Part shown: piece by piece, positions 1-64,000 of the stretch
Numbering within the stretch: position 1 is the first letter of the stretch
How the letters are laid out: each line of letters begins with the position of its first letter
DNA from: Ghiorsea bivora
GTDB taxonomy: Bacteria; Pseudomonadota; Zetaproteobacteria; Mariprofundales; Mariprofundaceae
Direction of reading: 5' to 3'
NCBI RefSeq assembly: GCF_000744415.1
Contig: NZ_JQLW01000007.1
Span: 124,001 to 188,000 of the forward strand
DNA length: 64,000 nt
Position numbers and translations under genes: made by a program
Notes under the pieces: model-generated
What the model was told of the DNA's origin: nothing
Database searches by the model: none
What the model saw: the letters and a program-made list of their open reading frames with translations, nothing else

Positions 1-1
1 A

Positions 2-670
2 GCAACACCAGAAAAATCCAGTTGGCGGGAGTGGATTGAAAGTTTGGTGGTGATTGTGTTGATTGCTGTGGTTATCCGTAGCTTTATCGTAGCACCTTTT
101 GTGATTCCTTCATCGAGCATGGTGCCAACCTTTGAAGTAGGTGATTATTTATTTGTCTCTAAGTTCAATTATGGCTTGCGCGTTCCTTTTACGGATATTC
201 AATGGTTGAAAAGTGAAGCTGAACGTGGCGATGTGGTTGTATTTGACTACCCTGAGGATAGAAGTAAAGATTATATCAAACGCATCGTAGGCGTACCAGG
301 TGATGTGATTGAATACCTCAATAATGAACTTTATGTAAATGGTAAAAAAATGCCTTTGAAAGTGTTGGGTGAGTATTCTTATTTTATGGGCAATCACGCT
401 GTTGATGTATCAGGCTTGTTTGAAGAAGATTTAACAGGTGTAAAACATCATGTATTGCGTAAAGATTATTCTATTCGTGATGGCAAATGGAAAGTACCTG
501 CTGGAAAATATTTTGTATTGGGTGATAATCGCAATAATTCAAGGGATTCAAGGTTCTGGGGTTTTGTGCCTCAAGAATACTTGGTAGGTAAAGCCGTGGT
601 CATTTGGTGGTCTTGGAATGATGCTACAGGTTCAATTCGCTGGGATAGACTAGGCACACTGGTACATTAA
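2..670 (+). CDS. lepB: Signal peptidase I, 5' end cut by window edge
   Basis: Cleaves signal peptides from exported proteins at the outer face of the inner membrane. The reading frame is open from base 2, and the codons before the TTG at 44 already read as LepB sequence (S-W-R-E-W-I-E-S leading into a hydrophobic anchor). The gene therefore starts upstream of the window, and TTG 44 is not the true start. The catalytic serine is the AGC codon at 116-118 in a P-S-S-S-M motif, and the general-base lysine is at 278-280 in Y-I-K-R-I-V-G. The C-terminal G-D-N-R-x-x-S-x-D-S-R box is present. It is followed 15 bp later by a DUF4845 gene and rnc, a common proteobacterial order. Identity is secure; only the N-terminus is missing. 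Confidence 0.96.
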   Translation, partial: ATPEKSSWREWIESLVVIVLIAVVIRSFIVAPFVIPSSSMVPTFEVGDYLFVSKFNYGLRVPFTDIQWLKSEAERGDVVVFDYPEDRSKDYIKRIVGVPGDVIEYLNNELYVNGKKMPLKVLGEYSYFMGNHAVDVSGLFEEDLTGVKHHVLRKDYSIRDGKWKVPAGKYFVLGDNRNNSRDSRFWGFVPQEYLVGKAVVIWWSWNDATGSIRWDRLGTLVH

Positions 671-685
671 TAGGGGAGTCGGGTT

Positions 686-1102
686 ATGTTTAAATTATTA
701 TTTTGGTTGGCTTTGATTGGTGGTGGTGTTTTTGTTGGTGGACAAGTCATCCCTGTTTATTATAACAACTTGAAAGTACAAAATATTTTTGAAGGCACTG
801 CTGAAAATCTTTCTACACAAACAGAAGATGAAGTTAAACGACGTATTGATGAGTTATTTAAAATTCAGACGGTTGATTTACAAGCCTTACCACCAGATTT
901 TTTTGATAATTTAAGCATCACTAAAGAAGATGGGAAACTAAAAATTGGTACTGAATATCATATTACACTATGGCTTTTGGGTCCGCCAGAAAGTGTTGAC
1001 CCAGATAAAGAATATAAAGAAAGTGAAGTTAAACCTATGGATAAGTTACGCCTTAGAGCACGTATGGATTTTGATTTTGCTCCTTATGCCGAAACACCTT
1101 GA
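686..1102 (+). CDS. DUF4845 family membrane-anchored protein
   Basis: A small protein of 138 residues with one N-terminal membrane segment (about residues 3-22) and a charged soluble remainder. Its size, single anchor and position between lepB and rnc match the DUF4845 family, whose role is not established. A GGGGAG ribosome binding site sits at 672-677, 8 bp before the ATG. The stop codon overlaps the TTG start of rnc by four bases (TTGA, 1099-1102), so translation of the two is probably coupled. I assign the family by context and architecture; no catalytic motif is visible. Confidence 0.75.
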   Translation: MFKLLFWLALIGGGVFVGGQVIPVYYNNLKVQNIFEGTAENLSTQTEDEVKRRIDELFKIQTVDLQALPPDFFDNLSITKEDGKLKIGTEYHITLWLLGPPESVDPDKEYKESEVKPMDKLRLRARMDFDFAPYAETP

Positions 1103-1797
1103 AACAGCAAAACCTAGAACAAATCATCGGTTATCGTTTTAATGATGCATCCATAATCAGCAAAGCTTTAACCCATGCATCCAAAGCACCCGAACACCTA
1201 GAACGCCAAGAGTTTTTAGGCGATGCAGTGCTTGGGCTTATTATTTCAGAATATTTATATCATCAGTACCCGCAACTTAATGAAGGTGCATTATCCAAAA
1301 TGAAAGCCAATTTGGTTTGTAAAGATGCTTTATTGAATGTCGCCAAGCTTTGGCAAGTAGCTTCTTTTTTAAATGTGGGTGATGGTGAACGTGATAAAAA
1401 AGGACATTTGAAATCACCATCTATTGCTGCCAATGCTGTTGAATCTATTATTGGTGCTGTGTTTTTGGATGCTGGTTGGCAGCAAGCCAAGCAGGTGGTT
1501 GTAAAAGCTTGGGCAAACTTAATCAATCAAGTTGAACCTTCAAACCTAAGAGATGCAAAAAGTAAGTTACAAGAGCTGACTCAGGCAAATAAGCTGGGCT
1601 TACCAAATTATAAGATTACAGACCTAGGTATCCAGAGCTCCCCGCGTTTTAAAGCCGAGTGCATGATACAAGGAAAGTGCTTGGGTATAGGTTTAGGTGA
1701 GCGAAAAAAACAAGCTGAATTGGAAGCTGCAAGCCAAGCTTTAAGCAGCAGTGTTATGCATCTTGTTTCGGAAAGAAAAACACTAAAGTTGGAATAA
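1099..1797 (+). CDS. rnc: Ribonuclease III
   Basis: Double-strand-specific endoribonuclease that processes rRNA precursors and structured mRNAs. The 232-residue protein is of normal length. It carries the RNase III signature around residues 36-48 (R-Q-E-F-L-G-D-A-V-L-G), with metal-binding Glu and Asp, and a second acidic cluster near 115-125. A double-stranded-RNA-binding domain covers about 155-225. The start is a TTG overlapping the stop of the DUF4845 gene. Its 3' end overlaps the 3' end of the convergent rodZ-like gene by 15 bp (1783-1797), so the two transcripts run into each other. The usual downstream partner, era, is absent. Confidence 0.96.
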   Translation: MKQQNLEQIIGYRFNDASIISKALTHASKAPEHLERQEFLGDAVLGLIISEYLYHQYPQLNEGALSKMKANLVCKDALLNVAKLWQVASFLNVGDGERDKKGHLKSPSIAANAVESIIGAVFLDAGWQQAKQVVVKAWANLINQVEPSNLRDAKSKLQELTQANKLGLPNYKITDLGIQSSPRFKAECMIQGKCLGIGLGERKKQAELEAASQALSSSVMHLVSERKTLKLE

Positions 1798-2658
1798 CTT
1801 CAATACCTTACCTTCTTTTCCTAATGTGCCAACATCATATAAAACTTCACCATCACGCAATACTTTAAGGGCAGTGGGTTTGCCTGAAGTTAAGAGTAAT
1901 TCTGTGTTGCTATCCAAGCTAAAACTTTGACCAACGCGTAATAAAGCTTCACGTTTCAGTTTAGGTTCTTTACCTTGTTCTTGTTCATAAATTTGCAGCC
2001 ATACATCATCGGTGACGGCAATAAAAGTAAAGGCGCTTAGACTATTTTTCGGCGTATCCGTAGTTTTGTCCTTATGGTCTTTTACTGTGTTCAGACGTAC
2101 GATGTCCGTATCTTTCACGCTTGGCACAACTTGTTTCTGCGGTGGTGTATTAATATGTACATCAACAGTTACATTGTTATCGTGCACTTTTTCTTGTTTG
2201 GTTTCAGTTGGTTTGGTGGAAGGTTGAGGCATACTATTGGATGAAACAGGGCTGTCAGTATTGAATAGATTACTTATAATCATACCAAGAATAAATAACA
2301 ATGCTGCAATCATTGCCCAAGTACGGTTGGGTGATATAGGTGCGTCGGGATAGGTTAGGGGGGTGGTTAATTCATAAGTATTTGTTTTAATACGTTCAAT
2401 ATCACTGCTTACGTCTACACCTAATAACTCTGCATACTGTCTTAAAAAACCCAAGGCATACACTTCTCCTGGCATTTCAGACCACTGACCACTTTCCAAA
2501 GCATCTAAAAAAGATACATTAAATTTTAATTCTTTCAGTACTTGCTCTTTGCTTAAACCTTTGGTCTGCCTTGCTTTTTCAAGCTTAACACCAACCTCAC
2601 AAATTAAGGCCTCTTTGGCAAAAGTATTATCATCAGTTTCGTTTTGTTGTGTATCCAT
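1783..2658 (-). CDS. rodZ: RodZ-like helix-turn-helix membrane protein
   Basis: RodZ links the MreB cytoskeleton to the membrane and supports rod shape. This 291-residue protein has the family layout: an N-terminal Xre-type helix-turn-helix (about residues 22-85, with L-E-S-G-Q-W as recognition end), one membrane segment at about 113-132, a Thr/Pro/Lys-rich linker and a C-terminal beta-rich DUF4115 domain (about 210-291). It follows the pilF-like gene by 12 bp on the minus strand, a common proteobacterial pairing. Some such proteins were called cytoskeleton protein RodZ only by homology; a different membrane HTH role cannot be excluded. Confidence 0.85.
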   Translation of the reverse strand: MDTQQNETDDNTFAKEALICEVGVKLEKARQTKGLSKEQVLKELKFNVSFLDALESGQWSEMPGEVYALGFLRQYAELLGVDVSSDIERIKTNTYELTTPLTYPDAPISPNRTWAMIAALLFILGMIISNLFNTDSPVSSNSMPQPSTKPTETKQEKVHDNNVTVDVHINTPPQKQVVPSVKDTDIVRLNTVKDHKDKTTDTPKNSLSAFTFIAVTDDVWLQIYEQEQGKEPKLKREALLRVGQSFSLDSNTELLLTSGKPTALKVLRDGEVLYDVGTLGKEGKVLKLFQL

Positions 2659-2670
2659 TGTGGCCTCCAG

Positions 2671-3435
2671 CTACTTCTGCAACTGTGCTAGTTCGTCTTT
2701 TGCCCAAGCTTTTTGTAAAGGGTTTGTTGTGTGTTGAATAAATGTTTGCAAATGCACTTTAATCGCATTTTTGTCACCTTTTTTTTGTAAAAGGGCCATT
2801 AAACCTTGCAATGCTTGTTGGTTTGTAGGCTCACTACGTAAAATTGTTTCATAAAGTGCTTGCGCATAATTGGGTCGTTTCATGGTCACATAGGCTGAAG
2901 CTTCGCGTAGTTTGGGGTAAGCCCACCTTGGCGCAATGAATTGTGCTTTGCGATAAGCTGCAATAGCATTTTCATAATCGTGTAAACCAACATAAGCATC
3001 TCCCAAATTGGTGAATGCCAAGTCTTGTTTATTGTAACGTGGGTCATCTAATGCTAGTTTAAGTTGTTTAACGGCTTCTTTATATTCACCCATTTCAACC
3101 AATAAACTTCCGTAATTATTTCGTGTTGCTGGTGCTGGGTTATAACGAATTGCACGTTGATAATGTTTTTTAGCTTCGTTTAGATTACCACGTAAACGCC
3201 ATGAATAAGCAATAGCATCCAAGGTTGCTGCATTTTTTGGTTCAATGCTGTCTGCAAGCATGAGTTCTTCAAAGGCTTTGGGAATAAACCCTTTATGTAA
3301 GGCATCAATACCAAGCCTATAGTGTAGTGAAGCACGTTTTTTAATATCATCTTCATTTTGCTTTTGTACACCACTACTCTGGCAGGCTGATACAATAAGC
3401 GCACTACATAGAAGTAAAATATAAGTTAATTTCAT
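2671..3435 (-). CDS. pilF: TPR lipoprotein, PilF/PilW type IV pilus assembly-like
   Basis: PilF is an outer-membrane lipoprotein that helps the PilQ secretin assemble. The 254-residue protein begins with a lipoprotein signal peptide whose lipobox is L-I-V-S-A-C, with the acylated Cys at 18. Tetratricopeptide repeats fill about residues 37-240, ending in short helical sequence. Its position just upstream of rodZ matches the pilF-rodZ order of many proteobacteria. The start overlaps the stop of mtnP by four bases (3432-3435). No other pilus genes lie in the window, so pilus function is inferred from family and order. A generic TPR lipoprotein is the alternative. Confidence 0.82.
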   Translation of the reverse strand: MKLTYILLLCSALIVSACQSSGVQKQNEDDIKKRASLHYRLGIDALHKGFIPKAFEELMLADSIEPKNAATLDAIAYSWRLRGNLNEAKKHYQRAIRYNPAPATRNNYGSLLVEMGEYKEAVKQLKLALDDPRYNKQDLAFTNLGDAYVGLHDYENAIAAYRKAQFIAPRWAYPKLREASAYVTMKRPNYAQALYETILRSEPTNQQALQGLMALLQKKGDKNAIKVHLQTFIQHTTNPLQKAWAKDELAQLQK

Positions 3436-4289
3436 AAGAAACGTTTAACTAAGGCATGAATAGGGCGCAAAGCATTGTCATCTTGTGCCTTTAAGTCTGC
3501 AAAAATGCCATGCTGCAAAGCTTGATGACAGGCACAAGCTTGTTTGCCCTTGGGTTTATTTTTAAAAAAAGTATCTAACATGATTTTGGCTTTCCCCACA
3601 TTTTTATGCATGACTTCCAACACATTGGACACTGACACATCATCTTCATTTTCATGCCAGCAATCATAATCGGTACACATGGCAACAGTAGCATAACATA
3701 TCTCAGCTTCGCGTGCGAGTTTGGCTTCAGGCATATTGGTCATACCTATGACATCCATGCCCCAACTTCGGTATACATTTGACTCCGCTCGTGTTGAAAA
3801 CTGTGGACCTTGCATTACCATGTATGTGCCTTTGTTATGGGTTGTGATGTGTTGCTGCTCACAAGCTTGTTGCAGTTGGCTGCGTAGTGATGCGCAGACG
3901 GGATCTGCCAGAGAAACATGGGCAACAATGGGACCATCAAAAAAAGTTGAAACCCGCTCGCGTGTTCTATCTACAAATTGGTCAACAATCACAAAATCAC
4001 CGGGTGCAATGTCTTCACGTAATGAACCCACAGCAGAAACAGATATAATTTGTGATGCACCAACAAGTTTCAGGGCATAAATATTGGCGCGATAATTGAT
4101 TTTGTGTGGTGGAATACTATGCGTTTTTCCATGTCTTGGTAGAAAAACGACTTCTTGCCCATGAATTTTTGCTAAAGTTAAGGTATCCGATGGTTTACCA
4201 TATGGGGTGTCGATGTCCAATTCATCAAGCACCTCAATGCCTTCCATTTGATACAAACCGCTGCCACCAATGATTGCTGTACGTTGCAT
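3432..4289 (-). CDS. mtnP: S-methyl-5'-thioadenosine phosphorylase
   Basis: Converts methylthioadenosine and phosphate to adenine and 5-methylthioribose-1-phosphate in methionine salvage and polyamine by-product removal. The 285-residue protein has the family N-terminus G-G-S-G-L-Y (residues 8-13), the phosphate-site stretch R-H-G-K-T-H-S-I-P-P-H near 53-63, and the T-N-M-P-E-A substrate loop. The segment T-D-Y-D-C-W is typical of MTAP rather than of purine nucleoside phosphorylase. It lies between rlmN and the pilF-like gene on the same strand, with 19 bp to rlmN. Downstream salvage genes (mtnA and others) are not in the window. A 6-oxopurine-specific relative is the main alternative. Confidence 0.92.
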   Translation of the reverse strand: MQRTAIIGGSGLYQMEGIEVLDELDIDTPYGKPSDTLTLAKIHGQEVVFLPRHGKTHSIPPHKINYRANIYALKLVGASQIISVSAVGSLREDIAPGDFVIVDQFVDRTRERVSTFFDGPIVAHVSLADPVCASLRSQLQQACEQQHITTHNKGTYMVMQGPQFSTRAESNVYRSWGMDVIGMTNMPEAKLAREAEICYATVAMCTDYDCWHENEDDVSVSNVLEVMHKNVGKAKIMLDTFFKNKPKGKQACACHQALQHGIFADLKAQDDNALRPIHALVKRFL

Positions 4290-4308
4290 TGTGTTTTCTT
4301 CCTCTTTG

Positions 4309-5370
4309 TTATGATTGCTTGGCTGTTTTTAATTGACCACAAGCCGCCATAATGTCATCCCCACGAGACCGCCTTACCGTTGCACGAATTCCTTTAGAAA
4401 TCAAGCCCTTTGCGAATTTATCGACCACTTCGCTGGAAGATCCTTGGTAAGCACTTCCTGGGTAAGTATTAAAGCGAATCAAGTTCACACGTTCACGTTC
4501 TGGGTTAACAAAGCTGACCAATGCCTTTAAAGCTTCATCATCATCATTCACATCAGCCAGCATCACGTATTCTAAAGTAATATGCCGTTTTTTTGCCAAA
4601 GGATAAGTATTAAGGCATTTGCGAAGTTTTTGTAAATCATGTTTTTGATTGATAGGTACAAGTGTATTTCGCAAATCGTTGATGGCTGTATGCAAGGAGA
4701 TAGCTAAATTAACAGGTGCTTCTCTGCCCAAGCGTTCAATTTGTGGCACTAGCCCTGAAGTTGAAAGTGTAATTCTACGGCGCGATAAGTGAAGATAGTC
4801 TTCAGCCATGAGTAAAGCCAGTGAATCAAAGACTGCTGTTTCATTGGCAAGTGGTTCGCCCATGCCCATATAGACAATATGTGTGACTTGGTTGTGTAAA
4901 CCCTCAAACATGGGGTCAGTGAGCAGGTCTTGTTTAACCGCCAAGACTTGGGCGACAATTTCAGCAGGCGTTAAATTACCTTCAAATTTTTGCGTACCTG
5001 TATGACAAAATGGACAGTCTAGTACACATCCAGCTTGGCTCGATATACACACCGTACCTCGGTTTTCTTCAGGAATAAGCACGGTTTCAATATGTTTTTT
5101 GGCTTGCCCTTTGCGGTTTAAAGCAAATAGATATTTACGTGTACCATCACTTGATTGTTGTTTGCTAACCAGTTGTAAAGGTTGAACTTGTATCTTTTCT
5201 TCAAGTATCACTTTAACTTGTTGCGGAATATTTTTCATAGCAGCCAAATCAAGAATACCTTTGTTGCGCCAATCCAATATTTGTTTGGCACGAAATGCAG
5301 GAAGCCCCCATGTTTTCATGCACTTTTGCAATGTTTCTAAACTGATGCTGGCAAGTGATAAATCATTCAT
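4309..5370 (-). CDS. rlmN: Dual-specificity 23S rRNA/tRNA methyltransferase RlmN
   Basis: Radical-SAM enzyme that methylates C2 of A2503 in 23S rRNA and A37 of some tRNAs. The 353-residue length is typical. The 4Fe-4S motif C-V-L-D-C-P-F-C places the cluster ligands at Cys115, Cys119 and Cys122, and the C-terminal M-A-A-C-G-Q-L supplies the resolving cysteine. The segment G-M-G-E-P-L-A-N is the SAM-binding glycine-rich motif. It is the first gene of the minus-strand set rlmN-mtnP-pilF-rodZ and is divergent from the ATP-grasp gene across about 46 bp, which must hold both promoters. Confidence 0.96.
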   Translation of the reverse strand: MNDLSLASISLETLQKCMKTWGLPAFRAKQILDWRNKGILDLAAMKNIPQQVKVILEEKIQVQPLQLVSKQQSSDGTRKYLFALNRKGQAKKHIETVLIPEENRGTVCISSQAGCVLDCPFCHTGTQKFEGNLTPAEIVAQVLAVKQDLLTDPMFEGLHNQVTHIVYMGMGEPLANETAVFDSLALLMAEDYLHLSRRRITLSTSGLVPQIERLGREAPVNLAISLHTAINDLRNTLVPINQKHDLQKLRKCLNTYPLAKKRHITLEYVMLADVNDDDEALKALVSFVNPERERVNLIRFNTYPGSAYQGSSSEVVDKFAKGLISKGIRATVRRSRGDDIMAACGQLKTAKQS

Positions 5371-5416
5371 GGCATGGATATTAGCGGCAACTTAAAATTT
5401 GGGTAGGGTGGGGCGC

Positions 5417-6478
5417 ATGACTTTAGCAACCCAAACCCCTATTTCCATTTCGCAACACAATTTTCAGGCCATGCTTTCTTTTGCAAGGGCAGCATACCAA
5501 TTAAAAAATAATACAACGTATCTTTCATTGTTGGCAGACAAATTACCTGAAACAACAAACATAGTACCCAACAATCCATCTATATTGATGGGGTATGATT
5601 TTCACCTGACAGATACAAGCCCCAAGCTGATAGAAATTAATAATAATGCAGGCGGCTTGTGGGAAAAGGATGATGGGTGGATTCCACAAGGTTCACATGC
5701 AGAGCTTGCTGATGATTTACCCACACGTTTATTGCGCATGTTTGACCCAAAATGGCAACATATTGCGATTATGGATGAAGATATTCAGTCACAGTACATG
5801 TTTCCCGAAATGAAAGCGTATGCGTCTTTATTGGAAGCAGATGGTAGAAAAGTTAGCTTGGTTAGCCCAGAAGACCTGATACTACAAAACGATGGTTTGT
5901 ATATATTCGGTGCTAAAGTCGATATGATTTATAATCGGGATACGGATTTTTATTTAGAATCCGCAGCTATGCAGCATATTCGCCAAGCATACATGGCAGG
6001 GCAGGTGGACTTAAACCCATACCCCAGAAGTTACGCTTTGATTGGTGATAAAAACCGTATGGTGGATTGGTGGCGCGATGGTTTGCTTGAATCCTGCGTG
6101 GATGATAAAACATTGAATTTGTTTCGAGATATTGTACCCGAAACACATGTACTCGCTGAATACGATAAGGACAAAGCTTGGCAAACCCGCAAGCAATGGG
6201 TGTTTAAACCTGCGGCACGTCATGGTGGCAAGGGTGTTTTATTGGGTAAAGCGATGAGTCGTAAACGTTTTGATGCATTAGAAACCTCAACCACCGTCAT
6301 GCAGAAGTTGGTGCCACCAAGTTTGATTCAGATTGATGATGTGACCTATAAATTTGATATTCGACTTTATATGCATGGTGAGCGTTTAATCGCTATGGCT
6401 GGTCGCGCATGGCGCGGTCAAATTACCAACTTTAGAGAAGAGGGTAGTGGTTGGACCCCAATTGTTGTGGAAACATAA
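5417..6478 (+). CDS. ATP-grasp-like protein of unknown substrate
   Basis: I do not recognise a named enzyme. The frame extends to a TTG at 5399, but the ATG at 5417 is preceded by a purine-rich GGGTGGGG and is the better start (353 residues). The N-terminal half contains the L-I-E-I-N-N-N-A-G-G stretch (about residues 73-82). The C-terminal half has a glycine-rich K-P-A-A-R-H-G-G-K-G loop (around 265-274) and a late F-D-I-R-L-Y-M-H stretch. This layout resembles ATP-grasp ligases such as the circularly permuted glutathione/glutathionylspermidine synthase group, which join a carboxylate to an amine using ATP. The next two genes follow tightly and are both glycosyltransferases of the arsenosugar/rSAM-selenodomain-associated types, so it may act in the same pathway. 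Substrate unknown. Confidence 0.6.
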   Translation: MTLATQTPISISQHNFQAMLSFARAAYQLKNNTTYLSLLADKLPETTNIVPNNPSILMGYDFHLTDTSPKLIEINNNAGGLWEKDDGWIPQGSHAELADDLPTRLLRMFDPKWQHIAIMDEDIQSQYMFPEMKAYASLLEADGRKVSLVSPEDLILQNDGLYIFGAKVDMIYNRDTDFYLESAAMQHIRQAYMAGQVDLNPYPRSYALIGDKNRMVDWWRDGLLESCVDDKTLNLFRDIVPETHVLAEYDKDKAWQTRKQWVFKPAARHGGKGVLLGKAMSRKRFDALETSTTVMQKLVPPSLIQIDDVTYKFDIRLYMHGERLIAMAGRAWRGQITNFREEGSGWTPIVVET

Positions 6479-6480
6479 CT

Positions 6481-7182
6481 TTGTCAAAACAAACCCTACC
6501 CAGCCTTGCGATTGTGATTCCTGTGTATAATGAGGAAGAAACCTTGCCGCATGCGCTAAGGGAAATTCAAAAACTTAACCTAGAAGCTACAGACCAGCTT
6601 ATTTTTATTGATGGTGGTTCAAACGATCATACCAAGCAATTGATTCAAGATGCTGGCTTTCATTGTTTGGTTTCTCAAGCAGGACGCGCCAAACAAATGA
6701 ATATGGGCGCTCAAAATACGAAGTCCGATATTATCCTTTTTTTACATATAGATACATCGATTAGTTCAAGTAATATCTCGAACATCAAAAAAACTTATAA
6801 CCAAGGATATTTATCAGGAAGGTTTAACATACGTTTATCATCAAGTGGCCTAAGCTATCAAATTATAAGCTTTTTTATGAATGCCCGTTCGTGTTTAAGT
6901 AAAATAAGCACAGGGGATCAGGCTATGTTTGTTCGCAGGGATGTTTTTGAGACTGTAGGCGGCTTTCCTGACTTGCCATTGATGGAGGATATTGCCTTAA
7001 GCAAGAAGCTGAGACCGCTTGGACACATTGCCTGCTTAAAAGATACGCTGGTAACGTCGAGTCGTCGTTGGGAAAAGTACGGTGTAATAAATACAGTGCT
7101 TTTAATGTGGAAGCTACGTTTTTTATACTGGATAGGTATAAGCCCTGAAAAACTAGCTAAGATGTACAGGCACATACGCTAA
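6481..7182 (+). CDS. Family 2 glycosyltransferase, TIGR04283 (transferase 2) type
   Basis: A GT-A fold glycosyltransferase: I-V-I-P-V-Y-N-E-E-E near residues 11-20, then the nucleotide-sugar region around I-D-G-G-S-N-D and an aspartate motif in L-F-L-H-I-D. A hydrophobic C-terminal segment suggests membrane association. The frame extends to a TTG at 6451 inside the previous gene, but the TTG at 6481, two bases after that gene's stop, gives a normal N-terminus (233 residues). The sequence Q-A-G-R-A-K-Q-M-N-x-G-A is characteristic of the group called rSAM/selenodomain-associated transferase 2 or arsenosugar biosynthesis glycosyltransferase. The stop codon overlaps the next ATG (7182). No radical-SAM ArsS or ArsM gene is in the window, so arsenic involvement is only a family association. 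Confidence 0.8.
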   Translation: MSKQTLPSLAIVIPVYNEEETLPHALREIQKLNLEATDQLIFIDGGSNDHTKQLIQDAGFHCLVSQAGRAKQMNMGAQNTKSDIILFLHIDTSISSSNISNIKKTYNQGYLSGRFNIRLSSSGLSYQIISFFMNARSCLSKISTGDQAMFVRRDVFETVGGFPDLPLMEDIALSKKLRPLGHIACLKDTLVTSSRRWEKYGVINTVLLMWKLRFLYWIGISPEKLAKMYRHIR

Positions 7183-7778
7183 TGCGTGTTATTGTATTGG
7201 CTAAGGCGCCTGTTGCAGGCAAAGTCAAAACACGCCTAATGCCGCAATATAATGCTGAGCAGGCAGCAGCTTTGCACAAACAAATGACAGAGGCTGTCAT
7301 AACCAAGGTATGCAGTATGTTTGATGATGTCTGGTTGGCAGTGGATAACATCAAGCATCCTTTTTTTACAGACCTAAAGCAAAGGTTCGGCTTTGAATTG
7401 CACCATCAAAATCATGGTGACTTGGGTATGCGCATGCGCCATCTGACAGCGTATTCTTTTGCGACTGATGATGAGCCCATTATGTTTCTGGGTACAGATT
7501 CGCCACACGTGAATATAAGCCGTTACCAGCAGGTCAAGAGAGCGCTAACTGATCATGATATTGTATTAGGCCCAGTTGACGATGGCGGCTATGATCTTAT
7601 TGCCATGCATACATATTTCCCTGAAGTGTTTGATAATATAACATGGGGAACGGACAGTGTTTTCTCAGAAACAATCATTAATATTAATAACTTAGATTTG
7701 ATAGTTAAAGTATTAGATACATCATTTGATTTGGATCACGCTGAAGATTTACAGCGGGCTCCGCCGCATACATGGTGA
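7182..7778 (+). CDS. DUF2064 / TIGR04282 nucleotidyl- or glycosyltransferase (transferase 1)
   Basis: A 198-residue GT-A-like transferase. The N-terminus V-L-A-K-A-P-V-A-G-K-V-K-T-R-L is the signature nucleotide-binding loop of DUF2064 (rSAM/selenodomain-associated transferase 1). A later L-G-T-D-S-P-H and D-D-G-G-Y-D-L-I complete the family pattern. It overlaps the preceding transferase-2 gene by one base, and the pair occurs together in many bacteria, so they are probably one functional unit. The annotated arsenosugar role comes from other organisms and is not shown by this sequence. It is the last gene of the ATP-grasp/GT2/DUF2064 trio. Confidence 0.85.
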   Translation: MRVIVLAKAPVAGKVKTRLMPQYNAEQAAALHKQMTEAVITKVCSMFDDVWLAVDNIKHPFFTDLKQRFGFELHHQNHGDLGMRMRHLTAYSFATDDEPIMFLGTDSPHVNISRYQQVKRALTDHDIVLGPVDDGGYDLIAMHTYFPEVFDNITWGTDSVFSETIININNLDLIVKVLDTSFDLDHAEDLQRAPPHTW

Positions 7779-7821
7779 ATCTTCAGGTGGCTCCCTCTTT
7801 TAAAGCATCTATAAAATGCAA

Positions 7822-7837
7822 CATAATATATATTATG
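7822..7837. promoter_or_regulatory. 16-bp AT-rich palindrome upstream of a TSUP gene
   Basis: CATAATAT followed directly by ATATTATG is a perfect 16-bp palindrome, about 73 bp before the TSUP permease at 7910. It lies in an AT-rich 131-bp gap between genes. It could be an operator; no regulator is identified. Confidence 0.35.
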
Positions 7838-7909
7838 CGACGTTATATGCAGGGCACGACATAACAATATATATCGAAGTCATCACCTTTAGCCCTATAC
7901 TCCCGCGCC

Positions 7910-8650
7910 ATGGATAATCTCGAAACATGGCAATATGTTGCCACTGCGCTTATTTTTGTTTGGACAGGTTTTGTACGCTCAGGTCTTGGATTTGGCGGTG
8001 CGGCACTTGGTTTGCCTTTTTTACTCTTGGTGGTCGATAACCCACTGGTATGGATACCCTTGATTGGGGTTCACCTGTTGTTTTTTAGTAGCATTACTGT
8101 GGGCACACGTTTAGGGGCTGTAGACTGGGTTTTTCTCAAAAAAGCTTTTGCGATTATGTTGGTGCCCAAATTGATTGGCGTATTTGGTTTATTAACCTTA
8201 CCAACTGAAATTATGGTCGCATTTGTTTATGTCATGACCTTGGCATATGGGATGATGTATGTATTCCAATACCAAATCAAAAGCAAAAGTCATTTTTTTG
8301 ATGCCTTTTTATTGCTTATTGGTGCTTATGTCAGTGGTACATCACTGATTGGTGCGCCGTTGATTGTGGCAGTATTTATGCACCGTGTAAGTAAAGAAAA
8401 ATTACGTAATACTTTATTTGTCTTATGGTTTGTATTGGTCAGTATCAAGTTGTCGGTATTGGCTGCTGTGGGTGTAAACTTTTGGTGGTCTTCGCATCTA
8501 TGGCTATTACCTGCCGCAACCGTGGGGCATATCGTTGGTTTAAAGCTTCATGATCATTTGCTATCCAACAATGCTATTCGTTTCAAACAAATCATTGGTG
8601 GGGTTTTAATCATTGTATGTTTCATTGGCCTTATGAACATTGCACGCTGA
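7910..8650 (+). CDS. TSUP (TauE/SafE) family membrane permease
   Basis: A 246-residue integral membrane protein with about seven to eight hydrophobic segments. It has the TSUP family pattern: an early G-F-V-R-S-G-L-G-F-G-G-A-A-L-G-L-P block (about residues 21-37) and a mirrored block near S-G-T-S-L-I-G-A-P-L after a central cytoplasmic loop. Family members export or import sulfite, sulfoacetate and related organosulfur anions, but specificity cannot be read from sequence. A short AT-rich gap with a palindrome precedes it, and its stop is 4 bp from the end of the convergent cNMP-binding gene. A second TSUP protein lies at 16294. Confidence 0.85.
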   Translation: MDNLETWQYVATALIFVWTGFVRSGLGFGGAALGLPFLLLVVDNPLVWIPLIGVHLLFFSSITVGTRLGAVDWVFLKKAFAIMLVPKLIGVFGLLTLPTEIMVAFVYVMTLAYGMMYVFQYQIKSKSHFFDAFLLLIGAYVSGTSLIGAPLIVAVFMHRVSKEKLRNTLFVLWFVLVSIKLSVLAAVGVNFWWSSHLWLLPAATVGHIVGLKLHDHLLSNNAIRFKQIIGGVLIIVCFIGLMNIAR

Positions 8651-8654
8651 ATTT

Positions 8655-9416
8655 TTAGATGAGCACCTGCAATTTGAATTCAAATGGACTTACCCTGTCT
8701 CCAAACTTAATGTGGTAGCTGCCTATGGGTAACTGCCTGATAGCTGGGCTATTGCTGTTATGCACAATTTCTTCATCATCAATTTCGCAATAATCACCGT
8801 ATTGTACCACGCGAAGTTGTAAACCACCCTCTTCTGCGGCTTCTAAAATAATATGTTCTTCGTTGATACGTAAGCTGCAGCCAGTGAGTCGAACATCAAT
8901 GCGTTTAGGGTCATGGAAAAGGTCTGTGACAGTTTGCGGTGGTCGGTAAGCACCAAACACCCAAGGTAAGCGCCCAACAATTTTACTTTGGTTACATAAA
9001 GCCGTTTTGGCATTGGCATTGATGCCTTCAAGTTTGGCAAAAGGAATAAACGTATCATCCAATTCATCATATTCGTCTTCAATCAATACATTTTGTAAAC
9101 GTGAAAACAGTGCTGCGAGCAATGGTGTTAAACTTCCACCAGGTTTATTCACTAAGCGAATAAGTGTACCTCGATCAATAACCTCCACTTCACCATCTGT
9201 TAAAGCTGTTACAGTAGCTGTACGCTGTCCTGCCAACCCTGCCAAGCCCAATTCACCAACAATTTCACCAGCTTGCAGTGTGTTGGTAATGATTCTACCA
9301 TCTTTGAGCACACGGCGAACCTCTAACCAGCCTGAGGTAATTAAATATGCAGCGGTATCTTTATCACCCTGACCAATGAGGATATCACCTTCTTCAAATA
9401 TCATGGTTGCAGCCAT
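8655..9416 (-). CDS. Cyclic-nucleotide-binding domain protein with beta-rich C-terminus
   Basis: Residues 1-115 form a cNMP-binding (CRP-type) beta-barrel: the phosphate-binding cassette reads G-E-I-V-G-E-L-G-L-A-G-L-A-G-Q-R-T-A-T-V (about 50-69), with the conserved Gly-Glu-Leu and Arg-Thr/Ala-Thr. The remaining 130 residues are not a DNA-binding winged helix; they are rich in beta-prone sequence and resemble no domain I can name with certainty (FHA-like is possible). It is therefore probably a signalling adaptor, not a transcription factor. It is divergent from the FecR-domain gene across 156 bp. Ligand (cAMP, cGMP or other) is unknown; a nucleotide cyclase gene lies at 29299. Confidence 0.75.
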   Translation of the reverse strand: MAATMIFEEGDILIGQGDKDTAAYLITSGWLEVRRVLKDGRIITNTLQAGEIVGELGLAGLAGQRTATVTALTDGEVEVIDRGTLIRLVNKPGGSLTPLLAALFSRLQNVLIEDEYDELDDTFIPFAKLEGINANAKTALCNQSKIVGRLPWVFGAYRPPQTVTDLFHDPKRIDVRLTGCSLRINEEHIILEAAEEGGLQLRVVQYGDYCEIDDEEIVHNSNSPAIRQLPIGSYHIKFGDRVSPFEFKLQVLI

Positions 9417-9572
9417 ACAATACTCCCTCTACTTTAAACACAACCTTGTCTTATCAAGCAATGTAGATGTGAGAACGGTCACGCTTAACCTAAATGATGA
9501 TAGACAAAAGTAGCTGCTCTATCTAGCTTTAAAAATAAAGATAAGTTTTTTTAAAGTGTTCGGAGATGAATC

Positions 9573-10205
9573 ATGACCTTACTTAAATATATCATTCTTG
9601 CTTCGGCATTGCTCTTTTTTTCACCCTTCAGTTATGCCAGTGACCTGAATATTGAGACAGCAGAGCCTGCTATTTCACGATTACAAGGTGAGGTTAAAGT
9701 ATTGCGTGGCCACCGTTATCTGAATGCACGTTATGGTATGAAACTGAACAAAGGTGATACCATTTATACAGGTCGCCGAGGTAAAGTTTATATTGATTTC
9801 CCTGATAATAGCCGCGTGAAACTTGGCGCTAAAGCACGCTTTCAAATTCAAAGCTGGGAAAACAAGCAGGGTATTTTCACTTCGGCATTAAATATTTTTC
9901 AAGGAGCATTCCGCTATACGGCAGGTTTAATTCGAGGTTATACAGCTAGACAAACCACGGTTACCACAAAAACTGCGGTCTTGGGTGTACGGGGAACAGA
10001 TTTTTGGGGACGCGTTGAAGAAGATAAAACTTTTTTCTTGTTGCTTGAGGGTGAAGTCTCCCTCAGCCCTATTCATGGTGAAAAAATAATTTATAATCGG
10101 GCATTGTATGCTGTGAATATCAAGGATTCATCCATTTCCACACCACAAAGCCTTGATATGAAAAGCATTGCACCGCTGGCAGCAGAAACTGAAATCGATT
10201 TTTAA
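9573..10205 (+). CDS. Exported FecR-domain protein
   Basis: The 210-residue protein starts with a cleavable signal peptide (hydrophobic core about residues 5-18, cleavage after S-Y-A-S), so it is periplasmic. A FecR domain follows: G-E-V-K-V-L-R-G-H-R near 36-45, then K-L-N-K-G-D-T-I-Y-T-G and the glycine-rich turn R-R-G-K-V-Y-I-D-F. FecR domains act as periplasmic sensors in iron signalling or are simple ligand-binding modules. No sigma factor or TonB receptor is adjacent, so classical FecIRA signalling is unlikely. A GGAGATG ribosome binding site precedes the ATG. It is followed 8 bp later by a TerB-like gene, and the divergent neighbour is a cNMP-binding protein. Confidence 0.85.
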   Translation: MTLLKYIILASALLFFSPFSYASDLNIETAEPAISRLQGEVKVLRGHRYLNARYGMKLNKGDTIYTGRRGKVYIDFPDNSRVKLGAKARFQIQSWENKQGIFTSALNIFQGAFRYTAGLIRGYTARQTTVTTKTAVLGVRGTDFWGRVEEDKTFFLLLEGEVSLSPIHGEKIIYNRALYAVNIKDSSISTPQSLDMKSIAPLAAETEIDF

Positions 10206-10213
10206 GGATACTT

Positions 10214-10666
10214 ATGTTTAACGCTATTAAAGCTTTATTTACAGGGCAAGACCAGGCAGAGCCTCAGAAGAAAAAACATGATATTTCACTGGCTGTAACT
10301 GCCATGATGATAGAAATCATGCGTATTGATGGCAAACTTGAAAGCGCTGAGCGCCAGGTCATATTTCAAGCCATAGAAAAGCGATTTGATTTATCCCATG
10401 ACGAAGTGGAAACCCTCATTGCTGAGGCAAGCAAGGCACAATCAGAGTCCACAGACCTACATCAGTTTACATCGCTTATTAACCAACAATTTAGCACTGA
10501 AGAACGCATTGATATTCTTAAGGAACTTTGGCTGGTTGCTATGGCGGATGGGGAAATTGACCCCTATGAGGAGCAACTTATCCGCCGTGTTGCTGGATTG
10601 ATTGGCGTGTATCACGGCGAATTTATCCAAGCCAAGATTGATGCAAGAGAAAGCATTACAGATTAA
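10214..10666 (+). CDS. TerB-like helical protein
   Basis: A 150-residue, soluble, all-helical protein. The two repeated acidic turns M-R-I-D-G-K-L-E-S-A-E (about 35-45) and M-A-D-G-E-I-D-P-Y-E-E (about 114-124) are the hallmark of the TerB/tellurite-resistance-B superfamily, which binds metal ions such as calcium. No tellurite operon (terC, terD, terZ) is near, so resistance function should not be assumed. It shares an operon with the FecR-domain protein upstream (8 bp). Similar proteins act as co-chaperone or membrane-stress factors; exact role unknown. Confidence 0.82.
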   Translation: MFNAIKALFTGQDQAEPQKKKHDISLAVTAMMIEIMRIDGKLESAERQVIFQAIEKRFDLSHDEVETLIAEASKAQSESTDLHQFTSLINQQFSTEERIDILKELWLVAMADGEIDPYEEQLIRRVAGLIGVYHGEFIQAKIDARESITD

Positions 10667-10706
10667 TAAACTCCTCCACAGGTTTATAGCTAAACTTTAT
10701 TAACCC

Positions 10707-10735
10707 TTGACAAAACAAGGTCTTTTGCCCATAAT
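10707..10735 (+). promoter_or_regulatory. Sigma70 promoter of the norCB region
   Basis: TTGACA (10707-10712), a 17-bp spacer and CATAAT (10730-10735) make a near-consensus promoter about 50 bp before the first gene of the nor set. The -35 box lies in a small inverted repeat, CCTTG-N6-CAAGG (10705-10720), which could be an operator; it is not a clear FNR, NorR or NsrR site. Confidence 0.7.
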
Positions 10736-10783
10736 GCTATTGGGTGTTTACTTCATCTGATAACAGCTTAAGGCGAGTTGCTT

Positions 10784-11131
10784 ATGTTAGAACCTGTTGA
10801 ACTCAAAGATTTCTTTATTGTCTTTTTTTCTGGAGCAATGGTCATCATGGCTGGGGCGTTATATGCCCTACTTTTTGCTTGGTCGCGACTGCAATCCAAA
10901 CCTTGGATGATGAGCTTGGCTTATCTTTCTTATATAATTTTATTTGTCGCTGTAATGACGCTTGGTTCGGCTGCCCATCTCACTGGTTTTTGGTGGTGGT
11001 TGGTAATCGCAATGCTGCTTGGGTATTTATTAGCGCCACACGGAATTTGGAAACTTTGTGTTGCCACACATGCCGTTAAACAAGGTTCAGAGCATAAAAC
11101 AACAGATACAACCTGCACCAATATACCGTAG
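10784..11131 (+). CDS. Small membrane protein upstream of norCB
   Basis: A 115-residue protein with three predicted membrane segments (about residues 10-32, 42-66 and 68-90) and a short polar tail. The ATG at 10784 follows an AAGGCGAG ribosome binding site with good spacing; an upstream in-frame TTG at 10778 is less likely. I do not recognise the family. It shares the promoter at 10707 with norC and norB, which start 55 bp downstream. It may be an assembly or accessory subunit of the nitric oxide reductase, an inference from position only. Confidence 0.6.
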   Translation: MLEPVELKDFFIVFFSGAMVIMAGALYALLFAWSRLQSKPWMMSLAYLSYIILFVAVMTLGSAAHLTGFWWWLVIAMLLGYLLAPHGIWKLCVATHAVKQGSEHKTTDTTCTNIP

Positions 11132-11186
11132 TTTGTTTGCGCCCTATTCACCGTTTTCTCGATAAAACAGTAAACAAGGAGGCAGT

Positions 11187-11786
11187 ATGAGTGATAATAT
11201 CCCCTGGTGGTCCAGAGAGGTATTCTGGAAAAAAACAGCAATATGGGTAACGGGGTTTATGTTTGTTGTCCTTATTGTTTTAACATTAGATACTTTACCT
11301 AAGATATCAGTAGGCAGTGAGCATGTTCCAGCTTACTCGGTCATCAATAAACATATTGATTATGTTTTTAACGATGAACGAAATATTCAAGTTCCTGTGA
11401 TTGGTAAAGATGACCCGCTTTTTGGTCAAATGCTTACAGAGCAAGAAGCTGAAGCATTGGTAACACATGGAAAAAAAATTACCCAAGGTCGCAATTGTAT
11501 GGGCTGTCATACCTTATTGGGCAATGGTTCATATTTTGCGCCAGACCTTACCAAAGCATGGCTTGACCCTGCTTGGAGTTCTGAAGAAGAACGTGAGCAG
11601 TATATGATTGAGTTTCTTATGGACCCTCAAGAAAACGCACGTTCTTTTGGTTCAGGTCGCACCATGCCAAACCTGCATATCACCAAAGAAGAAGCCAAAG
11701 CTATTATTGCATTTCTCAAGTGGATGTCATCCATTGATACCAATGGCTTCCCATATAATTTCACTGTTATCGACAAGGAGGGTTAA
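11187..11786 (+). CDS. norC: Nitric oxide reductase cytochrome c subunit
   Basis: NorC passes electrons to the NorB catalytic subunit. The 199-residue protein has one N-terminal membrane anchor (about residues 14-36) and a periplasmic cytochrome c domain with heme motif C-M-G-C-H (about residues 105-109) and an axial methionine in the R-T-M-P-N-L stretch. The ATG is preceded by AAGGAGG with ideal spacing. NorB starts 3 bp after its stop, so the two are cotranscribed. The accessory genes norD, norQ and norE are absent nearby, and no nitrite reductase is in the window, so it may serve NO detoxification. Confidence 0.93.
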   Translation: MSDNIPWWSREVFWKKTAIWVTGFMFVVLIVLTLDTLPKISVGSEHVPAYSVINKHIDYVFNDERNIQVPVIGKDDPLFGQMLTEQEAEALVTHGKKITQGRNCMGCHTLLGNGSYFAPDLTKAWLDPAWSSEEEREQYMIEFLMDPQENARSFGSGRTMPNLHITKEEAKAIIAFLKWMSSIDTNGFPYNFTVIDKEG

Positions 11787-11789
11787 GCC

Positions 11790-13229
11790 ATGAGTACTGT
11801 TCAATTAAATGGTGGTCAACAACTGGCCATGAAGTATTACACAGTAGCTATTGCCTTATTCGTTGCCCAAATCTTATTTGGTTTATTATCGGGTATGCAA
11901 TATTTGATTCCTGGCTTCTTACAAGGTGTATTAGATTTTAACGTCACGCGAACAGTGCATATCAATGCCATGATTATATGGCTGTTATATGGCTTTATTG
12001 GTTCGGTATATTGGCTTCTTGAAGAAGAAAGTCAGACTAAAATTGTAGGCTTAAAGCTGGGTAACTTTGCATTTTGGTTGTTTACCGTAGCTGTTGTTAT
12101 CGTTGTAGTCGTATTTCTTGTTGTGCAAACGGGGCCTGGTGATGATTTCACCCGCTGGTTTGTTAATGAAGGACGGGAATATATCGAAGCACCACGCTGG
12201 GCTGATATTGGCATAGTCATTTGTGTATTGATTTTCTTTTATAATGTGGCTGCAACCTTTATGAAAGGTCAATGGAGCGGGATTTCTGGTGTTTTGACCC
12301 TTGATTTGGTTGCTTTAGCAGGTATTTATTTGGCTGGTATGTTTTACACCACCAATATCTCAGTAGACCAATACTGGTGGTGGTGGGTCATTCACCTCTG
12401 GGTAGAAGCAACTTGGGAAGTTTTGGTGGGTTGTTTGATGGCTTGGGGTTTAATGAAAACCCTTGGTGTATCACGCAAAATCGTAACCACATGGTTATAT
12501 ATTGAAGTCGCACTAATGTTTGGTTCAGGAATTTTGGGCTTGGGCCATCATTATTTCTGGATTGGCACGCCTGAATACTGGCTCACCATTGGTGGTTTCT
12601 TCTCAGCCTTAGAGCCCATTCCCTTGGTGGCTATGGTTGTGCATGCTGTTTACGACTCTGGCGTGAAACATATGAAAGCAAATAACAACCCAGCATTCGC
12701 ATGGTTGATTGCACATGCCTTTGGCAATTTCTTTGGTGCTGGTGTGTGGGGCTTTATGCACACATTGCCGCAAATCAACCTCTACACCCACGGTACACAG
12801 TGGTCAGCATCTCATGGGCATTTGGCGTTCTTTGGCGCTTATGCCACCATCGTGATTGCTATGATTTATATAGCTTTGCGTGAAGTTCGTGGTCAACAAA
12901 GCTTTGGTGCTGATTTACCCGATGGTGGTTGGAAGTGGAAATGGGCATTGGGGTTACTCAACCTCGGTGTGGTTGGTATGAGCATAGCCTTACTTATTTC
13001 AGGTTATGAACAATCCTTTATTGAACGTGCCGTAGGTGGTTCAACATGGTTAGGTTATTTTACAGCCCAAATTCATCCTTGGTTTGTTCAAGGTATGTGG
13101 TGGCGCATGGTCTTTGGTTTTGTAACAGCTTTCGGTATTATTCTATTGGTTTGGGATTTGCTTACGATTGGTAAACACAACAAACCAAGTGCGGAAGTTA
13201 TCAGCCCAACCCAAACAGCTTCCGTTTAA
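11790..13229 (+). CDS. norB: Nitric oxide reductase catalytic subunit (cNOR)
   Basis: Membrane heme-copper-superfamily enzyme that reduces two NO to N2O using electrons from NorC. The 479-residue protein has about 12 membrane helices. The FeB site is visible: H-L-W-V-E-A-T-W-E carries the first His and the key Glu; G-L-G-H-H-Y-F-W-I-G carries the next two His; H-G-T-Q-W-S-A-S-H-G-H-L supplies the heme ligands. F-S-A-L-E-P-I-P holds the second conserved glutamate. It lacks the N-terminal quinol-oxidising extension of qNOR, in agreement with the separate norC. A strong terminator (13248-13275) follows. Confidence 0.94.
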   Translation: MSTVQLNGGQQLAMKYYTVAIALFVAQILFGLLSGMQYLIPGFLQGVLDFNVTRTVHINAMIIWLLYGFIGSVYWLLEEESQTKIVGLKLGNFAFWLFTVAVVIVVVVFLVVQTGPGDDFTRWFVNEGREYIEAPRWADIGIVICVLIFFYNVAATFMKGQWSGISGVLTLDLVALAGIYLAGMFYTTNISVDQYWWWWVIHLWVEATWEVLVGCLMAWGLMKTLGVSRKIVTTWLYIEVALMFGSGILGLGHHYFWIGTPEYWLTIGGFFSALEPIPLVAMVVHAVYDSGVKHMKANNNPAFAWLIAHAFGNFFGAGVWGFMHTLPQINLYTHGTQWSASHGHLAFFGAYATIVIAMIYIALREVRGQQSFGADLPDGGWKWKWALGLLNLGVVGMSIALLISGYEQSFIERAVGGSTWLGYFTAQIHPWFVQGMWWRMVFGFVTAFGIILLVWDLLTIGKHNKPSAEVISPTQTASV

Positions 13230-13247
13230 AAGCTGCAGTTTCACAAC

Positions 13248-13275
13248 AAAGAGCCTCTGAAATCAGAGGCTCTTT
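13248..13275 (+). terminator. Rho-independent terminator after norB
   Basis: Perfect 13-bp arms (13248-13260 and 13263-13275, core GAGCCTCTGA) with a two-base loop, followed by TTTTT on the plus strand. The A-run on the left makes it potentially bidirectional, so it may also end icd on the minus strand. Confidence 0.88.
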
Positions 13276-13313
13276 TTATGTTATCTTCAAAAAACAACTG
13301 AGTTTTACGTGTT

Positions 13314-15626
<2,313 letters not shown>

Positions 15627-15647
15627 CTATATCCCACCGAGGTAGCC

Positions 15648-16175
15648 ATGAAACCAAAACTTATAGACCATCGAAAAGCTTTAGCTGCAAACCAAGATGC
15701 TTATACCTTTGAACTTCAAGAAGAAAACATCGAACGTTTAGTTAAAACTCTAATACCTCGTTTAAAAAACTCTGGGTATAAAGTTACACTAGGGAAATCT
15801 TTTAATGTCCTTTCAAAAGTCATAACACTTTTATTCAGTGCTCAAGACAATCGACCTTTTTTTCATGTTGAAGGAACTGAATTGCCACTCTGTTGGAATT
15901 CCCCAAAAGATTGGGATAAAAACTATGTCAAATACGAATGGGGGCATTTAAGGTCTCAAAATCAAGCCCCTGAAAAAGCATATGAATTAGAAAACCTAGG
16001 GTTATATTCAGCAAGGTGTAACCAGCATATTCAAACAAGCATGCATATCGAAGAACTGATGGTATACGGTGGAATATTAGCCCAACGGATTAGTAATGTT
16101 CTAACTACTCGACGTAAACTATTTGAATCACCAGAATGGAAAGCTCTACTGAAACAGCTAAACGATGAAAACTAA
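15648..16175 (+). CDS. Hypothetical protein, possible HNH-like nuclease fold
   Basis: A 175-residue soluble protein that I do not recognise. An upstream in-frame start exists inside the icd promoter region (15525), but the ATG at 15648 follows a GAGGT ribosome binding site and is preferred. The central and C-terminal region reads Y-E-W-G-H-L-R-S, E-N-L-G-L-Y-S-A-R-C-N and later H-I-Q, which has the spacing style of an HNH/treble-clef nuclease (His, Asn, Cys/His). This is weak pattern matching. No restriction methylase is next to it, and it is followed by an interspersed hairpin repeat. It may be a recently acquired single gene. Confidence 0.5.
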   Translation: MKPKLIDHRKALAANQDAYTFELQEENIERLVKTLIPRLKNSGYKVTLGKSFNVLSKVITLLFSAQDNRPFFHVEGTELPLCWNSPKDWDKNYVKYEWGHLRSQNQAPEKAYELENLGLYSARCNQHIQTSMHIEELMVYGGILAQRISNVLTTRRKLFESPEWKALLKQLNDEN

Positions 16176-16189
16176 CGTTAACAAGCCTG

Positions 16190-16253
16190 TTATTTCGACC
16201 GAAGCGTAGCGTAATGGAGAAATCTGAGACCTCTCAACTGCGTTCGAGGTGAC
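16190..16253. repeat. Imperfect hairpin repeat (dyad around GGAGAAATCTGAGACCTCTC)
   Basis: The left half (from GTTATTTCGA) and right half (to TCGAGGTGAC) are imperfect inverse complements that meet near 16224, giving a long mismatched hairpin with the gene-free gap between the unknown protein and the TSUP gene. Similar ATTTCGACCGAAGC...GAGAAATC palindromes are scattered in many bacterial genomes. Probably a small non-autonomous element. Confidence 0.55.
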
Positions 16254-16293
16254 AAATCTTTACTTCTGAACACTATACCACAATATCCCAACC

Positions 16294-17043
16294 ATGTTTG
16301 AACAAGCCCTACTCTTTGCCATTGCTTTGATTGCCAACACGTTTTCTGCTTTGGCAGGTGGTGGTGCGGGGTTGATTCAGTTACCTGCCTTGCTGCTGTT
16401 AGGGCTGCCGTTTAGTATTGCGCTGGCGACCCACAAAATCGCTTCAGTCGCACTTGGTTTGGGCGCTGTGACCCGATACCTCAAAGAAGACTTGTTGCAG
16501 CGCAAACTTGCGTTGTTGATGTTGGTATCAGGGTTGCCTGGTGTGGTGATTGGCGGGTTTATTATCGTCAATATCCCTGATGATATTGCCACAGCAGCAT
16601 TGGGATTGCTCACCATGATGCTTGGTTTCTATTCCATGTTTAGCCCCAAGCTTGGTTTACACTATCAGCCTAAAAATATGCACATCAAAGGTTTAATGAT
16701 TGGTGGCGCTGCCCTATTCGGCATTGGCATACTCAATGGCTCGCTGACTTCAGGCACAGGATTATTCGTCACCCTATTCCTCATCCGCTGGTTTGGTTTG
16801 GATTATAAACATGCTGTGGCATACACATTGGTCATGGTGGGTGTGTTTTGGAATGGTGCAGGCGCAGTCACCGTGGGGCTTTTATCGGATATTCAATGGA
16901 GCTGGTTGATTGCCTTGTTGCTCGGCTCATTTATTGGCGGTTATCTGGGTAGCCACCTTGCCATACTCAAAGGCAATGCTCTGATTAAGCGCAGCTACGA
17001 AATCATTACCATTCTCATTGGTCTGCAACTATTGTTCGGCTAG
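16294..17043 (+). CDS. TSUP (TauE/SafE) family membrane permease, second copy
   Basis: A 249-residue membrane protein with about eight hydrophobic segments. It has the TSUP opening N-T-F-S-A-L-A-G-G-G-A-G-L-I-Q-L-P (about residues 16-32) and the mirrored half with N-G-S-L-T-S-G-T-G-L-F. It differs clearly from the TSUP protein at 7910, so it is a separate subfamily and not a recent duplicate. Substrates of the family include sulfite and organosulfonates; the substrate here is unknown. It is a single gene between a hairpin repeat and a toxin-antitoxin pair. Confidence 0.85.
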   Translation: MFEQALLFAIALIANTFSALAGGGAGLIQLPALLLLGLPFSIALATHKIASVALGLGAVTRYLKEDLLQRKLALLMLVSGLPGVVIGGFIIVNIPDDIATAALGLLTMMLGFYSMFSPKLGLHYQPKNMHIKGLMIGGAALFGIGILNGSLTSGTGLFVTLFLIRWFGLDYKHAVAYTLVMVGVFWNGAGAVTVGLLSDIQWSWLIALLLGSFIGGYLGSHLAILKGNALIKRSYEIITILIGLQLLFG

Positions 17044-17128
17044 GTGATTGATGGTCTGGCACTTGCATAATCATATATAAAGACCTAAAATGAGCACTTA
17101 TTTATAGTCTTTCTCTAAGGGGTTTATG

Positions 17129-17380
17129 ATGAAACAGGTGTTATCCAATTATTCTGCAAGCATTTCAGAGCTTAAAAAGAACCCAACTGCCCTACTCAAG
17201 GATGCAGAAGGTTCACCCGTTGCTATCTTAAATCACAACACACCTGCTGCATATTTTGTGCCTGCTGAAACCTATGAATGGATGATGGAAAGGCTTGAAG
17301 ATTATGAGCTTGCTCAAATTGTGCAGGAACGCACTCAAGAAAAAGACCAAGCTATCACTGTTTCATTAGATGAGCTATAA
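17129..17380 (+). CDS. Phd/YefM-family antitoxin
   Basis: An antitoxin of 83 residues that neutralises the toxin encoded next to it and represses their promoter. The N-terminus (S-A-S-I-S-E-L-K-K-N-P-T) and the A-V-A-I-L-N-H-N-like region followed by P-A-A-Y-F-V-P-A-E-T-Y-E match Phd/YefM/StbD proteins: a small DNA-binding N-terminus and a disordered toxin-binding C-terminus. Two tandem ATGs exist (17126, 17129); AAGGGG at 17117-17122 is better spaced for the second. The toxin ATG (17370) overlaps its 3' end by 11 bp, which couples their translation. Confidence 0.88.
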   Translation: MKQVLSNYSASISELKKNPTALLKDAEGSPVAILNHNTPAAYFVPAETYEWMMERLEDYELAQIVQERTQEKDQAITVSLDEL

Positions 17381-17654
17381 ACTCAAATTTCTTCCTTCTG
17401 CACTCAAAGAATGGAAGAAACTCGCCCCACCCATACAGAAACAGCTCAAAAAGAAACTTCAAGAACGGTTAAAATACCCACACAGCCCTGCCGACCAACT
17501 TCGCGGCTTTAAAAATGTATATAAAATCAAGCTGCGCTCGGCAGGTTATCGCCTTGTTTATGAAGTGAACGACTTAGAAATTACAATCTTTGTGATTGCT
17601 GTGGGGAAACGAGAGCGTGGTTTAGTGTATCAAAAAGCTAAGAAACGCACATGA
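17370..17654 (+). CDS. RelE/StbE-family toxin (mRNA interferase)
   Basis: A 94-residue basic protein of the RelE/ParE fold, which typically cleaves mRNA in the ribosome A site. The L-K-F-L-P-S-A-L-K-E-W-K-K-L N-terminus, the L-R-G-F-K-N-V-Y-K-I-K-L-R-S-A-G-Y-R-L-V-Y centre and the V-I-A-V-G-K-R-E-R end are typical of RelE/StbE. The catalytic basic residues are present, so the toxin looks intact. It overlaps the antitoxin by 11 bp. A ParE-like gyrase target is a less likely alternative. Confidence 0.9.
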   Translation: MSYKLKFLPSALKEWKKLAPPIQKQLKKKLQERLKYPHSPADQLRGFKNVYKIKLRSAGYRLVYEVNDLEITIFVIAVGKRERGLVYQKAKKRT

Positions 17655-17702
17655 AAATTAGATACCCATCATTGTGGGTATGACGAACAAGAAAGGATAA
17701 AC

Positions 17703-20294
17703 ATGAACCCAACGATTTATTTAAAAGATTACAAAAATCCCAACTTCAGCGTAAAGCATGTATCGCTTTGTTTCGAGTTAAATCCTGAAAAAACGGTGGT
17801 GACATCATCGGTGCGTTATGAACGCCAACAAGACGGTGATTTATTACTGGATGGTGAAGGTTTGGCGCTACAAAGCATCGCTTTGGATGGCAACACCTTG
17901 GATAAATCGCAATATGAGCTGCATGACAAAGGTTTGACCATCATCAACCCGCCGCAAAGCTTCACCCTAGACATCATCACCCATATCAATCCACAAGCCA
18001 ACACAGCACTTGAAGGATTATACCGCTCATCAGGCAATTATTGCACCCAATGCGAAGCCCAAGGGTTTAGGCGCATCACCTATTATCAAGACCGACCTGA
18101 TGTGATGGCAACATTCAGCGTAGAAATCATTGCCGACAAAGCCACCAACCCTGTGCTGTTATCCAATGGTAATCCTGTGGAATCAGGCAATTTGGATGAT
18201 GGCAAACACTATGCCAAATGGCATGACCCTTTCCCAAAACCGTGCTATCTCTTTGCTTTGGTCGCTGGCGACCTTGCACAAGTGGAAGACAGGTTCACCA
18301 CCCAATCAGGGCGCAACATCACCCTACAAATCTACACCGAAGCGCATCATATCCATCAATGCGATTTCGCCATGGCATCGCTCAAACGCGCTATGGCTTG
18401 GGATGAGCAACGCTTTGGGCTGGAATACGACCTCGACCTATTCATGATTGTAGCTGTGGATGATTTTAATATGGGGGCGATGGAAAATAAGGGGCTAAAC
18501 ATCTTTAACTCGCGGCTTGTCTTTGCCAGCCCTGAAACCGCCACCGATGATGATTATATTGCCATTGAAGCAGTGATTGGGCATGAATATTTTCATAATT
18601 GGACGGGAAACCGTGTCACCTGCCGTGATTGGTTTCAACTTAGCCTAAAAGAAGGGTTAACCGTGTTCCGTGACCAAGAATTTACCGCAGATATGCATTC
18701 AAGAGCGGTGAAACGCATTGAAGATGTGCGCTTATTACGCGCTCACCAATTTGCCGAAGATGCAAGCCCCATGGCACACCCGATTCGCCCTGCATCTTTT
18801 GTTGAAATCAATAATTTCTACACTGTCACCGTGTATGAAAAAGGCGCAGAAGTGGTGCGTTTGTATCATTCGCTGCTGGGCGAGCAAGGCTTCCGCAAAG
18901 GTATGGACTTATATTTTGAGCGGCATGATGGGCAAGCTGTCACCACGGAAGACTTTTTAAGCGCCATGGCAGATGCCAACAACCGTGATTTAAGCCAGAT
19001 GCAAACATGGTATGAACAAGCCGGAACGCCGCGTTTAAAAGTGAGTTTAGATTATAATAAAAGCAGCCAAACCTGCACATTAACTTGCGAACAATCTTGC
19101 CCTGCTACGCCTGAGTCTAAAGAGAAGAAACCTTACCTAATTCCATTCAAAATTGCCTTGTTGGATGATAGTGGGAACACATTAGCTGATGAATCTACCT
19201 TATTGATAACAAAGGAAAAACAGAGCTTTACCTTTGAAAATATCAGCAGCCAACCGATTCCATCCTTGTTGCGTGATTTTTCTGCGCCTGTTTTGCTCGA
19301 ATATGATTATTCGGATAAAGACTATGCCTTTTTGATGCAGTTTGATAACAATGCGTTTAATCGCTGGGCAGCAGCCCAAGCGTTGGCGACAAGCACAGTT
19401 TTAAGTTTGGTTGAAAACCCTGATACCTCAACCAGAATTATCAACCATGCCTTCAAAGCTTTAATTGCGAATACTAATTTAGAACCTGCGCTTAAAGCCA
19501 AGGCATTAAGTCTGCCTTCGTTATCCGATATTCAAGAAGCTTGGCTAAACACCCACGATACCATGAACCCTGTGGTGTTGTTTGAAGCCAAAAAACGCTT
19601 AAAACAAAACCTTGCTAAGGTTTTGCAAGCTGAATTCCTCAATACTTATCAAGCCATGCAGCAAACATCGGATGATGATACCGTTGATTTAAGCGATAAA
19701 GCAATGCAACAGCGCAAGTTACAAAATGTGTGTCTATCCTATTTGGCAAGCTTAGGCAGCGATATGTTGGACTTGGCATACGACCAATTTGAATCTGCAA
19801 ACAATATGACCAATCAATATGCGGCTTTGGCTGCGCTTTCTCATCAAGATTACCCGCAACGCGAGCAATCCCTCAAAGCCTTTGAAGCGCAATGGGAAGG
19901 TGAGGCGAATGTGATGGATAAATGGTTCGGGGTGCAAGCTGCATCATCGTTGCCCAACACTTTAAACCATATCCAAACATTGAAACAACACCCTAAATTT
20001 TCCATGAAAAACCCTAATAAAGTTCGCGCTTTGATTGGCGCGTTTGCCATGCGCAACCCGCTTAATTTTCATGCTGAAGATGGTTCAGGATATCAGTTTA
20101 TCGCTGATTCAGTGTTAGAACTGGACAAGCTGAATCCACAAATTGCATCCCGGATAGTTCGCGCACTCATGGATTGGAAACGCCTAGAACCCACCCGCCA
20201 AGCTTTGATGAAATCAGCGTTGGAACGCATCGCCAATGCCCAAGGTTTATCGGGTGATGTGGCTGAAATCGTAAATAAAAGCTTGGGGGGTTAA
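17703..20294 (+). CDS. pepN: Aminopeptidase N (M1 family)
   Basis: Zinc metallopeptidase that removes N-terminal residues from peptides in the cytoplasm. At 863 residues it matches E. coli-type PepN. The G-A-M-E-N substrate motif and the zinc site H-E-Y-F-H-N-W with the downstream Glu in L-K-E-G-L-T-V-F are intact. The long helical C-terminal domain is present, complete to the stop. An AGAAAGG ribosome binding site lies 7-13 bp before the ATG. The next gene starts one base after its stop, so they are cotranscribed. Confidence 0.97.
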   Translation: MNPTIYLKDYKNPNFSVKHVSLCFELNPEKTVVTSSVRYERQQDGDLLLDGEGLALQSIALDGNTLDKSQYELHDKGLTIINPPQSFTLDIITHINPQANTALEGLYRSSGNYCTQCEAQGFRRITYYQDRPDVMATFSVEIIADKATNPVLLSNGNPVESGNLDDGKHYAKWHDPFPKPCYLFALVAGDLAQVEDRFTTQSGRNITLQIYTEAHHIHQCDFAMASLKRAMAWDEQRFGLEYDLDLFMIVAVDDFNMGAMENKGLNIFNSRLVFASPETATDDDYIAIEAVIGHEYFHNWTGNRVTCRDWFQLSLKEGLTVFRDQEFTADMHSRAVKRIEDVRLLRAHQFAEDASPMAHPIRPASFVEINNFYTVTVYEKGAEVVRLYHSLLGEQGFRKGMDLYFERHDGQAVTTEDFLSAMADANNRDLSQMQTWYEQAGTPRLKVSLDYNKSSQTCTLTCEQSCPATPESKEKKPYLIPFKIALLDDSGNTLADESTLLITKEKQSFTFENISSQPIPSLLRDFSAPVLLEYDYSDKDYAFLMQFDNNAFNRWAAAQALATSTVLSLVENPDTSTRIINHAFKALIANTNLEPALKAKALSLPSLSDIQEAWLNTHDTMNPVVLFEAKKRLKQNLAKVLQAEFLNTYQAMQQTSDDDTVDLSDKAMQQRKLQNVCLSYLASLGSDMLDLAYDQFESANNMTNQYAALAALSHQDYPQREQSLKAFEAQWEGEANVMDKWFGVQAASSLPNTLNHIQTLKQHPKFSMKNPNKVRALIGAFAMRNPLNFHAEDGSGYQFIADSVLELDKLNPQIASRIVRALMDWKRLEPTRQALMKSALERIANAQGLSGDVAEIVNKSLGG

Positions 20295-20295
20295 C

Positions 20296-21291
20296 ATGAA
20301 ACACATACTATTTATTCTACCATTATTTTATGCCCAACTTGCCATAGCAAACGATTCAGGCTTGGTGCTACAACAAGGTTGGAACGAAAAAATCATTACG
20401 GAATGCGGTGATGATTTACCTGATATGCTGCTATTATCCAAAGATAAACAATACCTATATCAAAGCTGTGAAACCAAATCGAATATGATGTCCCCTTCTT
20501 TGGCACGGATTCATATTGCTACGGGAAAACGCGAAATCTTGATTTATGGTTTAGGCAGAGCCGATGGTATGCGTTTTGCACCTGATGGTTCAATTTGGCT
20601 GGGTGAAGAACAAGCCGATGGCATGGTATGGCATATTCAAGACCCTAATTCACTTCAAACAGAACAACGGACGGATAGGTTCCGCCTAAAATTAAGAAGC
20701 AAACAAATCAAACCTGTATTAAGTGCGGGTATTTTCTCGCATGAGGGACTGACTTTCTCACAAGATGGTAAGTATTTGTATTTGGCAGACGAGTGGAAAA
20801 AAGGCTGTTTATATCGTTTATCGCAAAAAAGTGACATTTTATCCGTATTTCATGCCAAAAAAGGCTGGTTACCCATCAAAAAACCAAAAGAAGCTCGCCT
20901 TGAAGCTAAAAAATTACACGGACGTTGGTATAATCGCATGGAGGATATGGAACTCATGCCTGATGGCACGATTTTAATCACTGAAACAGGCACAGGAAAT
21001 ATTTTAAAGCTTAATGATTTGGGCGATAAACCTACTGTTTCAATATATCTACACCACAAGGACATCGAACATCCCGACAATTTGGAATGGGATGCAAAAC
21101 GAAGCTGGCTTTGGATAACGGATGATAGTAAACGCTCGGAATTATGGGTGTATGATGGCCAATCTTTCAAACGTATTGCCTATCATGATAGTGCCGAAAT
21201 CACAGGCTTGGAAAGCGATAACGGTACGATTTATTTCAATCTGCAACACCGTCGTTTTGCACCTGATTTAACCATGAAAATTTATCAGTAA
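20296..21291 (+). CDS. Exported SMP-30/beta-propeller-like protein
   Basis: A 331-residue protein with an N-terminal signal peptide (hydrophobic core about 4-15, cleavage after A-I-A-N), hence periplasmic. The repeats of G-M-R-F-A-P-D-G-S-I-W, L-T-F-S-Q-D-G-K-Y-L-Y and M-P-D-G-T-I-L-I-T-E-T are typical blades of SMP-30/gluconolactonase or NHL/YVTN propellers. Catalytic acid and metal ligands cannot be assigned by eye. It is directly downstream of pepN. An inverted repeat (21296-21327) follows its stop by 5 bp and may end transcription. Confidence 0.65.
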   Translation: MKHILFILPLFYAQLAIANDSGLVLQQGWNEKIITECGDDLPDMLLLSKDKQYLYQSCETKSNMMSPSLARIHIATGKREILIYGLGRADGMRFAPDGSIWLGEEQADGMVWHIQDPNSLQTEQRTDRFRLKLRSKQIKPVLSAGIFSHEGLTFSQDGKYLYLADEWKKGCLYRLSQKSDILSVFHAKKGWLPIKKPKEARLEAKKLHGRWYNRMEDMELMPDGTILITETGTGNILKLNDLGDKPTVSIYLHHKDIEHPDNLEWDAKRSWLWITDDSKRSELWVYDGQSFKRIAYHDSAEITGLESDNGTIYFNLQHRRFAPDLTMKIYQ

Positions 21292-21295
21292 ACGT

Positions 21296-21327
21296 CTCGT
21301 CATTCCCGCCTTCGCGGGAATGACGAG
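21296..21327. repeat. Perfect hairpin repeat with CGTCATTCCCGC arms
   Basis: Two perfect 14-bp arms (21296-21309 and 21314-21327) enclose a CTTC loop. The same core (ATTCCCGC/GCGGGAAT) recurs at 24144, 55981 and 57311 as a dispersed repeat. It has no T-run directly after it, so it is a repeat first; it may also stop the pepN transcript. Confidence 0.8.
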
Positions 21328-21363
21328 CTGAACGGAAAAAGGCTCGCTTTACACTTAAATACT

Positions 21364-21924
21364 TTACGAAAACTGTTTTAGAATTTGTTCACCTACTTTT
21401 TGATATTCACCAAGCTTTAAACCATCCAATGTGACATCACCAATGGCATAACGAATCAGCCTAAGTGTTGGAAAACCTACTGCTGCCGTCATACGTCTAA
21501 CTTGACGATTCTTCCCTTCTTTGATGCGTAAATCTAACCACGAAGTCGGAATATTAGCGCGAAAGCGTACTGGTGGATTTCGCTCCCACAAACTTTGCGG
21601 CTCATCCATGCGTTGGGCTTTGGCAGGTTTGGTTTTACCATCTTTGAGGGTTACACCACTTTCGAGCTGTTTAAGTGCTTCATCGGTGATGTCGCCATCG
21701 ACTTGCACCCAATACGTTTTTTCAAGCTTGTGATTAGGATGCGCAATGCGATGTTGTAGCTTTCCATTGTCTGTAAGCAGCAATAGACCTTCACTGTCTT
21801 TATCCAAGCGCCCTGCCGCATAGACATCTTTAATCTTGATAAAGTCTGCCAGCGTCTCTTTACCTTCTTGAGGGCTAAACTGGCATAACACATTGAACGG
21901 TTTATTAAAGCGAATGGTGGTCAT
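21364..21924 (-). CDS. rluE: 23S rRNA pseudouridine synthase E (RsuA family)
   Basis: Makes pseudouridine 2457 in 23S rRNA in E. coli. The catalytic Asp is in A-G-R-L-D-K-D-S-E-G-L-L-L-L-T-D-N, and I-K-E-G-K-N-R-Q-V-R-R-M is the family end motif. It lacks the N-terminal S4 domain of RsuA/RluB/RluF, which is the RluE form (186 residues). The frame extends to a TTG at 21942, but the ATG at 21924 is preferred. It is divergent from the mmcQ-like gene (47 bp). Confidence 0.85.
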   Translation of the reverse strand: MTTIRFNKPFNVLCQFSPQEGKETLADFIKIKDVYAAGRLDKDSEGLLLLTDNGKLQHRIAHPNHKLEKTYWVQVDGDITDEALKQLESGVTLKDGKTKPAKAQRMDEPQSLWERNPPVRFRANIPTSWLDLRIKEGKNRQVRRMTAAVGFPTLRLIRYAIGDVTLDGLKLGEYQKVGEQILKQFS

Positions 21925-21971
21925 AAGCTGAACACTAGGCAATTTGCACTAAATATGGAAAGGTAAGCCTT

Positions 21972-22277
21972 ATGTTATTCGAGCCTAATCCCAAATATGA
22001 TGCTTATGTGTTAGCCAAGAAAGGCGCAGAACGTAGCTACCCTTTTGGTGAAGATGTGGCGGTTTATAAGGTGAAAAATAAAATGTTTGCGCTTATGGGC
22101 AGCATTGGCATCAACCCTGGTTACCATATGAACAAAGAGCATTGGAACACCGTGGCTTTGGATGGTGATGTGCCTGAAGGTTTAATCCATAAAATGATTG
22201 ATGCTTCTTATGATTTGATTGTGGCTAAGCTGCCTAAAAAAGATAAAGAATACCTTTTAGGAGGGTTTAAACGATGA
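21972..22277 (+). CDS. MmcQ/YjbR family DNA-binding-like protein
   Basis: A 101-residue protein of the CyaY-like MmcQ/YjbR fold. The N-terminal Y-P-F-G-E-D-V-A-V-Y-K-V and the downstream P-G-Y-H-M-N-K-E-H-W-N-T-V-A-L-D are characteristic of the family. Function is poorly defined: some members bind DNA, others are annotated as tellurite- or phosphate-related proteins by neighbourhood. It overlaps the DUF1499 gene by four bases (ATGA, 22274-22277). It is the first of three tightly packed genes. Confidence 0.82.
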   Translation: MLFEPNPKYDAYVLAKKGAERSYPFGEDVAVYKVKNKMFALMGSIGINPGYHMNKEHWNTVALDGDVPEGLIHKMIDASYDLIVAKLPKKDKEYLLGGFKR

Positions 22278-22723
22278 AAACAGCACTATTTAGCTTGGGA
22301 GCACTGGCGCTACTTGGTCTAATCATTTATATCGCTATGGCAGTGATGTCACAAAAAACACCTGACACCTTGGGGTTACAAAATGGAAAACTTGCTCCCT
22401 GCCCCGACTCCCCCAACTGCGTATGCAGTGAATCACACACGCAAAACGATGCAGAACATTATATTCAAGCCATTCATGGCGACAAAGACACATGGGATAA
22501 GCTTAAAGAAGTTATCATGGCACAAGGTGGTACGATTGAAAGCGATGATGGGGTATATATGCATGCCTCTTTCCGCTCGGCGATATTTCAATATGTCGAT
22601 GATGTAGAGCTACGCTTGGATGAAACCAACAACACCATACATATCCGCTCAGCATCACGCATGGGTCGCAAAGACTTTGGCGTAAACCGCAACCGCGTAG
22701 AAGCCATCAAAAAGGCACTGTAA
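22274..22723 (+). CDS. DUF1499 membrane-anchored protein
   Basis: A 149-residue protein with an N-terminal membrane segment (about residues 4-24) and the DUF1499 signature C-P-D-S-P-N-C-V-C (about residues 41-49). The C-terminal R-S-A-S-R-M-G-R-K-D-F-G-V-N-R-N-R block is the family end motif. The role is unknown. It is part of the overlapping run mmcQ-DUF1499-cutA, with no gap on either side. Confidence 0.88.
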   Translation: MKTALFSLGALALLGLIIYIAMAVMSQKTPDTLGLQNGKLAPCPDSPNCVCSESHTQNDAEHYIQAIHGDKDTWDKLKEVIMAQGGTIESDDGVYMHASFRSAIFQYVDDVELRLDETNNTIHIRSASRMGRKDFGVNRNRVEAIKKAL

Positions 22724-23029
22724 ATGATTATTGTACTCACCAGCGTTGATGACAAAAGCAAAGCTAATTTTATTGCTCAAAGCCTTGTGCAACAAAAGCT
22801 TGCCGCCTGTGTACAAATATCAGCGCAAGGCACGTCCGTTTATCAGTGGCAAGACAAAATATGTACTGAAAATGAGTATTATATCAGCATTAAAACTAAT
22901 AAGATCCATCAAGATAAAGTGATTACATGGTTAGAAACTAATCACCCTTACGATATACCTGAAATTATCACCTTAAATGCAAAAGCCAGCACTCAATACG
23001 AGCACTGGCTTCAAAATAGTTTAGCATAA
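22724..23029 (+). CDS. cutA: CutA1 divalent ion tolerance-like protein
   Basis: A 101-residue trimeric ferredoxin-like protein linked to copper and divalent metal tolerance. L-A-A-C-V-Q-I (about 27-33), I-K-T-N and H-P-Y-D-I-P-E-I-I (about 72-80) are the family signatures. Its ATG follows the DUF1499 stop without a gap. It converges with phnA (25 bp apart). Biochemical role in this organism unknown; the family identification is secure. Confidence 0.93.
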   Translation: MIIVLTSVDDKSKANFIAQSLVQQKLAACVQISAQGTSVYQWQDKICTENEYYISIKTNKIHQDKVITWLETNHPYDIPEIITLNAKASTQYEHWLQNSLA

Positions 23030-23054
23030 ACGCATATTCCTAAGAGGTAACGCC

Positions 23055-23633
23055 TTAGTTTTTCTTAATGAATTCCGTAAGAATCACAATCATTTGGCCG
23101 TTTACTCTGCCTTCGATGTGTTCTGGGTTATCGTGTACCAAGCGGATGTTACGCACGGGTGTGCCGCGTTTGGCAGTAAAACCACCGCCTTTCACCACAA
23201 GATCTTTGATAATGGTGATGCTATCCCCTGCTTCTAAGATTGCGCCATTGCTATCGCGGTGAACGATGGCTTCTTCTGCATTGTCATCTGCCACGCCTGC
23301 ATCAGCCCAAGCACGAACATCATCTTCTAAATACATCATATCCAAAAGGTCTTGCGGCCAGCCTTCGCCTTTAAGTTGATTAAGCATACGGTACGCCACA
23401 ACTTTGACGGCATCCACTTCGCTCCACATGCTATCATTTAAACAACGCCAGTGATTGGCATCTACGCTATCTGCATCGCTTAATTGGCTTACACATGTGC
23501 CACAGGCGTAAATCGCCGCATCATCACCATCTGTAGGGCTATTTGCCACTTCAAACACACTTAAACCATCGGTTGCACCACATAGTTCACATTTGTTTCC
23601 GCTGCGTGTTTCTAAATCTTGTTCAATGCTCAT
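23055..23633 (-). CDS. PhnA-family zinc-ribbon protein
   Basis: A 192-residue protein with an N-terminal zinc ribbon: C-E-L-C-G-A near residue 15 and Y-A-C-G-T-C near 43, then a C-terminal D-L-V-V-K-G-G-G-F-T-A-K-R-G-T-P-V-R-N-I-R SH3-like domain. This is the PhnA family, named from a phosphonate locus of E. coli that is not needed for phosphonate use. A C-terminal match of this quality supports the family but no activity. Its start is 34 bp from a 61-bp inverted repeat. Confidence 0.85.
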   Translation of the reverse strand: MSIEQDLETRSGNKCELCGATDGLSVFEVANSPTDGDDAAIYACGTCVSQLSDADSVDANHWRCLNDSMWSEVDAVKVVAYRMLNQLKGEGWPQDLLDMMYLEDDVRAWADAGVADDNAEEAIVHRDSNGAILEAGDSITIIKDLVVKGGGFTAKRGTPVRNIRLVHDNPEHIEGRVNGQMIVILTEFIKKN

Positions 23634-23666
23634 TTTTTTTCCTTTTAATATATATTTTGCGGTAGT

Positions 23667-23727
23667 CTAGAAGCCTGTCGGACTTATGCAATCATAGCGG
23701 ATTGTTATATGTCCGACAGGCTTCTAG
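23667..23727. repeat. 61-bp inverted repeat element with CTAGAAGCCTGTCGGAC arms
   Basis: Perfect 17-bp arms at 23667-23683 and 23711-23727 face each other across a 27-bp loop that itself can pair (CAATC...GATTG). The stop codon of the zinc-ribbon gene (23724-23726) is inside the right arm. There is no T-run, so it is not a classic terminator. Looks like a miniature element or a folded mobile remnant. Confidence 0.65.
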
Positions 23728-24077
23728 CGTTGAATGGGCTGATTACCACGCCCAGAACCAGGTTTGGTACGATTCGATTTAGGCTCAAGCAAGTGAATAA
23801 GCTTTCCTCGCAGCACCAATTCTTGACCACAACCTTTACACATTCCACCCATGCCTGAAAATGGGAAAAGTTTATGTTTACCACAGCTTGGGCATTTACC
23901 TTGCTTGGCTTTAAAGGGCAAAACCAACAGGCAACCAGCAATAAAAATACTACTGACAATACCCGTTAGCGGCATGGCAAAGATAAGTAGGATACTACCA
24001 CCCCAAAGTGGTAATGAATAAAGCAAAATACGCAGTGGTGCGGGTTTTGCTGGGCTTGTGGCTAATGTCTTTCGCAT
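23724..24077 (-). CDS. Membrane protein with C-terminal zinc ribbon
   Basis: A 117-residue protein with two hydrophobic segments near its start (residues about 14-52) and a C-terminal zinc ribbon C-P-S-C-G ... C-K-G-C-G. The tail is basic and Gly/Pro-rich. I do not recognise the family. The frame continues to a TTG at 24113, but that start lies inside the stem of the terminator at 24101-24135; the ATG at 24077 is more plausible. It is next to phnA, another zinc-ribbon gene, but a hairpin element separates them. Confidence 0.6.
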   Translation of the reverse strand: MRKTLATSPAKPAPLRILLYSLPLWGGSILLIFAMPLTGIVSSIFIAGCLLVLPFKAKQGKCPSCGKHKLFPFSGMGGMCKGCGQELVLRGKLIHLLEPKSNRTKPGSGRGNQPIQR

Positions 24078-24100
24078 GATGACGCATAGTGCAGAAACAA

Positions 24101-24135
24101 AAACACCGCGCAAGTCATAAACTTACGCGGTGTTT
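24101..24135 (-). terminator. Probable terminator of the cytochrome c peroxidase gene
   Basis: Arms 24101-24115 and 24121-24135 are complementary over 15 bp with one mismatch and a five-base loop (CATAA); read on the minus strand, the stem is followed by TTTTTGTTTC. It lies 93 bp past the peroxidase stop codon. Confidence 0.75.
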
Positions 24136-24143
24136 CCTTTTCA

Positions 24144-24214
24144 GTTCACTTCCGTGAAGGCGGGAATCCACATCTATATTGTTTTCTATGAATACCCGCC
24201 TCTGTGGCATGACA
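24144..24214. repeat. Degenerate dispersed hairpin repeat
   Basis: GTGAAGGCGGGAATCC...TACCCGCC, with flanking TGACAC, resembles the CGCGGGAATGAC family found at 21296, 55981 and 57311. The two halves (GGCGGG and CCCGCC) pair over about 30 bp of spacer. Strongly decayed copy. Confidence 0.5.
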
Positions 24215-24227
24215 CTTGTTGAATTTT

Positions 24228-25208
24228 TTAATCTTTAAAATCTAAAGCCTTACCTGCTGGACGTGGTAATACTGGGAACGTCACTTGTGGTGCTTCACCT
24301 GTTAATGTTTCCAAGAATGCTACGATGTCGGATACATCACGTTTGGAAAGCTTGGTGCCCAACTGTACTTTCGCCATGGTTTTCACCGCTTCTTCCAAAG
24401 TTGCCGCAGAACCATCATGGAAATACGGAGCGGTCATCGCCACATTACGCCACGATTGAACACGGAATACGTGATCATCTTCAGCTTTGCCTGTTACTGA
24501 TTTCAAACCAGTGTCTTTACCATATTGGAAAGCAACAAATTCATTGCTCGTGAACAATGGACCTGAGTGACATGATGTGCAGCCAATATCAGCCACTTTT
24601 TTCATACCACGTTTGGCAGCTTTTGAAATATCGCCTTTACCCTGCACAAACTTATCAAACGGTGCGTTGGGCGTAAGCAATGTGCGCTCAAATGCTGCAA
24701 TGGCTTTTGCCATATTGTCATAGTTTAATGAATGTTTACCAAATACATCATTAAATAATGGTGCATAACCCGCGTCTTTTAAACGCGCAACCACGGCTTC
24801 TTCGCTATCTGCTGCCATTTCAACGGGGTTAAGTGGTGGGCCTTTGGCTTGGTCTTCAAGCAATGGTGCGCGGCCATCCCAGAATTGTTTACTCCAGAAT
24901 GCTGAGTTCAATACCGTTGGTGCATTGCGACCGCCACGATTCCATTTGTGACCAATGGAGAACTTTTGATTATCCACGCCCCAAGTACCTAAATTATGGC
25001 ATGAATTACATGAAAATTGACCACTTTTGGATAGTGCAGGGTCGAAATATAATTTTTTACCCAACTCAATCTTTTCTGCGCTCATCGGGTTATCTGCCGG
25101 TACAGGCACTTGCGTTGGTAATACCCCCATACCTTCTGGAATATCGGAGGCAACAGCGTTGCCCAATCCCAAGAAAGATAACGATACCAATAGCATTAAC
25201 TTCTTCAT
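24228..25208 (-). CDS. ccpA: Di-heme cytochrome c peroxidase (CcpA/MauG family)
   Basis: Periplasmic enzyme that reduces hydrogen peroxide with electrons from cytochrome c. The 326-residue protein has a signal peptide (M-K-K-L-M-L-L-V-S-L...A-V-A-S) and two c-type heme motifs, C-N-S-C-H (about residues 67-71) and C-T-S-C-H (about 210-214), plus the conserved F-W-D-G-R-A and the P-Y-F-H-D-G region. It is of standard length for bacterial CCP. It is divergent from oxyR across about 140 bp, so peroxide-inducible control by OxyR is likely. A terminator follows at 24101-24135. Confidence 0.95.
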   Translation of the reverse strand: MKKLMLLVSLSFLGLGNAVASDIPEGMGVLPTQVPVPADNPMSAEKIELGKKLYFDPALSKSGQFSCNSCHNLGTWGVDNQKFSIGHKWNRGGRNAPTVLNSAFWSKQFWDGRAPLLEDQAKGPPLNPVEMAADSEEAVVARLKDAGYAPLFNDVFGKHSLNYDNMAKAIAAFERTLLTPNAPFDKFVQGKGDISKAAKRGMKKVADIGCTSCHSGPLFTSNEFVAFQYGKDTGLKSVTGKAEDDHVFRVQSWRNVAMTAPYFHDGSAATLEEAVKTMAKVQLGTKLSKRDVSDIVAFLETLTGEAPQVTFPVLPRPAGKALDFKD

Positions 25209-25349
25209 TTCTATCTCCTTATTTTTGTTTGTATTTCGAACACAAGGTTCTTATAGGTTGCGAAACATAACATGATGCATAAACAGATAAAATTGATTGT
25301 TTAGATGGTATCCATTGATTTTATGAATAATGAAAGCCAATATATCGCC

Positions 25350-26270
25350 ATGCACAACTACCCCACCACCAAACAACTACAATGTTTAACCGCACTTGAT
25401 GAATTCAAACACTTTGGCAGAGCCGCAAGTGCTTGCCATATTTCACAATCGGCATTCAGCACAGCCATCAAAGCTTTGGAAGATAAGTTACAAGTGCAAT
25501 TGGTGGACAGAACCAACAAACAACTGATTTTTACCGATGTTGGTTTAAGCGTTGTGCATCAGGCTCGCCTTTGTTTATCCGAGTTGGATGTGTTGATAGA
25601 TTTGGTGTCCAGCACAGATGCACCATTAAGTGGAAAAATCACTTTGGGCGTGATTCCAAGCATTGCACCTTTTGTTTTGCCCAAGTTTGTGCCCCAAATC
25701 ACCCAAGCTCACCCCGATTTACAATTGTATTTACGTGAAGATAAAACGCATATCGTGCATGAACAATTGCTCGCAGGAAAATTAGATGTGATTTTGCTTG
25801 CCCTGCCCTTTGAATTGCAAGGCACCCAAACCCTAATCTTATTTGATGACCCTTTTTTATTGGCATATCACCAACATTCTAAATGGTTTAAGGATGAAGG
25901 AAAATCATTTAATATCAATGAATTACCCAAAGAAAGCTTACTGTTGCTTGATGACGGGCATTGCCTACGCGACCATGCGCTGGAAGCATGTCATTTACGC
26001 TCTGTGGAGCAAATCAGCCGCTTTGCTGCCACAAGTTTGCAAACCCTGCTGCAAATGGTTGCCAGTGATTTGGGGGTCACGTTTATCCCTAGTATAGCAA
26101 AAGATTCACTCATGGTGAAAGACTCCAATATCCAACTTATGCCATTGCCAAAAAATATGCACAGACAAATTGGGCTGGCATGGCGCAAAGGTTCAAGCCG
26201 AGAAGAAGAGTTTAAGCTGTTGGGTGAGATGATTACAGCTTGCATGGATAACCCTAAAGCAGATATATAG
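25350..26270 (+). CDS. oxyR: OxyR-type LysR peroxide-sensing regulator
   Basis: LysR-family activator that switches on peroxide defence when two cysteines form a disulfide. The frame extends to 25305 (GTG/TTG region), but the ATG at 25350 gives the normal 306-residue protein. The N-terminal helix-turn-helix is typical. The sensing cysteines are Cys205 and Cys214 in L-D-D-G-H-C-L-R-D-H-A-L-E-A-C, the same nine-residue spacing as Cys199 and Cys208 of E. coli OxyR. It is divergent from ccpA, a probable target. Good match. Confidence 0.93.
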   Translation: MHNYPTTKQLQCLTALDEFKHFGRAASACHISQSAFSTAIKALEDKLQVQLVDRTNKQLIFTDVGLSVVHQARLCLSELDVLIDLVSSTDAPLSGKITLGVIPSIAPFVLPKFVPQITQAHPDLQLYLREDKTHIVHEQLLAGKLDVILLALPFELQGTQTLILFDDPFLLAYHQHSKWFKDEGKSFNINELPKESLLLLDDGHCLRDHALEACHLRSVEQISRFAATSLQTLLQMVASDLGVTFIPSIAKDSLMVKDSNIQLMPLPKNMHRQIGLAWRKGSSREEEFKLLGEMITACMDNPKADI

Positions 26271-26328
26271 ATTCTTTATGGCTAGCCGTTAAGCTTCACC
26301 ACTATTTTAACGATGCACGAGGTTTTTT

Positions 26329-27513
26329 ATGAGCATTTCTATCGGCACAGCTTTAACATCAACGGCAACCAAAGTCATGCTGCTGGGCTCAGGTGAGCTG
26401 GGCAAAGAGGTTGCCATTGAATTGCAACGCCTTGGGGTGGAAGTCATTGCCGTGGATAGCTATGCCAACGCACCTGCTATGCAAGTAGCACACCGCTCAC
26501 ATATTGTAAGCATGTTGGATGGCGCAGCACTTAGACAGCTTATTGAGCAAGAAAAACCTGATTTGATTGTGCCAGAAGTGGAAGCCATTGCCACGGATAC
26601 TTTGGCTGCTTTGGAAACTGAAGGTTTTAATATCATACCAACCGCACGCGCTACCCAACTGACCATGAACCGTGAAGGTATCCGTAGATTGGCTGCTGAA
26701 ACATTGCATTTAACCACCTCCCCTTACCAATTTGCCGATAGTTTTGATGCTTTCACTAAAGCTGTTGCAGAAATTGGCAAGCCCTGTGTGGTCAAACCCA
26801 TCATGAGCTCATCAGGCAAAGGGCAATCGGTGGTAAAAACCGATGCTGATATTCAAAAAGCATGGGATTACGCACAAGAAGGCGGCAGAGCGGGCAAAGG
26901 CAAAGTCATTGTGGAAGGTTTTGTTGATTTTGATTATGAAATCACGCTTTTGACCATTCGTCACCGTGATGGTACTTCATTTTGTTTACCGATTGGTCAC
27001 CTGCAAGTCGATGGTGACTACCGCGAATCATGGCAGCCACAAGCCATGTCCGATGCGGCATTAGCAGCTTCCAAACATATTGCAGAACAAGTCACCAGTG
27101 TATTGGGTGGTTATGGTTTGTTTGGTGTAGAGTTATTTATTAAAGGCGATGAAGCGATATTCAGCGAAGTATCCCCGCGACCGCATGACACAGGTTTGGT
27201 CACATTGATTTCTCAAGATTTGTCTGAATTTGCACTGCATGTACGCGCAATTCTTGGCTTGCCTGTTCCAAACATTACGCAACACGGCTTTGCTGCATCT
27301 TGCCCCATCGTGGTGGAAGGTGACTCCACCCAAGTATCGTTTGGCAACCTTGAGCAAGCCTTGGCAGCACCAGACACGCAAATGCGTATTTTTGCCAAAC
27401 CCGAAGTGTTTGGTCATCGCCGTATGGCAGTGATGTTAGCGCGTGGCAATAGTATGGATGAAGCCCGAAACAAGGCCAAAGAAGCCGCTACTAAGGTGAA
27501 AATCACACTATAA
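26329..27513 (+). CDS. purT: Formate-dependent phosphoribosylglycinamide formyltransferase 2
   Basis: ATP-grasp enzyme that makes formyl-GAR from GAR, formate and ATP in purine synthesis, replacing the folate-dependent PurN step. The 394-residue protein has an N-terminal Rossmann-like [10 protein letters not shown], the [16 protein letters not shown] loop (about residues 145-165) and the [13 protein letters not shown] motif. The ATG is followed one base after its stop by the flavoprotein gene (27514), so they are cotranscribed. Full-length. Confidence 0.97.
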
Positions 27514-29160
27514 ATGTTTATTCGCATCAATAATTTTCATATTGGTCTAAACGACGATGAGCAAAACATTGCAAATAAACTTTGCGATGAACTAACGATT
27601 CAAAGGTCGCAATTACTTGGCTGGAATATCGTACGCAAAGCCATTGATGCACGCAAACGCAGTGATGTTCACTTTGTATGCAGCGTAGAATGTACACTTT
27701 CCCAAGATGCTAAACCCCAAATCTCGCCTCAAATTCAAGTGGATGTACCTTCACGTTTGCATATTCAAAAACCTGATAGCCTGATACTCCCGCAAAACGA
27801 CACACAGCATGGTAAACAAAACAATGATGAACATGTGATTGTGGTTGGTGCTGGGCCTGCGGGCTTATTTGCTGCTTTAGCCTTAATTGAAGCAGGCAAG
27901 CAGGTGACATTGCTGGAACGCGGTAAACCTGTTGAAACCCGCATGAAGGATATTGGGCGCTTACGAAGCCGTGGTGAATTAAACCCTGAAAGCAATGTAT
28001 GTTTTGGTGAAGGTGGTGCAGGCACTTATACCGATGGTAAACTTTATACCCGCATCAAACATCCTTTTGTGCGCTGGGTATTGGCGGAGTTTATTCGTTT
28101 TGGTGCCAAGCCTGATATTTTAGTGGATGCACACCCGCATTTGGGCACCGATAGATTGGTGCGCATTATCAAAGCCATGCGTCATTATTTGATTGAACAA
28201 GGCGTGAATTACCGCTTTGAAAGTAAAGTAGAAGCTCTGCTTACCCATGAAGGGGCAATGGTAGGCGTTCGCCTAGCAAATGGTGAGGAAATTGAAGCAT
28301 CATCCGTGATTTTAGCCATTGGTCACTCAGCGCGTGATACTTTTGAGCATATGCAGGACATTGGCATAGCTTTGGAAGCCAAAGATTTTGCTGTGGGTGT
28401 TCGTACTGAACATGAGCAAGATTGGGTAGATTCATGCCAGTTTGGAAAAAATGCCAAACATCCCAGCCTCCACGCAGCTGAATACAGCTTAACCCATCAA
28501 GTACCCGATAAATCTATGGGGAATGAGGGTATGGGCAAGCGCGGTGTATTCAGCTTTTGCATGTGCCCTGGTGGTTTGATACTGCCCTCGCCCACTGAGC
28601 CAAACAAAATGGCAGTCAACGGTATGAGTAATGCCAAACGCTCAAGCCCTTTTGCAAATTCAGGTATCGTGGTACAAGTCACCCCGAAAGATATTGCCAA
28701 ACACGGCTTGGGCGATGACCCGCTGTGCGGCATACGTTTACAGCGTGAATTAGAAGAAAAAACATTTAAGGCAACATCTCAAGCTTATGCCGCACCCGCC
28801 ATGAAAATTACAGATTTTATCAACAATAAACCCAGCGGAACATTGGCAAATTCCCGTTTTAAACCAACTGTTGAAGCTGCTGATATTCGCGAAATATTGC
28901 CAATATGGTTAAGCAAGCCATTGTCTGAAGGTTTGCAAGCTTTTGACCGCAAAATGCATGGTTTTGTGTCTGAACATGCCAATATGTTGGCTGTAGAGTC
29001 GCGCACCAGCTCGCCTGTACGTATTACCCGTGACAAAAGCTTACAATCGGTATCTTTGCGTGGTTTGTACCCTGTGGGTGAAGGCGCTGGTTATGCAGGT
29101 GGCATTGTCAGTGCCGCAGTTGATGGTTTAAAGGCTGCAGCAATCATTATTCAAGCATAA
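27514..29160 (+). CDS. FAD/NAD(P)-dependent oxidoreductase, COG2509-like
   Basis: A 548-residue flavoprotein with a Rossmann FAD motif V-V-G-A-G-P-A-G-L-F-A-A-L (about residues 108-120) and the second half R-G-L-Y-P-V-G-E-G-A-G-Y-A-G-G-I-V-S-A-A. An extra N-terminal domain of about 95 residues (M-F-I-R-I-N-N-F...) is typical of the uncharacterised COG2509 family, related to NAD(FAD)-utilising dehydrogenases. The substrate is unknown. It begins directly after purT. Confidence 0.85.
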   Translation: MFIRINNFHIGLNDDEQNIANKLCDELTIQRSQLLGWNIVRKAIDARKRSDVHFVCSVECTLSQDAKPQISPQIQVDVPSRLHIQKPDSLILPQNDTQHGKQNNDEHVIVVGAGPAGLFAALALIEAGKQVTLLERGKPVETRMKDIGRLRSRGELNPESNVCFGEGGAGTYTDGKLYTRIKHPFVRWVLAEFIRFGAKPDILVDAHPHLGTDRLVRIIKAMRHYLIEQGVNYRFESKVEALLTHEGAMVGVRLANGEEIEASSVILAIGHSARDTFEHMQDIGIALEAKDFAVGVRTEHEQDWVDSCQFGKNAKHPSLHAAEYSLTHQVPDKSMGNEGMGKRGVFSFCMCPGGLILPSPTEPNKMAVNGMSNAKRSSPFANSGIVVQVTPKDIAKHGLGDDPLCGIRLQRELEEKTFKATSQAYAAPAMKITDFINNKPSGTLANSRFKPTVEAADIREILPIWLSKPLSEGLQAFDRKMHGFVSEHANMLAVESRTSSPVRITRDKSLQSVSLRGLYPVGEGAGYAGGIVSAAVDGLKAAAIIIQA

Positions 29161-29182
29161 CCACTTTTTGTTAAGCTCAGTT

Positions 29183-29196
29183 GCACAAAGTTGTGC
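29183..29196. promoter_or_regulatory. Palindrome upstream of the nucleotide cyclase gene
   Basis: GCACAA-AG-TTGTGC forms a 14-bp palindrome, overlapping a TTGCAC-like sequence and followed by TATAGG. It is about 100 bp before the cyclase. Possible operator or end of the COG2509 transcript; no regulator assigned. Confidence 0.35.
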
Positions 29197-29298
29197 TATA
29201 GGTTACATTTATTATTGGTCTTGAATGAAACCATATCGTGCACTTTAGTAAGGGAAACTCTGAACAAGTATGGTTGCAATGACTGGGGAGAAAAAATC

Positions 29299-30120
29299 AT
29301 GACTAAGCACAATAAACATCATGTGGTAAAAGAAATTAAACCCAATCAACACAGCCAAGCCGATGAAATTCAGCAAGCCCTAGAACATGACTCAACCATA
29401 GAAATGATTGCCAATGGTGAAACGGCAATACTGCCTACCCTTGCTGCCAAACGTTCTTCAAACCAACTCGACACCACACCTATCAACTTTGATAAAATCA
29501 TTGAAGACGTTGCCAATGTGATTGCGACCACACCCGATCAATACAAATGTATTATGTTCACAGACTTGGTTGGCTCCACGCAATACAAACGTGAAATGGG
29601 ACATACCAAAGGTTTTATGCGCAACCGTATGTTTTGTGATATTTGTGAAGAGGCCATCGAACGCAATCATGGTGTCGTGGTTAAACGTTTGGGTGATGGT
29701 GTGATGGCTGTGTTTGAAACGGCAATTGATGCCGTGCTTGCTGCCATGCTTATGACCAGCAGCTTGGATAGTGAGCGCAAAAAACTGAAAAAAATCGTAG
29801 GTAAAATGGATTGCCGCATTGGTATCACTTGCGGCTATGTGAAAGAAATACCCGGCCCTAGTGTGGATTATATTGGTCACGCTATGGATAAAGGGGCAAG
29901 GATTGAAGGCATTGCCCGCACTAATCAGGTATTGATTGATGAAATTGTTTATGGATTGATTCACACTAAAATTCGAGACTACTCTGATGATATTGTGATT
30001 GGCCCTCCACGCAACCTCACCCTCAAAGGTGTAGGTGTAAGCACATTATACGAGGTGTCACCCAAAGGACGTGGGTTGGTTGGTAGCATAGGTTATAAAG
30101 CTCGCCATCTCTTCGATTGA
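29299..30120 (+). CDS. Class III adenylate/guanylate cyclase domain protein
   Basis: A 273-residue cytoplasmic protein. The frame continues upstream to 29191, but the ATG at 29299 with the GGGGAG ribosome binding site at 29285-29290 is preferred. Residues 1-80 are a polar region without a recognised domain. Residues about 85-270 form a class III nucleotidyl cyclase: F-T-D-L-V-G-S-T carries the first metal aspartate, R-L-G-D-G-V-M-A-V-F the second, and D-Y-I-G-H-A-M-D-K-G-A-R-I is the transition-state helix. The usual substrate-specifying residues could not be assigned. It lacks membrane or obvious sensory domains. Its product is a candidate ligand for the cNMP-binding proteins in this window. 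Confidence 0.8.
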   Translation: MTKHNKHHVVKEIKPNQHSQADEIQQALEHDSTIEMIANGETAILPTLAAKRSSNQLDTTPINFDKIIEDVANVIATTPDQYKCIMFTDLVGSTQYKREMGHTKGFMRNRMFCDICEEAIERNHGVVVKRLGDGVMAVFETAIDAVLAAMLMTSSLDSERKKLKKIVGKMDCRIGITCGYVKEIPGPSVDYIGHAMDKGARIEGIARTNQVLIDEIVYGLIHTKIRDYSDDIVIGPPRNLTLKGVGVSTLYEVSPKGRGLVGSIGYKARHLFD

Positions 30121-30198
30121 TTTAAAAAGTAACGTTGCTGTTCAAATCAGCATCATTTTGTGTACCCTTCGCAACCATCAAATTCATATCAAGGTTAA

Positions 30199-31140
<942 letters not shown>

Positions 31141-31150
31141 CAGCAACAGT

Positions 31151-31192
31151 GACTTGGTTGTCTAACAACCTCCCCTTTTGGGCAGCCAAGTC
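31151..31192 (+). terminator. Possible terminator hairpin after trxB
   Basis: Arms 31151-31162 and 31181-31192 pair over 12 positions (GACTTGG...CCAAGTC, two G-U pairs), loop of 18 bases. There is no clear T-run after it, so it may be a weak terminator or a stem in the 3' UTR. Confidence 0.5.
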
Positions 31193-31322
31193 TATAGTTA
31201 AATAGCTTGCATTCAGTTTAGAAAATCATGCTATCTATTCAATTTAAAAGACAAAAATGTTTCTTGATATAGGTAAAGAAATCTGTAAAATCTAAGAAGA
31301 GAACCATCAGTTTTTTTCTTAA

Positions 31323-31351
31323 TTGCAGAATGCAGCACACCCTCCTATAGT
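31323..31351 (+). promoter_or_regulatory. Sigma70 promoter of ndk
   Basis: TTGCAG (31323-31328), 17-bp spacer, TATAGT (31346-31351). It lies about 57 bp before the ndk ATG. A short stem ACCGT...ACGGT lies in the leader (near 31376-31391). Confidence 0.6.
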
Positions 31352-31408
31352 GCCGACTTTATTAAATCAAAGCATACCGTTCTTTATACGGTTTTCGAGG
31401 TAAAAAGC

Positions 31409-31837
31409 ATGGCAGTTCAACGTACACTATCAATTATCAAACCTGATGCGGTCGCAAAAAATGTTATTGGTGACATTATTCGCCGCTTTGAAGAAAATGG
31501 TTTGTCTGTAATTGCAACAAACATGATACATTTAAGTGCAGAGCAAGCAGGTCGTTTCTATGCTGTGCATGCAGAACGTCCATTTTATAAAGACCTTTGC
31601 AGTTTCATGAGTTCTGGCCCTGTATTGGCCATGTGCTTAGAAGGTAAAAATGCAATTGCATTGAACCGTCAGTTAATGGGTGCAACCAACCCGAAAGAAG
31701 CTGAAGAAGGCACTATTCGTGCTGACCATGCAGATTCTATTGATGCCAATGCTGTACATGGCTCTGACTCTGAAGAAAATGCTGCTATTGAAATAGACTT
31801 TTTCTTTTCAAACCTAGATATTAACAGTCGCCTTTAA
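31409..31837 (+). CDS. ndk: Nucleoside diphosphate kinase
   Basis: Balances nucleoside triphosphate pools through a phospho-histidine intermediate. The 142-residue protein has the active site N-A-V-H-G-S-D-S with His117 and the N-terminal [10 protein letters not shown] signature. Length is standard. LysS begins 4 bp after its stop, so they are cotranscribed. A strong ribosome binding site GAGG lies just upstream of the ATG. Confidence 0.97.
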
Positions 31838-31841
31838 GATT

Positions 31842-33374
31842 ATGGTTGAACAGACTTCTGCTCCAGAAACAGAAAACAAAGCTGAGGTAAACACCAAGCA
31901 ACTACCTGAACAAGTACGTGTGCGCCGTGAGAAATTGGCAACCATGCGTGAGCAAGGTAATGCTTATCCCAATACTTGGCGCAGCAATACTTCACTTGCC
32001 TCTATCCATGCACAATATGGTGACTTGGATAAAGATAGCTTAGCTGAAAAAGCCATTGAAGTTACTGTTGCCGGTCGCTTGATGGCACACCGTGTCATGG
32101 GCAAGTCTAGCTTTGTAAAAATCCAAGATAAGGAAGCGGATATCCAGCTTTTTCTTAACCGGGATGCCTTGGGTGGTGCAGAAGTCTATAACCCAACAAA
32201 AAAATGGGATTTGGGCGACATCATTGGCGCGAAAGGAACCTTGTTTTTCACAAAAACAGGGGAATTATCGATTAAAGTTTCACATGTAGAAATGATAACC
32301 AAATGTTTGCGCCCTTTACCAGACAAAATGCAAGGGTTAAGCGATGTTGAAACACGTTATCGTCAACGTTATGTTGACTTAATTGTTACACCTGAATCAC
32401 GCCACACCTTCCGCACCCGTTCACAAATCATTTCTTTGATTCGTCGTGGGCTAGAAGCCAATGATTTTATGGAAGTTGAAACACCCATGTTACAAACACA
32501 GGCTGGCGGTGCTGCTGCCCGCCCTTTTACAACACATCATAATGCCTTAAACATGGAATTATTTCTGCGTATTGCACCAGAACTTTATCTAAAACGCCTG
32601 CTTGTAGGCGGTTTTGAACGTGTTTTTGAAATCAATCGAAATTTCCGCAATGAAGGGCTTGATGCTACCCATAACCCCGAATTTACCATGGTTGAATTCT
32701 ATCAGGCTTATGCTGATTTTAATGATGCTATGGACACAACAGAAACACTTATTCGCGATGTTGCAAAAGGCACCAATAATTTACAGTCCACTTGGGAAGG
32801 TGTTGACCTTGATTTTAGTCAACCGTTTAAACGTATTCGTTTGGATGAATCCGTGTTTGAACACCGCCCTGACTTGCGTGGGCATGCCAATGATAAAGCT
32901 TTGTTGGCAACCGTATGTTTGCAAGAAATTCCAGACATTAAACCTTTAATTACTTGGAAAGCTGGGCATTACCTGCTTGCATTGTTTGAAGAACTTGTTG
33001 AACCCAAAATTACACAACCTACTTTCATCACCCACTACCCTGTTGATGTATCACCACTGGCTCGTCGCAATAATGAAGATGAAACCGTTACCGATAGGTT
33101 TGAGTTGTTTGTCGCAGGTCGTGAAATTGCCAATGGTTTTTCAGAGCTGAACGACCCAGACGACCAACGCGGTCGTTTTGTGGCACAAGCCCAAGCCAAA
33201 GCAGCAGGTGATGCTGAAGCAACAGGCATTGATGAAGATTATCTACGTGCCCTAGAATTTGGTATGCCTCCAGCTGCGGGTGTTGGTATCGGCGTAGACC
33301 GTTTGGTGATGATGTTAACAGGGCAACACTCTATTCGAGACGTTTTATTGTTCCCACATATGCGCCCCGAATAA
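31842..33374 (+). CDS. lysS: Lysyl-tRNA synthetase, class II
   Basis: Charges tRNA-Lys. The 510-residue protein has the N-terminal OB-fold anticodon-binding domain (about 65-170) and the class II core with motif 2 (R-N-F-R-N-E-G-L-D-A-T-H-N-P-E-F) and motif 3 (G-V-G-I-G-V-D-R-L-V-M-M). It carries a short charged N-terminal extension. The upstream ndk and downstream CBS gene are on the same strand, 4 and 23 bp away. Confidence 0.97.
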   Translation: MVEQTSAPETENKAEVNTKQLPEQVRVRREKLATMREQGNAYPNTWRSNTSLASIHAQYGDLDKDSLAEKAIEVTVAGRLMAHRVMGKSSFVKIQDKEADIQLFLNRDALGGAEVYNPTKKWDLGDIIGAKGTLFFTKTGELSIKVSHVEMITKCLRPLPDKMQGLSDVETRYRQRYVDLIVTPESRHTFRTRSQIISLIRRGLEANDFMEVETPMLQTQAGGAAARPFTTHHNALNMELFLRIAPELYLKRLLVGGFERVFEINRNFRNEGLDATHNPEFTMVEFYQAYADFNDAMDTTETLIRDVAKGTNNLQSTWEGVDLDFSQPFKRIRLDESVFEHRPDLRGHANDKALLATVCLQEIPDIKPLITWKAGHYLLALFEELVEPKITQPTFITHYPVDVSPLARRNNEDETVTDRFELFVAGREIANGFSELNDPDDQRGRFVAQAQAKAAGDAEATGIDEDYLRALEFGMPPAAGVGIGVDRLVMMLTGQHSIRDVLLFPHMRPE

Positions 33375-33397
33375 AATAAGGATAAAAGAGGTCTTAT

Positions 33398-33868
33398 ATG
33401 TTTGCTGAGAAAATTATGGTGACCAACGTGATTACCGCACAAGAACATGAACTTGTCGGTGATGTACATGCAAAAATGAACCGTGAAAAGCTACGTATGT
33501 TGCCTGTTATTGATAAACAAGGTCTTGTCAAAGGCCTATTATCAACCTTTTCTATCATGGAAAATATAATCCCCGATTATCTTATTAGTGGCGATTTAAA
33601 TCAAATTTCTTATGCACCTGACCTAGGTATTTTATGTAAACGATATGAAGAGGTTATTCGCAGCCCTATTAGCGATATGGTTGACACATCCCCTTTACTC
33701 GTCGGCAAAGATGAATCACTACTGTCTGTTGCTGCTGCTATTGCATCACATGGTAAACATGAGTATGCGCTTGTGGTGGATGACAATAAAAAACTATTGG
33801 GTGTCATTTCAGCAGGAGACATTCTTAATCGCTTAAAATATAAAACAAGCGAGGTGAATGATGCATAA
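33398..33868 (+). CDS. CBS-domain protein, likely regulator of the adjacent transporter
   Basis: A 156-residue protein made of two CBS domains (about residues 6-60 and 92-148), which bind adenine nucleotides. The first carries M-V-T-N-V-I-T-A and D-V-H-A-K-M, the second S-P-I-S-D-M-V-D-T-S and A-L-V-V-D-D-N-K-K-L-L-G-V-I-S. It overlaps the permease gene by 11 bp, so the pair is expressed together. It may sense adenylate energy charge and modulate the permease, an inference from the overlap. Confidence 0.85.
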   Translation: MFAEKIMVTNVITAQEHELVGDVHAKMNREKLRMLPVIDKQGLVKGLLSTFSIMENIIPDYLISGDLNQISYAPDLGILCKRYEEVIRSPISDMVDTSPLLVGKDESLLSVAAAIASHGKHEYALVVDDNKKLLGVISAGDILNRLKYKTSEVNDA

Positions 33869-35207
33869 TACAAGCACACATGAAGCATCCATTATTTTTG
33901 GTTTAGACCCAACTTGGGTTGCTGTGACCATTTTATTGGTTGTATATGGTGTGATTATGGCAGAGAAGTTTAACCGCGCTGTATTATCTTTGTTGGGTGC
34001 TGGTTTGATGGTACTTTGTGGGGTTATTACCCAACAACAAGCCGTTGCAGGCATTGATTTTAACACCATTGGTTTATTAACAGGTATGATGGTTATTGTA
34101 ACCATCAGTCAAAAAACAGGTATGTTTCAATATGTTGCAATCAAAGCGGCAAAGGTTGTAAAAGGTAACCCTTGGGGCATATTGGTGATGCTTTCCATTG
34201 TAACAGCTATATTTTCTGCATTTTTAGATAATGTCACCACAGTACTTCTGATTGCGCCCGTAACTTTATTAATTACCGATGCTTTGGGTGTCCGCCCCTA
34301 CCCTTATTTGTTTGCACAAATTTTCGCTTCCAATATTGGTGGTGCTTCAACACTGATTGGTGACCCTCCAAATATTATGATTGGCTCTGCAGCAAACCTG
34401 AGCTTTACAGATTTTTTATTTCATTTAACCCCTATCACACCGGTCATCTTTTTACTCACTTTAGGTTTTATTTGGTTGATGTTTGGACGCGACTTGACAG
34501 CTACTCAAGAAAAACGTGACCTCATTATGAAGTTTGATGAAGGTGAGGCATTACAAGATATTCCTTTGCTAAAAAAATGTTTGTTTGTTTTATTTTCTGT
34601 CATTGCAGGTTTCTCTGTTGCTCATACCTTCCATCTAGAACCAGCAACGATTGCCATGTTTGGCGCAGCAGCATTATTATTACTTCAAACTTATGGGGAA
34701 CCTGTACACGACAAAGACCATGCTTATGAAAAAGTGATGGCTGATGTTGAATGGACAACGATTTTCTTTTTTGTTGGTTTATTCATCATTGTTACGGGTG
34801 TGGAGCACACGGGTGTGATTGCCATGTTGGGTGAAAAAGTTATTGCGCTTACAGATGGTGACTTTAATGCCACAGTTGGTGCTGTGTTATGGGTTTCAGC
34901 TATTGCTTCAGCCTTGATTGATAATATTCCTTTTGTTGCCACCATGATTCCACTGGTGCATAGCATGGCACCAACGTTTGGTGGTGCAGAAGCGATTGAA
35001 CCTATTTGGTGGGCTTTAGCGCTGGGCGCATGTTTGGGTGGTAATGGCTCATTGATTGGCGCTTCTGCCAACCTTATTGTTGCAGGGTTTGCCCAACGTG
35101 CTGGACACCCCATTTACTTCCTACAATTTATGAAACACGCATTCTTCTTGATGATTATGAGTATTGCTGTTTCACATATTTATTTGTATCTGCGTTACCT
35201 CACTTGA
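33858..35207 (+). CDS. ArsB/NhaD ion transporter superfamily permease
   Basis: A 449-residue inner-membrane protein with about 11-13 membrane segments. F-S-A-F-L-D-N-V-T-T-V-L-L, I-G-G-A-S-T-L-I-G-D-P-P-N-I-M-I-G and the mirrored G-G-N-G-S-L-I-G-A-S-A-N-L in the C-terminal half are the paired helical hairpins of the ArsB/NhaD/citrate permease superfamily. The resemblance is closest to NhaD Na+/H+ antiporters and P-protein-like transporters; arsenite export is unlikely because there is no ars operon. Two ATGs exist (33858 and 33861). Its stop overlaps the TTG start of the lolC-like gene by three bases. Confidence 0.82.
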   Translation: MMHNTSTHEASIIFGLDPTWVAVTILLVVYGVIMAEKFNRAVLSLLGAGLMVLCGVITQQQAVAGIDFNTIGLLTGMMVIVTISQKTGMFQYVAIKAAKVVKGNPWGILVMLSIVTAIFSAFLDNVTTVLLIAPVTLLITDALGVRPYPYLFAQIFASNIGGASTLIGDPPNIMIGSAANLSFTDFLFHLTPITPVIFLLTLGFIWLMFGRDLTATQEKRDLIMKFDEGEALQDIPLLKKCLFVLFSVIAGFSVAHTFHLEPATIAMFGAAALLLLQTYGEPVHDKDHAYEKVMADVEWTTIFFFVGLFIIVTGVEHTGVIAMLGEKVIALTDGDFNATVGAVLWVSAIASALIDNIPFVATMIPLVHSMAPTFGGAEAIEPIWWALALGACLGGNGSLIGASANLIVAGFAQRAGHPIYFLQFMKHAFFLMIMSIAVSHIYLYLRYLT

Positions 35208-36454
35208 TTCAAACCTTTGAACTTCTTTTAGCTTTACGCTATTTACGTTCACAGCGAGGTGAACGTTTTGCTTCACTGGTTGGTTGGAGCTCAGCAATTG
35301 GTATGGCAATTGGTGTGATGACCTTAATTGTTGTGATGTCGGTCATGAATGGTGTTGCTACTGAAATACGGGATAAGATTTTAGGCTTTTCATCACATGT
35401 CGAAATTCAAGGACCTGGTGATACCTTTACGAACTGGCAAGCTTGGTTAGATATCAGTCAAAAATTACCCCATGTTGAGCAAGCATTGCCCTATATCAGC
35501 ACACAAACCCTTGCTCACCACGGTACACGTTCGGTGGGTGCAATGCTCAAAGGTATTGATGCAGCCCAAGACACTGTGATTTCCGCACATATCACCCAAG
35601 GTTCTTTTTTATCTTTACCTAACCCACAACAAACCAATATTTTTGAAGCCGTCATTGGTAAAGAGTTGGCTAGAAAACTATCCATCAGCGTGGGTGATAA
35701 AGTGCAGTTATTAACACCTTCAGGCGGCATCAGCCCCATGGGTGCTTCACCACGCATAAAGTCTTTTGTTATTACGGGCATTTTCGACTCGGGTTTTTAT
35801 GAATATGATGTTGGTCTTATTCTCACCCATATTCAAGCTGTACAACGCCTAAATCGTGTCGGTAATGCCATTACAGGCATAGAACTTCATTTGGAAAACC
35901 GCGACCAAGCAGCCCAAGTAGCAGAAATAGCACGTAATGCTTTACCAAGCGATGCTTGGGTCACAGATTGGCAGCATAGGCATCAGTCCTTCTTTCAAGC
36001 CTTAAAAATGGAACGAACAGCTATGAGTATCATTCTCTTCTTAATCGTTTTGGTGGCTATCTTCAATATGGTTTCATCATTGGTGATGGTGGTGATGGAA
36101 AAGCGTAAAGAAATTGCCATTCTCAAAACCATAGGTGCTTCACATGCCTCCATCATCCGCATCTTTTTACTTATGGGCATGTTGCTCAGTGGCTTTGGAA
36201 CTTTACTGGGCTGTTTGGCTGGTATTTTCTTAGCATCCAACTTGGAATCTATTGTAGCTTGGATTGAAAAGGTTACCCATACCACATTTATGTCAGGTGA
36301 TGTCTATTATATTGACCATGTACCTGCTATTATGGAGCCTACATCGATTATAATTGTTGCAAGTGTAAGTTTACTGATGGGTTTTTTGGCAACACTTTAC
36401 CCCGCATGGCGAGCTGCTAAAGTACCACCTGCAGAGGCCTTGCGTTATGAGTGA
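35204..36454 (+). CDS. lolC: Lipoprotein-releasing permease subunit (LolC/LolE)
   Basis: Inner-membrane part of the LolCDE ABC machine that moves lipoproteins to the outer membrane. The 416-residue protein has one N-terminal membrane helix, a long periplasmic domain and three C-terminal helices (about 275, 325 and 380). The start L-A-L-R-Y-L-R-S-Q-R-G and the end Y-P-A-W-R-A-A-K-V-P-P-A-E-A-L-R-Y-E are family signatures. The start is a TTG at 35204 overlapping the preceding stop by three bases. A cNMP-binding gene (36470) separates it from lolD (37664). Only one LolC/E gene is present, as in organisms that use LolF-type homodimers. Confidence 0.93.
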   Translation: MIQTFELLLALRYLRSQRGERFASLVGWSSAIGMAIGVMTLIVVMSVMNGVATEIRDKILGFSSHVEIQGPGDTFTNWQAWLDISQKLPHVEQALPYISTQTLAHHGTRSVGAMLKGIDAAQDTVISAHITQGSFLSLPNPQQTNIFEAVIGKELARKLSISVGDKVQLLTPSGGISPMGASPRIKSFVITGIFDSGFYEYDVGLILTHIQAVQRLNRVGNAITGIELHLENRDQAAQVAEIARNALPSDAWVTDWQHRHQSFFQALKMERTAMSIILFLIVLVAIFNMVSSLVMVVMEKRKEIAILKTIGASHASIIRIFLLMGMLLSGFGTLLGCLAGIFLASNLESIVAWIEKVTHTTFMSGDVYYIDHVPAIMEPTSIIIVASVSLLMGFLATLYPAWRAAKVPPAEALRYE

Positions 36455-36469
36455 TGAGGGAGTTGTTTT

Positions 36470-37663
36470 ATGTCGTTAGAAGCGCTGAAAAAGAAAGCCA
36501 AACAAGCCCTGATGGCAGGCAAGTATGAAAACGCACTCAAACTATATACTGAACTTCACAAAAACGATGAAAAAGATTTAAGAATTTTTACCAAAGTTGC
36601 AGAAATGCGTGAAAAAACGGGCGACTCTAAAGGTGCTGTTCGTGCCTATACTGCAATTGCTAAAGCATACGCTGATGATGGTTTTGTTGTACAAGCTATT
36701 GCCATTAACAAGCTCATACTTCGCTTAGACCCTGAACAAACAGAAATTAAAGAAAAACTGCGTGACCTTTCAACAGAGCGTGGTGACAATTGGGCCATCA
36801 GCACGATTGCCCCCCATGGTGCTACATCAGATATACAAGCCTCACCAACAGATAAAGCCAAATTAAGCTTTGAACGTACCCCCTTACTTTCTGGTCTTGC
36901 TGGCAAAGAGCTGGACGATTTTATTGAATCTTTAGAGCTTAAAGAATATGCAGCAGGTGATGTTATTTACGAAGCCAATGAAATATCAAACGCCTTGTTT
37001 TTGATTGGTATGGGTGCTGTACGTTTGGAAACCAAAGGTATTCGTGGTTCCCAGCAAGTTTTTTCACGTTTAGGTGAAGGTGATTTTTTTGGTGAACTAT
37101 CATTTATGAATAAAGAACCACATCAAAACTCTGCCATTGCTGAGTCTGATGTGAGTTTATTGATTATTCACCGGAAAGTATTTGATGAATGGGTAGAAAA
37201 ACACCCTTCTATCCATGATACAGTTGAAGATTTTTACAGAAGACGCGTACTTGCTCGCATCTTAGCCATCACGCCTATTTTTGAAGGTATCCCTCAAGAT
37301 GCACGCATACCATTGGCTCAACAATTTAGCCTATCCTTTTTTCACGATGGTGATGTGATTATTAAAGAGGGTGATGTTGAGAGTACATTTTACCTGATTC
37401 GTTCAGGTAAAGTGCGTATATCGACCAAAGAGGTCGTTTTAGGAAACTTAGGCGAAGGTTCATTTTTTGGTGAGGTATCCATGCTCACCAGTAAACCACG
37501 TACAGCTACCGTGACGGCTATTGGCAGCGTTGAGCTTCTCACCTTAACCCGTGATAAATTTGATGCCATTGCTAAAGATTTTCCCACAGTGCGTAAAGTT
37601 GTTGAGGCTTATTTAAAACAACGCGTGATAAATACTATCAAAACCCTCAAAGACAAAAAATAA
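36470..37663 (+). CDS. TPR protein with two cyclic-nucleotide-binding domains
   Basis: A 397-residue protein unlike a standard family. Residues 1-110 are tetratricopeptide-like helices (A-L-M-A-G-K-Y-E-N-A-L-K-L-Y). Two CRP-type cNMP-binding barrels follow (about 130-255 and 265-390). The cassettes read G-D-F-F-G-E-L-S-F-M and G-S-F-F-G-E-V-S-M-L-T-S-K-P-R-T-A-T-V; the second has the conserved Arg-Thr/Ala, the first shows a less canonical P-H-Q-N-S-A-I. No DNA-binding domain exists. It starts 15 bp after lolC, and lolD follows without a gap. This suggests nucleotide control of lipoprotein export, an inference only. Confidence 0.8.
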   Translation: MSLEALKKKAKQALMAGKYENALKLYTELHKNDEKDLRIFTKVAEMREKTGDSKGAVRAYTAIAKAYADDGFVVQAIAINKLILRLDPEQTEIKEKLRDLSTERGDNWAISTIAPHGATSDIQASPTDKAKLSFERTPLLSGLAGKELDDFIESLELKEYAAGDVIYEANEISNALFLIGMGAVRLETKGIRGSQQVFSRLGEGDFFGELSFMNKEPHQNSAIAESDVSLLIIHRKVFDEWVEKHPSIHDTVEDFYRRRVLARILAITPIFEGIPQDARIPLAQQFSLSFFHDGDVIIKEGDVESTFYLIRSGKVRISTKEVVLGNLGEGSFFGEVSMLTSKPRTATVTAIGSVELLTLTRDKFDAIAKDFPTVRKVVEAYLKQRVINTIKTLKDKK

Positions 37664-38347
37664 GTGCTTACTGTCGCCAACCTTAGTAAGGCTTATCCAA
37701 CACCTTTAGGTCCATTACAAATTCTTGATGATATCAGCTTCAGCCTACAAGCTGGCGTATTCATGGCTATTATTGGCGAATCGGGTTCAGGTAAAAGCAC
37801 ACTTTTACAACTCTTAGGTACATTAGACCAAGCAGATTCTGGTGAAATTCACTTGGGTGAAATCGCTATTCATGCTTTAAAAGAGCAGGACTTAGCTATG
37901 TTACGCAACCGAGATATTGGTTTTGTATACCAGTCTCACCATCTTATACCCGAACTCACAGCTTTAGAAAACATCATGTTACCTTTACTTATTCAAGGTA
38001 AAAACAAAACTTATGCAAAAGAAAAAGCGCTTGATCTACTGGGTTTATTGGGTCTTAGTGAACGAGCATCTCATATACCTGCACACCTTTCAGGCGGAGA
38101 AGCACAACGTGTTGCCGTTGCAAGAGCAATTATTACACAACCCAAGCTTTTGCTTGCCGATGAACCCACAGGAAACCTAGATGAAGCAACGGCTCATACT
38201 GTCTTTAATATGATAAAAGATACCTGTAAAGCATATAAAATAGCTACAATTATGGTCACACATAGCAAGAGCTTTGCCAATGCTTGTGATGAGGTCTATG
38301 AGTTGTCACATCATAAGCTTCAAATCGTAAAATCTAAAAAGTCTTGA
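37664..38347 (+). CDS. lolD: Lipoprotein-releasing ABC transporter ATPase LolD
   Basis: ATP-hydrolysing subunit of LolCDE. The 227-residue protein has Walker A G-E-S-G-S-G-K-S-T (about 38-46), signature L-S-G-G-E-A-Q-R-V-A and Walker B L-L-L-A-D-E-P-T-G-N. The GTG start lies directly after the stop of the cNMP gene. Its stop (38345-38347) is inside the -35 box of the ihfA promoter. Full length. Confidence 0.96.
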   Translation: MLTVANLSKAYPTPLGPLQILDDISFSLQAGVFMAIIGESGSGKSTLLQLLGTLDQADSGEIHLGEIAIHALKEQDLAMLRNRDIGFVYQSHHLIPELTALENIMLPLLIQGKNKTYAKEKALDLLGLLGLSERASHIPAHLSGGEAQRVAVARAIITQPKLLLADEPTGNLDEATAHTVFNMIKDTCKAYKIATIMVTHSKSFANACDEVYELSHHKLQIVKSKKS

Positions 38348-38371
38348 CAAAACAATAACTTTGAATACTAT
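38344..38371 (+). promoter_or_regulatory. Sigma70 promoter of ihfA
   Basis: TTGACA (38344-38349), 16-bp spacer, TACTAT (38366-38371). The -35 box overlaps the lolD stop codon. It lies about 65 bp upstream of the ihfA ATG. Confidence 0.6.
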
Positions 38372-38435
38372 CGCTAATACTGTTTCTAGCTTATCGGGCT
38401 AAAGCAAGTTTATTTTCAGTTGTTCCGAGGGAATT

Positions 38436-38714
38436 ATGACCAAAGCTGAGATTGCCACTATTATCTGTGATCGTGTTGGGCTTTCAAAAAAGGAGTCCTC
38501 ACATATTGTTGAAATTGTCTTAGAAGAAATAAAAAACACCCTAGAAAAAGGTGAAGATGTAAAAATATCAGGTTTTGGTCACTTTATGGTTCGCGCGAAA
38601 AACTCTCGCCGTGGCCGCAACCCCAAAACAGGGGAAAGCATTATCATTGAACCTAGGAAAGTTGTAACATTTCGAGCCAGTCAACTTGTTAAAGACCAAC
38701 TAAAAAAAGATTGA
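38436..38714 (+). CDS. ihfA: Integration host factor alpha subunit
   Basis: DNA-bending histone-like protein that pairs with IhfB in recombination, replication and transcription control. The 92-residue protein has the HU/IHF signature G-F-G-H-F-M-V-R and R-K-V-V-T-F-R-A-S near the end; the R-N-P-K-T-G-E beta-arm is intact. Its gene is followed 17 bp later by the merR-like regulator, the usual proteobacterial order. pheS and pheT, common upstream neighbours, are absent. Confidence 0.93.
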   Translation: MTKAEIATIICDRVGLSKKESSHIVEIVLEEIKNTLEKGEDVKISGFGHFMVRAKNSRRGRNPKTGESIIIEPRKVVTFRASQLVKDQLKKD

Positions 38715-38731
38715 GGAGCACATAAATATTT

Positions 38732-39127
38732 ATGAGCGCCCAAGGCTCTTCTCAGTTGAAAATTTTACAACATGCAGGCATTGATGTCCCCACTCTCCCC
38801 GACAAACTCTTTTTTTCTATTCGTGAAGTTAGTGATTTATGCGGCATCGAACCCCATGTACTTCGCTATTGGGAAACCGAATTTAAACATTTAAAACCCG
38901 TTAAAAAGAGTGGAAACCGTAGGTTTTACCGTCATCGTGATGTCTATATTGCCCTGCAAATAAAACACTTGTTATATGACTTAAACTTTACAATTCGGGG
39001 TGCAAAAAAACGACTGGCTACGGGTGATATTTCAGAAATTGTTGAAGCTCAGCACAACAACGCTACAGTTAGCCTCAATACCATTCGTGAAGAGTTAGAA
39101 AACATCAAACGCCTTCTCGATTTCTAA
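38732..39127 (+). CDS. MerR-family transcriptional regulator
   Basis: A 131-residue DNA-binding protein with an N-terminal MerR winged helix: F-F-S-I-R-E-V-S-D-L-C-G-I-E-P-H-V-L-R-Y-W-E-T-E-F (about residues 30-54) and the helical dimerisation part toward the end. It lacks the cysteine pattern of metal-sensing MerR. It is of the type found after ihfA in proteobacteria, function unknown. It shares the ihfA transcript. tRNA-Pro follows 16 bp later. Confidence 0.85.
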   Translation: MSAQGSSQLKILQHAGIDVPTLPDKLFFSIREVSDLCGIEPHVLRYWETEFKHLKPVKKSGNRRFYRHRDVYIALQIKHLLYDLNFTIRGAKKRLATGDISEIVEAQHNNATVSLNTIREELENIKRLLDF

Positions 39128-39143
39128 AGAATACATCTAAATA

Positions 39144-39220
39144 CGGGGCGTAGCGCAGCTTGGTAGCGCACCACACTGGGGGTGTGGTGGTCGCAGGTTC
39201 AAATCCTGCCGTCCCGACCA
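39144..39220 (+). tRNA. tRNA-Pro (anticodon GGG)
   Basis: A 77-nt cloverleaf with encoded CCA: acceptor CGGGGCG/CGTCCCG, D-arm GCGC...GCGC, anticodon stem CCACA/TGTGG with loop CTGGGGG, T-arm GCAGG/CCTGC with TTCAAAT. It reads CCC and CCU proline codons. A run of six T residues follows. Its 3' end is a common phage integration site, but no repeat of it was found downstream. Confidence 0.97.
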
Positions 39221-39420
39221 TTTTTTACTTATAAAACAATAGCTTATAGATTTTAAAATTCCCTAAGATTTCCCTATTCCCTAACTTTTGCCATGATTGA
39301 CTACCTACTTTTAAGTCTGCATCGTCAATATATTGATGATGAAGTGTATCTGTATTTGATGGATAGAGATCATAACACAACTCTTATTCTGTGACTTCTG
39401 TTGGGTTATCAGGCCTTAAT

Positions 39421-40602
39421 TCAAGGATTTACAAATGATACCTTGGGTATACTTATGGTAACAAGCAAACCACCTTCTTCGCTATTTTCCAAAAGTAAAT
39501 GACCACCATCTCGCTCTAAGGTTTCTTTAACAATAGCTAGACCCAAACCATGCCCTTCTTGTTTTTCACGTCCCCTAACATTATCGACACGATAAAAACG
39601 CTCTACAACACGTTTCAGATGGGTTTCTGGAATGCCATAACCTTGGTCTTGAATAGCAATGGAAACACATGTTTCTTGTTCAACAATATGGCAAAAAATA
39701 CTTGCCCCTTCAGGTGAGAACTTCAATGCATTTTCAGCAATATTCATCAGGATACGATGACAGTCTATTTCACTCATCCTGACCATTTCATTGTCTACAT
39801 CAATCTCAATATCCAACTTTATAGCCTTAGCTTGTATTTTATGCTGTAGAGAGCCCCATACTTGTTCATGAACATGGATAATGGAACATTGCGCATCTTT
39901 CTCTGTCTTATCATGTTCGATTTGGTTCAGTGTCAACATGCTATTCATTAAGTTGTTGATATGTTTTGCTTCTTTGACAATCACAGATGTTGCTTCATGG
40001 CGTAAATCTTCATCATCAGCAAACGTTTCAATGCTTCTAGCATAACCCAATAATGATGTGAGTGGTGTTTTAAGATCATGCATCAAATTTTCCAACAATG
40101 ACTTTTGTTTTTGCTGCAAACGCGTATAAGCGGTGACATCTAAACACAATAACAATGCCTCTTTATCGCTCAAAGCAGCTAACCGAGGCAATAATACACG
40201 ACCATCCACCTTCATTTCTGGCAAGGTTTTCTGCTCTGGCAAAGCATCAATCGCTTGTTGAAAAGCTTTTAACCACTCACTATCTCGGTAAAACACCAGC
40301 ATGGACTGCGGCAACACAATGCTATGTTGAAAATGGAACAACGACTCAGCTTGTTCATTCCCACCAAGCACTCGCCCTTGTTCATCAACGCGCAGAACCA
40401 CTTCTGAAATCGTAGATAACAATACATCCAAACGACGCCCTCGGGTGGCTAGTGTGTTTTTTAGGTTATCATATTCGCGTTTGAGTTGCTCATGTTTGAT
40501 TTCATGGGCGTGCAAACGTTTGGAAGTTTGGTTAAGGCGAAAAACAAGCCAAAATATCATGCTTAAACATGCCAAAACCCATAAAAAAGCTTCACCAATC
40601 AT
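39421..40602 (-). CDS. phoR: Phosphate-sensing histidine kinase PhoR-like
   Basis: Sensor kinase of the PhoB-PhoR phosphate-starvation pair. The frame starts further upstream, but the ATG at 40600-40602 overlaps the phoB stop (ATGA), so 393 residues is the likely form. One N-terminal membrane segment (about residues 5-25) is followed by a PAS-like region, the phospho-acceptor His175 in N-L-M-H-D-L-K-T-P, and an HATPase domain with N-x-N-A-L-K-F-S, D-Q-G-Y-G-I-P and G-H-G-L-G-L-A-I-V. As in PhoR there is no large periplasmic sensor domain. Neighbours phoB, phoU and pst support the role. Confidence 0.93.
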   Translation of the reverse strand: MIGEAFLWVLACLSMIFWLVFRLNQTSKRLHAHEIKHEQLKREYDNLKNTLATRGRRLDVLLSTISEVVLRVDEQGRVLGGNEQAESLFHFQHSIVLPQSMLVFYRDSEWLKAFQQAIDALPEQKTLPEMKVDGRVLLPRLAALSDKEALLLCLDVTAYTRLQQKQKSLLENLMHDLKTPLTSLLGYARSIETFADDEDLRHEATSVIVKEAKHINNLMNSMLTLNQIEHDKTEKDAQCSIIHVHEQVWGSLQHKIQAKAIKLDIEIDVDNEMVRMSEIDCHRILMNIAENALKFSPEGASIFCHIVEQETCVSIAIQDQGYGIPETHLKRVVERFYRVDNVRGREKQEGHGLGLAIVKETLERDGGHLLLENSEEGGLLVTISIPKVSFVNP

Positions 40603-41294
40603 GTTTTCTCTTGAAAGCGATAACCCATGCCGCGAATCGTTTGTATGCATTCACCTTGCCCACAAGCTGCAAGTTCTTTACGCAAACGTTTGACGGTTGC
40701 ATCCACAGTGCGTTCCTCAACAAATGAATCCATACCCCACACAATATCTAATAATTGCTCGCGAGAAAGCACCCTACCCGCCTTACCCATCAAGGTTTGT
40801 AAAAGTTTAAACTCTAGCGGTCGAAGCGATAACAACTTACCATCCACTTTCACTTCCATGCTTTCTTCATTCATTTGAATCGCTTGGGCATCAAAAGTTT
40901 CTGTTTTACTGCTGGTGGCTCGGCGTAATAAGGCTGCCAAACGTGCAACAAGCTCATCAGGCTCAAAAGGTTTACCAATATAATCATCAGCACCTTCATT
41001 TAAGCCCCGAATTTTTTCATCCGTCATGGTTAAAGCCGTTACCATCAATACAGGAAGTGTAGTCAGCCTTTCATGCCCTCGAATCCAACGCAATACATCC
41101 AGCCCACGTTTACCAGGAATCATCCTGTCTAAAATCAGAGCGCTGTATTGGTTTTTCTGTAATAAATCTTGGGCATCTAAGCCATTATCACATATGGTTG
41201 TATCATAACCTTCCCGCTGCAAATGAATCTCTATCAACCTTGCGATAGAGAAATCATCTTCAACAATAAGGATATGTTTACTACTTGTTGTCAT
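40599..41294 (-). CDS. phoB: Phosphate regulon response regulator PhoB
   Basis: OmpR/PhoB-family transcription factor. The receiver domain has the acidic pair V-E-D-D and the phospho-acceptor Asp56 in L-I-L-D-R-M-I-P-G; the C-terminal winged helix carries R-P-L-E-F-K-L-L and E-E-R-T-V-D-A-T-V-K-R-L-R-K-E-L. The 231-residue protein is intact. It overlaps phoR by four bases and follows the cNMP gene without a gap. TGTCA repeats near 41871, 41907 and 43096 are probable binding sites. Confidence 0.95.
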   Translation of the reverse strand: MTTSSKHILIVEDDFSIARLIEIHLQREGYDTTICDNGLDAQDLLQKNQYSALILDRMIPGKRGLDVLRWIRGHERLTTLPVLMVTALTMTDEKIRGLNEGADDYIGKPFEPDELVARLAALLRRATSSKTETFDAQAIQMNEESMEVKVDGKLLSLRPLEFKLLQTLMGKAGRVLSREQLLDIVWGMDSFVEERTVDATVKRLRKELAACGQGECIQTIRGMGYRFQEKT

Positions 41295-41825
41295 TCACAC
41301 CTTCCCACCAAATGCAAAGCGATGCATATGTGCATACTCTACTTCCAACTCAGATGCCTTTTTGCTCAAAAGCCTAAACATAAAACGCATCAATTGGTTA
41401 CCTAACTTCGGCTCTTCCAAAGCAATCAAATCAAAATAAGACCTATCTATACTTAATACCCTTGTCGTTTTATCTACGGTAAGTGTAACCGAATGATTTC
41501 TATTTTCATCCAAGAACGAAAACAAACCAAAGACATCACCTGTCGTTAGGCTACTAAATGGATAACCACTTTCGCTTTTAACATTCACTTTGCCATCTAA
41601 AATTAAGTTCATTTTCCCCACTGATGGCGTACCTGCTTCATAAATCACGTCCCCTACTTGAAAATCCTCACGTGTCATACAACTAAACAATGTCATGGCA
41701 TGTTTTTTCTTCATTTCCGCAATCAATGGCAAACTATAAAATGCTTGAAAGTCTGCATTTGACTCAATCAATGGTTCAACCATGACTTCTTTCTTAGAAT
41801 ATTCCATAATATTCTCAATACTCAT
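41295..41825 (-). CDS. cNMP-binding domain protein, first gene of the phoB-phoR operon
   Basis: A 176-residue protein with a CRP-type effector domain (about residues 45-150). The cassette region G-D-V-F-G-L-F-S-F-L-D-E-N-R-N-H-S-V-T-L is divergent: it lacks the canonical Glu of G-E-L and the Arg-Thr pair that contacts cyclic phosphate, so it may not bind cNMP. The C-terminus is helical with no DNA-binding domain. It abuts phoB (stop 41295, phoB ATG 41294). An unusual partner for PhoBR; it may modulate the pair. Confidence 0.78.
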   Translation of the reverse strand: MSIENIMEYSKKEVMVEPLIESNADFQAFYSLPLIAEMKKKHAMTLFSCMTREDFQVGDVIYEAGTPSVGKMNLILDGKVNVKSESGYPFSSLTTGDVFGLFSFLDENRNHSVTLTVDKTTRVLSIDRSYFDLIALEEPKLGNQLMRFMFRLLSKKASELEVEYAHMHRFAFGGKV

Positions 41826-41870
41826 ATGTATTCTCCTTCTCTTTAATAAGCAGGGATTAATCTATATAAA

Positions 41871-41888
41871 GATGACAAGATGATGACA
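41871..41888 (-). promoter_or_regulatory. PHO box upstream of the cNMP-phoB-phoR operon
   Basis: On the minus strand, TGTCATCATCT is followed by TGTCATC, two TGTCA units 11 bp apart, as PhoB requires. TATATAG lies a few bases downstream and could be the -10. This implies phosphate-dependent autoregulation of phoBR. Read by eye; it is one mismatch or more from the strict consensus. Confidence 0.65.
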
Positions 41889-41906
41889 CGAAACACAAAT
41901 AGCATG

Positions 41907-41934
41907 TGTCACACTACTGTCATAAAACTTCATA
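41907..41934 (+). promoter_or_regulatory. Tandem PHO boxes of the porin gene
   Basis: TGTCA at 41907 and 41918 (11-bp spacing) followed by a third, weaker unit near 41929 (TTCAT). The 41917-41934 stretch CTGTCATAAAACTTCATA is close to the classical PHO box. A TATAAT at 41974-41979 lies 40 bp downstream with an extended -10 TG. Confidence 0.8.
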
Positions 41935-42002
41935 CACTTCGGCGCAAGATAAACTTTCGGTGCTTAGCGCTGATATAATTACCAACTAGGAAGGGATATA
42001 AC

Positions 42003-42992
42003 ATGAAAAAACAAGTATCACTAACAGCACTTGCACTTGCAACTGCGCTATCTGCGACAGCAGCTCACGCTGGGGACGTTCAAGTAAAAGGAAAGGTTTA
42101 CTTTGATTACTCTAAACACACAGCAACAGGCAAAGCAAATGAAACCGCTGGTGACATTAAACGTACATACATTACAATTAAAAAGAAAGTTGATGACGTA
42201 TGGTCAACCCGCGTAACTTTAGATTCATCAATTGATGGTAGCACCAAAAAAAGTAACAATGTATTTTTAAAGTATGCTTACTTGAAAGGTAAATTCTCTG
42301 ATGCTGTGCAAGTCAAACTAGGTATGATTGCAACACCATGGATTGGTTATGAAGATAAAATGAACGAACATCGTTATATTTCTAAAAGCTTTGTAGATAC
42401 ACATAAAATGGCTGCATCTGCTGATGCTGGTGTTGGCATTCAAGGTAAAGTAAATATGTTCTCATACGATATCGTTTCAATTAACGGTGGTGGTTATGGT
42501 AGCACTGGTAAAACAGAGAAAACTGATCTTGAGACACGTTTCGGTGTAAAACCAATGAAAGGACTAGAGTTTGACTTGGGTTACCGTACTGGTTACTTAG
42601 GTAAATTCGTAGCTGGAACAGCAGAAAACAAAAACACTTTGACTCAGTTCCTTGTTTCTTATGGTCATAAAGGTGATATATCTTATCGTATTGCTGCTAA
42701 TGTTATTGCCAACAAAGTTGAAGACCAACTTACAAACACCACAGTAACTGAAAAAGGTACTGAAATTTGGGCTATGGCTCGCTCTGGAGACTTCGGCGGA
42801 TATATCCGTAATGAAAGCTTGGACTATGGTGTAGTTGGTAAAACAAAAGAAACTCGCACCGTTGTTTCTTTAGATTACCACGCAACCAAAGGTGTTGTTC
42901 TTTCCCTAGTTTCTGACAGGACTTCAGATGTTGGTGGAACTGCAGGTAGTGATAAATCAACAACAGGTTTGTTTTCACAGTTCAAATTCTAA
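42003..42992 (+). CDS. Outer-membrane porin, likely phosphate-related
   Basis: A 329-residue protein with a signal peptide (M-K-K-Q-V...A-A-H-A-G) and an alternating beta-strand pattern of aromatic and polar residues ending in F-S-Q-F-K-F, a terminal Phe as in outer-membrane beta-barrels. It carries two tandem PHO boxes upstream, so it is probably induced by phosphate starvation and may be a phosphate- or polyphosphate-selective channel. An AGGAAGGG ribosome binding site precedes the ATG. A terminator follows at 43026-43056. Confidence 0.82.
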   Translation: MKKQVSLTALALATALSATAAHAGDVQVKGKVYFDYSKHTATGKANETAGDIKRTYITIKKKVDDVWSTRVTLDSSIDGSTKKSNNVFLKYAYLKGKFSDAVQVKLGMIATPWIGYEDKMNEHRYISKSFVDTHKMAASADAGVGIQGKVNMFSYDIVSINGGGYGSTGKTEKTDLETRFGVKPMKGLEFDLGYRTGYLGKFVAGTAENKNTLTQFLVSYGHKGDISYRIAANVIANKVEDQLTNTTVTEKGTEIWAMARSGDFGGYIRNESLDYGVVGKTKETRTVVSLDYHATKGVVLSLVSDRTSDVGGTAGSDKSTTGLFSQFKF

Positions 42993-43025
42993 TTTAAACT
43001 TCCTCAAAGTTTAATATCCTAGGAG

Positions 43026-43056
43026 AACCATCAGCTGCAAGGCTGGTGGTTTTTTC
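43026..43056 (+). terminator. Rho-independent terminator after the porin gene
   Basis: AACCATCAGC (43026-43035) pairs with GCTGGTGGTT (43042-43051) with one G-T wobble, loop TGCAAG, then a run of T residues to 43056. Confidence 0.88.
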
Positions 43057-43095
43057 TATTTATATATACAATTTATAGATGAAAATACTTTCCGC

Positions 43096-43137
43096 TTGTC
43101 ATATCACTGTCACATAATGCTGTAGAGTGTCACAAAA
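43096..43137 (+). promoter_or_regulatory. PHO box array upstream of pstS
   Basis: TGTCA at 43097 and 43108 (11-bp spacing) plus another at 43128, with a CTGTAG half-unit at 43120. This is the strongest PhoB-site array of the window, 35-65 bp before the pstS ATG. Confidence 0.8.
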
Positions 43138-43162
43138 CTTTATTGAACAGAGGAGTTCATTG

Positions 43163-44233
43163 ATGAAAAAACAAATTATTGCTATTGCAGCCGTTGCTGC
43201 AACATGCTTTACGCTAGGCGCTAATATTGCCCAAGCTGAAGAAAACATTCAGATTGTTGGTTCTTCAACAGTTTACCCATTCTCTAGCTATGTTGCTGAA
43301 GCTTTGGGCGCAACAGGCAAATTCAAAACACCTGTTGTTGAATCTACAGGTTCTGGCGGCGGCATGAAATTATTCTGCGCTGGCGCAAGCATGGATACAC
43401 CTGACTTCACCAACGCATCTCGTCGCATGAAAGCGAAAGAGTTTGCAAAATGCCAAAAAAATGGCGTAAAGGACATTACAGAAATGGTTGTGGGTTATGA
43501 CGGTATTGCCATCGCACAATCTAAAAAAGCGCCAAGCATCAGCCTTTCTCGCAAAGATTTGATGTTGGCAGTTGCTGCTGAAGTACCAAGCAAAGACGGT
43601 TCTCACTTGGTTAAAAACAACTACCACTTCTGGAATGAAATCAACCCTAAATTACCACACCGCGCTATCCGCGTTTATGGTCCTCCAACATCTTCTGGTA
43701 CACGTGATGCATTCGAAGACATGATTTTGAAACACTTGACCAAACACATGGATGTTTACACTAAGCTTTACAAAGCTGACAAAAAGAAAAACAAAGCATA
43801 CAAAAAATATCATAAAATCCGTCAAGATGGCGTTTATATCCCATCTGGTGAAAATGATAACTTAATCGTGCAAAAACTTGCTCGTGATACATCTGCTTTG
43901 GGTATCTTTGGTTACAGCTACTTGGAAGAAAACAGCGATAGTATTTCACCAGCAATCATTGATGGTGTGATTCCAACTCCAGAAACTATTTCTGGTCACA
44001 CATATCCGCTATCTCGTTCACTATACTTCTACATCAAAAAATCACACATTGGCAAAGTTAAAGGCATGATGGAATATGCCAACTTATTTATGAGTGACCA
44101 AATGGTTGGTGAAGGCGGCGAGTGTACTGAAATTGGCTTGATTCCATTGCCAAAAGCAGAGCTTGCTCACTACCGTGCAAACTTGAAATCTTTGAAAAAT
44201 CTAACCGCAGCAGATTTTGCAAATAAACACTAA
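43163..44233 (+). CDS. pstS: Phosphate ABC transporter substrate-binding protein
   Basis: Periplasmic phosphate-binding protein that delivers phosphate to PstCAB. The frame extends to 43127, but the ATG at 43163 with AGAGGAG upstream gives the proper signal peptide (M-K-K-Q-I-I-A-I-A-A-V...A-Q-A-E). The mature start I-V-G-S-S-T-V-Y-P-F-S-S and G-S-G-G-G-M-K-L-F-C form the phosphate pocket. T-S-S-G-T-R-D-A-F-E-D contributes the next loop. Preceded by PHO boxes; a strong terminator (44252-44282) separates it from pstC, giving PstS more expression than the membrane parts. Confidence 0.96.
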   Translation: MKKQIIAIAAVAATCFTLGANIAQAEENIQIVGSSTVYPFSSYVAEALGATGKFKTPVVESTGSGGGMKLFCAGASMDTPDFTNASRRMKAKEFAKCQKNGVKDITEMVVGYDGIAIAQSKKAPSISLSRKDLMLAVAAEVPSKDGSHLVKNNYHFWNEINPKLPHRAIRVYGPPTSSGTRDAFEDMILKHLTKHMDVYTKLYKADKKKNKAYKKYHKIRQDGVYIPSGENDNLIVQKLARDTSALGIFGYSYLEENSDSISPAIIDGVIPTPETISGHTYPLSRSLYFYIKKSHIGKVKGMMEYANLFMSDQMVGEGGECTEIGLIPLPKAELAHYRANLKSLKNLTAADFANKH

Positions 44234-44251
44234 GCTGCATTGAAGTAAATG

Positions 44252-44282
44252 AAGGCTGAGGAAGTTCCTCAGCCTTTTTTTT
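44252..44282 (+). terminator. Terminator or attenuator between pstS and pstC
   Basis: AAGGCTGAGG pairs with CCTCAGCCTT around the AAGTT loop, then about eight T residues. It likely limits read-through from pstS into pstCAB-phoU. Confidence 0.9.
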
Positions 44283-44381
44283 GCCCTACCCTTTCTGCTT
44301 CCCATGCAGTGACAAATGTTTTAGTTTCGCCCTCACGATTTTTATGCACTTCAAGATATTTACACGGAGCTTTGATACCCC

Positions 44382-45620
44382 ATGACAACAGCAGATATCT
44401 TTCTTTGGTTTACCGCTGGTCTTCTTTCTTTATCCATTGCGGCTTATGTATTTGCCCGTAATAAAGCTATCCATATCGAAAACATTGAAGGTAGACTTCA
44501 TTCCCGCCCTAATTTCTTTGGTTGGTATGCCGTAAGTAAAGTGCTTACCCCTGCCCTTATGATTGGTTTTATATATTCAATTTTACATATAAGTGGCTTA
44601 GTTTCGCAACCTGAAATCTTGCTTACCATCGTCTTTATAGCTGCAATCATCAACTTCGCCATCAGCATCAAACATATCCAACGCAATTTTAGGGCAAGGC
44701 AAGCTGTTGAGAAAACATCTAAACGCTTATTTTTTATTGCTGCGTTGATTTCTGTTCTTACCACAATAGGCATTGTCTTCTCCGTACTTTTTGAAGCCAT
44801 TCGCTTTTTTAACATCATCCCACTATGGGATTTTCTTACAGGCACAACTTGGAACCCTGACACAGCATTTTTGATTGGTGCGGGGCGTGATGAAGGTGGT
44901 GCGGTGCCAGAATTTGGCTCATTACCTATTTTCGCAGGCACATTAATGATTACAGTGATTGCCATGCTGGTTGCCATCCCTGTGGGTTTGTTTGCAGCCA
45001 TTTATATGTCGGAATATGCCAGTAGCCGTGTGCGTAATATCCTAAAACCAACACTAGAAATTTTGGCGGGTATCCCCACAGTTGTTTATGGTTTCTTTGC
45101 TGCTATCACCATTAGCCCCTTGGTTGTGCAAGCTGCTGATGCTTTGGGTTTACATGCAGATTTTACCAATGCGCTTGCACCAGGGATGATTATGGGCGTG
45201 ATGATTATTCCTTTTATTTCATCACTTTCTGATGATGTGATTCGTGCAGTACCTCAACCGCTACGTGATGGTTCACTTGCACTCGGCACAACACAATCCG
45301 AAACCATTCGCCATGTGGTTTTACCGAGCGCATTTCCAGGTATTGTTGCTGCTTTCTTATTGGCAGCTTCCCGAGCCATTGGTGAAACCATGATTGTGGT
45401 CATGGCGGCAGGACTTCGCCCCAACCTTACGGCTAACCCTTTGGAAGGCGTGACAACAGTTACCGTTAAAATCGTTGAAGCATTAACAGGCGACCAAGAA
45501 TTTGACTCTGCATTTACCCTAGCAGCCTTTGCTTTGGGTTTGGTTCTTTTAACAGTCACACTAGTGCTAAATATTGGTTCTACCATCATCGTACGAAAAT
45601 TTACCCAGAGGTATGAATAA
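44382..45620 (+). CDS. pstC: Phosphate ABC transporter permease PstC
   Basis: Inner-membrane permease. At 412 residues it is longer than the E. coli form: an N-terminal extension with three membrane segments (about residues 5-25, 48-70, 76-96) precedes the standard six-helix permease core. The core has F-G-S-L-P-I-F-A-G-T-L and the EAA loop P-Q-P-L-R-D-G-S-L-A-L-G-T-T-Q-S-E-T-I. The stop abuts the pstA ATG. Cytoplasmic neighbours pstB and phoU complete the set. Confidence 0.94.
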   Translation: MTTADIFLWFTAGLLSLSIAAYVFARNKAIHIENIEGRLHSRPNFFGWYAVSKVLTPALMIGFIYSILHISGLVSQPEILLTIVFIAAIINFAISIKHIQRNFRARQAVEKTSKRLFFIAALISVLTTIGIVFSVLFEAIRFFNIIPLWDFLTGTTWNPDTAFLIGAGRDEGGAVPEFGSLPIFAGTLMITVIAMLVAIPVGLFAAIYMSEYASSRVRNILKPTLEILAGIPTVVYGFFAAITISPLVVQAADALGLHADFTNALAPGMIMGVMIIPFISSLSDDVIRAVPQPLRDGSLALGTTQSETIRHVVLPSAFPGIVAAFLLAASRAIGETMIVVMAAGLRPNLTANPLEGVTTVTVKIVEALTGDQEFDSAFTLAAFALGLVLLTVTLVLNIGSTIIVRKFTQRYE

Positions 45621-46775
45621 ATGAGCTTGTCGCCCCAATTAAAACGCCGCTATCGTGCAGATAAGCGTTTCAAACTCTATGGGCTTACAGCCATTATCTT
45701 TGCCCTTTGTTTCTTAATTTTCTTCTTTGCTGATATTATTGGCAAAGCAGCGCCTGCTTTTGAACAGGCTTATATTCAAGTGCCTGTTTCTTATAACCAA
45801 AGTATGATACACAACTACAACAAGGCGATTCCCAAGGCATACCGACGCTTGGTGAGTAAATCATTCTTGCGCACACTGGGTCAAAAGTTGGAAGCACACC
45901 CTGAACTTATGGGCACAACGCAAGAAGAATGGTCACTTGCCAATCATAGAGTTGATCAGTTCTTAAAAGGGCATGAAGGGCATGGGCTAAAGAAGAAGTA
46001 TCGTAAAAAAGTTAAGCAGATGTACCAAGATGGAAAAATTGAATTTCGCTTTAATACAAACTTTTTTACCCGTGGTGATTCCAAAATGGCTGAAAATGCA
46101 GGCGTACTTGCTGCTGCGATGGGCTCCATCATGGTCTTGCTTATCACGATTGCAGTATCTGTGCCCATTGGTGTGATGACGGCTATTTATCTGGAAGAAT
46201 TTGCGCCAGACAATAGGTTTACCCAAGCCATTGAAGTGAATATCAATAATCTTGCCGCTATTCCTTCGATTTTATATGGTTTATTAGGGCTTGCTATTTT
46301 TATCAATGTGATGGGTGTACCACGTTCCTCAGCTTTAGCGGGTGGTTTGACCCTTGCCCTGATGACGTTGCCCGTCATTATCATCAGCACCCGAGCAGCT
46401 TTGCGCTCTGTGCCACAAAGTATTCGTGATGCAGCATTTGGTTTGGGGGCATCTAGCCTTCAGGTGGTCATTCACCATGTCTTACCCTTAGCTTTCCCTG
46501 GTATTTTAACCGGTTCAATTATTGGATTAGCACAAGCTATGGGTGAAACTGCACCTTTGTTGATTGTTGGCATGATGGCGTATATACCCGATGCACCAGG
46601 AAGCATACTTGATGCAGCAACCGTATTACCTGCGCAAGTCTATACATGGTCATCTGAATCGATTCGCGCATTTGAAGAGCGCACAGCAGCAGGTATTTTG
46701 GTGCTTTTAACCGTATTATTAAGTTTAAATGCGTTAGCCGTGTATTTGCGCAAAAAGTTTGAAGTGAGGTGGTAA
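45621..46775 (+). CDS. pstA: Phosphate ABC transporter permease PstA (extended form)
   Basis: Second inner-membrane permease of the phosphate transporter. The 384-residue protein has one membrane helix (about residues 20-42) and then about 120 residues of charged, extracytoplasmic sequence before the permease core, the DUF3333-type insert known in many proteobacterial PstA proteins. The core carries the EAA-like loop V-P-Q-S-I-R-D-A-A-F-G-L-G-A. PstB starts 6 bp downstream. Confidence 0.93.
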   Translation: MSLSPQLKRRYRADKRFKLYGLTAIIFALCFLIFFFADIIGKAAPAFEQAYIQVPVSYNQSMIHNYNKAIPKAYRRLVSKSFLRTLGQKLEAHPELMGTTQEEWSLANHRVDQFLKGHEGHGLKKKYRKKVKQMYQDGKIEFRFNTNFFTRGDSKMAENAGVLAAAMGSIMVLLITIAVSVPIGVMTAIYLEEFAPDNRFTQAIEVNINNLAAIPSILYGLLGLAIFINVMGVPRSSALAGGLTLALMTLPVIIISTRAALRSVPQSIRDAAFGLGASSLQVVIHHVLPLAFPGILTGSIIGLAQAMGETAPLLIVGMMAYIPDAPGSILDAATVLPAQVYTWSSESIRAFEERTAAGILVLLTVLLSLNALAVYLRKKFEVRW

Positions 46776-46781
46776 GCCCCT

Positions 46782-47540
46782 ATGAGTAAACCTAAAATTA
46801 GTGTGTCCGATCTAAAGCTTTGGTATGGCAACCATGAGACTTTGCATGGTATAGATGTTGATTTTGAAGCGAAAAAAGTGACAGCCCTTATTGGACCATC
46901 AGGATGTGGTAAATCAACCCTACTAAGATGTCTTAACCGTATGAACGATAGGATTGTGGATTGCCGTATTGAAGGTAGTGTGCTTTTGGATGGCAAAGAT
47001 ATTAATGCCCCTGATGTCGATGTGGTGCAACTTCGTACCCATGTTGGCATGGTATTCCAAAAGCCCAACCCTTTCCCCAAAAGCATCTATGAAAATATTA
47101 TTTATGCGCCTAAAATTCACGGTATGGTGGATAAAGATGGCATGGACGAGCTGGTGGAAACCGCGCTTCGCAAAGCCAGCATATGGGATGAAGTCAAAGA
47201 TAAACTGCATGAACCAGGCACTGCGCTTTCAGGTGGGCAACAACAGCGTCTTTGCATTGCTCGCACCATCGCGGTTAAACCTGATGTGATTTTAATGGAT
47301 GAACCCTGCTCAGCACTTGACCCTATCGCTACAGCAAAAATTGAAGAGCTGATTGATGAACTCAAACAAGATTTTACCATCATTATGGTAACCCACAATA
47401 TGCAACAAGCTGCGCGTGTATCCGATAACACAGCCTTCTTTTATATGGGTAATTTGATTGAGTTTGGTGAAACATCAACATTATTTAGTCAACCCCAACA
47501 ACAACAAACAGAAGACTATATTACGGGTCGATTTGGTTAG
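46782..47540 (+). CDS. pstB: Phosphate ABC transporter ATPase PstB
   Basis: ATPase of the phosphate transporter. The 252-residue protein has Walker [10 protein letters not shown] (about 38-46), signature [13 protein letters not shown] and Walker [13 protein letters not shown]. Order pstSCAB-phoU matches the classical Pho operon. PhoU starts 9 bp later. Confidence 0.97.
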
Positions 47541-47549
47541 GAGATAACG

Positions 47550-48248
47550 ATGCCACATACACTTAGCCGCTTTGATGATGAACTCAATGAGTTACACCAA
47601 CTTATCAACACCATGTTTAAAATTACGCGGAAAAACATTAAACAAAGTCTAGCTTCAATTTTTGAAGTTGATGCTGAAATGGCAAAACGCGTGATTGAGC
47701 GGGATGATGTGGTCAATACCTTAGAGCTTAGAATTGATGAGCTTGCACGTACATTGATTATCCAATTTCAACCTGCTGCATCCGATTTACGTACAGTCTT
47801 TTCTGCAACAAAAATTGTCACTGACCTTGAACGCATGAGTGACTTGGCAACAAAATTAGCGAAAAATGCTTTAGAAATGGATGGTTTTATTCCTAGGAAA
47901 TCAACCTCTGTGCCTATTATGCGTGAGATTTTACTCACACAAGTCAAAAATACGCGAAAAGCCTTTATTAATCAGGATGTCCTTTTGGCTAAAAAAGTTA
48001 TTGAGCAAGACAAACTGCTTGATGATTCGTATGAAAATTGCCAGCGCGTGCTACTCACACGTATGGCTGAAGACCCTGCAAGCATCAGCCACTCTATTGC
48101 TTTAACCAATATTGCTAAAGTCATTGAGCGTATTGGTGACCATACTGTCAATATTGCCGAAATGGTCATTTATGCATCAAGTTCACATGAAGTTCGCCAT
48201 TTAAGCATAGAAGAACTCAATGATGTGCTTGATGATGAAGATGAATAA
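47550..48248 (+). CDS. phoU: PhoU phosphate-signalling protein, copy 1
   Basis: PhoU connects the Pst transporter with PhoR and represses the Pho regulon under phosphate-rich conditions. The 232-residue protein consists of two three-helix bundles with the metal-binding E-x-x-x-D patterns (E-R-D-D-V-V-N-T-L-E and E-R-I-G-D-H-T-V-N-I-A). It is the last gene of pstSCAB-phoU. A second, more typical PhoU gene is 128 bp downstream. The two copies are about equally long but clearly divergent. Confidence 0.93.
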   Translation: MPHTLSRFDDELNELHQLINTMFKITRKNIKQSLASIFEVDAEMAKRVIERDDVVNTLELRIDELARTLIIQFQPAASDLRTVFSATKIVTDLERMSDLATKLAKNALEMDGFIPRKSTSVPIMREILLTQVKNTRKAFINQDVLLAKKVIEQDKLLDDSYENCQRVLLTRMAEDPASISHSIALTNIAKVIERIGDHTVNIAEMVIYASSSHEVRHLSIEELNDVLDDEDE

Positions 48249-48376
48249 ACAAATTTGACGCATACTTTTTCACCACAAATGATTTGTAAGTTATATCACA
48301 AGCTATTGATTATACTTGCTTTTATATTTGCTATGAATTAAAAAGTCGTGCTACTACTTTCAATAAAGGAACAAAC

Positions 48377-49075
48377 ATGCCATTACATACCATGAAACGC
48401 TTTGATGAAGAGCTTGATGAATTAAAGACACATATTCTTGCTATGGGTGGCTTGGTGGAGCGTGCGATCGAAAATGCTGTGAAATCCATGCTTGAACAAA
48501 ATGAAGAACTTGCACTTAAAACCTTAGAGCGCGACAAAGCAATCAATGCCTTGGAAGTTCAGTGTGATGAAATGACCCGCGAAATATTGGTGCGTAGGCA
48601 GCCTGCAGCGGGTGATTTACGTTTTATCATGGGTATTATCAAGTTGGTCACAGACTTAGAACGTATGGGTGATTTAGCTTCAGGCATCGCACAAGGCATG
48701 TTACGTGCGGAAGAAAACCCACCAAGAAACTTCTCCAACCTTGATATTATGGGTGAAAAAGTGGTGCGCCAAGTTAAACGCGCTTTGGATGCTTTTTCTC
48801 GGGGTGACACCGAACTTGCCATGCTTGTCATCGAAAAAGATGCAGGTATTGATATTTTATATAAACGTATGTATCGAGAAATGTTAACCTATATGATGGA
48901 AGACCCCAGAGTGATTGGTTCATCGATCATTTTATCAAACGTAGCAAAAAATCTTGAGCGTATTGCCGATCATGCGACAAATATTGCAGAAATGGTCATT
49001 TACATGGAACGTGGTCATGATATTCGTCATGTGGATCATGAAGCTGCAGCTCGTTTGCTTTCAGGCGAAGAATAA
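48377..49075 (+). CDS. phoU: PhoU phosphate-signalling protein, copy 2
   Basis: A second PhoU of 232 residues. It matches the E. coli-like form better: F-D-E-E-L-D-E-L-K-T-H-I-L-A-M-G-G-L-V-E near the start, R-Q-P-A-A-G-D-L-R-F in the middle and E-R-I-A-D-H-A-T-N-I-A-E-M-V-I-Y near the end. The 128-bp gap before it, with an own ribosome binding site, has no visible PHO box, so its transcription may not depend on PhoB. It converges with gluQRS at a distance of 4 bp. Confidence 0.93.
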   Translation: MPLHTMKRFDEELDELKTHILAMGGLVERAIENAVKSMLEQNEELALKTLERDKAINALEVQCDEMTREILVRRQPAAGDLRFIMGIIKLVTDLERMGDLASGIAQGMLRAEENPPRNFSNLDIMGEKVVRQVKRALDAFSRGDTELAMLVIEKDAGIDILYKRMYREMLTYMMEDPRVIGSSIILSNVAKNLERIADHATNIAEMVIYMERGHDIRHVDHEAAARLLSGEE

Positions 49076-49079
49076 AACT

Positions 49080-49919
49080 TTAAAAACCTAACGATTGACG
49101 TATTTGTTTGGCTGTCACTCCACTATCACGCAAACTTTTTAAAGTTGGGGATGCCTTACTTTTGGCTAAACGTGTACCTTCTTGATTGGTAATCAGCTTA
49201 TGATGCAAATATGCAGGAGAATCATAACCCAGTAAAAGCTGTAATACACGGTGAACTGGGGTGCTACTGCGTAAGTCTTCGCCGCGTATGACATGGCTTA
49301 TACCTTGTATTGCATCATCAACCACCACACACAAATGATAACTAAAGCGAATATCTTTTCGCCCAATAATCACATCACCAATATCGAGCACCTTAAAATT
49401 TTGGGCAACACCTTGTGTATCATACCAGACACAATATTGCCCTATCATTTCCGACACCACAGCGGCATTCAAGCGCCAAGCATACGTTTGCTCCAACATC
49501 TTCTGCTGCCGTTGTTGCATAGCCAAGAGTTTGCATGTGCCAGGGTAAACATCTAAACGCTGATGCAATGTATTCAGCTTACTTTCACTTTGCGCATGTA
49601 AAGCTGCATCCACTTGTTTTCGTGTACAAAAACATGGGTACAACACTTCCATATCTATCAATTGCTGCAAAACCTTTTCGTACAAAGCTAAGCGCTGTTG
49701 TTGAAATGACACCGCATGAAAATGGATACCTAACCATGCCAAATCATGCTGCAGTTGTTCTGTATGTGTTGGTTTACAACGTGTGAAATCAATATCCTCT
49801 ACACGCAATAAAAGCTGTGTATCATGTTCTTTTGCCCATTGTTCGCATGTTAAAGCTGAATATACATTACCAAGGTGCAATAAACCCGTTGGTGATGGCG
49901 CAAAACGCGTTCGTTTCAA
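49080..49919 (-). CDS. gluQRS: Glutamyl-Q tRNA(Asp) synthetase
   Basis: Attaches glutamate to the queuosine base of tRNA-Asp. The 279-residue protein is a truncated GluRS without anticodon-binding domain: R-F-A-P-S-P-T-G-L-L-H-L-G-N (HIGH motif, about residues 5-18) and G-T-R-L-A-K-S-K-A-S (KMSKS-like, about 248-257). Zinc-binding C-F-C-T-R is present. It is the last gene of the minus-strand run from rpoZ. Length and missing C-terminal half distinguish it from GltX. Confidence 0.92.
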   Translation of the reverse strand: MKRTRFAPSPTGLLHLGNVYSALTCEQWAKEHDTQLLLRVEDIDFTRCKPTHTEQLQHDLAWLGIHFHAVSFQQQRLALYEKVLQQLIDMEVLYPCFCTRKQVDAALHAQSESKLNTLHQRLDVYPGTCKLLAMQQRQQKMLEQTYAWRLNAAVVSEMIGQYCVWYDTQGVAQNFKVLDIGDVIIGRKDIRFSYHLCVVVDDAIQGISHVIRGEDLRSSTPVHRVLQLLLGYDSPAYLHHKLITNQEGTRLAKSKASPTLKSLRDSGVTAKQIRQSLGF

Positions 49920-49927
49920 ATCTGACC

Positions 49928-51766
49928 TTAACTTGCCGATGTAGGCACAGTAAAAATCGTTTGTCCTTCTTTCACCCGCTCAGGGCGAAGCAAGGCATAA
50001 ATATCATCACCTTCTTCCAAAACCAAATCGTCATGAATAATATGCGACTGCCCATTACGCACCACCGCCAAAGGTTGTACCCCATGTGGAATCCGCACTT
50101 CACTCATCTTTAAACCAATCAGTTTAGAGCCTGGTTCAACCACTTGGGTATCAAATACCAAACGTTTACGCACAGCTTGATCATGCCAGTAACTAAACGT
50201 GTAAGGCTTGGCAAACAAACGCCTAACCTGCAACTGATGAATTAAACTACTATGTTTTTTCTCATCACCTTCTTGTAAAGTTACATACACTTCTGAAACA
50301 TGAAACTTTTCTTGTACCAAACGCGCAATATGTAAGTTATGATCAGAAGAACCTGTCATTGCTATGACGGTATCAATTTCTTCGGCATGAATCACTTCCA
50401 TATACAATGGATCCAAAGCATTACCTTGCACTGCAATAAAACCTGCATGTTTGAGGTTTCTCACCACTTCGCTATTTAAATCTAAAAAGCGAACCTCTCT
50501 ATCCTCGCTTAATAAACGCCCAAGCTCTGCACCAACTTGCCCACCACCAACAATGAGTACAGAACGATCTGAACCACCTTTCACATCCAACCAGTGACTC
50601 ATGGGTCTGGCCAAAAAACTATATATAAACACAGAGATAATAATGATGATGTATACAAGGGCTAATAAAGTTTCCGCATGTGGATTACCTGCCTCCCACA
50701 AAATCAGAGAAAACAAAGAGGTTACACCTGCTGCAACAACACCACGCGGTGCCATAAAGGCAAGAAATATCATTTGCCTATGGTTTAAATGTCCACCAAC
50801 GGATGATAACCACACCACCAAAGGACGAACAACCAATGCCAATGCCACAAAGATAAGTAAACCTTGCCATAACCAAGTTTCCATCACATAAAGGTTCAAA
50901 TTTGCAGCCAGCAATACAAACAACACAGAGATAAGCAGCATAGATAAGCTACCTTTAAAATGTTTTAAGTTTTGCAAGTCGGGTATGTCCATACGCTGCA
51001 AAACCACGCCTGAAATCAACACCGCCAACAAACCCGCTTGCGAACTGATTTGATCTGCCAAGAGAAAGATACCCCAAGAGCTGGCTAAACTGACCACCAC
51101 GCGTAATTCTACACCTTCAGCAAAGTTATGTTTGAGTCCTTTACCAAGCAACCAGCCACCAATCACACCGACAAAAGCACCCACAACAAATTTTGCCATG
51201 ATTTCTTGAAAGCTATGCAACATATCGGGGTCAGGAAGAAGCACAATTTGCAGCATCACAATCGCCAAAATTGCACCCACACCATCCACCAACATGGCTT
51301 CGCTGGTTAGAATATGACTCACTTCCCTATCCAAGCGTACCTGCCTTACAATGGGTGTAATCACGGTGGGACCACCAACAGCAACCAAAGCACCAAATAA
51401 CAAAGATATGGGCCAATCCATACCAATAAGGAAGTGCACCAACGAACCACCCAACAACATGGTTAAAACAGGGCCTACAATGACCAGTTTACCCACTGTC
51501 CAACCATGCTCTTTTAATGTTTTTAGGTTAAGATTAAGCCCACCTTCAAAAAGAATCACCGCCAAACCAAGTTCAATCAGCGTATGCATCGCACCGGCAA
51601 GCAAATCCGCACGAATCCAGTCCAAACCATAGGTACCCAATGCCATGCCCGCAATCAACCAAATAATAATGGGTGGGAACTTCAAACGTGCGGCGAGCAA
51701 CTGTGCTGCCACAGCAATTAATACTGCAATCACAAAAGCTGTGGTTGGCGTACTTTCAATCAACAT
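49928..51766 (-). CDS. Cation:proton antiporter with RCK domains (CPA family)
   Basis: A 612-residue protein with about 12 membrane segments (residues 5-395) of the Na+(K+)/H+ exchanger fold, followed by an RCK_N domain with Rossmann motif V-L-I-V-G-G-G-Q-V-G-A-E-L-G (about 410-420) and a TrkA-C domain near 530-600. It moves K+ or Na+ against protons, gated by NAD(H) or nucleotide binding to RCK. The substrate cation is not deducible. It is 8 bp upstream of gluQRS on the minus strand. Similar to KefB/CvrA types. Confidence 0.9.
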   Translation of the reverse strand: MLIESTPTTAFVIAVLIAVAAQLLAARLKFPPIIIWLIAGMALGTYGLDWIRADLLAGAMHTLIELGLAVILFEGGLNLNLKTLKEHGWTVGKLVIVGPVLTMLLGGSLVHFLIGMDWPISLLFGALVAVGGPTVITPIVRQVRLDREVSHILTSEAMLVDGVGAILAIVMLQIVLLPDPDMLHSFQEIMAKFVVGAFVGVIGGWLLGKGLKHNFAEGVELRVVVSLASSWGIFLLADQISSQAGLLAVLISGVVLQRMDIPDLQNLKHFKGSLSMLLISVLFVLLAANLNLYVMETWLWQGLLIFVALALVVRPLVVWLSSVGGHLNHRQMIFLAFMAPRGVVAAGVTSLFSLILWEAGNPHAETLLALVYIIIIISVFIYSFLARPMSHWLDVKGGSDRSVLIVGGGQVGAELGRLLSEDREVRFLDLNSEVVRNLKHAGFIAVQGNALDPLYMEVIHAEEIDTVIAMTGSSDHNLHIARLVQEKFHVSEVYVTLQEGDEKKHSSLIHQLQVRRLFAKPYTFSYWHDQAVRKRLVFDTQVVEPGSKLIGLKMSEVRIPHGVQPLAVVRNGQSHIIHDDLVLEEGDDIYALLRPERVKEGQTIFTVPTSAS

Positions 51767-51772
51767 GAAAAA

Positions 51773-52159
51773 TTATCCAATAGCCACAACACAGTCCATC
51801 TCAACTTTGGCAGCCAATGGCAATGCAGCTACAGCAACTGTAGAGCGCGCAGGTCTATGTTCACCGAGCCAGTCTGCATAAATTTGATTCACTTTGGGAA
51901 AATCATCCATGTTTTCAAGGAAAATGGTGACTTTAACAATTTGATTTAACTGACCACCCGCAGCTTCAATCACAGCCGTTAAATTCGCTACAACCTGCTT
52001 GGTTTGGTTTACCACATCATCGGCAACCATATGCCCTGATGTTGGGTCAAGCCCAATTTGTCCTGATGTATAGAGCATACCTTGATGTTTAACGGCTTGA
52101 CTATAAGCACCCACTGCTTTGGGTGCATCTTTGGTGTGTACAGTTTGCAATTGCGTCAT
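51773..52159 (-). CDS. ridA: RidA/YjgF family enamine/imine deaminase
   Basis: Hydrolyses reactive enamines such as 2-aminoacrylate. The 128-residue protein has K-D-A-P-K-A-V-G-A-Y-S-Q-A-V (about residues 10-23), S-G-Q-I-G-L-D-P and the catalytic Arg near R-P-A-R-S-T-V-A-V (about 107-115). It starts inside the SpoT stop region: its ATG (52157-52159) overlaps the spoT stop by four bases (52156-52159). Such spoT-ridA pairs are common in proteobacteria. Confidence 0.96.
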   Translation of the reverse strand: MTQLQTVHTKDAPKAVGAYSQAVKHQGMLYTSGQIGLDPTSGHMVADDVVNQTKQVVANLTAVIEAAGGQLNQIVKVTIFLENMDDFPKVNQIYADWLGEHRPARSTVAVAALPLAAKVEMDCVVAIG

Positions 52160-54327
52160 TTCTTTTTCCTTCTTATCGTTTTTTCTACAAATGTTCGGCG
52201 AATGGACTGACCTAAAGAGGCAACACTGCGGAATACCGAACCGAATCGCCCTTTCACTCGCTGACCTTGTAAAGATTCATTGTGATGTCTATGCACGCGT
52301 GACACATGAGGCAAGGCACGTAAAGCTTTAAAAATACGAGACAAATGCAGTCTATCTTCAACTTCAAGCAAGATGTACAACGATGATAAAGAACCCGGTC
52401 GTTGTTCAATTTTCAAGTCTTCAATATTTGCATTCTGCTCGGCAAGACAAGCTGTAACCAAACTGAGCGAGCCCCTTTCATTTTGACAAAAAACTTCAAT
52501 ACCCGTGTTATATAAACAAGATTCTGTTGGCTGCCAGTCTACATCTACTGATTTATCTTCTAATTTTTGTAAGACCTTACAATGGATGTCATGCACAATA
52601 AAACCATGACCAGACTCAAATACACCAGCCACACTATCGCCAGGAATTGGATAACAACAGCTGGCAGCATGCATTTTGGCTTCGGCAAAAGGTTTACGGA
52701 TAAAAGAATGTGAAATATCCTTGTTTAAATACTTAAATAGTGTACTGACCTCTAACTCACCACGGCCAACTTTTTCTTTAAGCTCCACATCATCCTTGCA
52801 ACCTGCAAACTGCAACACATCATGACGTATGGTAAAGTCACCCAAAGCATTGTGTAACATATGGCTACCCAAACGAATCGCTTCTTCCTTTTCTTGACCA
52901 CGCAACCAATACCGTATTTGCTGTTTGGCGCGTGATGTTTTTACAATTTTCAACCATTTACCCGATGGTGTTTGCTCAGGGCTGGTTAACACCTCAATTT
53001 CATCACCATTGTATAATGTTTGGCTAAATTCAGCAGGTTCGCCATTGATGCGCACACCCATACAATGGTTACCCACATCAGTATGAATGGCATAAGCAAA
53101 GTCTAAAGCTGTGCTACCCCGCGGCAAGGCAAACAAATCACCATCACGTGAAAACACATAAACTTCTTTAACAAACAAGTCCAAACGTACATTTTCAAGA
53201 AACTCACCAGGATTTTCAGCCGTGTGTAAGGTTTCTGCAAGTTGTTTTAACCATTGGAAACCTTCTAATTCGGTATCGCCACCATTCTTTGATTCATTGG
53301 CTTTATAAATCCAATGTGAAGCCACACCATCTTCAGCATAATGGTGCATGGTTTCTGTACGCACTTGCACTTCAATACGAAAATTATCAGGACCAATCAC
53401 CGCTGTATGCAACGACTGGTAACCATTGGGTTTAGGCAAAGCAATATAATCTTTAAATCGACCCGGTACTGGTCTGTATAAGCTGTGGATAATACCTAAA
53501 ACATGGTAACAAGCAGGTGTATCGTCAACAATCACCCGAAATGCCATGAAATCATAAATCTCATCAAAATCAAGACGTTTACGCTGCATTTTCTGATGCA
53601 AGCTATACATGTTTTTCATGCGCCCTTGTACTTGCGCATCAATACCTTGTCTGTGTAATGCTTCTTGGATAATACCAGCTAACCGCCTTTTGGTTTCCAC
53701 CAAGAAGTCCAGCTTGCCTTCCAGTTTTTGATGCAATGCTTGATAAGCTTCAGGCTCTGCATGTTGAAAAGATAAATCTTCCATGCGCTGTGCCACCCAA
53801 TGGATGCCAAGGCGGTGTGCCAGCGGTGCATAAATTTCCATGGTTTCAATGGCAATACGCTTGCGTTTATCTGGTCGCATAAAACCAAGTGTTTCCATGT
53901 TATGCAATCGGTCTGCCAGTTTAACCAACAATACACGCAAGTCTTTGGCGGTTGCCATAATCATTTTGCGGAAGTTTTCTGCTTTTTTATGTTCGGATGA
54001 GATAAAATGAATTTTACCCACTTTGGTAACACCATCCACCAAACGGGCGACTTCTTCACCAAAACGATTTTCAATATCTTCTAGGGTAACATGGGTGTCT
54101 TCCACCGTATCATGCAATAAACCCGTGACCACAGAGCTTACATCAAGCTTTAAATCAACAAGATTTTTTGCCACACCCAAAGGATGAATAATATACAATT
54201 CACCCGAACTACGGCGTTGCCGTGCATGGGCGTGAGCAGCAAAAACATATGCCCGATTCACCAACTCCACGTCAGCTTTGGGCATATAAGTTTTGATTTG
54301 TTCGGTTATTTCAAAAATGCGACTCAT
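52156..54327 (-). CDS. spoT: Bifunctional (p)ppGpp synthetase/hydrolase (SpoT/Rel type)
   Basis: Makes and degrades the alarmone (p)ppGpp during starvation. The 723-residue protein has an intact HD hydrolase domain (H32, H47, H72-D73 in L-L-H-D-T-V-E-D), a synthetase domain with the R-F-K-D motif typical of bifunctional enzymes and N-G-Y-Q-S-L-H-T, then TGS (about 400-460) and C-terminal ACT domains. It follows rpoZ by 48 bp, the usual proteobacterial order rpoZ-spoT-ridA. Confidence 0.96.
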   Translation of the reverse strand: MSRIFEITEQIKTYMPKADVELVNRAYVFAAHAHARQRRSSGELYIIHPLGVAKNLVDLKLDVSSVVTGLLHDTVEDTHVTLEDIENRFGEEVARLVDGVTKVGKIHFISSEHKKAENFRKMIMATAKDLRVLLVKLADRLHNMETLGFMRPDKRKRIAIETMEIYAPLAHRLGIHWVAQRMEDLSFQHAEPEAYQALHQKLEGKLDFLVETKRRLAGIIQEALHRQGIDAQVQGRMKNMYSLHQKMQRKRLDFDEIYDFMAFRVIVDDTPACYHVLGIIHSLYRPVPGRFKDYIALPKPNGYQSLHTAVIGPDNFRIEVQVRTETMHHYAEDGVASHWIYKANESKNGGDTELEGFQWLKQLAETLHTAENPGEFLENVRLDLFVKEVYVFSRDGDLFALPRGSTALDFAYAIHTDVGNHCMGVRINGEPAEFSQTLYNGDEIEVLTSPEQTPSGKWLKIVKTSRAKQQIRYWLRGQEKEEAIRLGSHMLHNALGDFTIRHDVLQFAGCKDDVELKEKVGRGELEVSTLFKYLNKDISHSFIRKPFAEAKMHAASCCYPIPGDSVAGVFESGHGFIVHDIHCKVLQKLEDKSVDVDWQPTESCLYNTGIEVFCQNERGSLSLVTACLAEQNANIEDLKIEQRPGSLSSLYILLEVEDRLHLSRIFKALRALPHVSRVHRHHNESLQGQRVKGRFGSVFRSVASLGQSIRRTFVEKTIRRKKK

Positions 54328-54375
54328 AAATGGTCAATCATCAAGTGAGAGAAAATGAGTCAGGAAAAGCGCAGG

Positions 54376-54624
54376 TTACTCAGCAATATCTTCTTGGGCT
54401 TGTGCTTGCAAACGCTCTTGCTCTTCAAGCTCAAATACATTCTCCCAAGATACATAACCTTCACCAAGCTCTTTAAGGGCTTGAACCGCAGGTTTGTGTC
54501 CTTCATCTTCAAGCACACTTGGCATACCATTTTGCAACTGGCGGGCACGACGCGCCGCTAATACAACCATTTCAAAGCGGTTAGGATAATAACGTACACA
54601 ATCTTCAATAGTAACGCGAGCCAT
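54376..54624 (-). CDS. rpoZ: RNA polymerase omega subunit
   Basis: Chaperones assembly of RNA polymerase beta-prime. The 82-residue protein starts M-A-R-V-T-I-E-D-C-V and contains N-R-F-E-M-V-V-L-A-A-R-R-A-R-Q-L (about residues 15-30), the family signature. It is the first gene of the minus-strand set rpoZ-spoT-ridA-antiporter-gluQRS. Confidence 0.96.
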   Translation of the reverse strand: MARVTIEDCVRYYPNRFEMVVLAARRARQLQNGMPSVLEDEGHKPAVQALKELGEGYVSWENVFELEEQERLQAQAQEDIAE

Positions 54625-54727
54625 GATAAGACCTCCAAAGGGAATGAGGCAAAGGTATCAAATCAAATTTGATTGTCATGCCTTTTATTTTTCCGCTAGT
54701 CTTTTGTCGATTTTAAAGGTGTAAACA

Positions 54728-55972
54728 TTGATAAACAAAAGACAACATGTACTCATATTAGGTCTGGTTTGGCCTGAGCCACAATCCACAGGCGCAAGCG
54801 TGCGTATCATGGAGCATATCAAGCTATTTCAGGCGCGACATTGGGAGATCACCTTTGCTTGTGCAGCCACAAAAAACCAAGCTTCAAACAGACTAGAAAG
54901 GTTAGGCATCCATACCCAAGAAGTGGCATTAAATTGTAGTTCCTTTGACCATTTTATCGCTGACTTAAAACCTGACATCGTGATTTTTGACCGCTTTATG
55001 ATGGAAGAGCAGTTTGGCTGGCGCCTTGCCAACACCTGCCCCAATGCCTTGCGCATCATTGAAACCATTGATTTACATTGCCTAAGAGAAGCCCGACACC
55101 AAGCCTTAAAAGCCAATCAGCCATTCACTTCTAGCATGTTACACAACCATATTGCATTGCGTGAAATTGCCGCCATATATCGCTCTGATTTATCTATTAT
55201 TATATCCGATTATGAGTATGACTTATTACAATCTCACTTTGGCATAGATAAAGCTTTGCTGCACCTCTGCCCCTTTATGTTGGGTGCTCCAAACCCCGAC
55301 ACATCACCAAACTTTGAACAACGGCAACATTTTATGACCATTGGTAATTTTAGACATGCGCCCAATTGGGATGCTGTGCTTTGGCTCAAAGAAGAAATTT
55401 GGCCTTTGATTCGCAAGCAACTTCCCCAAGCCGAGCTACATATTTATGGTGCATACACCCCACCCAAAGCCACAGCCTTAAACAATACTAAACAAGGTTT
55501 TTTTATTAAAGACAGAGCCGAAAATGTGCAGGATGTCATGCAAGCAGCCCGTGTTTGCCTTGCCCCGCTCCGTTTTGGCGCTGGCATCAAAACCAAACTT
55601 GCCGATGCCATGATGTTTGGCACACCTACTGTGGCTACAAATATTGGTTCTGAGGGTATGACGGGTGGTTTGGATTGGGCTGGAAGCATCGCTGATGACG
55701 CACAAACCTTTGCCCATGCCGCCGTAGCTTTGCATGAAAACAAAACCCAATGGCAACAAGCCCAAACCCATGGCTTCAACATTGTGAACACATGGTTTAA
55801 CAAGGAAATCAACCAACAAAACCTCTTACAACGTATTCTAAATGCTCAAGAGCATTTGGAGAGCCATCGCCAGAAGAATTTTACAGGTTTAATGCTTAAC
55901 CATCATCACCACCGCAGCACAGAGTTTATGTCACGTTGGATTGAAGCAAAAAACCACTCACGCCCAACTTAA
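54728..55972 (+). CDS. Glycosyltransferase family 4
   Basis: A 414-residue cytoplasmic glycosyltransferase of GT-B fold. The N-terminus L-I-L-G-L-V-W-P-E-P-Q-S-T-G-A-S with a conserved acceptor-site pattern and the C-terminal half with I-G-N-F-R-H-A-P-N-W-D-A-V and L-R-F-G-A-G-I-K-T-K-L-A-D-A-M fit the GT4 nucleotide-sugar site; the E-x7-E motif is weaker. Initiates at a TTG near 54730. It is divergent from rpoZ and has no sugar-operon neighbours; the substrate cannot be inferred. Confidence 0.82.
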   Translation: MINKRQHVLILGLVWPEPQSTGASVRIMEHIKLFQARHWEITFACAATKNQASNRLERLGIHTQEVALNCSSFDHFIADLKPDIVIFDRFMMEEQFGWRLANTCPNALRIIETIDLHCLREARHQALKANQPFTSSMLHNHIALREIAAIYRSDLSIIISDYEYDLLQSHFGIDKALLHLCPFMLGAPNPDTSPNFEQRQHFMTIGNFRHAPNWDAVLWLKEEIWPLIRKQLPQAELHIYGAYTPPKATALNNTKQGFFIKDRAENVQDVMQAARVCLAPLRFGAGIKTKLADAMMFGTPTVATNIGSEGMTGGLDWAGSIADDAQTFAHAAVALHENKTQWQQAQTHGFNIVNTWFNKEINQQNLLQRILNAQEHLESHRQKNFTGLMLNHHHHRSTEFMSRWIEAKNHSRPT

Positions 55973-55980
55973 AATCCCCT

Positions 55981-56052
55981 GTCACTCCCGCGAAGACAGG
56001 AGTCCATATAAACATTGCAACCACTGAATTCCCGCCTTCGCGGGAATGACGA
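55981..56052. repeat. Dispersed double-hairpin repeat, upstream copy of a flanking pair
   Basis: Structure GTCACTCCCGCG...GGAGTCCAT, spacer, ACTGAATTCCCGCC-TTCG-CGGGAATGACG. The second hairpin has perfect ATTCCCGC/GCGGGAAT arms (56028-56035, 56040-56047). It pairs in pattern with the copy at 57311. Confidence 0.78.
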
Positions 56053-56132
56053 TCAGTAAAGTTAATCAATTCATGTCCAATGCTGTATAAATGTAAGATA
56101 GCTTATTGTTGTCTAATGGTTTCTAAAAACAC

Positions 56133-57257
56133 TTAATGTTTGAGTTTGGCTTCTTTGAGTTGGGCTTCGGTGAGGCGTTGTTTTTTGTTGCGTGTTTTCG
56201 ATTCAGCAAGGCGGCTGGCATTTTTACCTTTGCGCCGCTCTTTGGGGTAAGTCGTTTTATGATGCGCTGATTCCTTCTGTATTTTCAAATAGTTATCGTA
56301 ATGGTCGATATCAAGCTTATCATTTTCAATCGCCGCCACAATAGCGCACCCTGGCTCATTGCTATGCCCACAGTTGGAAAATCGACACGACAACGCCAGC
56401 TCAAGAATATCCTCAAAGCTTTCTTCAATACCTTCGCTGACTTCAGCAATCGCAAGCTCGCGCACACCTGGCATATCCACCAACATCCCACCCTGTTCAA
56501 GCAATATCAAATGCCTACGCACTGTGGTATGCCGCCCTTCCCCGTTGGCACTGACTTCTTGGGTTTCAAATTGTTCAGAGCCAAGCAGTTGATTCATCAA
56601 CGAGCTTTTGCCCACACCTGATGAGCCAATCATACAATATGTTTTCTTGGGCTGAATCAGTGCTTTAACCTTATCCACACCTTCACCCGTTTTATTACTC
56701 AACTGAATGGTTTTGATATGAATCCCAGCATCTTCAATATCAAACAATAAATCTTCAATGTCTTCAGGGTGCATCAAATCGGTTTTGGTCAGAATCAGCA
56801 CAGGCTCAACTTTGCCCTCGTTTACCAACACCAGAAACCGCTCAAGTTTACGCACATGAAAATCATAATCACATGCCATCACAATCAATGCCGTATCGAC
56901 ATTCGCAGCAAGCAGTTGGAACTCATCATCATAACCCGATGCTTTGCGTTTGAGCAGGGTTTTGCGCGGTAATACGGTATGAATACTGGCAAATGGTTTG
57001 GCGGACGCTGTTTTGGCATCATGATGCTCCAAACAAACCCAATCGCCCACGCACGGAAACGCCGTTGCCCGCTCTGCACCATAAAAGAACTTGCCTAATA
57101 ATTCCGCAGATAACTCTTCATAACCATTGTGCACCACAAGCCTATCTCTATCCACAGCCACGACACGCGCCACACTTTGCGATTCAACACAAAATGCCTT
57201 CGCATGTTCTTCAAACCAACTATCTAATCCAATATCGCTTAAACTCACGGGGCACAC
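56133..57257 (-). CDS. rsgA: Ribosome small-subunit-dependent GTPase RsgA
   Basis: Late 30S assembly factor. The 374-residue protein has an N-terminal OB fold, a circularly permuted GTPase domain (G4 T-K-T-D at 157-160 before P-loop G-S-S-G-V-G-K-S-S at 211-219 and D-M-P-G at 261-264), then a zinc domain with C291, C296, H298 and C304. The start codon is GTG (57257); a second GTG at 57248 is possible, and no ribosome binding site is evident. It is flanked on both sides by the same degenerate hairpin repeat, as if the segment could move. Confidence 0.93.
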   Translation of the reverse strand: MCPVSLSDIGLDSWFEEHAKAFCVESQSVARVVAVDRDRLVVHNGYEELSAELLGKFFYGAERATAFPCVGDWVCLEHHDAKTASAKPFASIHTVLPRKTLLKRKASGYDDEFQLLAANVDTALIVMACDYDFHVRKLERFLVLVNEGKVEPVLILTKTDLMHPEDIEDLLFDIEDAGIHIKTIQLSNKTGEGVDKVKALIQPKKTYCMIGSSGVGKSSLMNQLLGSEQFETQEVSANGEGRHTTVRRHLILLEQGGMLVDMPGVRELAIAEVSEGIEESFEDILELALSCRFSNCGHSNEPGCAIVAAIENDKLDIDHYDNYLKIQKESAHHKTTYPKERRKGKNASRLAESKTRNKKQRLTEAQLKEAKLKH

Positions 57258-57310
57258 ACTAATCAGTATTTATCTTTGGGAAAGGTTTACACGCATCACT
57301 CAAAATTTCT

Positions 57311-57394
57311 GTCACTCTCGCGATAGGGTAAATTGCGAAGCAAGAGAGTCCACATGAAACTTGCGACCACTGGATTTCCGCCCTTAGGTGAATG
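57311..57394. repeat. Dispersed double-hairpin repeat, degenerate downstream copy
   Basis: GTCACTCTCGCGA...GAGAGTCCACATG, then GCGACCACTGGATTTCCGCCCTTAGGTGAATGC. Same module order and orientation as 55981-56052 but with substitutions. Together the two bracket rsgA. Confidence 0.65.
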
Positions 57395-57447
57395 CTAATA
57401 CAGAGGGAACACCCTGGAGGGTACTAAAGGCGCATGATGCGGAGGTT

Positions 57448-58125
57448 TTAGTAGCGTGTACCAATCCAAATCGTATGCCTTGCCCCATGCGTTTGTTCGG
57501 GATGACTTTTCACAAGCTTCTGCTCCACTTCAAAGCCAACCTTCATCATACGTTGCGTAAACTCTATATCAGGTGCAGCAGACCACACCGTGAGCACACC
57601 TCCGCTTTTCAACGCTTCATGGGCATTGGTCAGCCCAGCAAGCCCATACAAGGAATCATTGCTATCGCGTGTATAACCATTAGGGCCATTATCCACATCA
57701 AGCATAATCGCATCAAAGGTGTCTTTATGCTCTCGCATCACCTTGCCTACATCCTGATTGATAATGCGCGCTCGTTTATCTTTCATGGGATAACCAGCAC
57801 CTTTGCCAAGATAAAGCTGGTTCCAACGCACCACTGCAGCCATCAGTTCGCTCACAGACACCGTGGCATCAGCGTTTGTATGTTTTAATGTCGAAGCAAG
57901 CGTAAACCCCATACCCAAACCACCGACCAACACATGTGCATTCTTTCTATGCCGAATCGGCTCACAAGCAAGTTCCGCCAACGCATCCTCTGAATAGTGA
58001 AATTCATTGTTCATCAGCTCGCTATCTTCGCTGTCCACCCGAATGGAAAACTCATCCCCACTCTGAAATATACGCATGGTTAAACCATGTTCGGTAGAAG
58101 TATCAAGTAAAGTATATTCGCTCAT
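57448..58125 (-). CDS. Spermidine synthase-like methyltransferase-fold protein
   Basis: A 225-residue protein with SAM/dcSAM-binding Rossmann motif V-L-V-G-G-L-G-M-G-F-T-L (about residues 65-76), then acidic E at the end of beta-2 and D-A-I-M-L-D-V-D-N-G-P. Fold resembles the polyamine synthase family (spermidine synthase, speE), but it is shorter and lacks the N-terminal beta-domain. Known members named spermidine synthase-like proteins have unproven activity. Single gene between rsgA and the toxin-antitoxin area. Confidence 0.7.
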   Translation of the reverse strand: MSEYTLLDTSTEHGLTMRIFQSGDEFSIRVDSEDSELMNNEFHYSEDALAELACEPIRHRKNAHVLVGGLGMGFTLASTLKHTNADATVSVSELMAAVVRWNQLYLGKGAGYPMKDKRARIINQDVGKVMREHKDTFDAIMLDVDNGPNGYTRDSNDSLYGLAGLTNAHEALKSGGVLTVWSAAPDIEFTQRMMKVGFEVEQKLVKSHPEQTHGARHTIWIGTRY

Positions 58126-58230
58126 GGGCGAGCATTTAAAACAGTTAAACTGGATGTAGCAAGTTAAACCAACATTAGTACAGTATTGAATTGATTCTCC
58201 ATTGAGTTAAATAAAATAAGGGGCTGACAC

Positions 58231-58326
58231 CTAATAAAGTTCTTTAAGCAGTTTTTTGAGGTCATCAAGCTGCTCTTTTGAAGAACCCAGATTAAACCTC
58301 CACTCACACTGGGTCAGGTCTTGCAA
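58231..58326 (-). pseudogene. Probable transposase C-terminal remnant
   Basis: An open stretch of 31 codons, read on the minus strand from TTG 58326 to TAG 58231, encodes L-Q-D-L-T-Q-C-E-W-R-F-N-L and ends with L-D-D-L-K-K-L-L-K-E-L-Y. This resembles the C-terminal end of IS1595-like DDE transposases, from memory only. One base after its end is GGTGTCAGCCCC on the minus strand, which could be the IS terminal repeat. The rest of the transposase is missing. Confidence 0.4.
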
Positions 58327-58631
58327 TCATGCAGCTTCACACTTATGCGTAGTACTTTGCACAGGCTTAATATTTGGCCTTTTCTTTTGTGGTGCTTGAT
58401 AAAGGTCATAAGTGGATTGCACATTTACCCATGACTCAAGGCTGCTTCCCAACCATGTTGCCAATCGCAATGCCATATCAGGGCTAATACCTGCTTTACC
58501 ATTGAACAAGATAAGGCAACGCGCGTCACGCCAAGTTGATTCGCTGATTTGGTGACTGTGATTCCCAATTCAGGCAATACATCTTCTTTTAAGATTTCAC
58601 CGGGATGTGTGGGGCATACCATTCGTTTCAT
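58327..58631 (-). pseudogene. HigA-like Xre antitoxin, frameshifted
   Basis: The frame from ATG 58631 (M-K-R-M-V-C-P-T-H-P-G-E-I-L-K-E-D-V-L) reads as the N-terminal half of a HigA-type Xre antitoxin. It runs into another frame near 58505-58515: the second half M-F-N-G-K-A-G-I-S-P-D-M-A-L-R-L-A-T-W-L-G continues in the neighbouring frame to 58327. The join needs loss of one base (or four) near TTATCTTGTT. A typical HigA would read S-R-L-F-N-G-K-A-G here. It starts 3 bp after the toxin stop, with no HigB gene next to it. A sequencing error cannot be excluded. Confidence 0.78.
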
Positions 58632-58633
58632 AT

Positions 58634-59047
58634 TTAACTTTCCCAAGGATTAATCACTTCAAGTCCTTGATAGTCAAAGTCATTTTCATTTCGTGTCACC
58701 ATTCGTAATTCATGATGCAGTGCTGTGGCTGCAAGTAGGCTATCAATGGCTGGTACAGGTCGCTTGGCTTGCGCTTGTAGCCTTCCCCATCGCTCTGCTA
58801 CATGCACATCAATACTTAATACCCGCTTACCAAACCATTCAGGTAACTCATGCTCCAACCAAACACGTAGCTTTTCCTTGCGCCTTGCATCAGGCACGCC
58901 TTCTACGCCCTTACGAATTTCACCAATGGTCAATGCGCTGATAAATAGGCTTTCATCGGGTACATCCGCAAACCATGCCAGCACAGACTCACTTGGCTTG
59001 GGACGAACCAATTCGGATAACACATTGGTATCCAGCAAATAACTCAC
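58634..59047 (-). CDS. vapC: PIN-domain toxin (VapC/FitB type)
   Basis: A 137-residue PIN-domain ribonuclease, toxin of a type II pair. The acidic active site is intact: D6, E43, D102 and D123 in L-L-D-T-N-V-L-S-E, I-G-E-I-R-K-G, A-I-D-S-L-L and T-R-N-E-N-D-F. V-F-like FitB/VapC subgroup. The ATG overlaps the antitoxin stop by four bases. The HigA-like pseudogene follows by 2 bp. Confidence 0.93.
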   Translation of the reverse strand: MSYLLDTNVLSELVRPKPSESVLAWFADVPDESLFISALTIGEIRKGVEGVPDARRKEKLRVWLEHELPEWFGKRVLSIDVHVAERWGRLQAQAKRPVPAIDSLLAATALHHELRMVTRNENDFDYQGLEVINPWES

Positions 59048-59292
59048 AGTGAAATATCTCGTGTTAATGATTCAGAGCGTTGCAGATCCATATCTTCACC
59101 TTGCAATGGAGACTGCTGCATAAACGAAACAAAATCGGGGCGTTGTTTTTTCATCGCTTGATATGCTTCTACAGAGAGAATAACGGCAGAAGGTTTACCG
59201 CGCACCGTCACTTCTTGTGGACCTTCTTGAACCGCAGATTTAATCACTTCACTCAAACGCGCTTTTGCATCTTGTAATTGCCAGCTTGTCAT
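59044..59292 (-). CDS. Phd/YefM-family antitoxin of a VapC toxin
   Basis: An antitoxin of 82 residues: W-Q-L-Q-D-A-K-A-R-L-S-E-V-I (about 4-17) is the DNA-binding part, and V-R-G-K-P-S-A-V-I-L-S-V-E-A-Y the Phd-type edge strand. The frame starts at 59304, but a GGAGGTG box six bases before the ATG at 59292 decides the start. It is paired with a PIN toxin, not with a Doc or RelE toxin. The operator palindrome at 59358-59382 probably belongs to it. Confidence 0.9.
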   Translation of the reverse strand: MTSWQLQDAKARLSEVIKSAVQEGPQEVTVRGKPSAVILSVEAYQAMKKQRPDFVSFMQQSPLQGEDMDLQRSESLTRDISL

Positions 59293-59357
59293 AAACACCT
59301 CCAAACTACCACGAACAGACTAGACCGACCAGATTGTTTATGCAAGATCTCCTCAAC

Positions 59358-59382
59358 TTGAAATCACAAATTGTGATTTCAA
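59358..59382. promoter_or_regulatory. 25-bp palindromic operator upstream of the Phd/VapC pair
   Basis: TTGAAATCACAA and its exact inverse complement TTGTGATTTCAA flank a single A, a perfect 12+1+12 palindrome. It lies 66 bp before the antitoxin ATG and is the likely site of autoregulation. Confidence 0.6.
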
Positions 59383-59522
59383 AAAGATATGTGTCAAAAG
59401 GTTAACTGCTTGTCAAAATCTTGAACATATAACCTCAAAGCCCTAAAATAAAAGCACTACAACATAAATCCTTATAAATATGTAAATATTTGTATATAAA
59501 GGATTTTTTTTCTCAACCAACT

Positions 59523-59550
59523 TTGGCACAGCTTCTGCTATACTTATATC
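59523..59550 (+). promoter_or_regulatory. Promoter of the 6S RNA candidate
   Basis: TTGGCA (59523-59528), a 16-bp spacer and TATATC (59545-59550). Start of transcription is predicted near 59556, where the long closing stem begins. Confidence 0.55.
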
Positions 59551-59555
59551 AACAG

Positions 59556-59730
59556 CGTGTCGTAGTACTAACGTTGTAACTTATAAAACTGAACCGATAC
59601 GTTTTATATGGAAGTCAATCGATGGTGGTGTGCGTTCCCTTTGTTGGGAAACCTAAAACCAAAGAGCGACATCCCCCTAACATTTTAGGGTTCTGTTTTT
59701 GTAGGTTACAACGTCAGTGCTTCGATGCAA
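59556..59730 (+). ncRNA. ssrS: 6S RNA (ssrS) candidate
   Basis: 6S RNA binds sigma70 RNA polymerase by mimicking an open promoter. The 175-nt segment folds as a long rod: ACGTTGTAAC (59571-59580) pairs exactly with GTTACAACGT (59705-59714), and the outer stem continues through AGTACT/AGTGCT and GTGTCGT/TCGATGC. Between them lie short hairpins and a CTGAACCGATAC motif with a GCGACATCCCCC/TAGGGTTC segment, which recall the conserved 6S bubble (CTGAGCCGATA, GCGACGACAC...). It has its own promoter and a strong terminator. Covariance search is needed. Confidence 0.72.
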
Positions 59731-59732
59731 AG

Positions 59733-59779
59733 AAAAGGCCTGCTCTCCCTTCCTCCCCCCTCCCCGAGCAGGCCTTTTT
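59733..59779 (+). terminator. Strong terminator after the 6S RNA candidate
   Basis: Perfect 13-bp arms AAAAGGCCTGCTC (59733-59745) and GAGCAGGCCTTTT (59766-59778), then a T-rich tail. It lies 8 bp before the end of comEC and could also stop minus-strand read-through. Confidence 0.92.
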
Positions 59780-59785
59780 CTTTTT

Positions 59786-62098
59786 TTATTCTATATTTAG
59801 ATGACCATCTTCAAATATCACCCGCACCGCACCATCGGCAGTATCCAACACCTGACTACCCACATCTTGATAACGTTTGACCACCTCATCTTTGGGGAAA
59901 CCGTAGTGATTTTGGTAACCTGTTTGTGCTATCACCAGCTTGGGGCGCACTTGATTGACGAAGTGGGTTGTACTCGATGTTTTGCTACCATGATGTGGCA
60001 TGAGCATCACATCAATAGCTTTCAGGTTTTCCGCATCTTGAGATGCCAACAAGGCACGCTCAACAGGTGCTTCGGCATCTCCCATCAATAGTAGCGTTTG
60101 CCCATCCGAAAAACTAACCCGTAAAACCAAGGAAGCATTATTATTGTTTTTCGGCGCATAACCTTGCGGTGGCCATAAAACTTGCATGTGTACACCTTGC
60201 CCCAGCGTTAGCACATCACCCTTTTTTAACCATTGAACAGGATATTTATCCAGTATATCTTTGAAATACATACGATTTTTGGGTACATCTGCCAACCACA
60301 ATGCACCCACACCATTCAAATTTGCCAATAACCGACTTAAACCACCTGCATGATCCGATTGTGCATGTGAAATCACCATGGCATCCACATGCAGCAAGCC
60401 AAGGTGTCGCATATTTTGGGCTGCAATAGAGCCACCATTGTATTTGCTACCGCGTTTACCAGGTGCATCCACCAACAATTGAAAATCAGGCAAGGATAAT
60501 AATGCCGATGCACCCTGCCCTACATCCCAAACATGCAATTTTGGTCGTACCACTTCCGCTTCGGATAAACCCAGCCAAACATAAGCCGATAAACCAACCA
60601 ATAATAACGAAGCTGCTGCAATACGTCTTGCTTGCAGCCATAAAACGCCCACCACAAGCAATAATAAACCCAATACAACAAACAACCACGGCATATCAGC
60701 CCGCAGCCAAACATCTGCCAATGGCAAATCTTGTATCCATAATAAATACTGGTTTCCTTGCTCAATACCCACCGCAGACCACGAAAAAACCGTGCTCGCC
60801 CATGCTGATAACCCTAATAATGCCAACAATTCACCAAGCAATGCCAAAGGCAGCACCCAAAGCGCATAGAGAGGCACAAGCACAACATTGGCAAGCAAAC
60901 TCCATGTGGGTAAACGTTCAAACACATAACCAATCAAGGGCAGCGTTGCCAACGATGCAATCACCGATACCCAAAACATCCCCTTAAACCACAACCACGC
61001 TTGGGCAAGCATAGATTTGGTCGCAGCTTGTTGACCTGCCCAAATAATCAATGCTGAAGTCGCCACAAACGAAAGCCATAATGAAATTGATAATACGGAT
61101 GCAGGGTCGAACATAGTAATCAGTAATAAAGCAACAAACATGGTGTTTAAAGGTACTTGGCTTGCTCGCGTCAACCATGCAATCACACCCGCTAGCAACA
61201 TCAAAAAAGCGCGTTGTGCAGGGATAGGAAACCCTGCCAGCAAGGCATAAGTAAAAGCCAACAATACGCCCGCGCTTAATGCCACCAAGCGCACGGGAAA
61301 ACGCACAATCCAAGCTTCTCGCCGTGTCATCAGCCACCATGCCAACAAAAAAAACCAACCTGCGACCAACCCCATGTGCAAACCTGAAATCGCCAGCAAA
61401 TGCGTTACCCCACTGGCGGCAAAGGTATCATCAATAGATAAAGGAATCTGGCTTCTGTCGGCAAGCAATAGAGCCAGTAATATACCTTGCTGGTTTTTGT
61501 CTAAACCCGATAACGCTTGGCGTATATGCTGCCTTGCCAGCGTCAACCACGAAACTTGCTGATGCAACACTTCAATCGACCCAGACACACTGCCCGAAGC
61601 TGCAACACCTTGCGTAAACATGTATTGCACATAATCAAAATAAGCAGGGTTCTTTTTATTGTGTGGTCTGTGTAGTTTTACCGTGGCAGCAATTTGCATG
61701 TCGGGCAATAATTTAAGTTGCTGATGATAGACATACACATCAATCAGCGCATCTAACTTGTTACCATCATCACGCTGAACATTTTCGAGCCGCAAACGTG
61801 TGTATTGCGCTGTATGTCGAATATCATGGATTTGAGCTTGGATATGTATCTTTTGCCCCAACCAACTGTCATGTACACGGGTTTGCTGTTGCTGCCAAAC
61901 AAGACTGAAACCACCAAACAATAAACCTGCAAGTAAAAACCAAAACCACAGCTTTCGCCACCATGGCAACAACAACAAAAAGATAAGAAAATAAGGAAAA
62001 ACAACCCATTCTAAACGTGCAAACAGCAAACCCAATACCCAAGCAAGGCTGGGCAATAACAGCGGAATATTTTTAAGCAGGGTAAACAATATCCCCAC
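59786..62098 (-). CDS. comEC: DNA internalisation-related competence protein ComEC/Rec2
   Basis: Inner-membrane channel that imports single-stranded DNA in natural transformation. The 770-residue protein has an N-terminal OB-like domain, about ten membrane segments of the Competence domain (about 205-500) and a C-terminal metallo-beta-lactamase-like domain with V-I-S-H-A-Q-S-D-H-A-G-G and M-P-H-H-G-S-K. Full length. Its ATG lies within the 3' end of ribD (26-bp overlap, 62073-62098). Confidence 0.95.
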   Translation of the reverse strand: MGILFTLLKNIPLLLPSLAWVLGLLFARLEWVVFPYFLIFLLLLPWWRKLWFWFLLAGLLFGGFSLVWQQQQTRVHDSWLGQKIHIQAQIHDIRHTAQYTRLRLENVQRDDGNKLDALIDVYVYHQQLKLLPDMQIAATVKLHRPHNKKNPAYFDYVQYMFTQGVAASGSVSGSIEVLHQQVSWLTLARQHIRQALSGLDKNQQGILLALLLADRSQIPLSIDDTFAASGVTHLLAISGLHMGLVAGWFFLLAWWLMTRREAWIVRFPVRLVALSAGVLLAFTYALLAGFPIPAQRAFLMLLAGVIAWLTRASQVPLNTMFVALLLITMFDPASVLSISLWLSFVATSALIIWAGQQAATKSMLAQAWLWFKGMFWVSVIASLATLPLIGYVFERLPTWSLLANVVLVPLYALWVLPLALLGELLALLGLSAWASTVFSWSAVGIEQGNQYLLWIQDLPLADVWLRADMPWLFVVLGLLLLVVGVLWLQARRIAAASLLLVGLSAYVWLGLSEAEVVRPKLHVWDVGQGASALLSLPDFQLLVDAPGKRGSKYNGGSIAAQNMRHLGLLHVDAMVISHAQSDHAGGLSRLLANLNGVGALWLADVPKNRMYFKDILDKYPVQWLKKGDVLTLGQGVHMQVLWPPQGYAPKNNNNASLVLRVSFSDGQTLLLMGDAEAPVERALLASQDAENLKAIDVMLMPHHGSKTSSTTHFVNQVRPKLVIAQTGYQNHYGFPKDEVVKRYQDVGSQVLDTADGAVRVIFEDGHLNIE

Positions 62099-63167
62099 GA
62101 ATCAACATATCATCACCCAATATTTGCCGCTCGATGTTGGCGATATGCAGCGCATTCTGCATGGTTTCTACACCCTCACCATGCCAAAAACTCATGGCAT
62201 CCACCCCGCCAATCAAAAGCGGTGCTTGGTAAAGTAATAATTCATTGCTTATGCCATGCTCCAAACATGCAGCATGAAGCTTTCCACCACCTTCAAGCAA
62301 GACTTGCAAACAACCATCAGCTGCCAAATGTTGAAATGCAGCTTCATAATTCTCCACCAACACCACATCCATACCCAGCTCAGACCAAGCCAAAGCATCA
62401 TCGCTATCATGAATCACATAAAAACGGCTGGGAGCCTCACCTGAGAGCAGCTTGCAATCTTTCCAAGGTTTGGGTGCATGTTTACCCAGCATCACCCTTA
62501 ATGGTGGTTTGCCCATAATGGCTGCATCACGCACGGTTAACGATGGATTATCATGAACCAATGTGCCTACGCCCACCACAATCGCATCACACAAAGCGCG
62601 AACACCATGCGCATGTTTGCGAGAGGCTGCGCCACTAATCCATTGCGAATGTTTGGTGCGTGTTGCCATTTTTCCATCCAATGAAATGGCAGCTTTGGCA
62701 ATCACCCATGGCATGTTATGTTGAATATAATGAAAAAACGGGCGATTTAGGCTATCAGCTTCGGCTTGGCAGACATTTGCCACCACTTCTATACCTGCAT
62801 CTGCCAAAACTTGTGCCCCGCCTGCCATACTAGGATTGGGGTCTGATGATGCATACACTACGGTTTGAATACCTGATGGAATAATCGCTGATGTGCAAGC
62901 AGGTGTTCGCCCTTGGGATGCACATGGCTCTAAGGTGACATACAACGCTGCCCCCGACACATCACCTGCATTTTTCAACGCTTCAACTTCAGCGTGATTG
63001 CCACCACAAGCTTGGGTAAAACCTTTACCCAACACATGACCATCGCGCACAATCACTGCCCCCACAGCAGGGTTAGGATGAGTGTTACCCACAGCTTTCA
63101 TGGCTTCAGACAACGCCATTTGCATCCATTGTTGATGTATATTTGTTAAAGTTTCTTCGTTCATCAT
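62073..63167 (-). CDS. ribD: Bifunctional riboflavin biosynthesis protein RibD
   Basis: Deaminates and reduces pyrimidine intermediates in riboflavin synthesis. The N-terminal deaminase has the zinc ligands His58 in G-N-H-A-E-V-E, Cys82 and Cys91 in P-C-A-S-Q-G-R-T-P-A-C (typically P-C-x-H-x-G-R-T-P-P-C; here A-S replaces S-H). The C-terminal reductase has G-V-G-T-L-V-H-D-N-P. The frame reaches to 63173, but the two ATGs at 63164-63167 are likely starts. No other rib gene is in the window; no FMN riboswitch was seen upstream. Normal length. Confidence 0.95.
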   Translation of the reverse strand: MMNEETLTNIHQQWMQMALSEAMKAVGNTHPNPAVGAVIVRDGHVLGKGFTQACGGNHAEVEALKNAGDVSGAALYVTLEPCASQGRTPACTSAIIPSGIQTVVYASSDPNPSMAGGAQVLADAGIEVVANVCQAEADSLNRPFFHYIQHNMPWVIAKAAISLDGKMATRTKHSQWISGAASRKHAHGVRALCDAIVVGVGTLVHDNPSLTVRDAAIMGKPPLRVMLGKHAPKPWKDCKLLSGEAPSRFYVIHDSDDALAWSELGMDVVLVENYEAAFQHLAADGCLQVLLEGGGKLHAACLEHGISNELLLYQAPLLIGGVDAMSFWHGEGVETMQNALHIANIERQILGDDMLIRGDIVYPA

Positions 63168-63228
63168 AGCCAAGCTTACAGCAAAGCATTGATTTTTGAA
63201 GTTTATTTAAGAAAGTTCCTTAAGAAAA

Positions 63229-63419
63229 CCTAAGGAAGGTCTAAACAGATCTGGACAAAACAAGTTCTGGTTCAGGGCAGTCAAAATCTCCAAAAGTAGG
63301 CGCTCTTAGGCGAGGCGCGTGTTGCAAGTAATAGCTCAGCTATTCCTTAAACGCACAACGCAGACTTTGGGTGTGCTGTACAAGATGCGAGTTGATGACT
63401 TGTTTAGACCTTCCCTAAG
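63229..63419. mobile_element. 191-bp MITE-like inverted-repeat element
   Basis: GGAAGGTCTAAACA (63234-63247) and TGTTTAGACCTTCC (63401-63414) are exact inverted repeats at the ends of a gene-free, non-coding stretch; outward they continue as CCTAA and TTAGG-like bases. The inside is not coding and has a long weak dyad (GTCTGCG/CGCGTG region). It carries no transposase. The stop codon of the GNAT gene (63415-63417) lies in its right edge. Confidence 0.68.
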
Positions 63420-63867
63420 TAGGCAACGAAAGCTTTTTTCGCCGCACGCGCATATTGGTTTTTTGCCACTGTTGTTTATCAAAAAACAATTGGGCTTCTG
63501 CATTGCCACGTCCTGCAAGCAGTTGTAACCTACTCATACCTTGTGCTAAAGCGACGGCTTCCACTGCATTTAAAAGCTGCGTACCCAAACCTTGACCACG
63601 CCAAGCTTCGGCAACAATCAAATCTTCCACCATACCTACAGTCCCACCTTCTGCGGTAGAAATAAGGGGTTGCAAGGTACACATCCCAATGATTTCATGA
63701 TTCAAATCCATAACCAGCACGGTCGCCTGCTCACATTCCATCAAATAAGCCAAACCTTGCCGTTGTTTACGGACATTGGGTTTAAAATCAGATTCAATGG
63801 CAAAAAGTTCACTGACCAACACTGTCAACTTACGCAAATCTTCTGTAGTCGCCTCGCGGATACGCAT
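63415..63867 (-). CDS. GNAT family N-acetyltransferase
   Basis: An acetyl-CoA-dependent transferase with unknown acceptor. From the ATG at 63867 it has 150 residues: M-R-I-R-E-A-T-T-E-D-L at the start and the acetyl-CoA loop V-A-E-A-W-R-G-Q-G-L-G-T-Q-L-L (about 84-98). The frame extends to 63939; no clear ribosome binding site decides between starts. The last codons come from the MITE-like element. Amino-acid or aminoglycoside-type acceptors are possible. Confidence 0.85.
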   Translation of the reverse strand: MRIREATTEDLRKLTVLVSELFAIESDFKPNVRKQRQGLAYLMECEQATVLVMDLNHEIIGMCTLQPLISTAEGGTVGMVEDLIVAEAWRGQGLGTQLLNAVEAVALAQGMSRLQLLAGRGNAEAQLFFDKQQWQKTNMRVRRKKLSLPT

Positions 63868-64000
63868 ACCATGCTTGGCAAGTTTGCTGTTTTTCTTTTG
63901 TATCACGCTTACCAACACAGCCATGCTCCAATAGTGCAAAATTCGACGCGAAGCTAATATACATTTATGACATGATTGTGAACATGAATATACCGTGTTT

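Follow-up and report, generated by a model that had tools for sequence, protein, structure and literature searches.

Organization of the lolF-cNMP-lolD locus

The window analysed here is a stretch of 64,000 nucleotides from Ghiorsea bivora (contig NZ_JQLW01000007.1), whose near-identical loci (93-96%) are found in Ghiorsea genomes. Within it, a gene for a 397-aa protein with a TPR-like region and tandem cyclic nucleotide-binding domains (CNBDs) occupies positions 36470-37663 (+), reading from an ATG start to a TAA stop. This gene, referred to below as the cNMP gene, lies between a gene for a LolC/E-family permease (35204-36454, +) and a gene for a LolD-type ATPase (lolD; 37664-38347, +). The permease gene ends with TGA at 36454 and is followed by a gap of 15 bp, inside which a Shine-Dalgarno sequence (GAGGGAG, 36456-36462, +) is placed 7 nt 5' of the cNMP start codon. 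The GTG start of lolD at 37664 follows the cNMP stop codon with a gap of 0 bp. A preliminary description of this DNA had the three genes packed in this manner, and its coordinates prove exact. Promoter and terminator predictions are no more frequent than chance.

Upstream, two operon neighbors identified with Pfam stand between lysS and lolF: a CBS-domain protein gene (33398-33868, +) and an overlapping gene for a CitMHS/ArsB-type, MamN-like ion transporter (33858-35207, +). This paired insertion (33398-35207, +) is kept in most of the Zetaproteobacteria that were checked and was not detected in loci L129 or L119. Downstream, a gene for a single-CNBD protein (41295-41825) adjoins those of a PhoB-like regulator and a PhoR/PnpS-like kinase (39421-41825 for the set, -), with porin-like and PstS-like genes next door. 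The same set is not beside lol in another genome of the genus (L118). Its composition makes cyclic-nucleotide or other small-molecule sensing tied to the phosphate regulon possible.

The interrupted exporter is of LolF-LolD type

The permease carries MacB_PCD and FtsX domains (Pfam) and exceeds the cut-off of the lolCE model TIGR02212 (427.7 versus 362.45 bits). It is the sole match to its family in the genome at E<=1e-20. The preliminary description had named its gene lolC; the assignment to the LolC/E family stands, and the gene is instead of LolF type, since the genome holds a single permease of this family. For the ATPase encoded on the same strand and in the same operon, the best NCBIfam model is LolD (TIGR02211, E 8e-75), where the score of 251 bits falls below the cut-off of 307.75. 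The periplasmic chaperone LolA is also encoded in the genome (PF03548, E 1.1e-19). With a single permease, the operon is lolF-cNMP-lolD rather than a modified lolCDE.

According to a review (PMC11784454), the lolF-lolD arrangement is overwhelmingly common, the lolC-lolD-lolE order of E. coli is limited to a narrow gammaproteobacterial subset, and the definitions given there make the present exporter LolF-LolD. The earlier comparison with a usual lolCDE operon is therefore misplaced, in that the layout usual outside some gammaproteobacteria is lolF-lolD (PMC11784454), and it is this layout that is interrupted here. One genome of another class (G103; L173:1501-4227 and L177) presents the order permease-lolD-permease, with two LolF-type permeases that are 63% identical. 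This arrangement corresponds to the lolF-lolD-lolF intermediate proposed for the origin of lolC-lolD-lolE in PMC11784454.

Domain architecture of the cNMP protein

Pfam analysis of the cNMP protein reveals two PF00027 domains (E 1.7e-42; 143.7 versus a cut-off of 27.5 bits). CNBD1 (aa 137-257; 36878-37240, +) retains the fold, and its phosphate-binding cassette is GDFFGELSFMNKEPHQNSAIA (aa 204-224; 37079-37141, +). CNBD2 (aa 264-385; 37259-37624, +) carries the cassette GSFFGEVSMLTSKPRTATVTA (aa 330-350; 37457-37519, +), and the C-terminus of the protein ends in helices that follow this domain. The N-terminal region (aa 1-105; 36470-36784, +) is TPR-like and is predicted to form approximately six helices (residues 3-15, 19-29, 34-50, 53-68, 72-86 and 91-103). 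These helices derive from a low-confidence model, built from a shallow alignment of four sequences (mean pLDDT 37.8) and usable for the N-terminal helices only.

The layout of a TPR region followed by tandem cNMP modules, as initially described, is secure for the two CNBDs and weaker for the TPR region. The TPR_14 match in the window protein (E 1e-4, 23.1 bits) lies just below the cut-off of 23.5, and the assignment is firmer in the homologue from genome G078, where TPR_2 and TPR_19 both score above cut-off. That the cNMP modules lack DNA-binding parts, a further point of that description, agrees with the Pfam and NCBIfam matches, among which there is no HTH, DNA-binding, catalytic or other output domain. 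A transcription factor of the CRP/FNR type is rejected given the missing HTH. A Pycsar or other defence effector is likewise rejected, as the match is limited to the CNBD part, and a phage protein is rejected for want of a PHROG match.

Conservation and loss of the gene in Zetaproteobacteria

To describe the distribution of the arrangement, 78 Zetaproteobacteria genomes were searched with the cNMP protein (threshold E<=1e-30), LolF and LolD, and the positions of all matches were tabulated. The cNMP protein is present in 46/78 genomes. In 43 of these 46 carriers, which span 14 genera and three families, its gene abuts the permease gene, the lolD gene or both. A complete same-strand lolF-cNMP-lolD triplet on one contig is found in 39 genomes; in the other four linked genomes, one side lies off the contig end or is split onto another contig. 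In most genomes the cNMP gene is separated from lolF by 2-47 bp (201 bp in one case) and from lolD by 3-104 bp. The gene order that the preliminary description had proposed to follow across relatives is therefore widely kept, and a strain-specific oddity or assembly artefact is rejected. With linkage retained in 43/46 carriers, chance is excluded as the source of the arrangement.

The remaining genomes include 21, from genera g5, g6 and g11, that lack the cNMP gene and have lolD immediately next to lolF; the locus thus occurs both with and without the insertion. Three further g11 genomes (G056, G058 and G062) carry a cNMP homologue away from lol and beside unrelated genes. Because three genera have lost the gene yet keep lolF-lolD, and because three genomes carry it unlinked, the cNMP protein is an accessory rather than a core subunit of LolFD. 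Loss of the gene without loss of lolFD in three genera is also what would be anticipated if the insertion were neutral, functionally unconnected to its neighbors and retained through chance and vertical descent. We regard such an origin as very improbable, as the protein remains intact at ~55% mean identity over three families, its divergence tracks that of LolF and LolD (correlations of 0.80 and 0.77), and the intergenic gaps are short in nearly all genomes.

In a tree of cNMP proteins, two of the unlinked g11 copies group with genus g13 and one with g2, all on long branches (0.73-0.88 changes per site). These placements suggest transfer or relocation, together with altered constraint. In genome G058, the unlinked copy (L047:1870-5977) follows genes for an HtpX-like M48 protease and a LemA-like protein, which is also a membrane quality-control context.

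The unlinked copies bear on the main rival to a role with the exporter, in which the cNMP protein would be an adaptor for another envelope or motility machine (type IV pili, for example) that is co-transcribed with lolFD for dosage only. Further observations point the same way: the class has several CNBD proteins that are more distantly related, similar in layout and placed in unrelated contexts, one such relative (L140) adjoins a PilT/PilU-family ATPase, and the TPR part of the cNMP protein resembles that of the pilus regulator SgmX (E 1.3e-13). Against this stand the lol-linked copy being the only one in which sequence and slot are so widely kept, the position of the gene as a lone insertion between genes whose products form one complex, and the long branches of the unlinked copies, which look as if constraint had changed. 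Overall, we consider this reading a credible contender that nevertheless probably does not hold. At L140:3518-8448, two more CNBD proteins are encoded near the PilT/PilU-family ATPase (TIGR01420, 437 bits), as well as near an XrtA/PEP-CTERM-like AAA ATPase. A wider set of CNBD adaptors is present in Zetaproteobacteria.

The insertion beyond the class

When 399 genomes from across the phylum were searched with a profile, one full-length relative outside the class came up, in G078 (385 bits, 39% identity), which is the sole genome of its neighboring class in the collection. The gene order there is lysS-lolF-cNMP-lolD, with lolD overlapping the cNMP gene. The order is thus kept across three families and in one genome of another class, and it is not unique to the strain. 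Among 802 genomes from three other classes of the phylum (48 + 385 + 369), no full-length relative was found, and the matches that occur cover the tandem CNBD part only. Spot checks in those classes place lolD directly after lolF, with three of the genomes inspected (L170-L172) presenting lysS-lolF-lolD. Given the triplet in Zetaproteobacteria and G078 and plain lolF-lolD in the other classes, the insertion dates from early in Zetaproteobacteria or from just before them, and subsequent losses affected g5, g6 and g11 at least. A LolF tree agrees broadly, with weak support at depth and a very long branch for G078; because of this weak resolution, the arrangement is dated chiefly by its occurrence in families f1, f2 and f3 and in G078.

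Association with lolF and lolD rather than the wider neighborhood

The CBS and CitMHS/ArsB-type (SLC13) genes persist in loci that lack the cNMP gene (L123, L128), and neither gene was found next to the triplet in L119 or L114. The stable association of the cNMP gene is consequently with lolF and lolD and not with the wider neighborhood, and a partnership with the upstream CBS/SLC13 ion transporter is rejected on the same observations. A comparison of lineages that carry the cNMP gene with those that do not finds consistent differences at only one column in LolD and four in LolF. With almost no such residues, no co-adapted interface is visible in either protein, and the notion of co-adapted residues is rejected, the few columns being confounded by phylogeny.

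Ligand sites and cyclases

Inspection of 45 aligned sequences reveals distinct patterns of conservation in the two CNBDs. In CNBD2, the nucleotide-contacting residues Glu335 and Arg344 are present in 45/45 sequences, including the 39%-identical G078 protein, and the cassette follows the pattern FGEVxxLxxxxRTA, varying occasionally at positions other than the contact residues. In CNBD1, the Glu is retained in 41/45 sequences, and position 218, the site of the phosphate-contacting Arg, is His in 35 sequences, Arg in five (G078 among them), Tyr in four and Gln in one. CNBD2 is thus likely a cyclic-nucleotide site, and CNBD1 appears, as judged from its residues, to be an altered nucleotide site.

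The loss of the CNBD1 Arg in most members would also fit a scaffold that has the CNBD fold but has given up cyclic-nucleotide sensing, and that serves as a structural component or assembly factor for LolFD or as a binder of some other small molecule. A case for the latter comes from HetC, an ABC exporter whose CNBD is needed in vivo and binds ppGpp, not cAMP (PMC10986499). The invariant canonical Glu and Arg of CNBD2, which hold even in G078, weigh against a non-sensing scaffold, and we consider it unlikely.

Class III cyclases are found in 77/78 Zetaproteobacteria genomes, with six in the 2.15-Mb genome studied here (E<=1e-5). A class III adenylate/guanylate cyclase-domain protein is encoded in the window itself (29191-30120, +; PF00211, 27.9 bits), and its true start may lie downstream of the TTG at 29191. 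Genera g5 (0 cyclases) and g6 (1-2 cyclases) are cyclase-poor and lack the cNMP gene. Across all genomes, the number of cyclases does not differ between those with and without the cNMP gene (p = 0.33), and co-occurrence of the gene with cyclase number is rejected on this overall comparison.

A proposed link between cyclic nucleotides and lipoprotein export

Model Gram-negatives depend on Lol export for viability, and the process is usually regarded as constitutive; the Lol transporter is a current antibiotic target. To our knowledge, no second messenger has been described as controlling the Lol exporter post-translationally. Full-text searches of open-licence papers returned none that joins LolD with "cyclic nucleotide-binding", and nothing on point for tandem CNBD/TPR bacterial proteins or for Zetaproteobacteria with cyclic nucleotide and lipoprotein.

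It is plausible that the cNMP protein acts on or with the exporter. Our tentative proposal, to which we give a little less than even confidence, is that it serves as a cytosolic cNMP-responsive adaptor, similar to a PKA regulatory subunit, that couples cAMP or cGMP to LolFD activity and so modulates lipoprotein release to the outer membrane. The TPR domain would stand in for the dimerization/docking domain of a PKA regulatory subunit, and the protein would be made together with LolF and LolD. One of the predicted class III cyclases of the genome would first make cAMP or cGMP. CNBD2 would then bind the nucleotide via E335 and R344, the binding being what we infer from the observed conservation of the site, while CNBD1, with its Arg usually His, would bind weakly or in an altered way and serve mainly to pass the change on. 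Finally, the TPR domain may dock on LolD or on the cytosolic side of LolF, and the nucleotide would switch its grip, changing ATPase coupling or assembly. The adaptor would be accessory, as lineages from which the gene has gone manage with LolFD alone.

A broader claim, possible and held with less conviction, is that a cyclic mononucleotide directly controls outer-membrane lipoprotein export, with the tandem-CNBD adaptor a dedicated LolFD regulatory subunit in Zetaproteobacteria and the neighboring class. Several points argue against a LolFD regulator: gene linkage is not interaction, 21 genomes without the gene keep lolF next to lolD, three g11 genomes carry it away from lol, LolF and LolD reveal no co-adapted interface, the number of cyclases does not vary with the presence of the gene, and a CNBD fold can bind other ligands, as with ppGpp in HetC. 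Gene order, depth of conservation, domain layout, the conserved binding residues and the presence of cyclases and exporter are observed; ligand binding, contact with LolF or LolD and an effect on export are inferred.

The age and conservation of the arrangement nonetheless suggest tuning of lipoprotein export by a second messenger in Zetaproteobacteria, which are iron-oxidizing marine bacteria. A conserved, putatively nucleotide-sensing gene in a class-wide lolF-lolD operon makes regulation of lipoprotein export directly testable. If the proposal is correct, cAMP/cGMP signaling, which is very abundant in these small genomes, would be tied to outer-membrane building in iron-oxidizing bacteria, and it would offer a route to modulate a transporter that antibiotics currently target.

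Comparison with known systems

The locus shares with LolFD operons a single LolC/E-type permease followed by a LolD-type ATPase, a position after lysS and the presence of LolA in the genome. It differs in the TPR-CNBD-CNBD gene placed between lolF and lolD in 43 genomes, a component that the available portion of PMC11784454 does not mention. Pycsar effectors and CRP/FNR regulators have the CNBD fold in common with the cNMP protein, which contains neither a TIR or other killing domain nor an HTH. The likeness to SgmX, a TPR protein of type IV pilus formation, is confined to the N-terminal TPR region; the match reaches 50 bits against a cut-off of 1800, the model names no CNBD, and the gene context differs.

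PKA regulatory subunits and cGMP-dependent protein kinases resemble the cNMP protein in their tandem CNBDs and are among its best solved-structure matches (5kbf, E 4.4e-44; PKG, E 1e-54). In contrast to these, the cNMP protein has a TPR-like N-terminus in place of a docking/dimerization domain, its CNBD1 Arg is usually His, and neither a kinase nor a kinase partner is linked to it, with no kinase gene seen in the operon. HetC, other CNBD-carrying ABC exporters and the bacteriocin-transport-associated CNBD protein of TIGR03896 share a CNBD tied functionally or genomically to an ABC exporter. The CNBD of HetC is fused to the peptidase-ABC protein, the cNMP protein scores 50.8 bits against the TIGR03896 cut-off of 161, and neither system concerns lipoprotein export. 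Although its ligand is ppGpp rather than cAMP, HetC provides a precedent for the principle of a CNBD serving an ABC exporter (PMC10986499).
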